Source: a candidate division WOR-3 bacterium (GTDB lineage Bacteria > Hydrothermota > Tepidihabitantia > Tepidihabitantales > Tepidihabitantaceae). From it: a stretch of 43,187 nucleotides of DNA. The translations under genes and the position numbers were made by a program. Shown here piece after piece: positions 1 to 43,187 of the stretch (position 1 is the stretch's first letter; the number at the start of each line of letters is the position of its first letter). The DNA lies in the NCBI GenBank assembly GCA_016867815.1, contig VGIR01000016.1:1-43187 (forward strand). The letters are read 5' to 3'. The notes under the pieces were generated by a model. It had not been told where the DNA came from. It saw only the letters and a program-made list of their open reading frames with translations, and made no database searches.

Positions 1-269
1 GAGCGCCCGAAAGTGGGGGCAACCCACTGGCGAGACCGACAGAACTGGCGGTCAGGCGAAGCAGGACCGTCGGAAGATAACTCTACTGAAAGCGAGACAG
101 CTAACGCACGGCTTGACTCCATACCTGCTCGTCCGTGTCCGTTCGTGGGCGTGTTCATTTCCGCTCGCGAATCATAGAGCCGCCCGCCTTCAAGTCAACT
201 TCAGGCCCGCCTCGACCGCAACGGAACCAGGAATCGCCGGGTCAAATGGAGAAACGCAAGGAGCAAACG
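1..269. other. Unassigned spacer at the window edge
   Basis: No convincing reading frame ends or begins here before the AAGGAG site at 258-263 that serves the next gene. The first 110 bases contain several short complementary runs and look structured (GTGGGGGCAACCCAC near 14-28 is a small perfect hairpin), so the 3' part of a structured RNA or intron is possible, but I cannot assign a family. Around 130-160 there is a Gly/Thr-rich word (cgtccgtgtccgttcgtggg) of the kind that recurs in repeat-laden spacers. Confidence 0.4.
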
Positions 270-665
270 ATGAGAGAGACCAGAAAGACAGCAGCGCCCA
301 GACGACCAAAGCCCGTAGCGGCAGTCGCGAAAGTCGATGGCGAGAACGCGGTGCTCGCGGCAATATCCAAGATGGAACACCCGTATCGCGCCATGGGCGA
401 GCGACTACATGCCATCATCAAGGCCGGCGCGCCGACCCTGACGCCGCGAGTCTGGTACGGCATGCCCGCCTATGCCAAGAACGGCAAGGTCATCTGCTTC
501 TTCCGCGGCGCGGACAAGTTCAAAGAGAGGTACATGACTCTCGGCTTCAACGACTCGGCGAACCTCGACGACGGCAACATGTGGCCAGTCGCCTTCGCGC
601 TGACAGAGTTGACCCCGGCCGAAGAAACGCGAATCGCCGCCCTTGTCGAGAGAGCTGCGAGCTAG
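270..665 (+). CDS. DUF1801 (YdhG-like) family protein
   Basis: This is a 131-residue protein. The start at 270 is chosen because AAGGAG lies at 258-263, six bases upstream; longer in-frame starts (135, 246) lack such a site. After a basic, Ala/Pro-rich N-terminus the body matches the small alpha/beta DUF1801 fold: a helix with [19 protein letters not shown], then the family's [18 protein letters not shown] core (conserved W-x-G-M-P-A-Y) and a late segment [15 protein letters not shown]. Relatives have been called iron chaperone or frataxin-like on structural grounds, but no reaction is established. No partner gene is adjacent. I am sure of the family and not of the function. Confidence 0.85.
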
Positions 666-1425
666 AAGCCTTCCCGCAAGCTCGCCATTACCAACCGCTA
701 GGTTTTGCCTGGGTCCGCTCCGGCAGGAGAAGACCGGATTGCGCCTGGGCATTGATCTCCAGCCGCGACATCTGGGCGTCCGCCGACTAAGACCGAGAAC
801 GCGCACGGAGACGCGCCGCCAGCCGGCACGAACTGCCTAGCAGACGGCCGGCCCTCGCCTGCGCTGCCTGCCGAAGTTCTCAGCGCTGCCTCGCACTAGC
901 CCGTCGGCAAGACGGCCGATTCAACCTCATACGCCCCACTACCTGCCTCTCCAGTAGAGCCGGCAACGGCGCTCCGAACAGTGACTTCGCATAAGACTCA
1001 CCCTGTTGTAGACTGGGGAATGGATTAGGCGACAGTGATATCTACCGGATAAGCCGAATAACCATCAGGGGTCTATGCTATCTTATGGGCCATACACATG
1101 GCTGTATGTTGGGACGTGTTCTAGGCTAGCCTGTGGGCCACTCGGTATGTAGCCGGGGGGCTAGCCCTGGGGCTAGCGTGGTAGCTAGCGTAATATCCTG
1201 CTAACACGGCAGTTGTAGTAGCTGACCGACAATCGGCCCTCCAAGTTGCCCGCTGAGTCTCGTGCAGAGTATCTACCCTTGCCAAGATGTCTGTTCTTGG
1301 TTATGCTCTTTCACGCGTAGAAGCGCTTGCCGCTTTCCGCAGTTCAGAACGGAGTGCGCTGTAAGCTCACGAACACGAGACTATGCGGGGAGCATGCTGG
1401 TGAAAACGGAGAACTGGAGGTCAGG
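666..1425. other. 760-base gap without a supported gene
   Basis: No frame here has a ribosome site plus protein-like composition. The part from about 960 to 1310 is poorer in GC and richer in TAG stops than its surroundings. It contains four GCTAGC hexamers at 1125, 1160, 1172 and 1184, the last three exactly 12 bases apart, plus the self-complementary run ccatacacatggctgtatg near 1090. It could be a recombination scar or a control region for the gene at 1426. No tRNA or known RNA is recognised. Confidence 0.5.
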
Positions 1426-1794
1426 ATGAGCGTGAGGTCGTCAGATGACAGGCTGTACAACTACACCCTGAAGCACGATACCGAGGTCATCAAGAAGCAG
1501 ACGGACAAGCGACGGGACCGGATGCTGTCCAAGCAGCATACGGCGCAGGTCGAGCTGGCCAACCTTGAGGAGCAGGCCAAGGTCGTCATCGGCACACATG
1601 GGGTGCCAACGTACACCTACCCCGCCTATCTGAACTTCTGTCGGGAGGTGTGGAAAAAGTCGAAGCGTTTCAGCGGCGAGACCCTGAACCGAGAGGTAAT
1701 GATCATCGAGGACAAATGGGTGGCGCGAGAGTTGAAGCGCGAGGTGCTTGACCACCTGCGGAAGGACACACTGGCGATTCCAGACCCGGCCTGA
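1426..1794 (+). CDS. Hypothetical protein, Lys/Arg-rich helical
   Basis: This is a 122-residue protein with no recognised family. The start at 1426 is preferred because GGAGGT (1416-1421) sits five bases upstream; the frame is open back to 1327 without a better site. The N-terminal half (LKHDTEVIKKQTDKRRDR onward) is highly charged and helical and ends in QVELANLEEQAKVV, which could form a short coiled coil. The C-terminal half has aromatic residues (TYTYPAYLNFCREVWKKSKRF) and more helix. There is no signal peptide or membrane segment, so it is probably cytosolic. It stands alone between the repeat-rich gap and the converging SWIM gene. It could be a small nucleic-acid-binding protein, but nothing specific supports that. 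Confidence 0.65.
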   Translation: MSVRSSDDRLYNYTLKHDTEVIKKQTDKRRDRMLSKQHTAQVELANLEEQAKVVIGTHGVPTYTYPAYLNFCREVWKKSKRFSGETLNREVMIIEDKWVARELKREVLDHLRKDTLAIPDPA

Positions 1795-1849
1795 GGAAGC
1801 CGCCGGGATCCACGTTCAGGTTGAGGTCAAGGTTCAGACGGGAAGGCCG

Positions 1850-1898
1850 CTAACTCGACCTTAGCCTTGGCCTTGGCCTTGGCCTTGGCCTTGACCTG
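1850..1898. repeat. CTTGGC tandem repeat
   Basis: About five copies of the hexamer CTTGGC lie at 1865-1892 in the word gaccttagccttggcc, next to 'ttgaggtcaaggttcag' words. A single copy of the same word (ttgaccttagccttggcc) occurs at 24182-24199 upstream of the ymdB-type gene, so it is a dispersed family that has expanded here. It lies directly behind the stop of the SWIM gene. Confidence 0.8.
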
Positions 1899-1901
1899 TT
1901 C

Positions 1902-3632
1902 CTACTCCCCGAACTCCCGGTCCAGCAGCCAGAGCAGGTTCTTCTTCCGCCTGTGCCGTTCGCGGAAACCGGCCAGGTACTCGCGGAACTTCCGGCTCTG
2001 CCCAAGCCCGGCGATGACGCCCTCGGCGCGGCGCAGACACCGCACCGCCGCCTTGTACGCCTCGTTGTCCGCCCCCTGCACGACATCTTCGGCGAGCCGC
2101 TGGTAGACGCCTATCGCGTCGGCCGGATGCTGCGCCTCTCTCGCGCGCGCCAGCTTGAGCCACGTCTCCTCGTGGCATCCGCCGGCCTGAGCCTCTCGCC
2201 AGGCGGCGTCAACGTTCTTCTCCTTCAGCAGTATCTCGACTATCAATGACCCGCAGCGCAGCCGCTCGTCAGCGAACTCATAGCCGGGCGCCGGTTTCGG
2301 AGCGCGGGCTACCCGCTCCTTGAGGTACTCGAGGGCCTCGTCCCTAAAGACCGACGGCTGTCCCGCCTTCTTCGCGACGGCGCGCAGCCGCGCGTAGGTG
2401 TCGATTCCCGACCTTTCGGTGAACAGGGCCCAGGCGTGATTCAGGGCCTCGGTCGTTTGTCCGCGTCGCGCGTACTCTTCGGCCAGGAGCTCGTGGAGTT
2501 CGGCCGCGCCGCCGACCGCCGACGATTTCAGGCCTGCCTCGGCCCACGCGACCGCCTTGTCCGGCTGGCCCATGTCCATGCACTCGCGTGCGGCGAAAAG
2601 GTAGGCCCACAGGATACGCATGTCCTGCCTGCAGACTTCGGCCATCAGATCCAGGTTGACCGTCAGCAGCGCGGCGTGGCGGGCAATCTCACGCACTCGA
2701 TAGTCAGCCGCGGTCTTGCCGCGCGCGGCCGCCCTTCCCCGCAACTCGGCCACGGCCAGCCTGTGATAGACCGCCAGCCCCTTCTCCCCAATCAACCCGA
2801 CATACCGCGCGTAGATACCATCGCGGGTCGCCTGGTCGGAACTCAACTCGAACTCGAAAAGCCACCGGGCCAGCTTCTCCGGGTCATGGTGTGACTCGGC
2901 GCACGCCTTCGCGTGCAAAGAGACGAACTGGCCGACGACCTGCTGCAGCTCTGCCCCTGGGTAGTACGACCGGCCGGCGACACTGTCCGCACGCTCAAGG
3001 CCGAACGCAGCCAGCTCCGCAACTGCTCCGGCGTGGCCGGCCTTCAGCAGCTCATGCAGAGTGTCGAGCACGGCGGTGAGCTTCTCCACCCGACCCGAAT
3101 CGCGGCGGTCCGACCATGCCTCACCGCTGCGGGTCGCATCGTCGATGGCGAGCCTAATCGCGGCCACGTCAGGTCCGTCCCGGCGCGTACGCGCAGTAGC
3201 AAGAACGAGTCGCTGTCTCAGCCGCTCGTCGGTCTGCGCCTGCTCCATGACCATGTCCACGAGCTTTTCCTTTGCGAGACCAGTTAGGTAGCCCTTCACC
3301 GCCTCGGGGCTGGCGGAAAGCGACTGCGGGGTATCGGTCAACGCCTGCCGCACCAGCCACGCCGCGCCGGTCGCCACGCAGTGCTTGCAGAACAGGCCGT
3401 CCTGACCCACAGGACACGAACACCTGCCGCGTAGCCCCACGGGTTCGGCCCGCAACTCTACGTCATACCAGCGCGACCCGCGCACTCGCGCCGTGACGAC
3501 GCCGTCGCTCTCCTTCAGCGCCTTCACGCGGCCCTGCTCGAAATACCGCCTCCCCCGCTCAAACGACTGCCCGTATGCGACACGCTCAAGCGCCTCTTTC
3601 GTGAGCACATCGGCCAGACTCTTCTCGGCCAC
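1902..3632 (-). CDS. SWIM zinc-finger domain protein
   Basis: This is a 576-residue protein. Residues 1-60 (SFERGRRYFEQGRV followed by RVRGSRWYDVEL) and the motif CSCPVGQDGLFCKHCVA at about 72-88 form a SWIM zinc-binding module (C-x-C...C-x-H), a family linked to DNA or protein binding. The remainder is a long array of paired helices resembling TPR/SEL1-like repeats (for example KAVAWAEAGLKSS, TTEALNHAWALF, DAIGVYQRLAEDVV), as in many bacterial SWIM proteins of unknown role. The GTG start at 3632 lies five bases from a sigma70-type -10 box (3638-3643) with no Shine-Dalgarno sequence, suggesting a leaderless mRNA. The stop abuts a CTTGGC repeat tract. The family is clear and the function unknown. 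Confidence 0.85.
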   Translation of the reverse strand: MAEKSLADVLTKEALERVAYGQSFERGRRYFEQGRVKALKESDGVVTARVRGSRWYDVELRAEPVGLRGRCSCPVGQDGLFCKHCVATGAAWLVRQALTDTPQSLSASPEAVKGYLTGLAKEKLVDMVMEQAQTDERLRQRLVLATARTRRDGPDVAAIRLAIDDATRSGEAWSDRRDSGRVEKLTAVLDTLHELLKAGHAGAVAELAAFGLERADSVAGRSYYPGAELQQVVGQFVSLHAKACAESHHDPEKLARWLFEFELSSDQATRDGIYARYVGLIGEKGLAVYHRLAVAELRGRAAARGKTAADYRVREIARHAALLTVNLDLMAEVCRQDMRILWAYLFAARECMDMGQPDKAVAWAEAGLKSSAVGGAAELHELLAEEYARRGQTTEALNHAWALFTERSGIDTYARLRAVAKKAGQPSVFRDEALEYLKERVARAPKPAPGYEFADERLRCGSLIVEILLKEKNVDAAWREAQAGGCHEETWLKLARAREAQHPADAIGVYQRLAEDVVQGADNEAYKAAVRCLRRAEGVIAGLGQSRKFREYLAGFRERHRRKKNLLWLLDREFGE

Positions 3633-3637
3633 GCCTC

Positions 3638-3665
3638 AATCTACAGCCGCCACCCGGCCGGTCAA
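3638..3665 (-). promoter_or_regulatory. Sigma70-type promoter, leaderless SWIM gene
   Basis: On the minus strand TTGACC (3660-3665), a 16-base spacer and TAGATT (3638-3643). The GTG start at 3632 is only five bases downstream of the -10 box, so the transcript would start at or next to the start codon. Confidence 0.7.
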
Positions 3666-3743
3666 GCACCGGGTTAGCGGCCCGCGCCGGGTTTGCTCTG
3701 GACCGCAGCCCATCCACCTCAAGTGGCCCGACTGGGAGAAAGA

Positions 3744-3775
3744 CTGCCCGCGCTGTCGCGGGCAGGTTCCTTGCG
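3744..3775 (-). terminator. Intrinsic terminator after the exoprotein genes
   Basis: A perfect 9-bp stem CTGCCCGCG/CGCGGGCAG (3744-3752 with 3757-3765) with a 4-base loop. On the minus strand it is followed by TCTTTCTCCC and lies just behind the stop of the gene ending at 3793, the last of the three exoprotein genes. Confidence 0.65.
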
Positions 3776-3792
3776 GCAGACCCGCGTAAAAA

Positions 3793-5394
3793 CTAGTCGG
3801 TCAGCACCACCTTGCGGCTGAAGCGCCTGTCCTCAGCGACGAGGTTGCAGAAGTAGACGCCTGCTGGCACGTAATGACCGCGGCTGTCAGTCCCGTCCCA
3901 GTCGACTACATGGGAACCCGAATGCAGCCGAGCCTGGACAGCGGTCTTGACCAGCCGGCCGGCGAAGTCAAAGACCTCCAATCGAGCTTGGGAGGGAGCA
4001 ATCAGACTGAACCTGAGACGAACATGTCCCAGGGACGGATTAGGCCAAACCTCCAATCCGCAGTCCCCGCTCTGGTCCTGTCTAGTCTCAAGCCCGCCGA
4101 CTTCAACCGGCACAAACTGCACAACAACCGGATTCTGGGTCGCGGGCCCCTCGCCGTGTACGAAGAAACCTGCGACCGAGTCAACCGTGTAGAGAACGCA
4201 CAGGGTGTCGCGGGCCAGCAGGTCAACGACAGAAGGGAACCGCTTGGAACTCAAGTCCGGGACCGTGGTTCTGACAGCCGAGACCCAGCTAGCGCCGTTG
4301 TCATAATTGTCACTGGCATACCAGACGTCGGCGCGCGCCCGGTCAGTCGAAGGCTCGATATTCGCGGTGTCGAACTGCTCCCACGCGACGTAGAGCCCGC
4401 CATTCCGGTCCTCGCCAATGCTCGGTCGGCCGGCGAGAACCGCATTGTATCCCAGTCTCGACGTGGTGCTCAGTGCGGTTCCGGCTCGGTGAACCCGACT
4501 CCATTGCGGATTATTCTCCTCACACCAGTGCCAGATTTCGGCCGGCATCACGTATTGTTGGCCGCCGCGGAGGGGCACTACTTCAGCCACGACGTGCAAC
4601 CGGTCATGCCGGTCATAGTAGGGAAACACGCCGAGATAAAACGACGGAGCAGTGTCCCCGCCAAATGCCGGCGGCGCCGGCAACTGCGCGGACGAGTCCC
4701 AACTTGTGCCGCCATCGCTTGACGTCCGATAGAAACCCTCCTGCGGCGAATCTACCCAGTACTTCACCCAGGTCAGCGTCAGCTTAGGGCTGACCTTGGA
4801 GGCGGTGATGCTGTGGCTCGGGAAGCCGGGGTCTGGCTCGGGCGGTGGCACGTGCATCGGCACACTCCAAGTGCCCCAGGTCGTGCACCGGCTGTACCAC
4901 AACTGGCCGTAGTCGTCAATCGCGGCCGCGTGCAGCCGACGATTTGCGCCTACTGCAAGGGCCGCGCGCTCGGGTGACTCGCTCGGTCCGGTGCAGTACT
5001 CAAAAACCCCGGCCCCCGGCGCCGTGTCGCGCGCTACCACAATGGGCCTGCCAGCATGCGCCGACACCAATGCCGCGCCCGTTGTCGGGTCGCAGTCAAG
5101 ATTGCCAAACCCGCTACGTTCGGCGAACACTGAGATGCCGTCCAGGGACCAACGCCATGAACCGGACTGGTAGTCGTAGAAGTTGTAGCGCATGTTGCGG
5201 TCCGGAAACGGGATGCTGTCGATAGAGTAAATCCAGCCGGCGTGAAGCCCGCTGACCGCCGCGTTGACGAGCATCCGATAGGCCGGCCCACCTGTCTGCC
5301 AGTCATAGGTCGTAGTGCCGACCGTGTCAATCCTGCCAACCTGTCCCACGGCCAAGCCGGCGGTGCAGAATAGGACTCCGAGCATTCTCGACAT
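3793..5394 (-). CDS. Secreted Asp-box protein with C-terminal sorting tail
   Basis: This is a 533-residue protein and the last of three tandem exoprotein genes. Residues 1-17 form a signal peptide (LGVLFCTAGLAVGQ). The body is built of sialidase/BNR-like beta-propeller strands with an Asp-box (SSDGGTSWDSS) and related motifs such as DNYDNGASW. The last ~80 residues (WPNPSLGHVRLRFSL, LEVFDFAGRLVK, GVYFCNLVAEDRRFSRKVV) form a FlgD-Ig/type IX-style sorting domain, so the product is probably exported and attached to or released from the outer surface. No sialidase catalytic set (Arg triad, Tyr/Glu) is evident, so it may bind or merely display. It starts nine bases behind the preceding gene and a terminator hairpin follows. 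Confidence 0.8.
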   Translation of the reverse strand: MSRMLGVLFCTAGLAVGQVGRIDTVGTTTYDWQTGGPAYRMLVNAAVSGLHAGWIYSIDSIPFPDRNMRYNFYDYQSGSWRWSLDGISVFAERSGFGNLDCDPTTGAALVSAHAGRPIVVARDTAPGAGVFEYCTGPSESPERAALAVGANRRLHAAAIDDYGQLWYSRCTTWGTWSVPMHVPPPEPDPGFPSHSITASKVSPKLTLTWVKYWVDSPQEGFYRTSSDGGTSWDSSAQLPAPPAFGGDTAPSFYLGVFPYYDRHDRLHVVAEVVPLRGGQQYVMPAEIWHWCEENNPQWSRVHRAGTALSTTSRLGYNAVLAGRPSIGEDRNGGLYVAWEQFDTANIEPSTDRARADVWYASDNYDNGASWVSAVRTTVPDLSSKRFPSVVDLLARDTLCVLYTVDSVAGFFVHGEGPATQNPVVVQFVPVEVGGLETRQDQSGDCGLEVWPNPSLGHVRLRFSLIAPSQARLEVFDFAGRLVKTAVQARLHSGSHVVDWDGTDSRGHYVPAGVYFCNLVAEDRRFSRKVVLTD

Positions 5395-5403
5395 GCAGCC
5401 TAC

Positions 5404-6819
5404 CTATCTCTGGATGATGAACTTGGTGGTCTGGGCGGTTTCGGGCCGCAGGAAATACACACCGGGGGCCAGGTGCCCGACGGCGTTTGCGCCCGGCATG
5501 AGGTCAAGCAGCCTCCGGCCGGAAAGGTCATATACCGCGGCCGGTTCGGTGCCCTCAAGATGAAGCTGGCCGGCCGTGATGCTGGGCCATACCCGCATAT
5601 CGGAGATTGGGTCCCGGGCCCGCCAGGGCGCCATGACCGCAGAAGAAGCAGGCGAGAGCTGCAAGAACATCACGTCCCAGCGGTTTGGCGCGTTCGGCAC
5701 CTGGCTGGTCCAGAACAAATCGACCCCGGCATCGGTTACCGGATAGCCGAGATGCGGGCAATAGGAGTAGACTGTGTCGCTGGTCAGGTTCACAATTGGC
5801 GACCACTTCTGACCATTGAACGTCCGGTATAGTATATCGTACTGGACCTTGTCGTGGGGCCGGAGGAACTTCCGGGGCCAGGCCACGTAGACTTTGCCAG
5901 CACTGTCAACGGTCATGCTGTGGGGGCGTACCATCCCGCTACCGTGGATTGACTCGCTGACCAGGACCGGCTGCGACCAGGCCGTGTCGTATGCCGCGTA
6001 GTAGAGCAGAACCAACGTATCCGTCGTCCGCAGATATCCGCGGCACCACGTCGCATGGAAGCGGCCCGCAGTGTCTGCTGCCGTGCTGGCGCTGCCTGTC
6101 TCCCAGGTTGTATCCAAGATCTGCCTTGACGACCACTGGCCGCCGCGCTTGAGACGATATGCCACCCGGTCCCGGTCGGCACGCTCGTTCCATGTTAGGA
6201 GAATGTTGTCAAACCGGTCCATCGTGACTAGCGGCGCGCAGTCGTCAGCGGGGTTCCGGGTGAGGTTCTCGGGAGTTGTCCAGCCGGAATCGTCTCGGAC
6301 GCTGTACCAGACTTCACGCGGTTCCACAGGGCTCGGTGGCAGATTCCAGACCAAATGCGCGCGGTTCATGGTATCGCAGACGAGCGAGGAGTAAGGGTCA
6401 CCGGCTCTCTGCCGCAAGTACGACACTCGTTCCACCGGCTGCCAGCCGATGCTGTCACGACAGCGGTAGAAAACCTCTTCGTACTCACCCTCCACCTCGT
6501 CTTCCCACCAAGAGCAGTGCAGCCGGCCCCGGCGGTCAATTGCCAGTGCCGGGTAGACTGACCTGGGCCTGCCGGTTTCGCTCACGTTGAACGTGTCGCT
6601 CCACGTGAGCCCATTGTCTGTCGAGCGCTTGTAGTAGATGTCGCTGATTTGGCCGGGCCCGTTGCCGAAGTTGTTGGAATAGACCACATGGAGAGCGCCC
6701 GTGCTGTCGCGTGCGGAACACCGCAGAGTAGCGTATCCGGGCGCGTACTCCCAAGCGGTTCGGTCGACAAAGCGAGCCGAATCCGGATAGGCTATGAGCA
6801 GCGCCAGCAGGAGTCCCAT
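5404..6819 (-). CDS. Secreted Asp-box protein with C-terminal sorting tail
   Basis: This is a 471-residue protein, the middle of three tandem exoproteins. I place the start at ATG 6819 because it begins a signal peptide (MGLLLALLIAYPDSA); an in-frame TTG at 6882 would add 21 residues without signal character. The body has BNR/Asp-box features (RSTDNGLTWSD) and repeated strand motifs of the form R-x-H-x-x-W (GRLHCSWWEDE, NRAHLVWNL, GRFHATWCRGY) typical of these propellers. It ends in a sorting-type tail (VYDLSGRRLLDL, GVYFLRPETAQTTKFIIQR). A weak GAGGAAG lies about 17 bases upstream of the start. The substrate is unknown. It is likely co-transcribed with its neighbours from the promoter at 8454-8481. 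Confidence 0.8.
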   Translation of the reverse strand: MGLLLALLIAYPDSARFVDRTAWEYAPGYATLRCSARDSTGALHVVYSNNFGNGPGQISDIYYKRSTDNGLTWSDTFNVSETGRPRSVYPALAIDRRGRLHCSWWEDEVEGEYEEVFYRCRDSIGWQPVERVSYLRQRAGDPYSSLVCDTMNRAHLVWNLPPSPVEPREVWYSVRDDSGWTTPENLTRNPADDCAPLVTMDRFDNILLTWNERADRDRVAYRLKRGGQWSSRQILDTTWETGSASTAADTAGRFHATWCRGYLRTTDTLVLLYYAAYDTAWSQPVLVSESIHGSGMVRPHSMTVDSAGKVYVAWPRKFLRPHDKVQYDILYRTFNGQKWSPIVNLTSDTVYSYCPHLGYPVTDAGVDLFWTSQVPNAPNRWDVMFLQLSPASSAVMAPWRARDPISDMRVWPSITAGQLHLEGTEPAAVYDLSGRRLLDLMPGANAVGHLAPGVYFLRPETAQTTKFIIQR

Positions 6820-6882
6820 TTGCTGCGGCACACCACTTCCTCTTGGGGCGGTAGCATGACCGTCCAAGAGCTCTAGCGCCAA

Positions 6883-8415
6883 CTACCGCAGTACGAGCAC
6901 CTGTGTTCGTGCTCCGCTATCCAGACCTTCCGGCCTGAGGTAGTACACCCCCGCCGCCAGCCGTCGGCCGGATTCGTCGCGACCGTCCCAGCGGGCTTCC
7001 GAACCGGAGCAAATGAGCCTCTTGACTACACGGCCCTGGGCATCAAATGCGACGACCGAAACCCCTTCGCCAAGGGTCCGCGACAGGTGGATGAATACAG
7101 GCCCACTGGTCGGATTTGGCCAGACCGCGACTGATGCGGGTTCCGCCGCAACTACACCCGCAGACTGACCGCCTCCGGCCCGGTGGACATTTGGATTCTG
7201 CTTGTACCAGACGGCCAGTGCGTCGCCGGCCTCGCGCGAGTCGCCGAACACAACGTGCCGGCCCTGCAGGTCGGCGGTTATCTTCGGCCAACGGGAGTCC
7301 GAGTATATCCTGCTGGGCTGGAGCGATGTAAGCTGAACCTCTCGGTCCCAATTGGTCCCGAAGTCAGTAGAGCGGCGGTACTTGATGACGTCGGTATACA
7401 TCCCGTGAGTCCACCAAACCACGTGAACTCCGTACTGGTCAGCCACGACATCAGGATGATACCCTGTGCCAATCCACTGGAGCGAGTCCCAGCTTGCTCC
7501 GCGGTCTGTCGAGCGTGTATAACAGATGCTGTTCCCGCCTTCCTGCCAGACCAGATGCAGCGTCCACGGATAGACTGCCTCATAGCAGTCGATCGCCGGG
7601 TAACGGGAGTCTCCTCCGGTTGCCAAGACTGGCCGCCCGCTTGTGCCATAGAACCAGCTTTCGCCACCGGTCCCTGACCAGTTGGTGCGCAGGTCGAAGT
7701 CGGCACTCGGCCCCCCTGGGCAGTTATCAGCCCAGACTACGACAATGAATCCACCCAGTGGCGGCGGAGCCTCTTGTGTTATCGGAAGCTCCGTACAGAT
7801 GTCGGCCTCCTCGGAGCGGCCGGGCAGGTAAGTAAGACGCATCGCATTGTCCGGCGGCACGCCCTGACCCGGCGGTGGGCTCCAAGTCGAGCCTCCATCA
7901 GGGGAACGTTTGAAGAAAATCTCGGTGCTTTCGGCACCGTACCTGTCGTCGTCCCAAACTGCATACCGACTACCAAACAGCGAGGTCAGCGCGGGTCTGC
8001 TGCCCTGACCCATGGATCCGCTGCCCTGCCACTTTGCCCCATTGTCCGTAGAGACGTCACGGTATATGGTCTGCTGGCAGGGGGCAAGTGCGGTGACTGT
8101 TCCGCCGCGCGCCTCGAGTGCTATCGCATTGTCATTCCAGACGATAGGCCCGCCGGCGATCACAACCGCTGTAGACCAACTCAGACCGCCGTCCAACGAG
8201 CGACAATACCACGGGAAGTTGCAGTCTTGAGGGCATTGCGATGTCGCTCCGGCGACGTGGATGGCCCCGCTACTGGTGCTGATCGCGAGCCCGGTTCGAC
8301 TGGACACACGCGAGCCGGCGGCCACCAGTACTTCGTCCTGCCAACCGGTCGGGTCAGCAGGTGCAGCCGCGATTGCGGCCAGCAGCAGAGCTGCTACTAA
8401 GCTGCGCTGAGACAT
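6883..8415 (-). CDS. Secreted multi-Asp-box protein with C-terminal sorting tail
   Basis: This is a 510-residue protein, the first gene of the exoprotein operon. A signal peptide occupies residues 1-20 (LVAALLLAAIAAAPA). It carries at least five Asp-boxes of the form S-x-D-x-G-x-x-W (SLDGGLSW, STDNGAKW, SPDGGSTW, STDRGASW, STDFGTNW), so it is a clear BNR beta-propeller, as in sialidases, photosystem-assembly-like and Vps10-like proteins. The C-terminal ~85 residues (VWPNPTSGPVFIHL, VVAFDAQGRVVKRL, GVYYLRPEGLDS) form a sorting domain. GAGGAGG lies four bases before the ATG and a near-consensus promoter is 40 bases upstream, so this is expected to be a well-expressed exported protein. An enzyme activity is not shown. 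Confidence 0.85.
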   Translation of the reverse strand: MSQRSLVAALLLAAIAAAPADPTGWQDEVLVAAGSRVSSRTGLAISTSSGAIHVAGATSQCPQDCNFPWYCRSLDGGLSWSTAVVIAGGPIVWNDNAIALEARGGTVTALAPCQQTIYRDVSTDNGAKWQGSGSMGQGSRPALTSLFGSRYAVWDDDRYGAESTEIFFKRSPDGGSTWSPPPGQGVPPDNAMRLTYLPGRSEEADICTELPITQEAPPPLGGFIVVVWADNCPGGPSADFDLRTNWSGTGGESWFYGTSGRPVLATGGDSRYPAIDCYEAVYPWTLHLVWQEGGNSICYTRSTDRGASWDSLQWIGTGYHPDVVADQYGVHVVWWTHGMYTDVIKYRRSTDFGTNWDREVQLTSLQPSRIYSDSRWPKITADLQGRHVVFGDSREAGDALAVWYKQNPNVHRAGGGQSAGVVAAEPASVAVWPNPTSGPVFIHLSRTLGEGVSVVAFDAQGRVVKRLICSGSEARWDGRDESGRRLAAGVYYLRPEGLDSGARTQVLVLR

Positions 8416-8453
8416 AGAACCTCCTCTTGCTGGGTCTTCACGACCCTGTGCGA

Positions 8454-8481
8454 ATTATAGCCCCCCTGCCCGCGCTGTCAA
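8454..8481 (-). promoter_or_regulatory. Consensus sigma70-type promoter of the exoprotein operon
   Basis: On the minus strand TTGACA (8476-8481), a 16-base spacer and TATAAT (8454-8459): both hexamers match the consensus perfectly. The leader of about 30 bases ends in a GAGGAGG ribosome site before the ATG at 8415. Confidence 0.9.
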
Positions 8482-8543
8482 CGAGCGATCCGTGCGATCC
8501 GTGCGCGCGTCGGGTTCTTGTAGATGCCACCATCTGCCCATGA

Positions 8544-8672
8544 GCCAGACCCATCAGCGTGCCCGACGGCATTTCACCGCTGGACACGCTGCGTCTAGCC
8601 AACGGCGTCTACTTCCTGCGCCTGGAGGCAGGAGCCGCAAGACACTCAACTCGGCTGGTGGTGGCTCGCTAG
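8544..8672 (+). pseudogene. Remnant of a C-terminal sorting domain
   Basis: A 42-codon open stretch between a TGA (8541) and a TAG (8670) reads ...SVPDGISPLDTLRLANGVYF and then LRLEAGAARHSTRLVVAR, the classic end of a secreted-protein sorting tail (compare GVYFLRPE in the gene at 5404 and TGKLVIAR in the protease at 12491). There is no start, ribosome site or preceding domain, so it is the surviving 3' end of a plus-strand exoprotein gene that was deleted. A palindromic element begins 22 bases downstream. Confidence 0.75.
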
Positions 8673-8693
8673 CGCAGAGCCCTGGACCGGCTT

Positions 8694-8774
8694 GGGACAC
8701 GATTCCGGAAAGCCGGGACAGTCCCTCGGAGCGCGAGGACGCGCGGTACAGACCCGGTTTTCCGGTCATGTCCC
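8694..8774. repeat. Palindromic element, copy A
   Basis: Outer arms GGGACACGATTCCGGAAA... and ...TTTTCCGGTCATGTCCC are inverted repeats of about 22 bases with small indels. The 41-base core (8714-8754, GGGACAGTCCC to GGTACAGACCC) is almost identical (3 differences) to the reverse complement of the element inside hypE at 33384-33425. It lies just before the duplicated promoter at 8788. Confidence 0.85.
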
Positions 8775-8787
8775 CGCCGCCGCGCGG

Positions 8788-8816
8788 TTGACACCGGTAG
8801 CGGCCGTGGGTAAGAT
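8788..8816 (+). promoter_or_regulatory. Duplicated promoter upstream of the DUF2723 gene
   Basis: TTGACA (8788-8793), a 17-base spacer and TAAGAT (8811-8816). The whole stretch 8782-8842 is a near copy of 10693-10753, the promoter and start of yjbQ. An ATG follows 12 bases after the -10 box. Confidence 0.85.
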
Positions 8817-8828
8817 TGCCGAGCCCGA

Positions 8829-8864
8829 ATGACGAGTTCCGACATCACAACCAATGGCGGTTGA
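8829..8864 (+). CDS. Eleven-codon leader frame, copy of the yjbQ start
   Basis: ATG at 8829 opens MTSSDITTNGG and stops at TGA 8862-8864, directly before the ATG of the DUF2723 gene. The peptide matches the first residues of YjbQ (MTSFEVTTH) at most positions, and the DNA around it is the duplicated yjbQ promoter region. It is probably a by-product of the duplication, but because its stop touches the next start it could couple translation of the membrane protein. Expression is not shown. Confidence 0.45.
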   Translation: MTSSDITTNGG

Positions 8865-10655
8865 ATGACGCGTAACCGCTCGCAACATCTCGTCTGGCTT
8901 GCTGTCCCACTGACGTTCGGCGTCTACTTCCTCACGCTTTCCCCCGCCGTCGGCATGATTGACTCAGGCGAGTTGGCAGCCGGATGCCTCCTCTTGAACA
9001 CCCTGCACTCGACTGGATACCCGCTGTATACGCTGCTCGGACGACTGGCGAGCCTGGTACCGCTGGGGACGGTGTTTCACCGGGTGGCGATGTTGAGCGC
9101 GGTTCCGGCTGCTCTTGGCGTGGCGCTCTTGCTCTTGCTCGGGCTTCGGCTTGGCCTGTCAAGACCGGTGGCCGGTGCCGCCGCGCTGCTATTGGGTTTC
9201 TCGTTTCCGGTATGGAGTTCGGCGGTCGACGTCGAGTTGTTCGGCCTGACGCTCCTCATGGTTTCGCTGCTGTGGCTCCTGGCCGAATCGGCCGGGTCGG
9301 GAAGGTCGCTGCCGGTTCTTGCCTACGTCGCCGGCCTCGCTATGACCAACCACCTGACCGCGGCCAGCACGGTTCTTGGAGTGGCGCTGGTCGTAGTCCT
9401 GAGCTATCGGAAGGACCTCGTGCGCAGGCTTCCCGCGCTGGCCTTGCTGTTGATTCTCGGGTTGTCGGTATACGTGTTTCTGGTGTTGCGCTCCCGGGCC
9501 GGCCCCCTGTTCCCGTGGGGCAATCCCGACAATCTTGAGCGCTTCTGGTGGACCGTGACGGGGAGGGAGTTTCAGATCCGGATGTTCTCCCTGCCGTTCC
9601 CGGCGGTTGTGCACAATGCCGTCCGCGGGGCAGCGCTCCTGGCCCGCAGCCTCGTGTATGTGCTGGTTCCGGTCGTCTTCTATGGCGCGGTCCGGCTGTT
9701 CCGCCAGCGGCGAAACCTGGCCATCGGACTCATTGTGGCAACCGTGCTGCTCTTTGGCTATGCAGTCAACTACAACATTCCGGATATCAAACCCTACTAC
9801 ATACCCTGCGTGTTTGCGCTCATTCTGCTCGCCGCGGTCGGGCTCGAAGGGTTGATCTCGAACGTCGAACGTCGAGCGCGGAGCCCTGTAGCCAGGACTG
9901 CGCTCCGACAGGCACCCTGGCTTCTCGGAATTGCAGCGCTGGTCCTGAACTTCCCGGTTGCGGGCAAGCAGGGCGACTACGTCGCCCACGATTACATGAT
10001 GAACATGCTGACATCCGCCGGGCAGAACGCCACCATCATCACCAACTGGCGGGACCTCTCCGGGCCCATGTTCTACCTGCAGCACGCCGAGCACGTCCGG
10101 CCGGACGTGTGCTTCATCGACAAAGAGCTGCTTCGAGAACCATGGTACCTCCACTACCTCGAGCGCGACTATCCCTGGTTGGTTGAGCGCTCTCGGGCCG
10201 AGATCGAGGCGTACCGACCGTACGTTGAGCAGTTTGTACACGGCCAGATCAAGAACACCGCCGAGATTCAGCGTCGTTACATCGCTCTGCTTGAGAGCTT
10301 CGTCGACCGCAGCCCGGAACGGCCGGCCTATACGACCTTTGATGTGACTAAACGGCGCGGCGCCGACGCCGGTTTGATGTTTGTCGGCGTGCGCCGCGCG
10401 CCGGTCGGAGTGCTGTTCCAGATCAGGCGCGACTCAGTCCTGCCTGATTTCGACTATGCCAAGCTCGTCGTCCGCCTGCCGCGGAACGAACCTGACTCAC
10501 TGACCCGGGCTGTGCTGTCCGTCTACCGGCACTTCGTCATTCGCCGCGCGAATGCGCTCGCGGAGTTCGGACGCCCGGACGAGATTCCGCCGCTGCTCGC
10601 GTGGTACCGCTCGCTCCCCGTCGCCCGCCTGGCGCCGCTTCCGGACAGCAGCTAG
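8865..10655 (+). CDS. DUF2723 membrane protein (TMEM260-like glycosyltransferase family)
   Basis: This is a 596-residue protein. About ten hydrophobic segments fill residues 8-370, starting with VWLAVPLTFGVYFLTL. The first loop carries the family's signature acidic site and motif (GMIDSGELAAG, then HSTGYPLYTLLG), as expected for the GT-C-like fold of DUF2723. The eukaryotic member TMEM260 is an O-mannosyltransferase, so a polyprenyl-sugar-dependent transferase role at the membrane is a reasonable inference. The C-terminal third (from NMLTSAGQNATIITNWRD) is a soluble domain. At about residues 332-341 the sequence SNVERRARS is encoded by a tandem repeat word (gaacgtcgaacgtcgagc), apparently an in-frame insertion in a loop. 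No Shine-Dalgarno sequence is present; the start abuts the leader frame's stop. It is probably co-expressed with yjbQ or independently from the promoter at 8788. Confidence 0.85.
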   Translation: MTRNRSQHLVWLAVPLTFGVYFLTLSPAVGMIDSGELAAGCLLLNTLHSTGYPLYTLLGRLASLVPLGTVFHRVAMLSAVPAALGVALLLLLGLRLGLSRPVAGAAALLLGFSFPVWSSAVDVELFGLTLLMVSLLWLLAESAGSGRSLPVLAYVAGLAMTNHLTAASTVLGVALVVVLSYRKDLVRRLPALALLLILGLSVYVFLVLRSRAGPLFPWGNPDNLERFWWTVTGREFQIRMFSLPFPAVVHNAVRGAALLARSLVYVLVPVVFYGAVRLFRQRRNLAIGLIVATVLLFGYAVNYNIPDIKPYYIPCVFALILLAAVGLEGLISNVERRARSPVARTALRQAPWLLGIAALVLNFPVAGKQGDYVAHDYMMNMLTSAGQNATIITNWRDLSGPMFYLQHAEHVRPDVCFIDKELLREPWYLHYLERDYPWLVERSRAEIEAYRPYVEQFVHGQIKNTAEIQRRYIALLESFVDRSPERPAYTTFDVTKRRGADAGLMFVGVRRAPVGVLFQIRRDSVLPDFDYAKLVVRLPRNEPDSLTRAVLSVYRHFVIRRANALAEFGRPDEIPPLLAWYRSLPVARLAPLPDSS

Positions 10656-10698
10656 CACACAAAGACATGGACGCCGTCATTCCGCGCGGCCTGCGCGG

Positions 10699-10727
10699 TT
10701 GACAGCGGTAGCGGCCGTGGGTAAGAT
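10699..10727 (+). promoter_or_regulatory. Promoter of yjbQ
   Basis: TTGACA (10699-10704), a 17-base spacer and TAAGAT (10722-10727), 12 bases before the ATG at 10740. A transcript starting seven bases past the -10 box would have a leader of about six bases and no Shine-Dalgarno sequence. Confidence 0.85.
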
Positions 10728-10739
10728 TGCCCAGTCCGA

Positions 10740-11135
10740 ATGACGAGTTTCGAGGTGACAACGCATGTCCGCACGGAGCTTCTCGATATCACCGACAAGG
10801 TGAGGGACGCCGTCGCTCAATCCCAGGTCGGCTCGGGGATGTGTTTTGTCTACGTGCCACACACGACCGCGGGAGTAACCGTGAATGAGAGTTACGACTC
10901 GGACGTGGCTCGCGACATCACGGAAGCTCTATCGAAGCTTGTCCCCCATCGCGGCGGGTACGCCCATTCCGAGGGCAATTCCGACGCGCACATTAAGGCG
11001 GCAATGGTCGGCTCCTGCCAGGCAATGCCGGTCGAGGATGGCCGGCTGACTCTCGGCCGGTGGCAGGGAGTCTTTTTCTGCGAATTCGACGGCCCGCGGC
11101 AAAGGCGGGTCCAGGTACAGGTAACAGGCAAATGA
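10740..11135 (+). CDS. yjbQ: YjbQ family (UPF0047) protein
   Basis: This is a 131-residue, single-domain protein spanning the full family length. Conserved features are VYVPHTTAGVTVNESYD (His plus Asn/Glu of the presumed active site), the HRGGYAHSEGNSDAHIKA segment and the C-terminal LGRWQGVFFCEFDGPR. The family has been described as secondary thiamine-phosphate synthase from weak complementation activity; its real substrate is uncertain. It starts 12 bases from a strong promoter without a ribosome site, so the mRNA is nearly leaderless. The aminotransferase gene follows after a 101-base spacer of repeat words and could be read through. Confidence 0.93.
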   Translation: MTSFEVTTHVRTELLDITDKVRDAVAQSQVGSGMCFVYVPHTTAGVTVNESYDSDVARDITEALSKLVPHRGGYAHSEGNSDAHIKAAMVGSCQAMPVEDGRLTLGRWQGVFFCEFDGPRQRRVQVQVTGK

Positions 11136-11222
11136 GGGACAAGAGATGAAGGGACAAAGGGATAGAGTGACGGATTCCGCGCACTTGATCCCTCGATCCC
11201 TTGATCCCTCGATCCCTTCTCT
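11136..11222. repeat. GATCCCTYGATCCC word repeats
   Basis: The spacer holds four GATCCCT(C/T) words in a row (11187-11217), preceded by GAAGGGACAAAGGGATAG, which can pair with them. The same word (acttgatcccttgatcgc) recurs at 32482-32499 in the spacer behind the site-2 protease promoter region. Confidence 0.75.
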
Positions 11223-11236
11223 CTAAAGGAGGTCCG

Positions 11237-12310
11237 TTGGCACATAAGAAGCTCTTCATCCCGGGCCCGACCGAGGTCCGGGAAGAAGTCCTCAAAGCAC
11301 AGGGGCAGTGGATGATCGGGCATCGCTCGAAGGATTTCGGCGAGCTCAACAAACGCTGCATTGACAAGAGCAAGCAGATACTGAACACCAAGAACTATCT
11401 GTTCTGGTACACGTCTTCCGGCACCGGCTGCATGGAAGGCGCGCTCCGCAACGTCGTGACCGGAAAGATACTCCACACCGTCAACGGCGCGTTCTCGGAC
11501 CGCTGGTTCAAGATCTCCAAAGCCTGCGGCAAGCAGGCAAGCTCCTTGGCGGTCGAGTGGGGCAAGGCGATCAAGCCGGAGATGGTCGACGCCGAACTCG
11601 CCAAGGGCGGCTACCAGGCAGTCACCATCACCCAGAACGAAACCTCGACCGGCGTGCGCAATCCGATTGAGGATATCGCCAAGCTGGTTCGCACCAAGTA
11701 CCCGGACGTGCTCATCCTGGTCGACGCAGTGTCCGGCATCATGGGCGACTGGTTCGACATCGACGGCCTGGGACTCGACATCGTGGTCGCATCGTCACAG
11801 AAGGCGGTCGCGCTGCCGCCCGGCCTGGCCATCTCCGTTATCTCCCAGCGCGCGCTCGACAAGTGCCGCACGGTGACCGACCGCGGTTACTACTTCGACT
11901 ACGATGCGATGCTCAAACGCTACGAGAAGGACTTCCAAACCCCGACCACGCCCGCGGTGTCGCTCTTCTGGGCCCTTGACCTCCAGCTCGATGCCATCCT
12001 GAAGGAAGGAATGCAGAACCGCTACCAGCGCCACCTGGAAATGGCGAGGTTCACCCGCGACTGGACCGCGAAGTACTTCAAGGTCTACGCGGAGCCCGGC
12101 TATGAGTCGGTCACCTTGACCACGGCTGCCAACACGCGCAACATCGTGGTCAAGGACCTGAACAGCGAGCTCGGCAAGCGGGGCATGCAGATCTCCAACG
12201 GCTACGGCGACATCAAGGAAAAGACCTTCCGCATTGCGCACATGGGCGACCTCACAATGGCGGACATGAAGGAAGTGACCACCGCCATCGTGGACGTGCT
12301 CAAGTTGTAG
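11237..12310 (+). CDS. Class V aminotransferase (alanine-glyoxylate/serine type)
   Basis: This is a 357-residue PLP enzyme of fold type I. I choose the TTG at 11237 (MAHKKLFIPGPTEVREE) because AAAGGAGGT ends three bases upstream and the family starts at exactly this P-G-P-T segment. Conserved parts are SGTGCMEGALRNV (PLP phosphate region), ETSTGVRNPIEDI, LVDAVSGIMGDWFDID (Asp contacting the ring nitrogen) and VVASSQKAVALPPG, with Lys189 as the Schiff-base lysine. The group covers serine-pyruvate, serine-glyoxylate and alanine-glyoxylate transaminases, and the phosphonate enzymes. The substrate cannot be fixed from the sequence, and no pathway partner is adjacent. Confidence 0.9.
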   Translation: MAHKKLFIPGPTEVREEVLKAQGQWMIGHRSKDFGELNKRCIDKSKQILNTKNYLFWYTSSGTGCMEGALRNVVTGKILHTVNGAFSDRWFKISKACGKQASSLAVEWGKAIKPEMVDAELAKGGYQAVTITQNETSTGVRNPIEDIAKLVRTKYPDVLILVDAVSGIMGDWFDIDGLGLDIVVASSQKAVALPPGLAISVISQRALDKCRTVTDRGYYFDYDAMLKRYEKDFQTPTTPAVSLFWALDLQLDAILKEGMQNRYQRHLEMARFTRDWTAKYFKVYAEPGYESVTLTTAANTRNIVVKDLNSELGKRGMQISNGYGDIKEKTFRIAHMGDLTMADMKEVTTAIVDVLKL

Positions 12311-12332
12311 TAACACGACTGGCCTGACGACC

Positions 12333-12378
12333 CTGACGCCTCGCGGCCGATACCCGGCGGTGGGGCGTCAGACGTTTC
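12333..12378 (+). terminator. Probable terminator after the aminotransferase gene
   Basis: An 8-bp stem CTGACGCC (12333-12340) with GGCGTCAG (12364-12371), followed by ACGTTTCT. The loop is long (23 bases) and can fold further through CGGC/GCCG. The U-tract is short, so strength is uncertain. A second small hairpin AGGCG-AGA-CGCCT lies at 12431-12443. Confidence 0.5.
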
Positions 12379-12490
12379 TACGGCCGGCTATTCCAGGAGA
12401 GCCGCCCGGTGTCGACCTAGGAGACCCCTCAGGCGAGACGCCTCCAACCGCTGCACTCCGTCGGGGTGACGTCTGCAGACGGTTTCATCA

Positions 12491-14794
12491 ATGAGCGAAC
12501 TGGCGTTGGTGGTCTTGCTGCTGGGCACCTTTCTCCGGGTCGGAACCGTCGGTTCGCGCGCGACCGAACCCTATGCGGACGCGGCGGTCATCCGCTTCGC
12601 CAACGGCATGAACATCGACACCCGCGTCACTCCCTTGCCTGAGCCGGGCTCGCACCTGGAGACTGGGACCTGCTGGCTTGTGCACCTGACCGGCCCGGTG
12701 CGGCAGGAATGGCTGGCAAAGCTCAGGCGCCTCGGAGCCGATCCGGTCTGTTACCTCGCGTACCAGACGCTTGTGTGCAGGCCGTGGCGAGACATACCGG
12801 CCAGCGAGGTGAGAGGGCTGGACTTCGTCGACTGGCTCGGTCCCTTGCCAGCGGCAGCCAAACTCGCCCCTGAATTGACTGCCTTTGCTACCGGCTCCTC
12901 CCTCATCCCTCATCCCTCATCCCTCTTTATCCTCTCCGTCTGGCCGGGTTGCGACCCGAACGCCGTCGCTCTGGCGATAACCTCAGCCGGCGGAGAGGTC
13001 ACCAAGGTGGCAGGCCACTCCGTCCGTTTCCGGTTTGATGCCTCGCGCGTTTCTGAACTGGCTGAGATGGAAGCCGTCGCCTGGATTCAGGAATGCAGTC
13101 CGGCCCGGAGCTTCAACCGCGATGTGCAGTGGGTCATGCAGATCGGCTGGCGACCGGAGCGTCCCGACGAAATCACCGGCCGCCCCCTCTGGCAGCACGG
13201 CATCCGCGGCCAGAATATGGTCGTCGGCTTGTTCGACACCGGAATATCCACCGAGCATGACATGTTCATCGACTCGTCCGTACCGATAACAGCGCCCGGT
13301 CTCTTCCCCGGGCACCGCAAGATAGTCGCGTACAAGCTCTACGAAGGCGCCGCCTTCGGCGATGCGGGCAGTCATCACGGCACAGCGGTCGCCGGGACCC
13401 TCTGCGGCAACGACTCGGTCGCAGGCAACGCGTCCGACCTCGACGGAGTCGCGCCGGACTGCCGCCTCTACTTCGTCGACGAGGGAAGCGCCTTCGGCTT
13501 CCACGTGTTCGACACCGACTTCACCGCGCTCCTCGACTCGGTTCGTCTGAGCAACGGACTGATCGAGCCGGTCCGTCAGGTGTCCGGCTCGTTCGGCACC
13601 GAAGAAAGCCTGAGCTACTACCGGATCGAGGAGTCGTCGGTCGACGCGGTTTGCTGGAAAGACAAGCAATTCCTGGTGCTCTGGGCCGCGGCCAATCGCC
13701 GAGGACCCCGCTACAACATCGGCCACCCGGCCGTAGCCAAAAACGTCCTGACCGTCGGCGCCTGCCACAACGGCACGCAGAGCAACAGCGTCTGGTTTCA
13801 ATCATCCCGCGGCCCGTGCCGGGACGAACGCATCAAGCCTGACATCCTCGCTCCGGGCGTGGATGTTGCCACTGCCGACGGCCGCGCTCCTCACTCCTAC
13901 GTAACGTCCAGCGGCACCAGCCTGTCCGCGCCGGCCGCGAGCGGTGCTCTGATGCTGCTGCGCCAGTACTTCGCCGAAGGCCGCTATCCGACCGGGACGC
14001 CCGATTCGGCACGTCGCATCACCCAGCTCAGCTCGGCGCTGATGCGCGCAATGGCAGTTGCGGCTGCCGACTCGAATGTCGGCGACGAATACATGCCCAA
14101 CGATGCCGCGGGATGGGGCCGGCTTGATGTCTCAACCATCATGCACTTTCCCGGCGACAGCAACGGACTTGCGTTCGGCGACCAGCCGGTCGGGGTCGCA
14201 ACCGGGCAGGACATGACCTTTCAGTTCGAGCTGGCCGGACGCGCGCCGATCCATGTCGTACTGGCCTGGACCGACACCGCTGCCGCGCCCGGGGCGGCAA
14301 TTGCGATTGTCAACGACCTCGACCTGGAGCTGACCAGCCCGGATGGAAACCATTACCGCGGCAACCAGTTCTACAGAGGCTGGTCTTGGACGAATCCGCC
14401 GGACTGGGATAGTCGCAACGTCGTGGAAGTGTGCCGTGTCCCACATCCCCTGACCGGACGCTGGACCGCACGCGTCATCGGCCGCAACGTCTACACACCT
14501 CTCCAGCCGTTTGCCGTCGCTGTGCGGGGCGGAATCGCCGGCATTGGCCCCGGCGTTGCAGAGTCGGACACGGCTGTTCCTCGAAGAGCAGTCCCGAGGA
14601 CGGCGTTTGCGCTGCCCCATCGGCCCGGCTGGAACCTGGCGGTTTTCGCCATCGATGGCAGACAGGTATTCGAGGTACTCGTTCCCAGGTCGGGGCCACC
14701 GCAGTTGCCGCTTCTGTCGCCCGGAGTCTACCTCTACCGGCTTTCCTCCGGCAATCTGCCGCCCGAAACCGGCAAACTGGTGATCGCGCGCTAG
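12491..14794 (+). CDS. Secreted subtilisin-like (S8) serine protease
   Basis: This is a 767-residue protease. Residues 1-24 form a signal peptide (ELALVVLLLGTFLRVGTVGS); roughly residues 30-215 look like an S8 propeptide region. The catalytic domain follows with Asp249 (GLFDTGIS), His296 (SHHGTAVAGTLCG) and Ser477 (SSGTSLSAPAASG), plus the oxyanion-type Asn (AAANRRGPRYN). A beta-sandwich (P/proprotein-convertase-like, from FQFELAGRAPIHVVLAW) and a C-terminal sorting tail (GVYLYRLSSG, TGKLVIAR) come after it, as in the exoproteins at 3.8-8.4 kb. Within the propeptide, residues 136-149 (SSLIPHPSSLF) are encoded by CTCATCC tandem words and look like an in-frame repeat insertion. No good Shine-Dalgarno sequence precedes the ATG. 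Confidence 0.92.
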   Translation: MSELALVVLLLGTFLRVGTVGSRATEPYADAAVIRFANGMNIDTRVTPLPEPGSHLETGTCWLVHLTGPVRQEWLAKLRRLGADPVCYLAYQTLVCRPWRDIPASEVRGLDFVDWLGPLPAAAKLAPELTAFATGSSLIPHPSSLFILSVWPGCDPNAVALAITSAGGEVTKVAGHSVRFRFDASRVSELAEMEAVAWIQECSPARSFNRDVQWVMQIGWRPERPDEITGRPLWQHGIRGQNMVVGLFDTGISTEHDMFIDSSVPITAPGLFPGHRKIVAYKLYEGAAFGDAGSHHGTAVAGTLCGNDSVAGNASDLDGVAPDCRLYFVDEGSAFGFHVFDTDFTALLDSVRLSNGLIEPVRQVSGSFGTEESLSYYRIEESSVDAVCWKDKQFLVLWAAANRRGPRYNIGHPAVAKNVLTVGACHNGTQSNSVWFQSSRGPCRDERIKPDILAPGVDVATADGRAPHSYVTSSGTSLSAPAASGALMLLRQYFAEGRYPTGTPDSARRITQLSSALMRAMAVAAADSNVGDEYMPNDAAGWGRLDVSTIMHFPGDSNGLAFGDQPVGVATGQDMTFQFELAGRAPIHVVLAWTDTAAAPGAAIAIVNDLDLELTSPDGNHYRGNQFYRGWSWTNPPDWDSRNVVEVCRVPHPLTGRWTARVIGRNVYTPLQPFAVAVRGGIAGIGPGVAESDTAVPRRAVPRTAFALPHRPGWNLAVFAIDGRQVFEVLVPRSGPPQLPLLSPGVYLYRLSSGNLPPETGKLVIAR

Positions 14795-14826
14795 CGGGTC
14801 GGGCAGGAAATCAAGGAGCAATGGAA

Positions 14827-14846
14827 CCGGGCCTGCAGTTGCCCGG
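14827..14846. terminator. Hairpin between converging genes
   Basis: CCGGGC (14827-14832) pairs with GCCCGG (14841-14846) between the protease stop and the stop of the minus-strand regulator gene. It has no U-tract, so it is at best a weak bidirectional terminator. Confidence 0.35.
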
Positions 14847-14887
14847 CACCGGATGCCTTGTATCTCTCCAGCGTGGATTCCTCCCGG

Positions 14888-15793
14888 CTACACCAGCCCG
14901 GGAACCCACTTCGTGTTGATTACCACCTCGCGGTTCCACATCACCGCGGCGACCCGTACTCCGACAATCTGGTCCAGGAAAGCGACGGTGTCAAGCAACC
15001 TCCCGATTCCCCATACGTCGCCCTCAACCTGCATGTAGCGGTCGCGATAGGTCTTGCCGGAAAACACGACCCTGAGCCCGGCCTCGGCGACAAGCCGCTC
15101 CAGCCGGTCCGGACGGTGCCCGGTCTCTATCAGAAAGTGGAAATGGCCGAAGTTTTCAACCGGCGCCCAGTTCACCTCCGGCAGGACGCGCAGGACTCCC
15201 GTGCGATTGGTGTCGCTCCAAAGCAGCCGGTCGAGCTTGGCCCGCACCCAGGTCTGGGTTCGGTCCATGGCCAGGCCGACTTCGGGAATCCCGGACTCCG
15301 GGTGCTCGACCAGGTAGCGTACCAGGTCCTTCTCGTCTCTGGAAAGAGGCAGGGCAACCGGGAAAGAGTATTCGGCGACCCGGTACACCTCGTGGTAGTC
15401 GATGCCCGGCGCTTTGCGGATGAAGTCGGCCTCCTTGTCGAAGTCGCGCGAGTAGAACAGCACCGCCAGGTTCGGCCCCACCTGGTCTGGCAGGCTTGCG
15501 TTCAGCACGATTTCGCTCACGAACGGCAGCTTGGCCGCGAGCGCGTTCGCGAGACCCAGGCCACTTCTTGAGTTGGCAAGCACGGCGGCCCAGACCCAGT
15601 CGCCGCCCAGGAGCGGCGGCACTACGAGCGTGGTCTTGAACCCACGGATCACGCCGAGCGAGATGAGCCGCCGCAGGCGCTCCGCGTAGTCCGCCGGCTT
15701 AAGCCCTGCCGTCGTCACCTCGCCGTCAGTGGGAAACCACCCTCGGGTCTCGGCCAGCCTCAGCGCCGCAACGTCGCTCTTCTCAAGTATCAT
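14888..15793 (-). CDS. Tandem winged-helix (Lrp/AsnC-like) protein
   Basis: This is a 301-residue protein. ATG 15793 is chosen because AGGAGG (15798-15803) lies four bases upstream. The protein appears to be two copies of one layout. Each has an N-terminal helix-turn-helix (residues ~6-55, AALRLAETRGWFPTD... LGVIRGFKTTLVVPP; and ~135-185, EKDLVRYLVEHPESGIPE...RAKLDRLLW) followed by an alpha/beta sensor-like half (WVWAAVLANSR; HFHFLIETGHRPDRLERLV). This resembles Lrp/AsnC and the AhbA/AhbB-NirDL group, which also come as fused pairs. A transcriptional regulator is the simplest reading, but a decarboxylase-like AhbAB role cannot be excluded without haem genes nearby. It is followed by no gene on its own strand. 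Confidence 0.6.
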   Translation of the reverse strand: MILEKSDVAALRLAETRGWFPTDGEVTTAGLKPADYAERLRRLISLGVIRGFKTTLVVPPLLGGDWVWAAVLANSRSGLGLANALAAKLPFVSEIVLNASLPDQVGPNLAVLFYSRDFDKEADFIRKAPGIDYHEVYRVAEYSFPVALPLSRDEKDLVRYLVEHPESGIPEVGLAMDRTQTWVRAKLDRLLWSDTNRTGVLRVLPEVNWAPVENFGHFHFLIETGHRPDRLERLVAEAGLRVVFSGKTYRDRYMQVEGDVWGIGRLLDTVAFLDQIVGVRVAAVMWNREVVINTKWVPGLV

Positions 15794-15819
15794 CACGCCT
15801 CCTGCTCGGGTCCGCATTC

Positions 15820-15955
15820 GTCATTCGGAATCCGGACTTCGTCGTACCGGCCGCCTCCTCACCCTCGCTCCGCTCTCCCTCTCCTCTGAGAGGAGAGGGA
15901 CGGGATGAGGAGTATCCCGTACTTCGTCATTAGGAATTCGGACTTCGTCATCTCT
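15820..15955. repeat. ATGACGAAGTCC words and a 10-bp-stem hairpin
   Basis: The spacer between the regulator gene and the sugar transferase gene is made of repeat words. Minus-strand ATGACGAAGTCCGAATTCC and relatives occur at 15825-15855 and 15925-15953. Between them lies a near-perfect hairpin CCCTCTCCTC (15877-15886)/GAGGAGAGGG (15890-15899). The ATGACGAAGTC word recurs at the starts of the 26290-26544 gene and of hypE (33617-33626). Confidence 0.8.
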
Positions 15956-17251
15956 CTAGTACGACCCCTTCCTCGACAGCACCGCACTCGGGGTCCTGAG
16001 TATGATCTTCAGGTCCTCCCAGAAAGTCCACTCCTGCACGTAGCTCGTGTCCATCTGCACGCGCGAGTCGTAGCTCGTGTCGTTTCTGCCCGATACCTGC
16101 CACCGGCCCGTGGCCCCGGGCGGGACGCGGAACATCACCAGCGAATGCTCTTTGTAGTACTTCACCTCATCGTCCACAATTGGCCGCGGCCCGACGAAAC
16201 TCATCTGGCCCGCCACGATGTTGAAGAACTGCGGCAGTTCGTCGATGCTGAAATCGCGCAGGAACCTGCCCACGCGGGTGACGCGCGGGTCGTTCTTCAG
16301 CTTGAACTTCTCCTCGAACTCCTGCTTAAGCGCAGGGCTGGAGTCAAGCAGGGCCTTCAGCCGCAGGTCTGCGTCCCGGTGCATGGTCCGGAACTTGAGT
16401 ATCCTGAGGTCGCGCATGTTCCGCCCCAGCCGTCGGTGCCGGTAGAAGACCGGGCCCGGGCTGTCCAGCTTGATGACGACACTTGTGACGATATAGACCG
16501 GACTCAGGATGATAATGGTCAGCGCGGACAGCACCAGGTCCACGACGCGCTTCAGCCTTCGGCCCACACCGGAGAGCGAATACGAGGCAATCGGCCGCGG
16601 ATGGGGTCCGGACAGATACGTTGACATCTTGAAAGAAGGAACGCCGATGAAATCGACGAAGTAGTCACTCGACAGGCCGGCCACAATGTACTCGGTCTTC
16701 GGATTCGAACTGTCGACGATGATCGTGTCGTACTTGGCGACTCGTCCCCGGTCGTCCGAGTTCGCCTTGAGCCATGCCGGGAGGTCTTCGAGCGTGATGA
16801 CCTCAACGCATTCGAAGCCCCACCAGCGCAGCAGCCTAGTCTTGGTGAAGTGCAGATCGGTGACGAGCAGCACGGGCTGACGGGTAAGGTAACGCAGGCA
16901 AAGGCCGATCAACGGTGCGAGAGCGTTCAGGTAGACCCAGAGCGCCAGCCAGAACTTGACCGTTACCGCCTCGGCCCAAGGCCATACGCCGTGCAGGAAG
17001 CTGTATCCGGCGTAGGCCAGGCCGAACGCGGCCTGGGTTCTTAGCGTGAGGCCGAAATTGGCGCGGGAGGTCGCTTCGAACTCTCCGGCCACGTAGCTCG
17101 CGCCGATGAGGATGATCCAGACGGCGACGACCGTAGTCACGGATGCCGAGTCCTGTACGAACGTGTTCCTGAGAATGGTGATGGCGAGCAACAGGAACAG
17201 CAGCTCCATCACTACCCGTACAGGACCGTTGTTCCTTGAGCTTATCTTCAT
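15956..17251 (-). CDS. Polyprenyl-phosphate sugar-1-phosphate transferase
   Basis: This is a 431-residue protein of the WbaP/WcaJ/PglC-like family that starts exopolysaccharide, O-antigen or glycan synthesis by moving a sugar-1-phosphate onto undecaprenyl phosphate. Residues ~10-130 contain four membrane helices ([15 protein letters not shown] and following), ~130-225 a Rossmann-like CoA-binding-type domain, and ~230-431 the catalytic bacterial sugar transferase domain. Seen there are [47 protein letters not shown] (catalytic Asp-type), [33 protein letters not shown] and a C-terminal [15 protein letters not shown] promoter ends 16 bases before the ATG and no Shine-Dalgarno sequence is present. 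The sugar is not predictable and there are no other glycan genes in the window. Confidence 0.93.
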
Positions 17252-17267
17252 CTACTGGGTCTCTGGC

Positions 17268-17295
17268 AGTCTATCAGGAGCACCCAGCCAGTCAA
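17268..17295 (-). promoter_or_regulatory. Promoter of the sugar transferase gene
   Basis: On the minus strand TTGACT (17290-17295), a 16-base spacer and TAGACT (17268-17273). The ATG at 17251 is 16 bases downstream, giving a leader of under ten bases. Confidence 0.7.
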
Positions 17296-17355
17296 GCGCG
17301 CCAGCCTCTCAGCCCCGTCAGACCGTCGAGTGGATGCTTCGCACCGCCCTGTTCC

Positions 17356-17384
17356 TTGACCCTGTGGTTACGGTCAGCTACGCT
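17356..17384 (+). promoter_or_regulatory. Probable uvrA promoter
   Basis: TTGACC (17356-17361), a 17-base spacer and TACGCT (17379-17384; matches the consensus at the three most conserved positions). An in-frame ATG follows at 17394, nine bases after the -10 box. Confidence 0.55.
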
Positions 17385-17393
17385 TTCTTTCCC

Positions 17394-20375
17394 ATGCCAG
17401 AAAGCAAAGTGCGAGCGCCGAATGCCGAACGCCAAACGCCGGCCGGGCTTGGGACACGATCCGAATCCGCTGCGGATTCGGTCATGTCCCGCGACGATGT
17501 GATCAGCATCCGCGGGGCGCGGGAGCACAACCTGAAGAACATCAGCCTCGACATCCCGCGCAACAAGCTGGTAGTCATCACCGGCCTGTCCGGCTCGGGC
17601 AAGTCGTCGCTCGCGTTCGACACCATCTACGCCGAGGGCCAGCGCCGGTACATCGAGTCGCTCTCGGCCTATGCCCGGCAGTTCCTCGGCATGCTGGAGA
17701 AGCCGGATTGCGACCAGATTACCGGCCTCTCCCCGGCCATCGCCATCGAGCAACGTACCTCGGCCCGCAACCCGCGTTCCACTGTCGGCACAGTCACGGA
17801 GATCTACGACTACCTGCGCCTGCTCTTTGCCCGTATCGGTAAGCCCTACTGCCCCAAATGCGGTAAGCCGATCTCATCCCAAACCACCGACCAGATCGTA
17901 GACAATCTGCTCGCCCTGACCGAAGGCACGAACCTCATCATCCTCGCCCCGTTGATACGCGCCCGCAAAGGCGAGTACAAGGAGCTGCTGGTCAAGGCCA
18001 AGCGCCGGGGTTACATCCGTGTGCGAGTCGACGGAAAGCTCTTCGAAGTTGATGAGGTGCCGGACCTCGAGCGCTACAAGAAGCACGACATCGAAGTCGT
18101 GGTTGATCGGCTGCAGGTGAAACCGGATGCAAGGAAGCGCCTGGCCGACTCGGTCGAGCTGGCGCTGAAAGAGGGCAATGGGCTGTGTATCGTCGCGACC
18201 CAAAGGGCCGCGACCGAAGTCCAAAGTCCCAAGTCAAAAGTCCCAAGTCCCGAGAGCCGCGCCGAAGGTGGCGACCTTGTGTTCTCGGCAGCCTTGGCCT
18301 GCCCGGAGTGCGGGTACAGCCTGGGCGAGATTTCACCCCGTCTCTTCTCGTTCAACGCGCCGCAGGGCGCCTGCCCGACCTGCCACGGACTCGGCACCAA
18401 GATGGAAATCGACCCGGACCGGGTCATCTCCAACCCTGACCTGTCGGTGATGGACGGTGCGCTCCAGCCCTGGGGCGAGGCACGGGAACGAAGCCAGTGG
18501 TTCACCGCGCCGCTCAAGACTCTGGCACGCCGGCACGGCTTCAAGCTCGACACGCCGTGGAAGAAACTTCCCGCCTTTGCCAGGCGGCTGATTCTCTACG
18601 GCTCCGAGGAGGACCTCAAGGTCAAGTACACGCGCTGGGACGACAGCGAGTTCTACTGGCAGCACAAGTTCGAGGGCCTGATGCCGAACCTGCTCCGTCT
18701 ATACCATGAGACCGAGTCCGAGTCACGACGCGAGTGGATTGAAGGATTCATGACCCTGCTCCCTTGCCCCGATTGCCAGGGCCGGCGGCTGAAGCCAGAA
18801 GCCCTGGCGGTGCGCATCGGCGACGTGAACATCGCCGAACTGAGCGCTTTCTCCATCCGCCGCTGCCACGAGTACTTCATGCGTGAACTGAAGCTCACGG
18901 GCCGGGACGAGGAAGTGTCCCGCGAGGTCATCAAGGAGCTCCGCAAGCGGCTCGGCTTTCTCACCGCGGTCGGAATCGACTACTTGACCCTGGACCGCAC
19001 CGCCGAGACCCTGGGCGGCGGCGAGGCCCAGCGCGTACGCCTCGCCACGCAGATCGGCTCCGGGCTCGTCGGCGTCGTCTACATCCTCGACGAACCTTCC
19101 ATCGGCCTGCACCAGCGGGACAACCGAAAGCTGCTTGGAACACTGACCCGGCTGCGCGACCTCGGCAACACGGTCATCGTGGTCGAGCACGATGAGGAGA
19201 CAATCCTTGAAGCCGACCACGTCATCGACCTCGGCCCGGGCGCGGGCGACACCGGCGGCAGAGTCGTGGCCCAGGGCCCACCCCAAGAGATCAAACGCAA
19301 CCCGGACTCGCTGACCGGCGCCTACCTGTCGGGCCGGAAGAGCATCGCGCTGCCGGCCGAACGGCGCGAACCCCGAATCGGCGCTCTCACTGTCCAAGGC
19401 TGCAAGGAGAACAACCTCAAGAACACGGACATATCGGTGCCGCTCGGCCTGTTCGTGGCCGTGACCGGTGTCTCCGGCTCAGGCAAGAGCACGTTCGTGT
19501 CCGACATCCTGTACCGGGCGCTCGCCCGCCACTTCTACGACTCGCGGGAGAAGCCCGGCGCCCACGACCACATCGCCGGCATCGAGAAGATCGACAAGGT
19601 CATCAACATCGACCAGTCGCCGATCGGCCGCACCCCGCGCTCAAACCCCGCGACCTATACCGGTGCGTTCGGGCCGATCCGCGAGCTGTTCGCCAGAACC
19701 AAGGATGCGCGGATGCGCGGGTACAAGCCGGGGCGGTTCTCTTTCAACGTGAAGGGCGGCCGGTGTGAGGCGTGCGGCGGCGACGGCATCATCAAGGTAG
19801 AGATGCACTTCCTGCCCGACGTCTACGTCACCTGCGAGGTCTGCCGGGGCAGGCGCTACAACCGCGAGACGCTGGAGGTGAAGTACAAGACGAAGAGCAT
19901 CAGCGACGTGCTGGAAATGTCAGTCCTGGAGGCGGACCTGTTCTTCGCGAACGTCCCGGCGGTCGCGCGCAAGGTCCGGCTGCTGGAGGAGGTGGGCCTC
20001 GGCTACGTCAAACTCGGCCAGTCGGCGACAACGCTCTCCGGTGGCGAGGCCCAGCGTATCAAGCTGGCCCGCGAGCTATCGAAGATTGCCACCGGCCGTA
20101 CCCTCTACCTTCTCGATGAACCCACGACCGGGCTCCACTTCGAGGACGTCCGGCTGCTGCTCGGCGTGCTCGACCGGCTGGTTGCCCGCGGCAACACCGT
20201 GCTCGTCATCGAGCACAACCTCGAAGTCATCAAGTGTGCTGACTGGATAATCGACCTTGGGCCCGAGGGCGGGGACGAAGGCGGTACGGTTGTCGTGGCC
20301 GGAACGCCGGAAAAGGTCGCCTCGTGCGAATCCTCGCACACCGGCAAGTACCTGAAACCGCTGCTTAGACGCTAG
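17394..20375 (+). CDS. uvrA: Excinuclease ABC subunit A
   Basis: This is the UvrA damage-recognition ATPase of nucleotide excision repair, 993 residues from 17394 or 963 from ATG 17484. Visible are ABC-I Walker A ([19 protein letters not shown]) and signature/Walker B ([31 protein letters not shown]). ABC-II follows with [30 protein letters not shown] and [16 protein letters not shown]. Zinc cysteines are CPKCGKP, CPECGY...CPTCHG and CEACGGDG...[10 protein letters not shown]. The first 30 residues from 17394 are encoded by repeat words and palindromic element B; the family core starts at [16 protein letters not shown]. Near residues 273-292 the stretch [18 protein letters not shown] is encoded by AAGTCCCAAGTC words, an in-frame insertion before a zinc-binding segment. 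The stop shares CTAG with that of lon. The start choice rests on the promoter at 17356. Confidence 0.97.
17403..17445. repeat. CGAACGCCAAACGCC word repeat
   Basis: gcgccgaatgccgaacgccaaacgcc words sit directly before palindromic element B within the N-terminal extension of uvrA. The reverse complement of the same word occurs inside hypD at 33966-34000. Confidence 0.75.
17451..17490. repeat. Palindromic element, copy B (minimal)
   Basis: GGGACACGATCCGAATCCG and CGGATTCGGTCATGTCCC form a near-perfect inverted repeat with a 2-base centre. These are the outer arms of copies A and D without the inner core. The ATG at 17484, a possible uvrA start, lies inside the right arm. Confidence 0.85.
18215..18253. 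repeat. AAGTCCCAAGTC words inside uvrA
   Basis: Four AAGTC words in near-tandem (gaagtccaaagtcccaag, then tcaaaagtcccaagtcc), in frame with uvrA, encode the Ser/Pro/Lys-rich insertion. A related word (gcaagtccgaagtccaaagt on the minus strand) encodes the N-terminus of HypE. Confidence 0.85.
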
Positions 20376-20464
20376 ACGCCAGACGCGTCACGACCGACGC
20401 CAGCAGCCTGCCGCGCCACGCACGCTGCTTTCGGCGTCCTGGGTCCGGCGTCCTGCGTAGAGCG
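20363..20464. repeat. GACGCC word repeats at the uvrA/lon ends
   Basis: tagacgctagacgccagacg (20363-20386) spans the uvrA stop, and ggcgtcctgggtccggcg plus tcctgcg lies at 20432-20456 within the lon 3' end. The GACGCC word is one of the dispersed families. It supplies the C-terminal tail of Lon. Confidence 0.7.
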
Positions 20465-22849
20465 TTGGGCGCAGGTTTTCGGAAACAACACTCGACAGAG
20501 GTCACCGACCGACTTCACGAAGCGGAACTTGAGCCCTTTCCTGACATTGGCCGGGACGTCCCTCAGGTCGCGGCGATTCTCGACCGGCAGGATGACGGCC
20601 TTGATCCCGGCCCGGCTCGCAGCCAGCACCTTCTCTTTCACGCCGCCGATGGGCAGCACCCGGCCGGTGAGCGTTATCTCTCCGGTCATGGCGATGCGCG
20701 GGTCGAGCGACTCCCGGCGGAGCAGGGAAATCACCGAGGCCGCGATAGCGATGCCGGCCGATGGTCCGTCTTTCGGGGTCGCGCCCGCCGGGATATGGAT
20801 ATGGAGGTCAGACTCCTCGAAGAACTTCTCGTCGATTCCTAGCTGCCGTGCGTGTGCCCTCACGTAGGTGAGCGCGGCCTCGGCCGATTCCTTCATTACG
20901 TCACCCAGCAAACCGGTCAGCAGCAGCTGCTTTTTACCCTTCATAAGCGATGACTCGATGAAGAGTATCTCACCGCCGAAGGGCGTGACCGCAAGCCCGG
21001 TCGAAACGCCGGCGTGCATCCGTCGTGCCGCGACTTCGGAAGAGAAACGGCGCGGCCCGAGCAGCTTCCTTACCTCGGGCGAGTCGATGGTCGAGAGCTT
21101 GCTCCGGCCCTCAGCGAACCGTCGCGCGAGCTTGCGCATCACCGACCCGACCTCCCGCTCCAGGTTCCTGACCCCGGCTTCGCGGGTGTACTCGCTCACA
21201 ATCAGCTTCAGGGCTTCGTCTTTGAACTGGACCTGCTCTTTGGTCAGACCATTCTGCGTGAGCTGCCTCGGCACCAGGAAGCCTTTGGCAATCGAGATCT
21301 TCTCCTCGTCGGTGTAGCCCGGCAACTCGAGTATCTCCATCCGGTCGCGAAGCGCGGGGATGATCGTGTCGGCCACATTGGCGGTGGTGATGAACATCAC
21401 CTGCGACAGGTCGACCGGCACTTCCAGGTAGTGGTCGGAGAAGCTGAAGTTCTGCTCCGGGTCGAGCACCTCGAGCAGGGCCGACGACGGGTCTCCGCGG
21501 AAGTCGGTCCCGACCTTGTCGATTTCGTCGAGCATGAAAACCGGGTTCATAGATCCGGCGGTGCGCAGTCCCTGCACGATTCTTCCGGGCAGCGCCCCAA
21601 CGTAGGTCCGGCGGTGGCCGCGGATTTCGGCCTCGTCCCTGATTCCGCCCAGGGAGAAGCGCTGGAACTTCCGACCCAGGGCCCGAGCGATCGAGCGACC
21701 AAGCGACGTCTTACCCACACCCGGCGGTCCGATGAAGCACAGTATCGGCCCCTTGGAGTCCTGCATAAGCTTCCGCACCGACAGGTACTCGAGAATCCTC
21801 TGCTTTACCTTGTCGAGATTGTAGTGGTCCTCGTTGAGTATCTTGCCGGCCTGTCTCACGTCGAGGATGTCCTCGGTCCGCACCTTCCACGGCACGGCCA
21901 GCAGCCAGTCAAAGTAGTTGCGCGTGACCGAGTACTCGGATGCCGCGGGTGACATGCGCGACAGCCGGTCGAGTTCCCGGCGGGCCGCTTCCAGCGCGGC
22001 CTGAGGCATGCCTGCCTCCTCGACCTTCTTCCGCAACTCATCGATTTCCGCCTGGGTCTGGTCCGACTCGCCCAGCTCCTTCTGGATCGCCTTCATCTGC
22101 TCGCGCAGGAAGTACTCGCGCTGCGACTTGTCGAGCTCGCCCTTGACCTGGTCGCGGATCTTCGCGCCCAGTTCGAGGATGCCTATCTCCTTCGAGAGCA
22201 TCGGCAGCAGCGCCTGCAGACGTTCCTTCACATCCAGCATCTCCAGCAGCCGCTGCTTCTCCGACAGGTCGAAGTTGACGTAGGTCGCCGCGAAGTCGGC
22301 CAGCCGGCCCGGCGACTCGAAGTTCCGCACCACGGTGTTGACGTCGTCGGGCAGGTACGGCGCCAGCTCGGCCAGCTTGCCGAATGTATCGGTCACACTT
22401 CGCATCAATGCCCGGGTCGCGGTGTCCTTCTGCCCGGTCTCCTCAAGCGGGGCCACCCTGGCCCGCAGGTACGGGGCGCCCGGAAGGTACTCTTCGACCC
22501 GTGCCCGCCGCATCCCCTGCAGCAGCAGCCGCATCGTCCCGTCCGGGAACCGGAGCATCTTCAGGATGACCGAGATGGTGCCGACTTCGAACAGGTCGGG
22601 GGGTTCGGCCTCTCGCTCCAGCGCCGTGTCGCGCTGCGTAACCGCGCAGACCAGCTTGTCACCGGCCAGCGCGTCGTCCACCAACTTGGCCGAGCGCTCG
22701 GTCGAAACTACCAGCGGCGACACGAGGCTTGGGAAGACGATGCCGCCCTTGACTACGAGCACAGGCAGCTCGCCCGGGAACTGGCCCAGCTTCAACTGCT
22801 CATCGGTTTTGACTTCGGCCTTGACTGTTGTCTCGGGATTGTCACTCAA
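20372..22849 (-). CDS. lon: ATP-dependent protease Lon
   Basis: This is a homo-oligomeric AAA+ serine protease of 825 residues in the cytosol. It has the N-terminal LON substrate-binding domain ([21 protein letters not shown]), a coiled coil ([22 protein letters not shown]), the AAA+ module (Walker [31 protein letters not shown]) and the protease domain with Ser697 in [11 protein letters not shown] and Lys in [14 protein letters not shown]. The last ~35 residues are not family sequence: [12 protein letters not shown] is encoded by ggcgtcctgggtccggcgtcctgcg repeat words (20432-20456) and the rest is Ala/Arg-rich. The start overlaps the hsp20 stop by eight bases, so the two are co-translated in one operon. 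The stop codon shares CTAG (20372-20375) with the stop of convergent uvrA. Confidence 0.97.
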
Positions 22850-23264
22850 CTCGTATCACCCTCACGGTGCTGACACCGGTTCGGTCGAGCTCCAGGCTCA
22901 GCACTCCGTCCTTGATGTTTACCTTGATGCTGTCGGGGCTGACTGTGAACGGCAGGTTCACCCGCTTCTCAAACCCTCCATACGGGATCTGGGATTCATA
23001 GAAGGTAACCCCGCGCCGGACCTTCTCCGGCGGGCGCTTGATGCCGAGAATCTGGACCATCCTGGCCCCGACCCGGACGTGAACCTCTGACCCCGGGACG
23101 CCGGGAACTTCAGCCATCAGGTAGATCTTGGCTTCGCTTACGAAAAGATCAACCGGGGGCTCCCAGACGGCATTGCTCTCTTCGACTCCGAAGAACCGCT
23201 CGAACAGCTCATCAATGTCGTGGCTAACGGATACTATGCCGGTGAAATGCCGTAACCTATCCAT
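22842..23264 (-). CDS. Small heat shock protein Hsp20
   Basis: This is a 140-residue alpha-crystallin-type chaperone that holds unfolding proteins. ATG 23264 (MDRLRHFTGIVSVSHDIDELFERFFG) is chosen because it starts nine bases after the upstream stop and gives the usual length; the longer frame would overlap that gene in full. The crystallin domain runs from WEPPVDLFVSEAKIYLMAEV through IPYGGFEKRVNLPFTV (the conserved G-x-F-x-R-x-x-x-L-P motif) to SIKVNIKDGVLSLEL. It is followed in overlap by lon, an apt pairing of holding chaperone with protease. No I-x-I tail motif is seen beyond VRVIRVE. Confidence 0.93.
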   Translation of the reverse strand: MDRLRHFTGIVSVSHDIDELFERFFGVEESNAVWEPPVDLFVSEAKIYLMAEVPGVPGSEVHVRVGARMVQILGIKRPPEKVRRGVTFYESQIPYGGFEKRVNLPFTVSPDSIKVNIKDGVLSLELDRTGVSTVRVIRVE

Positions 23265-23272
23265 TGCTATTG

Positions 23273-24172
23273 TTAGACGCCGGCCAGCGACGTCTGATTC
23301 CCGGCGGGCACGACCATGTGTGACAGCCGCCCGACTGCCAAAGCCCTGCCGCTGGCGGGCTCGACGTCCACCCACACACCGTTGATGCGCACGTCGCCGG
23401 TCGCCGGGTGGAGTCGCACCGGCACCATTTCGACCATCCGGCGCAAGGACAAGTCCTTGCTCATACCCAGTACCGAGTCGAACGAGCCGCTCATGCCTGC
23501 ATCGGTGATGTAGGCAGTACCGCCCGCCAGAATCGCTTCATCCGCGGTCTGGACGTGGGTGTGGCTGCCGAGCACGGCCGAAACCCGGCCGTCCAGGAAC
23601 CAGCCCATCGCCTGCTTCTCGGCAGTTGCCTCGGCATGTAAGTCTACGAACACAACCTGGGTTTCACGCCGGATTTCGTCCAGCGCTGGCAGAGTTGTGC
23701 GAAACGGACAGTCCAGTGCCTTCATGAACACCCGCCCCTGCAGGTTCACCACCGCGACTTTGACCCTGGCCGCATCAGTCCCTTTGGTCTCCTGTCCCAG
23801 TTCGTAGACCCCATAGCCCCGGCCGGGCGCCTGGGGCGGGAAGTTGAGCGGCCGGAGAATCCTCGGCTCGGTACCAAGGTACTCCCAGACCTCTTTACGA
23901 TCGTACGCGTGATCCCCGGTCGTGATACAGCCGACGCCGGCCTTCAGCAGTGCGCCGGCGATGGCCGGCGTGATTCCGTAGCCGCCTGCAGCATTCTCTG
24001 CGTTGGCGATGACGAAGTCAACACCAAGCTGTTGCCGCAGAACTACGAGCTCCTGCTCGACCGCCTTCCGCCCCGGCTCCGCGCATATGTCGCCGAGAAA
24101 GAGCACGCGCAACGCCCCGCGGAGAGGTTGGGGGACGGACATAGAATGAGGCTGGGATTCGGAGTGACTCAT
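23273..24172 (-). CDS. ymdB: YmdB-type metallophosphoesterase (TIGR00282)
   Basis: This is a 299-residue protein of the calcineurin-like family. The metal-binding motifs are present in order: VLFLGDICAEPGR (G-D), ANAENAAGGYGIT (N), TTGDHAYDRKEV (the usual G-N-H becomes G-D-H here), VDLHAEATAEKQAMGWFLDG and VLGSHTHVQTADEAIL with ITDAGMSGSFDSVLGM. B. subtilis YmdB is a 2',3'-cyclic-nucleotide phosphodiesterase that sits next to rny and affects biofilm and RNA regulation, and the same rny-ymdB order is seen here. Starts at 24172 (GGAA directly before the ATG) or 24142 are both possible. Confidence 0.92.
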   Translation of the reverse strand: MSHSESQPHSMSVPQPLRGALRVLFLGDICAEPGRKAVEQELVVLRQQLGVDFVIANAENAAGGYGITPAIAGALLKAGVGCITTGDHAYDRKEVWEYLGTEPRILRPLNFPPQAPGRGYGVYELGQETKGTDAARVKVAVVNLQGRVFMKALDCPFRTTLPALDEIRRETQVVFVDLHAEATAEKQAMGWFLDGRVSAVLGSHTHVQTADEAILAGGTAYITDAGMSGSFDSVLGMSKDLSLRRMVEMVPVRLHPATGDVRINGVWVDVEPASGRALAVGRLSHMVVPAGNQTSLAGV

Positions 24173-24179
24173 TTCCTGT

Positions 24180-24202
24180 CTTGACCTTAGCCTTGGCCTC
24201 TA
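24180..24202. repeat. TTGACCTTAGCCTTGGCC word
   Basis: A single copy of the word that is tandemly expanded at 1865-1892, in the 36-base spacer between rny and the ymdB-type gene. Confidence 0.7.
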
Positions 24203-24208
24203 CGTGCT

Positions 24209-25783
24209 CTACCTTGCGTAGTCTACCGCCCGTGTCTCACGGATAACGGTAACCTTGATCTGCCCCGGGTATTTCAGCTCGGTCTGGATCTGAGCCGCGA
24301 CCTTGGCAGCAAGCTCTGCCGAATCCCTGTCTGTGACCTTGTCCGGCTCGACCAGCACACGTATTTCGCGGCCGGCCTGAATGGCATAGGCCCGCTCGAC
24401 ACCATCCATTGAGGATGCGATCGTCTCGAGCTCCTCGACCCGTTTGACGTAGGTCTCGAAGCTCTCTCGCCTGGCGCCGGGCCGGGAGCCGGAAACGCTG
24501 TCCGCAGCCGCGACCAGGAAGGCGTAGGGCGAATCGAGCGTCGCCTCTTCGTGGTGTGCGGCAATAGCGTTCGCCACCAACTCCTCCTCGCCGTACCGGC
24601 GCGCGAGCTCCGCGCCGATGCTCGCGTGGGGCCCCTCAATTGACTGGTCAGCGGCCTTGCCGATATCGTGCAACAGCCCGGACCGCTTGGCCAGCGCCGG
24701 GTCCATGTCCAGCTCTTGCGCCATCAGCGCAGCCAGGTACGCGACCTCCTTCGAATGGACGAGCACGTTCTGACCGTAGCTCGTCCTGTACTTCAGCCGC
24801 CCGAGCAGCTTGGCGAGTTCCGGGTGGAGACCGACGATGCCGAGTTCAAGCACGACCGCTTCGCCGGTAGACTTGATGATGGCGTTCATCTCATCACGAG
24901 TTCGACCCACTATCTCCTCGATCCGTGCCGGGTGAATCCGGCCGTCGGCCACGAGTTTCTCCATCGCCAGCTTGGCAACCTCTCGTCGGACCGGATCAAA
25001 CCCGGAGATGATTATCGCGCCCGGCGTGTCGTCAATCATCACCTCGACCCCGGTCAGGGTCTCAAAAGTGCGGATGTTTCGACCTTCGCGTCCGATGATC
25101 CGTCCCTTGAGCTCATCCGAAGGAAGGCTGACGACCGAGACCGTTGTTTCGGCCGCGTGTGATACAGCACAGCGCTGGATCGCCCGGATGATGATCTCCC
25201 GCGCCTCTTCCTCGGCCTGTCCCCGAGCTTCCTCCTTAATGTCTCTGACGATCTGGGCTGCCTCCAGCCGCGCCTGGTTCTCAAGGTTGCGGCACAGCTC
25301 ACGGCGTGCCTCCTCGGAAGAGAGGCCGGCGATGCGCTCGAGCTTCGAGTTCTCCTGGCTGATGAGTTGGTCCAGCCGCTCCATCTTCGCCCGGACGATC
25401 TTGTCCCTCGCCCCGATGTCACGGTCCTTGCGGATAAGGTCCGCTTCCTTCTGTGTGAGGACACTGTCCCGGCGGGCGAGGAAGCTCTCGCGTTCGGATA
25501 GCTTCGCTTCGAGCCGCTCGAGCTCACGCCGCGTGGTCGCGGTCTGGGTCTCGAACTTGAGCTTCTCGTGCCCCCACTCGATCTTGGCCGCTGCCTCGGA
25601 CTTCTCGCGCGCCCGGTCTGCCTCCTCCTGTGCCAGCCTCACAGTCCGCTCGCGCTCCTGCTCCGCACCGCTCACCAGTTGCCGGGCGGCCCGACGGCTG
25701 ACAACGAACCCGACCCAGAATCCCGCAACTCCCAGAACTAAGAAGCCGGCAATCGCCGGAACTACGATTCTCACCCAATCCAT
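24209..25783 (-). CDS. rny: Ribonuclease Y
   Basis: This is a 524-residue membrane-anchored endoribonuclease that starts mRNA decay. ATG 25783 is chosen since GGAGGAA is just upstream (a TTG at 25798 is in frame but overlaps that site). Residues 1-35 form one membrane helix (VVPAIAGFLVLGVAGFWVGFVV), ~40-200 a long charged coiled coil, ~205-270 a KH domain (LKGRIIGREGRNIRTFETLTG) and ~340-430 an HD domain (VAYLAALMAQELD, LLHDIGKAAD, AIAAHHEE). It lies in the run zapA - 6S RNA - rny - ymdB - hsp20 - lon, all on one strand. Confidence 0.96.
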   Translation of the reverse strand: MDWVRIVVPAIAGFLVLGVAGFWVGFVVSRRAARQLVSGAEQERERTVRLAQEEADRAREKSEAAAKIEWGHEKLKFETQTATTRRELERLEAKLSERESFLARRDSVLTQKEADLIRKDRDIGARDKIVRAKMERLDQLISQENSKLERIAGLSSEEARRELCRNLENQARLEAAQIVRDIKEEARGQAEEEAREIIIRAIQRCAVSHAAETTVSVVSLPSDELKGRIIGREGRNIRTFETLTGVEVMIDDTPGAIIISGFDPVRREVAKLAMEKLVADGRIHPARIEEIVGRTRDEMNAIIKSTGEAVVLELGIVGLHPELAKLLGRLKYRTSYGQNVLVHSKEVAYLAALMAQELDMDPALAKRSGLLHDIGKAADQSIEGPHASIGAELARRYGEEELVANAIAAHHEEATLDSPYAFLVAAADSVSGSRPGARRESFETYVKRVEELETIASSMDGVERAYAIQAGREIRVLVEPDKVTDRDSAELAAKVAAQIQTELKYPGQIKVTVIRETRAVDYAR

Positions 25784-25802
25784 ACTTCCTCCAAGCAAAG
25801 CA

Positions 25803-25975
25803 AAACCCCGCAGTACCGTGTAGTGACAAGTCTATGAACCCGTCGTAAGAGGGGGCACTTCAGGGCGGCTTCGCGCCTCTCAGTTAAGAGTGGCAGTCCA
25901 CTGCCCTATGTCAGCGCCCGCATCACGGGTGTTGGCTCAAGACTCAGCCAACTATCACGAGTACAGCAGGGAGCC
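25803..25975 (-). ncRNA. ssrS: 6S RNA
   Basis: This is a structured RNA of about 170 bases between zapA and rny, the usual place for 6S RNA beside zapA in many phyla. The ends form a long closing stem: CCCUGC-U-GUAC-U...GUG at the 5' side (25971 downward) with CAC-GGUAC-U-GCGGGG at the 3' side (ending near 25806). Inside there is a hairpin TTGGCT...AGCCAA, a second long-range pairing ACCCGT/ACGGGT that would flank the central bubble, and the GCGCGAAGCCGCCC region typical of the opened promoter-like bubble. It would bind sigma70-RNA polymerase and dampen transcription in slow growth. The ends are approximate; the 3' end runs into GGGGTTTTGC. Confidence 0.75.
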
Positions 25976-25993
25976 TTAGATTATCGGGGCCGG

Positions 25994-26269
25994 CTACCGG
26001 CCCCCAAGAACGGACTCCAGTTTTCTGACGAGCACACCGACCCGGCGCGACACCCAACGGGCGTCCTCCCGGCGTTGCAGGAGGTGATCATCCACCAGGT
26101 TCATGCAGGTCAGCACCGCCGTACGCGTGCTCGAGCCCTGATTGAACTGGCGGTCGATCTCCCTCATCTTCCGGTCAACGATCCCCGCGATTTCCTGAAC
26201 GCGTTCGCCGTCACTGTCGGCTCTAACATTATAGTCACTGCCAAAGACACTAACGACAACTGACTTCAT
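25994..26269 (-). CDS. zapA: Cell division protein ZapA
   Basis: This is a 91-residue FtsZ-bundling protein that works at the septal Z ring. The family pattern is seen: an N-terminal strand pair VVVSVFGSDYNVRADSD, GERVQEIAGIVDRKMREID, then a long C-terminal coiled-coil helix (AVLTCMNLVDDHLLQRRED...VGVLVRKLESVLG). It lies 20 bases downstream of a small coiled-coil gene and is followed by the 6S RNA gene. Confidence 0.93.
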   Translation of the reverse strand: MKSVVVSVFGSDYNVRADSDGERVQEIAGIVDRKMREIDRQFNQGSSTRTAVLTCMNLVDDHLLQRREDARWVSRRVGVLVRKLESVLGGR

Positions 26270-26289
26270 CGGCTCCCATCGACTTCACT

Positions 26290-26544
26290 CTATAGCAGGC
26301 CGTCAATCTTGTCAATCAGATCCTCGATCCGTCGCACCGCCTCGGTCCTGGCCCGGGTTGCCTCTTCGAGTCTGGCTGCAAGCTCCTGTTTGTCCTGTTT
26401 CAGCCGTGCGATCAAGCTGACGGCCTCATCGACCCTGACCTCAAACTGCCGAAACTGCTCCACGAGCTCCGGCGAAGGCCCTTCTTGCGCTGCCGGCGAA
26501 TCGCGGTGACTGGGCTGATCCAGTCCGGTGTCAGACTTCGTCAT
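26290..26544 (-). CDS. Small coiled-coil protein, ZapB-like position
   Basis: This is an 84-residue protein. Residues ~1-25 are polar and probably disordered; residues ~26-84 form a continuous heptad coiled coil (VEQFRQFEVRVDEAVSLI, LKQDKQELAARLEEATRAR, VRRIEDLIDKIDGLL). A gene of this type directly upstream of zapA is common and is often described as ZapB-like or a cell division coiled-coil protein; homology cannot be proven for a coiled coil. The first codons (ATGACGAAGTC) and upstream CCGAAACCCGAAGCCCGAAACCCG are dispersed repeat words, so a repeat may have supplied the start. No Shine-Dalgarno sequence is near. Confidence 0.7.
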   Translation of the reverse strand: MTKSDTGLDQPSHRDSPAAQEGPSPELVEQFRQFEVRVDEAVSLIARLKQDKQELAARLEEATRARTEAVRRIEDLIDKIDGLL

Positions 26545-26572
26545 TCGGGTTTCGGGCTTCGGGTTTCTCCTG

Positions 26573-27394
26573 CTAGTGTGTTGTCAGCCGCAGCCCGGGA
26601 AGCAGCTGGTACCAGGTTTCCAGCAGCACGCGACGGTTCTCGGTGTCCACGGATACGACCTTCACCAGCGCATAGTGCCCGTCAGCGGTGTAGCAGCCGA
26701 TGCTGCACGGCACGTTCAGGATACCGGCATAGTTGAAATACGACGTTGGCGAGACCGACGGGAGCAGCACGTACTCACCGGATTGGGAATCGGTGAACTT
26801 ACTGACTCGCCAGGAGTCGGCCGGCACGATGTTTGCGGGATCGCTCGGTCCCATGTCCGGGCTGGCGATTGAATAGGTCTGCTGGCTAAGTTGCGCAGCC
26901 TTGAAATCCGTGATGTAGAGATCAGCCAGGCCCGCGCTGCGGATGTCAGCCATCGAGCAAGTGCGTCCGCGCCCAGTGTGCGGATCCCAGCCGAAGCCGG
27001 AATTGCCCGAGGCGTTGAGTTCATCCAGCGCCAAGGTGTCGGTCCACACCGGAACCGTACCCGGTGTCATACTCGCCGCATAGCTCTCGGCACCGTAATG
27101 GGCCTCTGCCCTGTACCTGCCGGTCGCTCCACTCGGGTTGTGAACCCACAGATTCGCTGTGGTCTCCGCGACCAGTCTGTAGCTCGTTTCGCCGGTCGCC
27201 TGGAAAAAGACCAGGTACTTGTGCGGAGTGGCGTCGACAGGCACGTTCCAGAGGACCCTCACGGTACTGTCGGTATCCGCTTCCAGCCTCAGGTTCGATG
27301 GCGCCTTCCCGCTCACGCCGCAGCCGGCCAGCGAAAGCAGACCGGCGACCACGCACGCACCGAGTCCGGCACGCGGCGTGCGGCCGCCTCCCAT
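26573..27394 (-). CDS. FN3-like lipoprotein, paralogue 2
   Basis: This is a 273-residue lipoprotein: a signal sequence with the lipobox LSLAG-C (Cys at about 25), then a fibronectin-III-like domain (PSNLRLEADTDSTVRVLWNV, HKYLVFFQ, GRYRAEAHYG), then a second domain with conserved Cys (VPCSIGCYTADGHYALVKV) ending WYQLLPGLRLTTH. It is a paralogue of the gene just upstream, sharing layout and the end W-Y-Q-L-(V/L)-P-G-L-R-L. The upstream stop TAG is followed directly by this ATG, so translation is likely coupled. It is presumably a membrane-anchored surface protein; the function is unknown. Confidence 0.8.
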   Translation of the reverse strand: MGGGRTPRAGLGACVVAGLLSLAGCGVSGKAPSNLRLEADTDSTVRVLWNVPVDATPHKYLVFFQATGETSYRLVAETTANLWVHNPSGATGRYRAEAHYGAESYAASMTPGTVPVWTDTLALDELNASGNSGFGWDPHTGRGRTCSMADIRSAGLADLYITDFKAAQLSQQTYSIASPDMGPSDPANIVPADSWRVSKFTDSQSGEYVLLPSVSPTSYFNYAGILNVPCSIGCYTADGHYALVKVVSVDTENRRVLLETWYQLLPGLRLTTH

Positions 27395-28228
27395 CTAGTA
27401 ATGCACAAGCCTCAGCCCGGGCACGAGCTGGTACCAAGTCTTCAGCCAAACCCGACCGGACACCAGGTTGAAGCTGTCGACCTTGACCATGGCATAGTGC
27501 TTCACCGTGTCGCCGGCCGTGTAGCACCCAAAACGGCACGGCTGGCTGGTAAGCGTGGTGTAGATGAAGTAGGTAGCACTCGGGGGCGCCTTGTAGCTGG
27601 GCACGGTATCGGCCAGCACCGGATTCGAGAAGCCGTTCGCCCGCCAGGCGGCGGAAGGTACGATTCCGACCGCACCGGAGTCAATCGAGTCTGCCTTGTT
27701 TGGACTCACGATGCTGAGTGGTCCTCCGGTTCCGACCAGCAGGTCGGAAACGTAGAAGTCAACCGACGCGCAGTTGGCACTCTCGGTCATAGCGAACACG
27801 CCGCCGACTCCCGAATCACGTTTCCACCCGAACCCGCACCGAGCCGAATCCGCGTTGATCTCAAAAAGCTCGGCCTCGCTCTGAACCGGGACCGTGGTCG
27901 GCATCTCTGCAGCGTCGTACGAATCTCCGCCGAAGACGGCCGAGACCTTGTACTGGCCGGTTACACCGTGGGGGTTGTGAGCGTAGGATATCGCCGTCGT
28001 TTCGCCGACGACTGTGTACCCGGAGTCCGTGGCGGGCCGGAAGTGGATCACATACTTGTCCGCCGCGCCTTCGGACGGTACGGTCCACGATACAAGGACA
28101 GTGCTGTCCGATTCGCCCGGCCCGGCACTCACTGTAACGCCGCTCGGAGGTCCGCCCAGCACTCCACAGCCCTGGATCACGACCAGCGCCGCCACGCCGG
28201 TCAGGACGGTCAATGTCAAACACTTCAT
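27395..28228 (-). CDS. FN3-like lipoprotein, paralogue 1
   Basis: This is a 277-residue lipoprotein. ATG 28228 is chosen because AAGGAG lies six bases upstream. The lipobox is VVIQG-C (Cys about 21). An FN3-like domain follows (STVLVSWTVPSEGAADKYVIHF, HNPHGVTGQYKVSAVFGGDSY), then a domain with Cys pairs (PCRFGCYTAG) and the end WYQLVPGLRLVHY. It is the first gene of a two-paralogue unit whose own promoter (28287-28314) gives a leader with two hairpins. No enzyme motif is seen. Confidence 0.82.
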   Translation of the reverse strand: MKCLTLTVLTGVAALVVIQGCGVLGGPPSGVTVSAGPGESDSTVLVSWTVPSEGAADKYVIHFRPATDSGYTVVGETTAISYAHNPHGVTGQYKVSAVFGGDSYDAAEMPTTVPVQSEAELFEINADSARCGFGWKRDSGVGGVFAMTESANCASVDFYVSDLLVGTGGPLSIVSPNKADSIDSGAVGIVPSAAWRANGFSNPVLADTVPSYKAPPSATYFIYTTLTSQPCRFGCYTAGDTVKHYAMVKVDSFNLVSGRVWLKTWYQLVPGLRLVHY

Positions 28229-28239
28229 GTGGCACTCCT

Positions 28240-28286
28240 TATCGTCTCGCAGAGCTTCGGCTCTGCTCCGCTTTCTAACCTCAGTT
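28240..28286 (-). promoter_or_regulatory. Structured leader of the lipoprotein mRNA
   Basis: Between the -10 box and the ribosome site the minus strand folds into CCTAAC-TGA-GGTTAG and GCAGAGC-CGAA-GCTCTGC, two perfect stem-loops. The second ends shortly before AAGGAG. They could stabilise the 5' end or modulate initiation; no ligand-binding class is recognised. Confidence 0.5.
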
Positions 28287-28314
28287 AGGCTACTACCAAA
28301 ACCCTCACTGTCAA
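28287..28314 (-). promoter_or_regulatory. Promoter of the lipoprotein pair
   Basis: On the minus strand TTGACA (28309-28314), a 16-base spacer and TAGCCT (28287-28292), back to back with the plus-strand promoter of the M23 peptidase gene. Confidence 0.65.
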
Positions 28315-28353
28315 GAAACAGGACCGTGGCGGCCATGTCTGTGCCAGCCGCAG

Positions 28354-28381
28354 TTGAACGGTGGTATTGTCGCTGTATCAT
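28354..28381 (+). promoter_or_regulatory. Promoter of the M23 peptidase gene
   Basis: TTGAAC (28354-28359), a 16-base spacer and TATCAT (28376-28381), seven bases before an in-frame GTG at 28389; a leaderless layout. Confidence 0.65.
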
Positions 28382-28388
28382 CTGGTCC

Positions 28389-29738
28389 GTGCCCGAAAAC
28401 CCGGCTTCTCCTCAGCATCAGCTCGGACCTCTGCCACCCTTCCCAGGTCGGCCGGTTCCTCCCAAGCCCAAAGAGCCGCCCCGCTACGGTCGCTGGGCCG
28501 CGGTCAGTGTGACTCTGAGCTTCATCGTCGCCCTGATCCTGCTGGCCGTGTTCGTTCCCCGCGGGCATCGGGCGCGCGAGAACAAGAAGAAGGCACAAGC
28601 TCAAGCGCAAGCCCAGACAGCGGCGGCGGCCTATGACACGACGGCCTGCGCGGTCAGGCCCAATGAGATAATGGCGACCGTGCTCGTTCGCGCCGGGCTG
28701 TCATCTGTCGACGTCGGCCGCATCGTACCCGCGTTGCGTGGTGCGGGCTTCAACTTCCAGGCAATGCGCCCGGGTGACAGCCTCATCGTCCTGTCGCGTG
28801 ACTCGGTCCCGCGGCGGCTGCTCTACCGGCAGAACATCGAGGCGATCTACCGCGTTGACCTTGACTCGTTCGAAGTGCGTGTCTCGATGCTCCGCAAGTA
28901 TATCAGCAAGACCACCGCCTTTGTCAAAGGGACCATCTCCGGATCATTGTACGAAACGATGATGGCCATGGGCGAGACCCCCGAGCTGATCATGAACTAC
29001 ACCGACATCTTCGGCTGGGAGGTCGACTTCTTCTCCGAAGTGCAACCCAACGACAGCTTCGCGATTCTTTTCGAGCGGAAGTACTGCGACTCAGTCTGCA
29101 TCGGCTACGGCGTGATTCTCGCAGCCAGCTACTCGGGTCAGGTCGGATCTTTCACGGGATACCGGTTCTCCAACCCGGATGGCACCACCGATTACTACAA
29201 CGCCGAAGGCCAGAACCTGCGCAAGACCTTCCAGAAGTCACCGCTCCGATTCTCGCGCGTCTCTTCGTTCTTCGGCCGGCGCTTCCACCCCATCCGCCGG
29301 GTCGTTCGTCAGCACGCCGGGGTTGACTACGTGGCACCACAAGGGACGCCGGTCGAGGCTGTCTCCGACGGTCGCGTGGTTTCGGCCGGCTGGTCGGGTG
29401 GATACGGCAGGCTGGTCGTCCTCGGCCACGCCGAGGGGTACCAGACGCGCTACGGACACTTGTCGGGATTCGGGAAAGGGGTCAGGTCGGACGCGCCGGT
29501 CCGTCAGGGCCAGGTGGTCGGATACGTTGGTTCGACCGGACTGTCAACCGGACCTCACTTGCACTACGAAGTACGGAAGTTCGGTTCGGCCGTCAACCCG
29601 CTCAGGCTCAACCCGCCGCGACGCAGCCCGGTCACAAAAGAGATCCTGCCCCTGTTTGCTCAGGTACGGGATTCGCTCGCGGCAATCATGACGAACCGCC
29701 GGCGTGGGCAGCCGCCACGACCGCTCCCAGCACGCTAG
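28389..29738 (+). CDS. M23 family peptidase (LytM-type), membrane-anchored
   Basis: This is a 449-residue protein from GTG 28389, chosen because a promoter -10 box ends seven bases upstream; ATG 28335 is the alternative. Residues ~35-58 form a membrane anchor (AAVSVTLSFIVALILLAVFV), followed by an Ala/Gln linker (KAQAQAQAQTAAAA). A periplasmic OapA/LysM-like region comes next (MATVLVRAGLSSVDVGRIV, FQAMRPGDSLIVL). The C-terminal LytM domain has RRFHPIRRVVRQHAGVDYVAPQGTPV (zinc His/Asp), SGGYGRLVVLGHAEG and TGPHLHYEVRKFG (H-x-H). It should cut peptidoglycan peptide bridges or activate amidases. Its last 53 bases overlap the 3' end of convergent comF. Confidence 0.93.
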   Translation: MPENPASPQHQLGPLPPFPGRPVPPKPKEPPRYGRWAAVSVTLSFIVALILLAVFVPRGHRARENKKKAQAQAQAQTAAAAYDTTACAVRPNEIMATVLVRAGLSSVDVGRIVPALRGAGFNFQAMRPGDSLIVLSRDSVPRRLLYRQNIEAIYRVDLDSFEVRVSMLRKYISKTTAFVKGTISGSLYETMMAMGETPELIMNYTDIFGWEVDFFSEVQPNDSFAILFERKYCDSVCIGYGVILAASYSGQVGSFTGYRFSNPDGTTDYYNAEGQNLRKTFQKSPLRFSRVSSFFGRRFHPIRRVVRQHAGVDYVAPQGTPVEAVSDGRVVSAGWSGGYGRLVVLGHAEGYQTRYGHLSGFGKGVRSDAPVRQGQVVGYVGSTGLSTGPHLHYEVRKFGSAVNPLRLNPPRRSPVTKEILPLFAQVRDSLAAIMTNRRRGQPPRPLPAR

Positions 29739-30426
29739 TCGCGCCACCCTTCAGCAACGCCTGGGCCGCCTGGTCTAGTGTCGCCCCCGTCGTCATCACG
29801 TCATCCACAAGCAGGATTCTCTTTCCGGCGACCTTCGAGTCGGGTCGCAGTCGGAAAGCGCCGGCAACATTCTTCAGCCGTTTCTCGGGGTTTGTCTTCA
29901 ACGTCTGGGTTGGTGTGTATCTGGTCCGCGTCAGGCACTCAACCAGCCGCATGCGCGTGCTCATCGAGATGGCCGCGGCCAGGAGCAGAGACTGGTTGAA
30001 CCCGCGCTCGCGCAGACGCGCCGGGTGCAGCGGAACCGGGCAGACCGCGTCCGCGGCTGATAGTACCTCGTCCTGCTGAACCAGCGCCGCCAGGGCTTGT
30101 CCGAGCAACTCGCCCACCTTGGTCTTGCCCGAGTACTTGAAGGCATGGACCAGCTTGTCGAAGGGTGGAACGTATAGCCCCAGCGCCCGAACGCGGCTCA
30201 GGCTGAATGGGGTCCGGCACTGGCCGCAGGTCTCCGCAGTCCTGGTGCAGGGCCGGTGGCACTTCGGACAGACCGCTAGTTCGTGCGTGAAGAGCGCGAG
30301 GCGGCAGCCCTCGCAAACTAGCCCCTCTTCGACCTCGCTATCGCAGCCATAGCATATCGGTGGGTAGATGAAATCGGCGAGCGACTTGAGGAGAAAACGG
30401 ACACTACCGGGAGAGCCCGAGCTCAA
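29686..30426 (-). CDS. comF: ComF family phosphoribosyltransferase-like protein
   Basis: This is a 246-residue protein. A double zinc ribbon (ICYGCDSEVEEGLVCEGC, CPKCHRPC...CGQC) is followed by a type I PRTase domain with the PRPP-binding motif ILLVDDVMTTGATLDQAA. ComF proteins take part in DNA uptake, probably linking imported strands to recombination, but the reaction is unproven. The TTG at 30426 is the only practical start; it lies 22 bases downstream of the lgt stop, so it is likely the second gene of an lgt-comF unit. The 3' end overlaps the M23 gene on the other strand. Confidence 0.88.
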   Translation of the reverse strand: MSSGSPGSVRFLLKSLADFIYPPICYGCDSEVEEGLVCEGCRLALFTHELAVCPKCHRPCTRTAETCGQCRTPFSLSRVRALGLYVPPFDKLVHAFKYSGKTKVGELLGQALAALVQQDEVLSAADAVCPVPLHPARLRERGFNQSLLLAAAISMSTRMRLVECLTRTRYTPTQTLKTNPEKRLKNVAGAFRLRPDSKVAGKRILLVDDVMTTGATLDQAAQALLKGGATSVLGAVVAAAHAGGSS

Positions 30427-30448
30427 GCAAGGAAGCTCAAGTCCAAAC

Positions 30449-31246
30449 TCAGCGACGCGTGCCGCTGCTTGTGCTTGCGCCCTTGGCCGGCCAGCGGAGG
30501 AACAGGATGAGCAAGACGACCCCGAGCGCGGTCAATCCCAGCGCCACGACCTGGTTGCCCCAGAGGTTCGCGCTATTCTCGTAGTAGCGCACGAAGTCAA
30601 TGCCGAACCGGAAGAGCGAGTAGAAAATAAGCAGGATTGCGGCCAGCACGCCCGGCCTCAGCTGTCGTCTCTCAAGCCAGAGCGCGAGAAGGAACAACGC
30701 GAACCCGGCTGCTGACGAGTAGAGCTGCGTCGGGTGAATCGGTTGGCCGAGGAACGTCGCACCGGCCGGCGACTCGGGCGGGAACACCACTCCGAAGGGG
30801 CTGGACGTATGCCCGCCGAAACAGCAGCCGTTCAGGAAGCAGCCTATGCGCGTAAACCCCTCTCCGAGCATTATCGCCGGTGCGACGGCATCCATCAGCC
30901 TCCGCACCGGCAGCTTGTTGAGCCAGACGAACAGGACTCCCGCTATGATGCCGCCCAGGAACCCGCCGTAGAACATCAATCCGGCCAGCCCGCCGCGCCA
31001 GAACGCGATGATAGCGATGAGATCGTTGCTGAACTCGCTCCAGTGGAAGGCTACGTAGAAGAGCCGTGAGCCAATGACAACTGCCAGCAGCACCCAGAGC
31101 GCGAGGTCGGTCACCTTCTTTGGGTCGACGCCGAACTTCTTCGCCCGGTGCTCGACTATCGCGATGCCGCATACGAACGATATGAAGAGCATGACGCCAT
31201 AGGAGTAGATGTGCAGGTTGCCGAGCCTCAGAACTGTGGGGAACAT
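30449..31246 (-). CDS. lgt: Prolipoprotein diacylglyceryl transferase
   Basis: This is a 265-residue inner-membrane enzyme that moves diacylglycerol from phosphatidylglycerol to the lipobox Cys, the first step for lipoproteins such as those at 26.6-28.2 kb. There are seven membrane segments. Family motifs present are YSYGVMLFISFVCG, RGGLAGLMFYGGFLGG, the Lgt signature EGFTRIGCFLNGCCFG and PIHPTQLYSSAAG, and FRFGIDFVRYYE. The start at 31246 lies eight bases from a promoter -10 box without a Shine-Dalgarno sequence (leaderless layout). Confidence 0.96.
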   Translation of the reverse strand: MFPTVLRLGNLHIYSYGVMLFISFVCGIAIVEHRAKKFGVDPKKVTDLALWVLLAVVIGSRLFYVAFHWSEFSNDLIAIIAFWRGGLAGLMFYGGFLGGIIAGVLFVWLNKLPVRRLMDAVAPAIMLGEGFTRIGCFLNGCCFGGHTSSPFGVVFPPESPAGATFLGQPIHPTQLYSSAAGFALFLLALWLERRQLRPGVLAAILLIFYSLFRFGIDFVRYYENSANLWGNQVVALGLTALGVVLLILFLRWPAKGASTSSGTRR

Positions 31247-31254
31247 CAGACTCT

Positions 31255-31282
31255 ATCCTAGGCAGAAGGCCATGCTAGTCAA
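31255..31282 (-). promoter_or_regulatory. Promoter of lgt
   Basis: On the minus strand TTGACT (31277-31282), a 16-base spacer and TAGGAT (31255-31260), with the ATG eight bases further on; the leader would be one or two bases. Confidence 0.7.
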
Positions 31283-31311
31283 GAAAAGGGGACACGCGCG
31301 CAACGCTGCAA

Positions 31312-31359
31312 GCATCACGCGATACGCCAAACTTGGGCGTCATGCGTTGTGCGTGATGC
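31312..31359 (-). terminator. Nested hairpin after the site-2 protease gene
   Basis: GCATCACGC (31312-31320) pairs with GCGTGATGC (31351-31359), enclosing a second hairpin ACGCC/GGCGT (31324-31328 with 31336-31340). It is built from gcgtcatgcgt repeat words. It follows the stop of the minus-strand gene at 31370 and could end its transcript before the lgt promoter; there is no U-tract. Confidence 0.45.
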
Positions 31360-31369
31360 GTCAAGCGTA

Positions 31370-32443
31370 CTAGAACCGGACCGAGCCGAACGGCGCGGGC
31401 GTCAGCGTCAGCACGATGATGATCACTGCGACCGCGACGAGCCGCCAATCTGCTCTGTTCAGCGGAGTGATATCGTCGAGCGGCGGCGGGTGTCTCAATC
31501 CAAGCATGACTGCCAGCACGGCCCAGAACGGCCACCCCGCCCAGAAGAAACCCATCAGAACCAGGGCGGCGATAACGAACCAGCTCAGTTTGCGCCAACG
31601 CCGGCCGAACACCGCATAGGCGACATGCCCGCCGTCGAGCTGCCCGATAGGTAGCAGGTTCATCGCGGTCACGAACAACCCGAGCCAGCCGGCGAATGCT
31701 GCCGGGTGCAGCATCAGGTCCTTGCCCGGCCCGAGGTTGGGATGGAGCAGTTCCGATATCGCCCAGAAGATGAGAGGGGAACCAAGCTGTATCCCCTTTG
31801 ACGCGATGACGTCAACGGGCTTCGACAGCATCAGCCCGATGAAGCAGACGGGCAGCGCAACTAGGAACCCGATCAGCGGCCCGGAAACTCCGACCCGCAC
31901 CAGCGCACTCTTGGTCGGGACTGGCGAGTCTATACGGATGAACGCGCCCATGGTTCCGGTCATGGGATGCGGAACCGGCAGGAAGTACGGAGGCGTGGCG
32001 GCAACCCCAAGGCGTCGGGCTGTGAAGTAGTGCGCCAGTTCGTGGCTCCCGAGCACCAGGATGATGCTCAGGGAAAACGGCCATCCCAGCAGCAACATGT
32101 CGAGCGGACGCCGGAAGGGATCTCCGCCGTTGTTGATTGAACCGACGAGCAAGGTCGTGACAATGGTAAGCGCAAACAACAGCAAGTTCACCCACAGCCC
32201 GCGCTTGCGCTTCGGCGGAGCGTAGCCCCATGTTATGGCATGGCCTTCCGGCGTCAGCTCGAAACAGGCGATGCTGCCGGCATCCCGGAACACCCTCTTG
32301 ATCGCGGCAAGGTTCTCGGCCACCGGTTCGTGTATGCGCCCGGTTATCCGATTACCCCGGATGCCTTCAATCTGCATATACCGGCTCAAATCGTCTAAGC
32401 TGAACTCGCGGCCTTCGGCAACTAGCTGTTCGTCAGGAGGCAT
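31370..32443 (-). CDS. Site-2 protease family (M50) membrane metalloprotease
   Basis: This is a 357-residue intramembrane protease. The N-terminal ~85 residues form a soluble domain (YMQIEGIRGNRITGRIHEP, CFELTPEGHAITWGY). Membrane segments follow, with the zinc motif HELAHY (LVLGSHELAHYFTARRLG) and the third ligand in NLLPIGQLDGGHVAYAVFG, the arrangement of S2P proteins that release membrane-bound regulators or clear signal peptides. The PYFLPVPHPMTGTMGAFIRI stretch is typical of the plant EGY/bacterial subgroup. It probably has its own transcript; no clear promoter or Shine-Dalgarno sequence is visible. Confidence 0.93.
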   Translation of the reverse strand: MPPDEQLVAEGREFSLDDLSRYMQIEGIRGNRITGRIHEPVAENLAAIKRVFRDAGSIACFELTPEGHAITWGYAPPKRKRGLWVNLLLFALTIVTTLLVGSINNGGDPFRRPLDMLLLGWPFSLSIILVLGSHELAHYFTARRLGVAATPPYFLPVPHPMTGTMGAFIRIDSPVPTKSALVRVGVSGPLIGFLVALPVCFIGLMLSKPVDVIASKGIQLGSPLIFWAISELLHPNLGPGKDLMLHPAAFAGWLGLFVTAMNLLPIGQLDGGHVAYAVFGRRWRKLSWFVIAALVLMGFFWAGWPFWAVLAVMLGLRHPPPLDDITPLNRADWRLVAVAVIIIVLTLTPAPFGSVRF

Positions 32444-32477
32444 AGGTATTTGACTGCGCTCCCACCCGCAGAGACTC

Positions 32478-32513
32478 GGTCACTTGATCCCTTGATCGCT
32501 TTGTCTCTTGTAT
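32478..32513. repeat. TTGATCCC word repeat
   Basis: acttgatcccttgatcgctttgtctcttg between the hypE stop and the site-2 protease start; the same word as at 11187-11217. Confidence 0.65.
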
Positions 32514-33668
32514 CTAGCAGATTCTCGGCAACTGCTCTGCCTCGAGCATTATCAAGGGCCGCAGCGACCCGATCCGGGTTCTGAGCCAGACGCCTTCCGG
32601 CTTCTTCACGACCTCACCGATCATTGCAGCCTGCCTGCCGAGCCGGTGCCGTCGCATACCGCCCAGAACTCTCGCCTCAGCCTTTGGGTCAGCAACCACG
32701 ACGACCTTACCCTCATTCGCCATGTAGAATGGGCTCAGTCCGAGCAACTCGGCAACGCCAAGCACGTGCTTCGATACCGGCAGGGCCGCTTCGTCGACTA
32801 CGAACCCGCGCCCGGTCGCCTCCGCGAACTCGTTAAGGGTCGTGGCCAGCCCGCCTCTTGTCGGGTCCCGCATCAGCCTCACGCCCGGCTTTGCGAGCAG
32901 CGGCAGAACCAGGCCGTCGAGCGCGGCGCAGTCACTCTCCGCCTTGCCCTTGAAACGATATGCCCCGCGCGCAACCGCAATCGCGGCTTCGTGCTCGCCG
33001 ATCGGCCCGTTGATGAGAATCACATCACCCGGCTTCACCTGCTCCGGCCCAAGTTGCGCGCCGGGCAGCCGCGTACCGATTCCCGTTGTGTTGATGTACA
33101 ACTCGTCGGCCTCTCCCCGCTCAATCACCTTGGTGTCGCCGGTCACGACCTGGATGCCCGCCTTCCGACACTCCGCCGCAATCGAACGGCAGATGGCTTC
33201 GAGCTTCGTGACCTCGAGACCCTCGCGGAGCACGAACGCCAGCGAGATGAAGCGGGGCTTCGCCCCCATCACCGCCAGGTCGTTGACCGTGCCGCAGACC
33301 GCGAGCTTGCCGATGTCGCCGCCCGGGAAGAAGATCGGCTGCACGACGTATGAATCCGTCGTCATCACCAGCTCACCGAAAACGGGGACTGTACCGCGCG
33401 TCCTCGTGCTCCGGGGGACTGTCCCCGTTTTCACTTGCAGTCCAGGCAGGACCGCGGCATCGGCGAGATTCCGCAGCGCCGGACTGCCGAAGTGCTTCAC
33501 GAACACATTCTTTATCAGTCGGTGCATCTTCTTGCCACCGGCGCCGTGCCCCATCACGATACGCGAGTCAACGATGTCGCCCACTATCACCGGCGGATTC
33601 CACTCCGGCTCGGCCAACTTCGTCATTTCCACTTTGGACTTCGGACTTGCGTTACTACGCCCGCTCAT
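32514..33668 (-). CDS. hypE: Hydrogenase maturation protein HypE
   Basis: This is a 384-residue PurM-like enzyme that dehydrates the carbamoyl group delivered by HypF to form the cyanide ligand of the NiFe site. Family parts are IVMGHGAGGKKMHRLI, LVMTTDSYVVQPIFFPGGDIGKLAVCGTVNDLAVMGA, VVTGDTKVIERGEAD, LINGPIGEHEAAI, RDPTRGGLATTLNEFA and the C-terminal PRIC whose Cys carries the thiocarboxamide. Two repeat-derived parts are unusual. The N-terminus (SNASPKSKVEMTK) comes from AAGTCC/ATGACGAAG words. Residues ~79-97 (KTGTVPRSTRTRGTVPVFGE) are encoded by palindromic element C, inserted in frame just before LVMTTDSY. ATG 33668 overlaps the duplicated hypD end; ATG 33626 is the alternative start. 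Confidence 0.95.
   Translation of the reverse strand: MSGRSNASPKSKVEMTKLAEPEWNPPVIVGDIVDSRIVMGHGAGGKKMHRLIKNVFVKHFGSPALRNLADAAVLPGLQVKTGTVPRSTRTRGTVPVFGELVMTTDSYVVQPIFFPGGDIGKLAVCGTVNDLAVMGAKPRFISLAFVLREGLEVTKLEAICRSIAAECRKAGIQVVTGDTKVIERGEADELYINTTGIGTRLPGAQLGPEQVKPGDVILINGPIGEHEAAIAVARGAYRFKGKAESDCAALDGLVLPLLAKPGVRLMRDPTRGGLATTLNEFAEATGRGFVVDEAALPVSKHVLGVAELLGLSPFYMANEGKVVVVADPKAEARVLGGMRRHRLGRQAAMIGEVVKKPEGVWLRTRIGSLRPLIMLEAEQLPRIC
33378..33432. repeat. Palindromic element, copy C (inside hypE)
   Basis: GAAAACGGGGAC (33378-33389) and GTCCCCGTTTTC (33421-33432) form the arms. The 41-base core in the reverse orientation matches copy A (8714-8754) with three differences. It preserves the hypE frame. 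Confidence 0.9.
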
Positions 33669-33690
33669 ACTTGTAGTACGCCGCACACGC
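33664..33690 (-). repeat. Detached second copy of the hypD 3' end
   Basis: These 27 bases are a direct repeat of 33822-33848, the hypD 3' end. On the minus strand they read A-C-A-A-Y-Y-K-Y-E, followed by R-A-stop (TAG at 33655-33657). The three differences from the copy at hypD are all synonymous third positions. The hypE ATG (33666-33668) lies inside it, so ancestral hypD probably overlapped hypE here. Confidence 0.85.
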
Positions 33691-33693
33691 GAA

Positions 33694-33787
33694 GGGACAT
33701 GACCGAAATCGCGGGGACTGTAACGGATTGCGCCGCGTTCCTGCGCGGCGGGGACTGTCCCCATCCGGCGATTTCGGATCGTGTCCC
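33694..33787. repeat. Palindromic element, copy D (hypD/hypE spacer)
   Basis: Arms GGGACATGACCGAAATCGC (33694-33712) and GCGATTTCGGATCGTGTCCC (33768-33787) are inverted repeats with one indel. The interior contains GGGGACTGT...GGGGACTGTCCCC and a CGCCGCG/CGCGGCG hairpin. It separates hypD from hypE between the two 27-bp copies. Confidence 0.9.
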
Positions 33788-33815
33788 AAGCGCGCCGCGA
33801 ACTCCACACCGAAAG

Positions 33816-34937
33816 CTATCTCTCATATTTGTAGTACGCAGCACAAGCCCCCTCGGTCGACACCATGCACGGCCCGACCGGCGACTCCGGCGAGCACGTC
33901 TTGGCAAAAAGCTTGCACTCCGGCGGCACGATGACTCCGAGCATCACGTCGCCGCACCGGCAGCGCGTCTGGCGTTTGGCGTTTGGCGTTCGGAGTTCGG
34001 CGATTCTGAACCGCTTCCGGGCATCGAACTCGCGGAATCCCTGCCGGAACCCGAGACCACTGCCGCGTATCGTGCCGAGCCCGCGCCACTCCGCGTCACC
34101 GGGCTCGAAAACCGTTTCCATTACCTGTATCGCCGTCCGGTTACCTTCCGGCTTCACGCTCCGGGTGTACTGAATCTCCACTCTCGGACCGGACTTCACC
34201 TGCTCGAGCAGCATGTGAATCCCCTGCAGCACGTCCAGCGCCTCGAACCCGACCACACAACTCGGCAGGTGGTACTTGTCGCGTAGGAACTCGTAGGGCC
34301 GAGTCCCGATGATGGTCGAGACGTGACCGGGCAGGATGAACCCGTCCACGTTCACGCGGTCAGAAGATGCAATGGCTTCTAGCGCGCGCGGAATGGTCTT
34401 GAACATAGACAGTACGTAGAAGTTCGAGACCTTCGATTCCTGTGCCGCGATTACGGTCGCGGCCACGGTCGGAGCGGTCGTTTCAAAACCCACCCCGAGA
34501 AAGACGAACTGCCGGTCCGGCTCGGCCTCGGCTAGACGCATGGCATCGAGCGGCGAATACACAACGCGGACGTCGGCTCCTATCGCCTTCTCGTGCTCCA
34601 GCGAGGTCCGTGTGCCCGGCACCCGCATCATATCTCCGAATGTGACAACTGCCACGCCCTGCTCGCCGGCGATGCCGATTGCCGCGTCAATCTCCGCCTG
34701 CGCGGTCACGCAGACCGGACACCCCGGTCCGGATAGCAGCCGCAGGCGCGGGTCCACCGCCCGCCGGATGCCGAATCCGGAGATCGCCATCGTGTGCGTG
34801 CCGCAGACCTCCATCAGGTTGATTGTCCTGCGGGTCTCGCAGAGCTCGATGACAAGGTTGTTCACCCGGCTGAGCAATGCCCGCTCCAGCGCGCCCTCGT
34901 CCAGCTTCCGCGTGGCCTTGTGCTGCTCAGCTTTCAC
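33816..34937 (-). CDS. hypD: Hydrogenase maturation protein HypD
   Basis: This is a 373-residue iron-sulfur scaffold protein that, with HypC and HypE, builds the Fe(CN)2CO group. Seen are LMEVCGTHTMAISGFG (active Cys), LLSGPGCPVCVTAQAEID, FLGVGFETTAPTVAA, GFILPGHVSTIIG, and the C-terminal cluster region CRCGDVMLG...IVPPECKLFAKTC...GPCMVSTEGACAAYYKYER. At residues ~309-324 the peptide RIAELRTPNAKRQTR is encoded by ggcgtttggcgtttggcgttcgg words (33966-34000), an in-frame insertion just before the CRCG cluster ligand. The ATG is six bases from a -10 box (leaderless). hypC, hypF and a hydrogenase are not in the window. Confidence 0.95.
   Translation of the reverse strand: MKAEQHKATRKLDEGALERALLSRVNNLVIELCETRRTINLMEVCGTHTMAISGFGIRRAVDPRLRLLSGPGCPVCVTAQAEIDAAIGIAGEQGVAVVTFGDMMRVPGTRTSLEHEKAIGADVRVVYSPLDAMRLAEAEPDRQFVFLGVGFETTAPTVAATVIAAQESKVSNFYVLSMFKTIPRALEAIASSDRVNVDGFILPGHVSTIIGTRPYEFLRDKYHLPSCVVGFEALDVLQGIHMLLEQVKSGPRVEIQYTRSVKPEGNRTAIQVMETVFEPGDAEWRGLGTIRGSGLGFRQGFREFDARKRFRIAELRTPNAKRQTRCRCGDVMLGVIVPPECKLFAKTCSPESPVGPCMVSTEGACAAYYKYER
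33966..34008. repeat. CGTTTGGCGTTTGGCGTTCGG words inside hypD
   Basis: A near-tandem 7-base word tract in the hypD frame; the reverse complement of the word at 17410-17440 in the uvrA N-terminal extension. Confidence 0.85.
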
Positions 34938-34943
34938 TGCTTG

Positions 34944-34971
34944 ATTCTATCCGCGCGTCGTCGTGGGTCAA
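34944..34971 (-). promoter_or_regulatory. Promoter of hypD, leaderless
   Basis: On the minus strand TTGACC (34966-34971), a 16-base spacer and TAGAAT (34944-34949). The hypD ATG begins at 34937, six bases past the -10 box, so the transcript should start at the start codon. Confidence 0.75.
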
Positions 34972-35019
34972 CCAACTGAGTCCTTCGCTGCGGTTCCAAG
35001 GTCAACGCCGGCGCTGCTG

Positions 35020-35047
35020 TTGACGATCGCTCGGCGCGGTCTAGAAT
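35020..35047 (+). promoter_or_regulatory. Promoter of the Gly-repeat protein gene
   Basis: TTGACG (35020-35025), a 16-base spacer and TAGAAT (35042-35047). Unlike the leaderless set it is followed by a leader of about 130 bases and a GGGAGG ribosome site at 35172-35177. Confidence 0.65.
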
Positions 35048-35181
35048 CCTAGCGAGGTTCAGATGACACGCCGGCTACCACGACCGCCTGTCCCCGAAGT
35101 CCCCAATGGCGGCGTCCCCGGCTCGTCCATGAAGAGGTCAGTCGCCACGGTACCAGGAGACCATTGCATGTGGGAGGGCCA

Positions 35182-37395
35182 ATGAGAAGTGTGCTTACGC
35201 TGCTAGTGTTCACCAGCTCCTTCGCCGTCGCTGCGGATAGCCCAGGGGTTTCGCCGCAGACAGACGCAATCCACAGACTCCAGACCACAAGCTACGGAGC
35301 GGAGTCGATCACGATTCCGCAGATGCTGTCGTATCAGGGCAAGCTGACCGACACCTTGGGCGTGCCGGTGGGCGATACGACCTATCAGGCTACGTTCCGG
35401 CTCTATACCGTTGCGACCGGCGGCGTTTGGTTCTGGAACGAGACGCAGACGGTGCGGACCCGGGGCGGGCTATTTTCGGCCCTGCTCGGCTCGGTCGCAC
35501 AGATAGAGTCGGTTCCGATCTCGGGCAAACTGTATCTCGGCATGGCTGTCGCCGGTGGGGCGGAGCTATCGCCGCGCCTGCGGCTGGTCGGCAGCGCCTA
35601 CAGCTACCTTGCCGGCAAATCAGCGAATACCGACCTGCTCCAAGGCAAGGACACGACCGCGTTCGTACGGACCGGGCAGGTCAACTCGGTTACGACCGGC
35701 ATGCTCGTCGACGGGACGATTGTTGCGACTGACCTTGACCAGATGGGGGCAGCAACAGGGCAGGTGATGAAATGGACCGGCTCGGCTTGGGCTCCGCGCA
35801 ACGACAGCGTGGGTACCGGTGGCAACGGAACGGTCAGGAAGGTGGTGCAGTCCACCGGCGTTGTGTGCTCGCCCAACCCCATTACCGACTCTGGTACAGT
35901 GAGATTCGACACGTCCTACGGCGACAGCCGCTATATCAAGAACCAGTTCGCGTCGAATCAGTTCGCCAGTTGGCGCATCGCCGGTCAAGGGTCTTGTTCG
36001 GCCAACTCGGCAGGCGATGGCGCGCTCAAGGGTACAAACGCCAGCCCCACTGGCTATGGCGTCTGGGGCAGCAGCACCGACAATCTCGGCGTCTACGGCA
36101 GCAGTATCACCGGCCGGGGCGTCTTCGGTTCGGCTACCTCCGGCCCGGGCGTATACGGAAGCAGCGGCAGCAGCCATGGCGTGGTCGGCAACAGCAACAG
36201 CGGCGATGGTGTCTACGGCGGGAGCTCCGGCGGCTATGGCATCCACGGTGCGAGCTCAGGCAGTTGCGGAGTAGCCGGCCAGAGCACTGGCAACGATGGA
36301 GTCTATGGAACGTCAATCGCAGCCGGCTGTGCCGGCGTGCACGGCAAGTCAACTGCGAGTGGTGCCGGGTATGGCGTCTGGGGCGAAGACAGCCTGGGGC
36401 ATGGTGTGTACGGTGTCAGTTACGACAGCAGTGGTGTGTACGGCAAAAGCAACGCCGGCTACGGCGTCATCGGTAGAAGTGCCACCGGTCCTGGCGTTGC
36501 AGGCATAAGCATGGGCTCCTACGGCGCCTATGACTCGAGTGGCAGCTCCACTGGCGTCTACGGCGCGACCGCAGGGACAAACCAGAGCGGCGTGGCGGGA
36601 ATCGCGCACGGGAGCGGAGGTACCGGAGTGTTTGGGCACGCTAACGGCGGAGGCACCTGCACCGGCGCACGTGGTTTGGCCGACGGGAGTCTTATCAACT
36701 ATGCCGTCAGGGGCGACGCCTCCGGCGGCAGCTCCAACTATGGCGTGCGCGGCTCTGCAAGCGGTGGCAACAGCTACGGTCTGTATGGAGAAGCAACGGG
36801 CATCGGCTCCAACTGTGGCGTGTACGGAACCGCAAGCGGCGGGGCGTCGAACTACGCCGGCTACTTCAGCGGCGACGTCACGGTCACAGGCAATCTCTCC
36901 AAGGGCGGTGGCTCATTCCAGATCGACCACCCGCTCGACCCCGAGAACAAATACCTGTTCCACTCCTTTGTCGAGAGCCCGGACATGATGAACATCTACA
37001 ACGGCAACACTCGGACGGATGCTTCCGGGCATGCCACAGTCGCTCTACCGGACTGGTTCGAGGCGCTGAACCGAGACTTCCGCTACCAGTTGACGGTGAT
37101 TGATGAAGGTGACGGCGACGGGTTCGCGCAGGCCAAGGTCGTGCGGGGGGTGAAGAACAACGCGTTCGTCATCCGGACGAGCGTACCACTGACCGCAGTA
37201 TCCTGGCAGGTGACGGGCATCAGAAAGGACCCATACGCGAATGCCCACCGTGTGCAGGTGGAGGTAGCCAAGTCGGACGGCGAGCGGGGCAAGTACCTCC
37301 ACCCTGACGCGCACGGACGGCCGCGAGGGGACGGAGTCGGCAACGTAGCGACCCCGGATGGCCGTCATACTTCCGCGGCGACCCGACCGAGGTAA
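35182..37395 (+). CDS. Secreted Gly-rich 10-residue-repeat protein, tail-fibre-like
   Basis: This is a 737-residue protein. ATG 35182 follows GGGAGG by four to five bases and opens a signal peptide (SVLTLLVFTSSFAVAADS). Residues ~40-290 form an N-terminal domain (PQMLSYQGKLTDTLGVPV, FRLYTVATGGVWFWNE, LGSAYSYLAGKS-type segments) common to large surface proteins. Residues ~293-565 are about 24 tandem units of G-V-(Y/W/F/V)-G-x-S-x-x-G-x, first exactly 10 residues each and later 12-13. The C-terminal ~160 residues (FQIDHPLDPENKYLFHSFVES, LPDWFEALNRDFRYQLTVI, VSWQVTGIRKDPYANAH) form a conserved module seen at the end of tail-fibre-like and surface proteins. A beta-helical or trimeric fibre at the cell surface is likely. 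The binding partner is unknown, and no phage genes are nearby. Confidence 0.75.
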   Translation: MRSVLTLLVFTSSFAVAADSPGVSPQTDAIHRLQTTSYGAESITIPQMLSYQGKLTDTLGVPVGDTTYQATFRLYTVATGGVWFWNETQTVRTRGGLFSALLGSVAQIESVPISGKLYLGMAVAGGAELSPRLRLVGSAYSYLAGKSANTDLLQGKDTTAFVRTGQVNSVTTGMLVDGTIVATDLDQMGAATGQVMKWTGSAWAPRNDSVGTGGNGTVRKVVQSTGVVCSPNPITDSGTVRFDTSYGDSRYIKNQFASNQFASWRIAGQGSCSANSAGDGALKGTNASPTGYGVWGSSTDNLGVYGSSITGRGVFGSATSGPGVYGSSGSSHGVVGNSNSGDGVYGGSSGGYGIHGASSGSCGVAGQSTGNDGVYGTSIAAGCAGVHGKSTASGAGYGVWGEDSLGHGVYGVSYDSSGVYGKSNAGYGVIGRSATGPGVAGISMGSYGAYDSSGSSTGVYGATAGTNQSGVAGIAHGSGGTGVFGHANGGGTCTGARGLADGSLINYAVRGDASGGSSNYGVRGSASGGNSYGLYGEATGIGSNCGVYGTASGGASNYAGYFSGDVTVTGNLSKGGGSFQIDHPLDPENKYLFHSFVESPDMMNIYNGNTRTDASGHATVALPDWFEALNRDFRYQLTVIDEGDGDGFAQAKVVRGVKNNAFVIRTSVPLTAVSWQVTGIRKDPYANAHRVQVEVAKSDGERGKYLHPDAHGRPRGDGVGNVATPDGRHTSAATRPR
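36058..36870 (+). repeat. Coding tandem repeat, 30-bp unit
   Basis: About 24 degenerate units within the Gly-repeat gene; the first ones keep a strict 30-base period (ggcgtctacggcagcagc-type), the last nine lengthen to 36-39 bases. The variation is mainly in the four positions between S and the next G. Confidence 0.85.
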
Positions 37396-37856
37396 TACGC
37401 CGATGGTGAGCCTAGCGTGTCCGGCGCGCTTCTTCATGTGGTTAGGCGCGCTGCAGCATACCTAACTGGCTGACAAGCAAGCCGTTAGACGCGGGCAACG
37501 TAGCCTAAGCGGCGATCTCTGGAATCGCCTTGGGAACCGTTCCCGGAACGGTTCGGGAGGCGGTTCGGAAGACCCCTCCAGCAGGGACTTGCGCGGCTAT
37601 TCTGATGGGCACGGACGGGGCCTGTTGCCGTGCGATTTGGAGATGCACGAGCAGGGCGATTTCCGCGGCGATTCGCGAGTGAACTCGCAAAGTCAGTCGC
37701 GGGAGGATTGCGGCGGCGACTTCCGGCTAGAACGGGAATGCGGTTTGCCGAGCCACCTCGAAGGCGACTGCGAGGATGACTCGCGACGCGACTGAGAGAG
37801 CGTCAGTACGCGTTGCCGGCTCAGTCAAGGCGAGTAGGCCGAACTGCCGGACGCGC
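37396..37856. other. Gene-free stretch with hairpins and TCGC-rich repeats
   Basis: No supported gene. 37441-37490 holds GTTAGG...CCTAAC...GTTAGAC, where CTAAC-T-GGCT pairs with AGCC-GTTAG, a shape loosely like a small attC site. Then come GGCGAT/ATCGCC (37511-37529) and the nearly perfect palindrome GAACCGTTCC-C-GGAACGGTTC (37534-37554). From 37640 to 37800 the sequence is periodic in gcgactcgc/ttcgcg words every 9-12 bases, a decayed repeat array. The pair of genes downstream has its own promoter at 37857. Confidence 0.55.
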
Positions 37857-37885
37857 TTGACGCTGGCAGGGAATGCACATAGACT
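37857..37885 (+). promoter_or_regulatory. Promoter of the MNT/HEPN pair
   Basis: TTGACG (37857-37862), a 17-base spacer and TAGACT (37880-37885), six bases before the GTG at 37892; a leaderless layout. Confidence 0.65.
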
Positions 37886-37891
37886 AGACCC

Positions 37892-38194
37892 GTGAACCCA
37901 CGTATTCAGTTTGACCGAGGGAAGATCGCCCAGCTCTGTCGGAAACATCACGTCCGGAGCCTGGCCGTTTTCGGATCGGTCCTCCGGGACGATTTCCGGC
38001 CGGACTCGGACGTTGACGTGCTGGTCGAGTTCGAACCCGATGCCCGCCCGAGCCTCTTCGACCTGGCGGAGATGAGCGAGGAACTGAAGGAGATGGTGGG
38101 CCGGGATGTAGACCTCGTCGAGAAGGCCGGCCTGCGCAACCCGTTCCGGAAAAAGTCCATTCTGGATACTGCCGAGCTCGTGTATGCGTCCTGA
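37892..38194 (+). CDS. mntA: MNT-domain nucleotidyltransferase antitoxin
   Basis: This is a 100-residue minimal nucleotidyltransferase. The motif G-S-x-x-R-(x)n-S-D-x-D is present as FGSVLRDDFRPDSDVDVLVEF (residues ~27-47), with the metal-binding aspartates, followed by the usual helices (LFDLAEMSEELKEMVGRDVDLV). In HepT/MntA modules such a protein AMPylates a Tyr of the partner and so blocks its RNase activity. It starts with GTG six bases from a -10 box and overlaps the HEPN gene by 11 bases. The antitoxin role is inferred from the pairing. Confidence 0.9.
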   Translation: MNPRIQFDRGKIAQLCRKHHVRSLAVFGSVLRDDFRPDSDVDVLVEFEPDARPSLFDLAEMSEELKEMVGRDVDLVEKAGLRNPFRKKSILDTAELVYAS

Positions 38195-38534
38195 GGATAA
38201 GGACGCGGCCCTGCTCTGGGACATGCGCGAGGCGGCGCACGCCATCGGCACGTTCATGCTGGGCGTGAGCTTTGTCAAGTTCGAGGGCGACAAGATGGTA
38301 CGTTCCGCGGTCGAACGCCAGTTCCTCATCATCGGTGAGGCTGCGCGGCAGATCTCGCCCGAGTTCCGGGAACAGCATCCGGAAGTGCCGTGGCGCGGCG
38401 TCGTCGGACTGCGTAACGTGCTGGCGCACGATTATGGTGAGGTACTGGTAGAGCGTCTGTGGCTGTACGCCACTCAGCGCATCCCGGAACTCATCAACCT
38501 GCTCGATTCGCTCGTCCCACCCGAGACAATCTGA
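38184..38534 (+). CDS. hepT: HepT-like HEPN toxin (DUF86)
   Basis: This is a 116-residue all-helical HEPN protein. The RNase motif R-x4-H is RNVLAH (Arg77, His82) followed by D-Y, so the H-x-Y tyrosine (Tyr84) that MntA-type partners modify is present. Upstream helices LLWDMREAAHAIGTFM and VERQFLIIGEAARQIS fit the DUF86 pattern. It is the second gene of an overlapping antitoxin-toxin pair. Expected activity is RNA cleavage (for example of tRNA) when unmodified. Confidence 0.9.
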   Translation: MRPEDKDAALLWDMREAAHAIGTFMLGVSFVKFEGDKMVRSAVERQFLIIGEAARQISPEFREQHPEVPWRGVVGLRNVLAHDYGEVLVERLWLYATQRIPELINLLDSLVPPETI

Positions 38535-38572
38535 AGGCGGACTCGGTTCCGGAATCCGGGAACAGACGGCCG

Positions 38573-39004
38573 CTAGCCGTGAACCACTAGCTGGGGCTGG
38601 TTAAGCCCCAGCGGCCCAAGTTCCCGGATACGGGTCGTGAACGCGGTAACGGCATCCGCGAACCGTTGACCTTCGGACGCCGACACCCAGTTGAGCTCCA
38701 GCCGCTCCGGCTCGATGCCGAGCCCGTCCAGCAGGTTCTTGAGCAGGAATACCCGCTTCTCGGTCTTGTAGTTGCCGGAAACGTAGTGGCAGTCACCGGG
38801 ATGGCAGCCGCCGATGAAAACGCCGTCCGCACCGTCTTTGAATGCCTTGAGCAGGAACTGCGGGTCAATCCTGCCCGAGCACATCACGCGGATGATGCGC
38901 AGGTTGGCCGGGTACTTCATGCGCGATGTCCCGGCCAGGTCGGCGCCCGCGTAGCAGCACCAGTTACAGGCGAAACCGATGATTGTAGGGTTGAACTCAG
39001 CCAT
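38573..39004 (-). CDS. mvhD: MvhD-type iron-sulfur subunit
   Basis: This is a 143-residue [2Fe-2S] protein of the methyl-viologen-reducing hydrogenase delta family. Cys13, Cys16 and Cys17 lie in FACNWCCYAGAD; further conserved Cys are in VMCSGRIDP and IGGCHPGDCHY. In known complexes MvhD passes electrons between a hydrogenase or dehydrogenase and HdrA. Here the start directly abuts the hdrA stop, and it is the last gene of etfB-etfA-hdrA-mvhD, so the donor may be something other than a hydrogenase. Confidence 0.93.
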   Translation of the reverse strand: MAEFNPTIIGFACNWCCYAGADLAGTSRMKYPANLRIIRVMCSGRIDPQFLLKAFKDGADGVFIGGCHPGDCHYVSGNYKTEKRVFLLKNLLDGLGIEPERLELNWVSASEGQRFADAVTAFTTRIRELGPLGLNQPQLVVHG

Positions 39005-41014
39005 CTACGCCTCCGTCCCCGTACCGCTGACTGCCAGCTGCTCACTGCCAGCCGCCTTGCTCAGCAAAGCGTCAAGCTGCGCGTCGATTTGCACGCTGGT
39101 GTAGTGCTTCAGCGTGATGGCCGCGGACGGGCAGGCCGCCGGGCAGACGCCGCAGCCCTTGCAGAGAATCTGGTTCACTGTCATCACGTGCTTCTGCTCG
39201 TCGTAGACAAGCGCCTGATAGGGACAGAGCGCCTCGCAGATGTGGCAGGACGAACAAGCCTCTTCCTTGATCTCAGCTACGATCGGATCAACCTTCACCT
39301 TGCCCTTGTTGAGCAGACCTATGGCGGACGACGCCGCACCCTTGGCCTGGGCCACCGTATCCGGGATATCCTTGGGCCCCTGGGCGCACCCGGCGAGGTA
39401 GACGCCGTCGATGTTGGTATCCACGGGCCGCAGCTTGGGATGGGCCTCGAGATAGAACCGGTCCGACGAAAGCGAGAGCTTGAGGGTCTGGGCGAGCTCC
39501 AGGTAGCCTTCGGCCGGGACCAGCCCGACCCCGAGCACGACCATGTCGGTCTCGTGCTCGATGACCTTGCCGAGCAGGGTGTCATCCACTCGCACCACGA
39601 GCTTGCCCTTGCGCCGGAATATCTCGGATGGCTTGCCGCGCTTGAACCTGACGCCCTCATCTCTCACCCGGTCGTAGAACTCCTCGAATCCCTTGCCGTA
39701 GGCGCGAATGTCCATGTAGTAGCTGGTGACTTCGCAGCCGGGCATCTTGTCCTTGAGCAGATGGGCCTGCTTGATAACGAACATGCAACAGACGCGCGAG
39801 CAGTACTCGTTGCCTACCGCCTTGTCGCGCGAGCCGACGCAGTGGATGAAAACCACGTCTTTCGGCTCCTCGCCGTCGCTGATCTTCGTGATGTGGCCGC
39901 CGGTAGGCCCGCCCGCCGAGCTGAGCCGCTCGAACTCAAGCGATGTCAGAACGTCCGGGTACTTGCCGTACCCGTACTCGGGCAGGGTCGTGGCGTCGAA
40001 CACATCGGTCCCGGTTGCTATCACTATAGCCCCGACCTCGATCTCGCGGTCAACGTCCTTCTGGTCGAAGTCAATGCACTTCTTCTCGCAGGCCTGCAGG
40101 CACTTGCCGCAAGCCAGCGGCAGGCTGCCCAGGCACTGTTTCTCATTCCGCACGAAGGCCGACGGCACCGCCTGAGGGAACGGCTGGTAGACGGCGGTGC
40201 GGGTCGCCAGCCCCAGGTCGAACTCGTTCGGGAACCGCTGCGGGCAGACCTTGGCGCAGTCCCCGCACGCCGTGCACTGCTTCACGTCCACGAACCGCGC
40301 CTTCTGGTGCACGGTTACCGTGAAGTTGCCGACGAATCCGGAGACCTTCTTCACGGTCGACAGCGTCAGCAGTTCTACATTCGGGTGGCGCGATACATCC
40401 ACCATCTTCGGCGTGAGAATGCAGGCCGAGCAGTCGAGGGTCGGAAAGGTCTTGTCGAGCTGGGCCATGTGCCCGCCGATGGACGGTTCTTTCTCGACCA
40501 GGTAGACCTTGTGCCCGGCCTCGGCGATGTCGAGGGCAGCCTGGATGCCGGAAATGCCCGCCCCGACCACCATCACCGCCTTGGTCACATCCGCGTATCG
40601 GTCCTCCAGCGGCTCGAGCAGGTTCGCCCGCGCCACCGAACTGCGGACCAGGTCCTTCGCCTTCTCGGTCGCCTCAGCCCTGTCTACGTGCACCCACGAA
40701 CACTGCTCGCGGATATTGCACATCTCGAAGAGGTACGGGTTCATTCCGGAGCCGAACACCGCGCCGCGGAACGTCGGCTCGTGCATGCGCGGAGAACAGG
40801 CCGCCACGACGACGCGGGTCAGCCCCAACTCCTTGATGTCTCTCTTGACCAGGTCCTGGCCCGGATCCGAGCACATGTACATGTAGTCGCGGCCGATGAC
40901 GACGTTGGGCAGGGTCATCGCGTACTCGGCCACCGCCTTCACGTCGACGGTCTGGGCAATGTTGATGCCGCAGTGGCAGACATAGACGCCTATCTTCGGA
41001 GCGTTCTTCGCCAT
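39005..41014 (-). CDS. hdrA: HdrA-like FAD/iron-sulfur subunit
   Basis: This is a 669-residue flavoprotein of the heterodisulfide reductase A family, the bifurcating-type flavin subunit. In order: IGVYVCHCGINIAQ (N-terminal Cys), VVVAACSPRMHEPTF, the dinucleotide fold VMVVGAGISGIQAALDIAEAG, TLDCSACILTPKMVDV, a ferredoxin-like cluster motif CTACGDCAKVCP with CGKCLQACEKKC, GYGKYPDVLTSLEFERL, HCVGSRD, CSRVCC, then two 4Fe4S motifs CSSCHICEALCP and CKGCGVCPAACP near the end. The last ~12 residues (GSEQLAVSGTGTEA) are encoded by cagctgctcactgccagc words and are not family sequence. No HdrB or HdrC is adjacent. Confidence 0.95.
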   Translation of the reverse strand: MAKNAPKIGVYVCHCGINIAQTVDVKAVAEYAMTLPNVVIGRDYMYMCSDPGQDLVKRDIKELGLTRVVVAACSPRMHEPTFRGAVFGSGMNPYLFEMCNIREQCSWVHVDRAEATEKAKDLVRSSVARANLLEPLEDRYADVTKAVMVVGAGISGIQAALDIAEAGHKVYLVEKEPSIGGHMAQLDKTFPTLDCSACILTPKMVDVSRHPNVELLTLSTVKKVSGFVGNFTVTVHQKARFVDVKQCTACGDCAKVCPQRFPNEFDLGLATRTAVYQPFPQAVPSAFVRNEKQCLGSLPLACGKCLQACEKKCIDFDQKDVDREIEVGAIVIATGTDVFDATTLPEYGYGKYPDVLTSLEFERLSSAGGPTGGHITKISDGEEPKDVVFIHCVGSRDKAVGNEYCSRVCCMFVIKQAHLLKDKMPGCEVTSYYMDIRAYGKGFEEFYDRVRDEGVRFKRGKPSEIFRRKGKLVVRVDDTLLGKVIEHETDMVVLGVGLVPAEGYLELAQTLKLSLSSDRFYLEAHPKLRPVDTNIDGVYLAGCAQGPKDIPDTVAQAKGAASSAIGLLNKGKVKVDPIVAEIKEEACSSCHICEALCPYQALVYDEQKHVMTVNQILCKGCGVCPAACPSAAITLKHYTSVQIDAQLDALLSKAAGSEQLAVSGTGTEA
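39026..39052. repeat. CTGCCAGCTGCTCACTGCCAGC word at the hdrA end
   Basis: A repeat word that encodes the C-terminal tail of HdrA. A different kind of word repeat, TCTGAGCTCTGG, fills the spacer at 41035-41080 upstream of hdrA. Confidence 0.6.
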
Positions 41015-41027
41015 ACCTACTCCCCGC

Positions 41028-41084
41028 TCTCAGTTCTGAGCTCTGGTCTCTGGTTTCTGAGCTCTGGACTGTCCAATCCCGCCA
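41028..41084. repeat. TTCTGAGCTCTGG word repeats
   Basis: ctcagttctgagctctggtc, tctggtttctgagctctgg: tandem-like words in the etfA-hdrA spacer; no ORF and no clear ribosome site for hdrA. Confidence 0.7.
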
Positions 41085-42050
41085 TTACGTCTTCATTTCC
41101 TTGATCTTCGTCCGCAGCGCGGGGACCACTTTGTGCAGGTCGTCCACGATGCCGTAGTGAGCCACCGAGAAAATCGGCGCCTTTGGGTCCTTGTTCACGG
41201 CGATGATCGTATCCGCGCCTTTCATACCGGCGATGTGCTGGAACGCGCCCGAGATACCGAGAGCGATGTACAGCTTCGGCTTGATGGTCTTGCCCGAGGA
41301 GCCAATCTGCACTTCCTTGGGCAGCCAGCCCGCGTCTACTACCGGCCGCGAGGCCGCGAGCACCGCGCCGATGTCCTGCGCGAACTCCTGCGCCAGCGGC
41401 ATGTTCTTCGCTTCCTTGATGCCGCGGCCGATGCCGACCACGATCGTCGCCTTGGTGATATCGATGCCGGTGGTCGGCACTTCCTCGAGGCTAAGGAACT
41501 TCGTCTTCGCCCCGGAAACCACGTCCCCGGCGTCCCACTTCTCGACCGTGCCGCCGAGACTGGCCGGCTCCGCTTTGAAGTTCGACTGCCGGACCATGAT
41601 GACCGACGGCTCGGACCTGACGGCCCAGTCCGCAACCAGCTTGCCCGCGTACATTCCGCGGGAAACGGAAAACCCGCTATCCGCCTTGGTGCACGCGACC
41701 GCATCGGAAACGAGCCCGGCGTTCAAGGCGACTGCCAGGCTCGGCCCCAGGTCAGTACCGAACGCCGAGTTGGCAATCAGGATCGCCGCCGGCTTGCGCT
41801 CGGCCGCCAGCTTCACCAGTGCTTTCTGATACGGCTCGTAGTTGAAATCTCTGAATATCGGTCCGGAGACACAGACGACCTTGTTCGCGTGCGGAGCGAT
41901 AGCTGGGGCCAGGAGGTCGCAGCTCTCGGCCATCAGTACCGCTTCGACATTTCCCGCGCCCAGCTTCCGCGCCGCAGTCAGCATCTCGAACGACACGTCG
42001 CGGATAGCTCCCTGACGATGCTCGACCAGAACCATGATGCTGTTGCTCAT
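41085..42050 (-). CDS. etfA: Electron transfer flavoprotein alpha subunit
   Basis: This is a 321-residue protein. The N-terminal alpha/beta domain (MVLVEHRQGAIRDVSFEML, ANSAFGTDLGPSLAVALNAG) is followed by the FAD domain VVGIGRGIKEAKNMPLAQEF, SRPVVDAGWLPKEVQIG, SGKTIKPKLYIALGISGAFQHIAGM and VNKDPKAPIFSVAHYGIVDD, as in canonical EtfA. There is no fused ferredoxin domain. It lies between etfB and hdrA on one strand, separated by spacers of repeat words. Confidence 0.95.
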   Translation of the reverse strand: MSNSIMVLVEHRQGAIRDVSFEMLTAARKLGAGNVEAVLMAESCDLLAPAIAPHANKVVCVSGPIFRDFNYEPYQKALVKLAAERKPAAILIANSAFGTDLGPSLAVALNAGLVSDAVACTKADSGFSVSRGMYAGKLVADWAVRSEPSVIMVRQSNFKAEPASLGGTVEKWDAGDVVSGAKTKFLSLEEVPTTGIDITKATIVVGIGRGIKEAKNMPLAQEFAQDIGAVLAASRPVVDAGWLPKEVQIGSSGKTIKPKLYIALGISGAFQHIAGMKGADTIIAVNKDPKAPIFSVAHYGIVDDLHKVVPALRTKIKEMKT

Positions 42051-42057
42051 GCCGGCC

Positions 42058-42125
42058 TCCGGCAGGACTTTGGACGTTGGACCTTGGACACTTGACTAGG
42101 AATTAGAAATCGGCAATTAGGAATT
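42058..42125. repeat. GGACTTTGGACGTTGGACC / AGGAATTAGAAATCGGCAATTAGGAATTC words
   Basis: The etfB-etfA spacer is made of two word tracts: ggactttggacgttggacc, and aggaattagaaatcggcaat. Similar words occur in other spacers (15930-15950). Confidence 0.7.
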
Positions 42126-42129
42126 CGCA

Positions 42130-42888
42130 TCAGACAGCTCCCTTCTCCTTCAGAAGCTGTGCTATCTTCAGCGCCTTCTCGTCCACCGTTCCTTCAACCA
42201 TCTGTGCCGCGCCGACGATCTCCGGCACGTAGACCTTGATGAGCTGGGTCTTCGACTCCGCCTTGGCAGGCGCAGCCTGCTCAATCGGCTTGGCCCCGGC
42301 CCGCTTGATGCCCATGATCGAGGCATAGCGCGGCGCGTTCCCGCCGGTCTGGATGGTCACGACGCACGGAGTGGCCAGCTCCTTCACCTCGAGGAACCCG
42401 CCCTCAAGCTCACGCTTCACAGTCGCCGTGCCGGCCTGGATGTCGAGCTTCGTCACGTAGGCCGCGTGCGGCAGGCCGAGAAGCTCGGCCAGGGCCGGGC
42501 CGACCTGCGAATTGCCGTCGTCCGACGCGATAGCACCGGTAACGATCAGATCGAACGTCTTGCCCTGGAACCACCCCGCCAGCACCCGCGCAATCCCGAT
42601 TCCGTCGGTCTCGCCCAGGCCGGCGCTGTCGATGCGCGCCGCCGCGGTCGCGCCCTTGGCGAGTCCCATCCGGAGGACCTCTTCCGACTCCTTGGCGCCA
42701 ACCGAGACGAGAGTCACATTGGCGTTGTGCTTCTCTTTGGCAAGGAGCGCCTCTTCGAGGGCGTAGTTGTCCGCCTCGTTGATGGTGAACGCCAGCTTGT
42801 CCCGGACAATATCCTTGCCCGAGGCGTCCACCTTGACGTCGGCCTCAGCGGTATCCGGGACCCGCTTCAGGCAAACCGCAATCTCCAC
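42130..42888 (-). CDS. etfB: Electron transfer flavoprotein beta subunit
   Basis: This is a 252-residue protein. GTG 42888 is chosen because GGAGG lies five bases upstream. The family start EIAVCLKRVPDTAEADVKVD, then FTINEADNYALEEALLAKE, LAKGATAAARIDS, VTGAIASDDGNSQVGPALAELLGLP, the signature region KRELEGGFLEVKELATPCVVTIQTGGNAPRYAS and IMGIKRAGAKPIE. It pairs with EtfA and holds the second nucleotide/flavin. Whether this ETF bifurcates cannot be told from what I see. It is the first gene of the redox operon, served by the promoter at 43003. Confidence 0.96.
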   Translation of the reverse strand: MEIAVCLKRVPDTAEADVKVDASGKDIVRDKLAFTINEADNYALEEALLAKEKHNANVTLVSVGAKESEEVLRMGLAKGATAAARIDSAGLGETDGIGIARVLAGWFQGKTFDLIVTGAIASDDGNSQVGPALAELLGLPHAAYVTKLDIQAGTATVKRELEGGFLEVKELATPCVVTIQTGGNAPRYASIMGIKRAGAKPIEQAAPAKAESKTQLIKVYVPEIVGAAQMVEGTVDEKALKIAQLLKEKGAV

Positions 42889-43002
42889 GCTAGCCTCCAG
42901 TCTCCTGAGAAAAAGAAGCGACCCCGGACGCGGGCCGCATCAAGCAGCCGGACGCCATCGGTCGCTGAAAGGTATCCATCAGTTCGGGTTTAGCGGACTG
43001 TT

Positions 43003-43030
43003 AGAATAGCCCGAAAAGACGTTCGGTCAA
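43003..43030 (-). promoter_or_regulatory. Promoter of the etf-hdrA operon
   Basis: On the minus strand TTGACC (43025-43030), a 16-base spacer and TATTCT (43003-43008). The leader to the GTG at 42888 is about 107 bases and ends in GGAGG. The promoter lies 23 bases from the insertion-sequence end. Confidence 0.7.
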
Positions 43031-43052
43031 TAACCGCCGGGCAGTATGTGGC

Positions 43053-43187
43053 CGCAGAGCGATAATGTCATAGGCTAATGGCAGAGCGATTATGTCATAC
43101 CCTGGCGTGTCGGCCGCTATGCTGGCGGCATGTCACAGTCAGTCTGCTACTCTGAACAGGACATGAAACGCTTCAGTGTGATTCAAC
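43053..43187 (+). mobile_element. Left end of an insertion sequence (truncated by the window)
   Basis: Two direct copies of (C/G)GCAGAGCGAT(A/T)ATGTCATA (43053-43072 and 43080-43099), 27 bases apart, resemble the multiple terminal repeats bound by DDE-integrase-type transposases. A transposase-like frame starts 31 bases on. The right end lies outside the window. Confidence 0.65.
43130..43187 (+). CDS. Transposase, N-terminal fragment
   Basis: ATG 43130 opens MSQSVCYSEQDMKRFSVIQ and runs off the window. The segment resembles the N-terminus of integrase-core IS transposases, where a short lead precedes a helix-turn-helix (..VIQ..L.G.LT..EAA). Only 19 codons are visible, so the family (ISNCY/IS481-like suspected) is not proven. 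The terminal repeats upstream support the call. Confidence 0.55.
   Translation, partial: MSQSVCYSEQDMKRFSVIQ

Follow-up and report, generated by a model that had tools for sequence, protein, structure and literature searches.

In a candidate division WOR-3 bacterium, the segment shared by overlapping hypD and hypE genes has probably been duplicated around a palindromic hairpin element and then split between the two genes, the inner copy serving the C-terminus of hypD and the outer copy the start of hypE. The window analyzed here, namely the whole stretch of 43,187 nucleotides, carries on its minus strand hypD, a spacer of approximately 28 nt, the palindromic element (element D), a second copy of the hypD end, and hypE, in this order (Table 1).

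Table 1. Features of the hypD-hypE junction in the window (positions on the forward strand)
Feature	Position	Strand	Basis or remark
hypD, 373 aa	33816..34937	-	stop 33816-33818; TIGR00075 6.6e-131 (NCBIfam); PF01924 2.7e-142 (Pfam); PDB relative 2z1d
Inner copy of the common segment, the working C-terminal codons of hypD (A-C-A-A-Y-Y-K-Y-E)	33822..33848	-	direct repeat, 24/27 versus outer copy
Spacer, hypD stop to element	33788..33815	-	no relation to the gene end detectable in either orientation
Palindromic element D (GGGACACGATCC...GGTCATGTCCC on the minus strand)	33694..33787	-	pattern match; fold -52.1 kcal/mol, z -4.25; family in all six genomes of the genus
Nested GGGGACAGTCCCC-type module within the element	33712..33762	-	
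Outer copy of the common segment, putative ancestral hypD end, now with the hypE start	33664..33690	-	direct repeat; near-identical outer copy in G003
Stop codon of the relic hypD frame of the outer copy (...Y-K-Y-E-R-A-stop)	33655..33657	-	
hypE from the outer-copy ATG (33666-33668)	32514..33668	-	frame and relatives; TIGR02124 1.9e-119
Bridging frame, 53 aa (hypothetical)	33665..33826	-	inner-copy ATG, across the element, to the TGA overlapping the hypE ATG
Second palindromic module, in frame within hypE, without flanking duplication	33378..33432	-	inverted repeat; site empty in G002, G004 and G005

The two copies of the 27-bp segment form an ungapped direct repeat with a score of 19.5, while the best score in 300 dinucleotide shuffles of the region was 13.0; the repeat is real and beyond chance. 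Equally high scores elsewhere in the window do not come from gene ends: at 36.0-36.8 kb the source is a tandem repeat in coding sequence, and at 15.8-15.9 kb it is the filler word TTCGTCATTCGGAATCCGGACTTCGTC, which forms an intergenic direct repeat of 25/27 (15817-15843 versus 15923-15949). The copies of the junction segment differ at three third codon positions (GCT/GCG, GCT/GCG, and AAA/AAG), all of which are synonymous in the frame A-C-A-A-Y-Y-K-Y-E. Both copies are followed by an Arg codon (AGA/CGG), and then by TAG in the inner copy and by GCG TAG in the outer copy. The initial annotation was correct in that the outer copy continues into R-A-stop and overlaps the hypE ATG, which lies within the Tyr-Glu codons of this copy and is in frame with hypE (MSGRSNASPKSKVEMTKLAEP...). 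From the frame and the relatives, we deduce that hypE probably starts at this ATG; a second in-frame ATG lies further downstream at 33624-33626. The PDB relative aligns with hypD up to the last K-Y.

We compared the junction of the window genome (G000) with those of five other genomes of the same genus (G001-G005) and of order-level relatives; the closest named relatives of the window are candidate division WOR-3 metagenome-assembled genomes. In G004 and G005, hypE can be read directly from the ATG inside the TATGA codons of hypD, and the element is absent. This element-free overlap at TATGA was found in most of the relatives and is the usual state across the order. G002 has a single hypD end with hypE directly after it, and no hypD match was found in G001, the genome of which is incomplete. 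As the relatives without the element overlap at TATGA, we regard the overlap as ancestral and the spacer as derived. The proposal that hypD once ended inside hypE, and the expectation of overlapping genes without the element in related genomes, are thus both borne out.

The element and the outer copy recur at the same place in G003, which has its own hypD end on the inner side, so that the doubled junction around the element, as initially proposed for the window, is also present in a second species of the genus. An assembly artefact is unlikely because this separate genome shows the same structure. Between G000 and G003, the block comprising the element and the outer copy is 95% identical over 139 bp; at four-fold sites the two genomes are identical at 52% in hypD and 63% in hypE. 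Such high conservation of the block is consistent with constraint on the hypE start and the hairpin, or with a later exchange between species. In the tree of hypD and hypE, G000, G002, and G003 grouped together with 98-99% support, whereas the union of G000 and G002 received only 83% and 51%. G002 thus belongs to the same clade and yet is without the insertion, which counts against our explanation: if G000 and G002 are sisters, either a lateral exchange or a loss, perhaps in G002 itself, must be assumed.

The outer copies of G000 and G003 are near-identical and both resemble the ordinary hypD end of the genus (...YKYERA-stop). Most of the changes are found in the inner copies, and what sets these two apart is largely synonymous. 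The inner copy of G003 encodes ACAAYFKYDRN and reads TACGAT, with the hypE ATG lost, whereas its outer copy retains TATGAG; from the outer ATG onward, hypE reads without interruption in G000 and in G003. Because the changes fall mostly in the inner copy, the synonymous-only divergence in G000 fits purifying selection on hypD acting through that copy alone, and the initial suggestion that both copies were for a time under protein-level selection is not needed. All of the five hypD genes found in the genus (in the window and at L051-L054) also share, at the same site, a run of approximately 7-bp repeats (33965-34002 in the window), the words of which differ by genome (AACGCCA, AATCGTC, GTACACC, and others), as if repeatedly rewritten.

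From these comparisons, we infer the order of events, the origin of the duplication, and the role of selection as follows. Ancestrally, the hypE ATG would have lain inside the Tyr-Glu codons of the conserved ACAAYYKYE end of hypD. In the lineage of G000 and G003, a hairpin repeat would have arrived at the junction, and the common segment of approximately 27-36 bp would have been duplicated with it; only the two-copy version would have left both the hypD C-terminus and the hypE start whole. The inner copy would then have drifted synonymously under the constraint on hypD, while the outer copy would have retained the ancestral hypE start. We consider this account as a whole, with the overlap duplicated around a hairpin and the copies dividing the work, to be likely. 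The spacer on the inner-copy side of the element is left unexplained by it and counts against it. In 15 sequence tests (p 0.045 to 0.9) and in the folds, the spacer gave no consistent signal of a diverged continuation of the duplication or of a gene end copied in inverted, fold-back orientation, and no known RNA family came near the gathering score there.

Element D belongs to a family of GCTT-GGGACACGATCC-stem-loop-GGTCATGTCCC-GCGC hairpins, of which the six genomes of the genus contain 8-54 strict copies each; a reversed control pattern gave none. The stems vary widely among the copies with the arms remaining complementary, and of 73 distinct copies, 63 have no stop in any of the three forward frames. 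The GGGGACAGTCCCC module nested in element D is itself widespread. Y1 transposase matches number 4-7 per genome of the genus, and several of the Y1 genes are flanked by inverted ATTTCGGGGACACAATACTTAA ends, which share GGGGACAC with the element. No complete copy of the 40-bp hairpin was found beside the eight Y1 genes inspected, and the tetranucleotides GTAG and CGTC, by which one class of REPs is tagged, are absent from the hairpin ends, which read GCTT...GCGC in the copies displayed. The hairpin is probably mobilized by an IS200-type Y1 transposase.

Palindromes were also found within genes. The hypD of G002 (L051, G002:C25, 2123-3421) contains two in-frame palindromic elements near query codons 94 and 247, and its frame of 435 aa remains open despite both. 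The hypE genes of G000 and G003 (L052) carry in-frame palindromes at the same codon with different inserted sequences. A further copy of the 40-bp hairpin, at 17451-17490 of the window, is probably in frame with the long open frame around it (17106-20375).

TIRYT are RAYT-like, IS200-type transposases, the TIR repeats of which carry a GGGGWSAS motif (PMC3733652). These TIR repeats are the closest described relatives of the hairpin family. Both are short, multi-copy palindromes with GGGGACA-type motifs beside or inside genes, and in both cases the genomes code for Y1 transposases, several of which are bordered here by inverted ends that include GGGGACAC. In contrast to the TIR repeats, the family studied here is built on one specific 40-bp hairpin in which the stems covary freely and a second module is nested, and its mobilization by Y1 is putative; nothing like the doubled gene overlap appears in the part of the TIRYT account consulted. 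The same source reports palindromes in frame inside protein-coding genes for Rickettsia palindromic elements and other intragenic REPs (PMC3733652). The comparison with the Rickettsia elements covers in-gene behavior, in which the present family resembles them; element D differs from them in sitting between two genes, where it split an overlap.

The initial annotation attributed the duplication to the insertion itself, and expected long direct duplications at other copies of the element. Two copies do flank element D, and one further locus of this kind was found, but the claim gains no support as a general rule. Among 85 copies of the hairpin family, long flanking direct repeats occur at two loci only, each in two species, namely the hypD-hypE junction and a dispersed C-terminal-domain cassette (G000:C28 and G003:C8). 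Fixed-length direct repeats, as expected from the target-site duplication of a MITE or transposon, do not abut most copies, and insertions within genes showed no duplication against relatives with an empty site in three of three comparisons. On the flank survey and these comparisons, we reject the element as a general transposon with long duplications; the duplication is an exception and not the usual integration signature of the family. The overlap gives a reason for a duplication at this junction, as neither gene can do without the segment, which supplies the conserved C-terminus of hypD and the start of hypE. The cassette is laid out like the junction, with a gene end and stop, a spacer of at most approximately 40 nt, an element oriented as in the junction, and, after another 3-5 nt, a second gene end. 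Element-free copies of the cassette show one gene end only, with a terminator-like hairpin behind it. The cassette is, however, multi-copy and its duplication could be a fusion of two paralogues, and we downgraded it as clean support for a duplication made by insertion. The cassette, with its C-terminal domain ending in ...RFSRKVVLAE-stop, is represented by L233:230-560, L232:1780-2108, L286, L287, and L288.

The clean insertions elsewhere in the family favor a different sequence of events, in which replication slippage first made a short tandem duplication of the junction and the element was later inserted between the copies, making none itself. A further partial copy of the junction in G003 points in the same direction, since it marks the junction as prone to duplication. 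None of the compared genomes has the tandem duplication without the element, and this scenario departs from a duplication accompanying the arrival of the hairpin only in the order of events; we rate it as a serious contender, somewhat short of an even chance. Another origin, from two hypD genes, is improbable in our judgment. Here a tandem or incoming hypD would have recombined with the resident gene, for instance via the palindromic elements, which are common and could supply the homology, and the last codons of the old gene would have been left past the element. The inner and outer copies indeed differ at several synonymous sites, as would homologues of two lineages, and both inner copies (G000 and G003) have GCT where both outer copies have GCG. 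Yet change in the inner copy subsequent to the split accounts for most of the differences, and the scenario calls for an additional gene as well as for an element located precisely ahead of the final codons. A search of G000 yielded one hypD and no second gene elsewhere as a donor; the recombination from a related hypD raised initially therefore gains no support, albeit a foreign hypD could still have contributed.

The layout of a gene end, a hairpin, and a downstream near-copy also resembles that of a diversity-generating retroelement, with the hypD end as the variable repeat and the outer copy as the template repeat. The likeness ends there, as each of the three differences (G to T, G to T, and G to A) replaces a G of the supposed template and none affects an adenine, the repeat spans no more than 27 bp, and a conserved housekeeping C-terminus would be the target; we give this reading next to no credence.

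Duplication of the overlap around the hairpin remains the preferred reading, and splits of the same junction occurred more than once. In G003, a third partial copy of the junction surrounds an extra 49-bp insertion flanked by GAGAGGGCGTAGGACGC and GAGAGCGCGTAGGAACGC. In G018, a member of another family, a different element with a PDDEXK_3-family gene splits hypD and hypE, with AATATGAA retained on both sides; the gene lies between CCACGGAT...ATCCGTGG ends (L034, G018:C208, reverse strand, approximately 2240-2660). This split is independent of that in G000 and G003. The three cases suggest that insertions into the overlap survive only when the overlap is duplicated.

Short frames bridge the element in both species. 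That of G000 (53 aa) runs from the ATG remaining in the hypD end, while that of G003 (48 aa) starts from a TGATG on the hypD stop and ends with ...ACAAYYKYERA-stop over the hypE ATG. Random spacers yield such frames in 38% (G000) and 23% (G003) of cases; chance explains them fairly easily, and we treat them as hypothetical instead of as evidence of function. ATGA and TGATG overlaps have been associated with termination-reinitiation (PMC6728339). As in the translationally coupled pairs considered in the consulted part of that work, hypD and hypE overlap in the relatives, and ATGA (G000) and TGATG (G003) bound the bridging frames; unlike in those pairs, a hairpin separates the two genes, and any coupling would have to cross the short frame. 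It is a rather doubtful possibility that the element is a tolerated translational bridge, with the short frame, begun over the hypD stop and ended on the hypE start, relaying the hypD-hypE coupling and with insertions into overlaps being repeatedly rescued by duplication, as G003 and G018 would indicate.

Our literature search, which was partial in coverage, found no precedent for an insertion at which a gene overlap was duplicated. Overlapping genes are usually seen as locked together, since anything inserted in the overlap would disrupt one of the two. Several genomes display the states before and after, namely the overlap, its duplication around a hairpin, and the segment divided between the genes, and the case shows how an overlapping pair can survive an insertion. 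It makes testable the loss of overlaps, coupling via a short bridging frame, and the spread of palindromes through conserved operons without gene killing.
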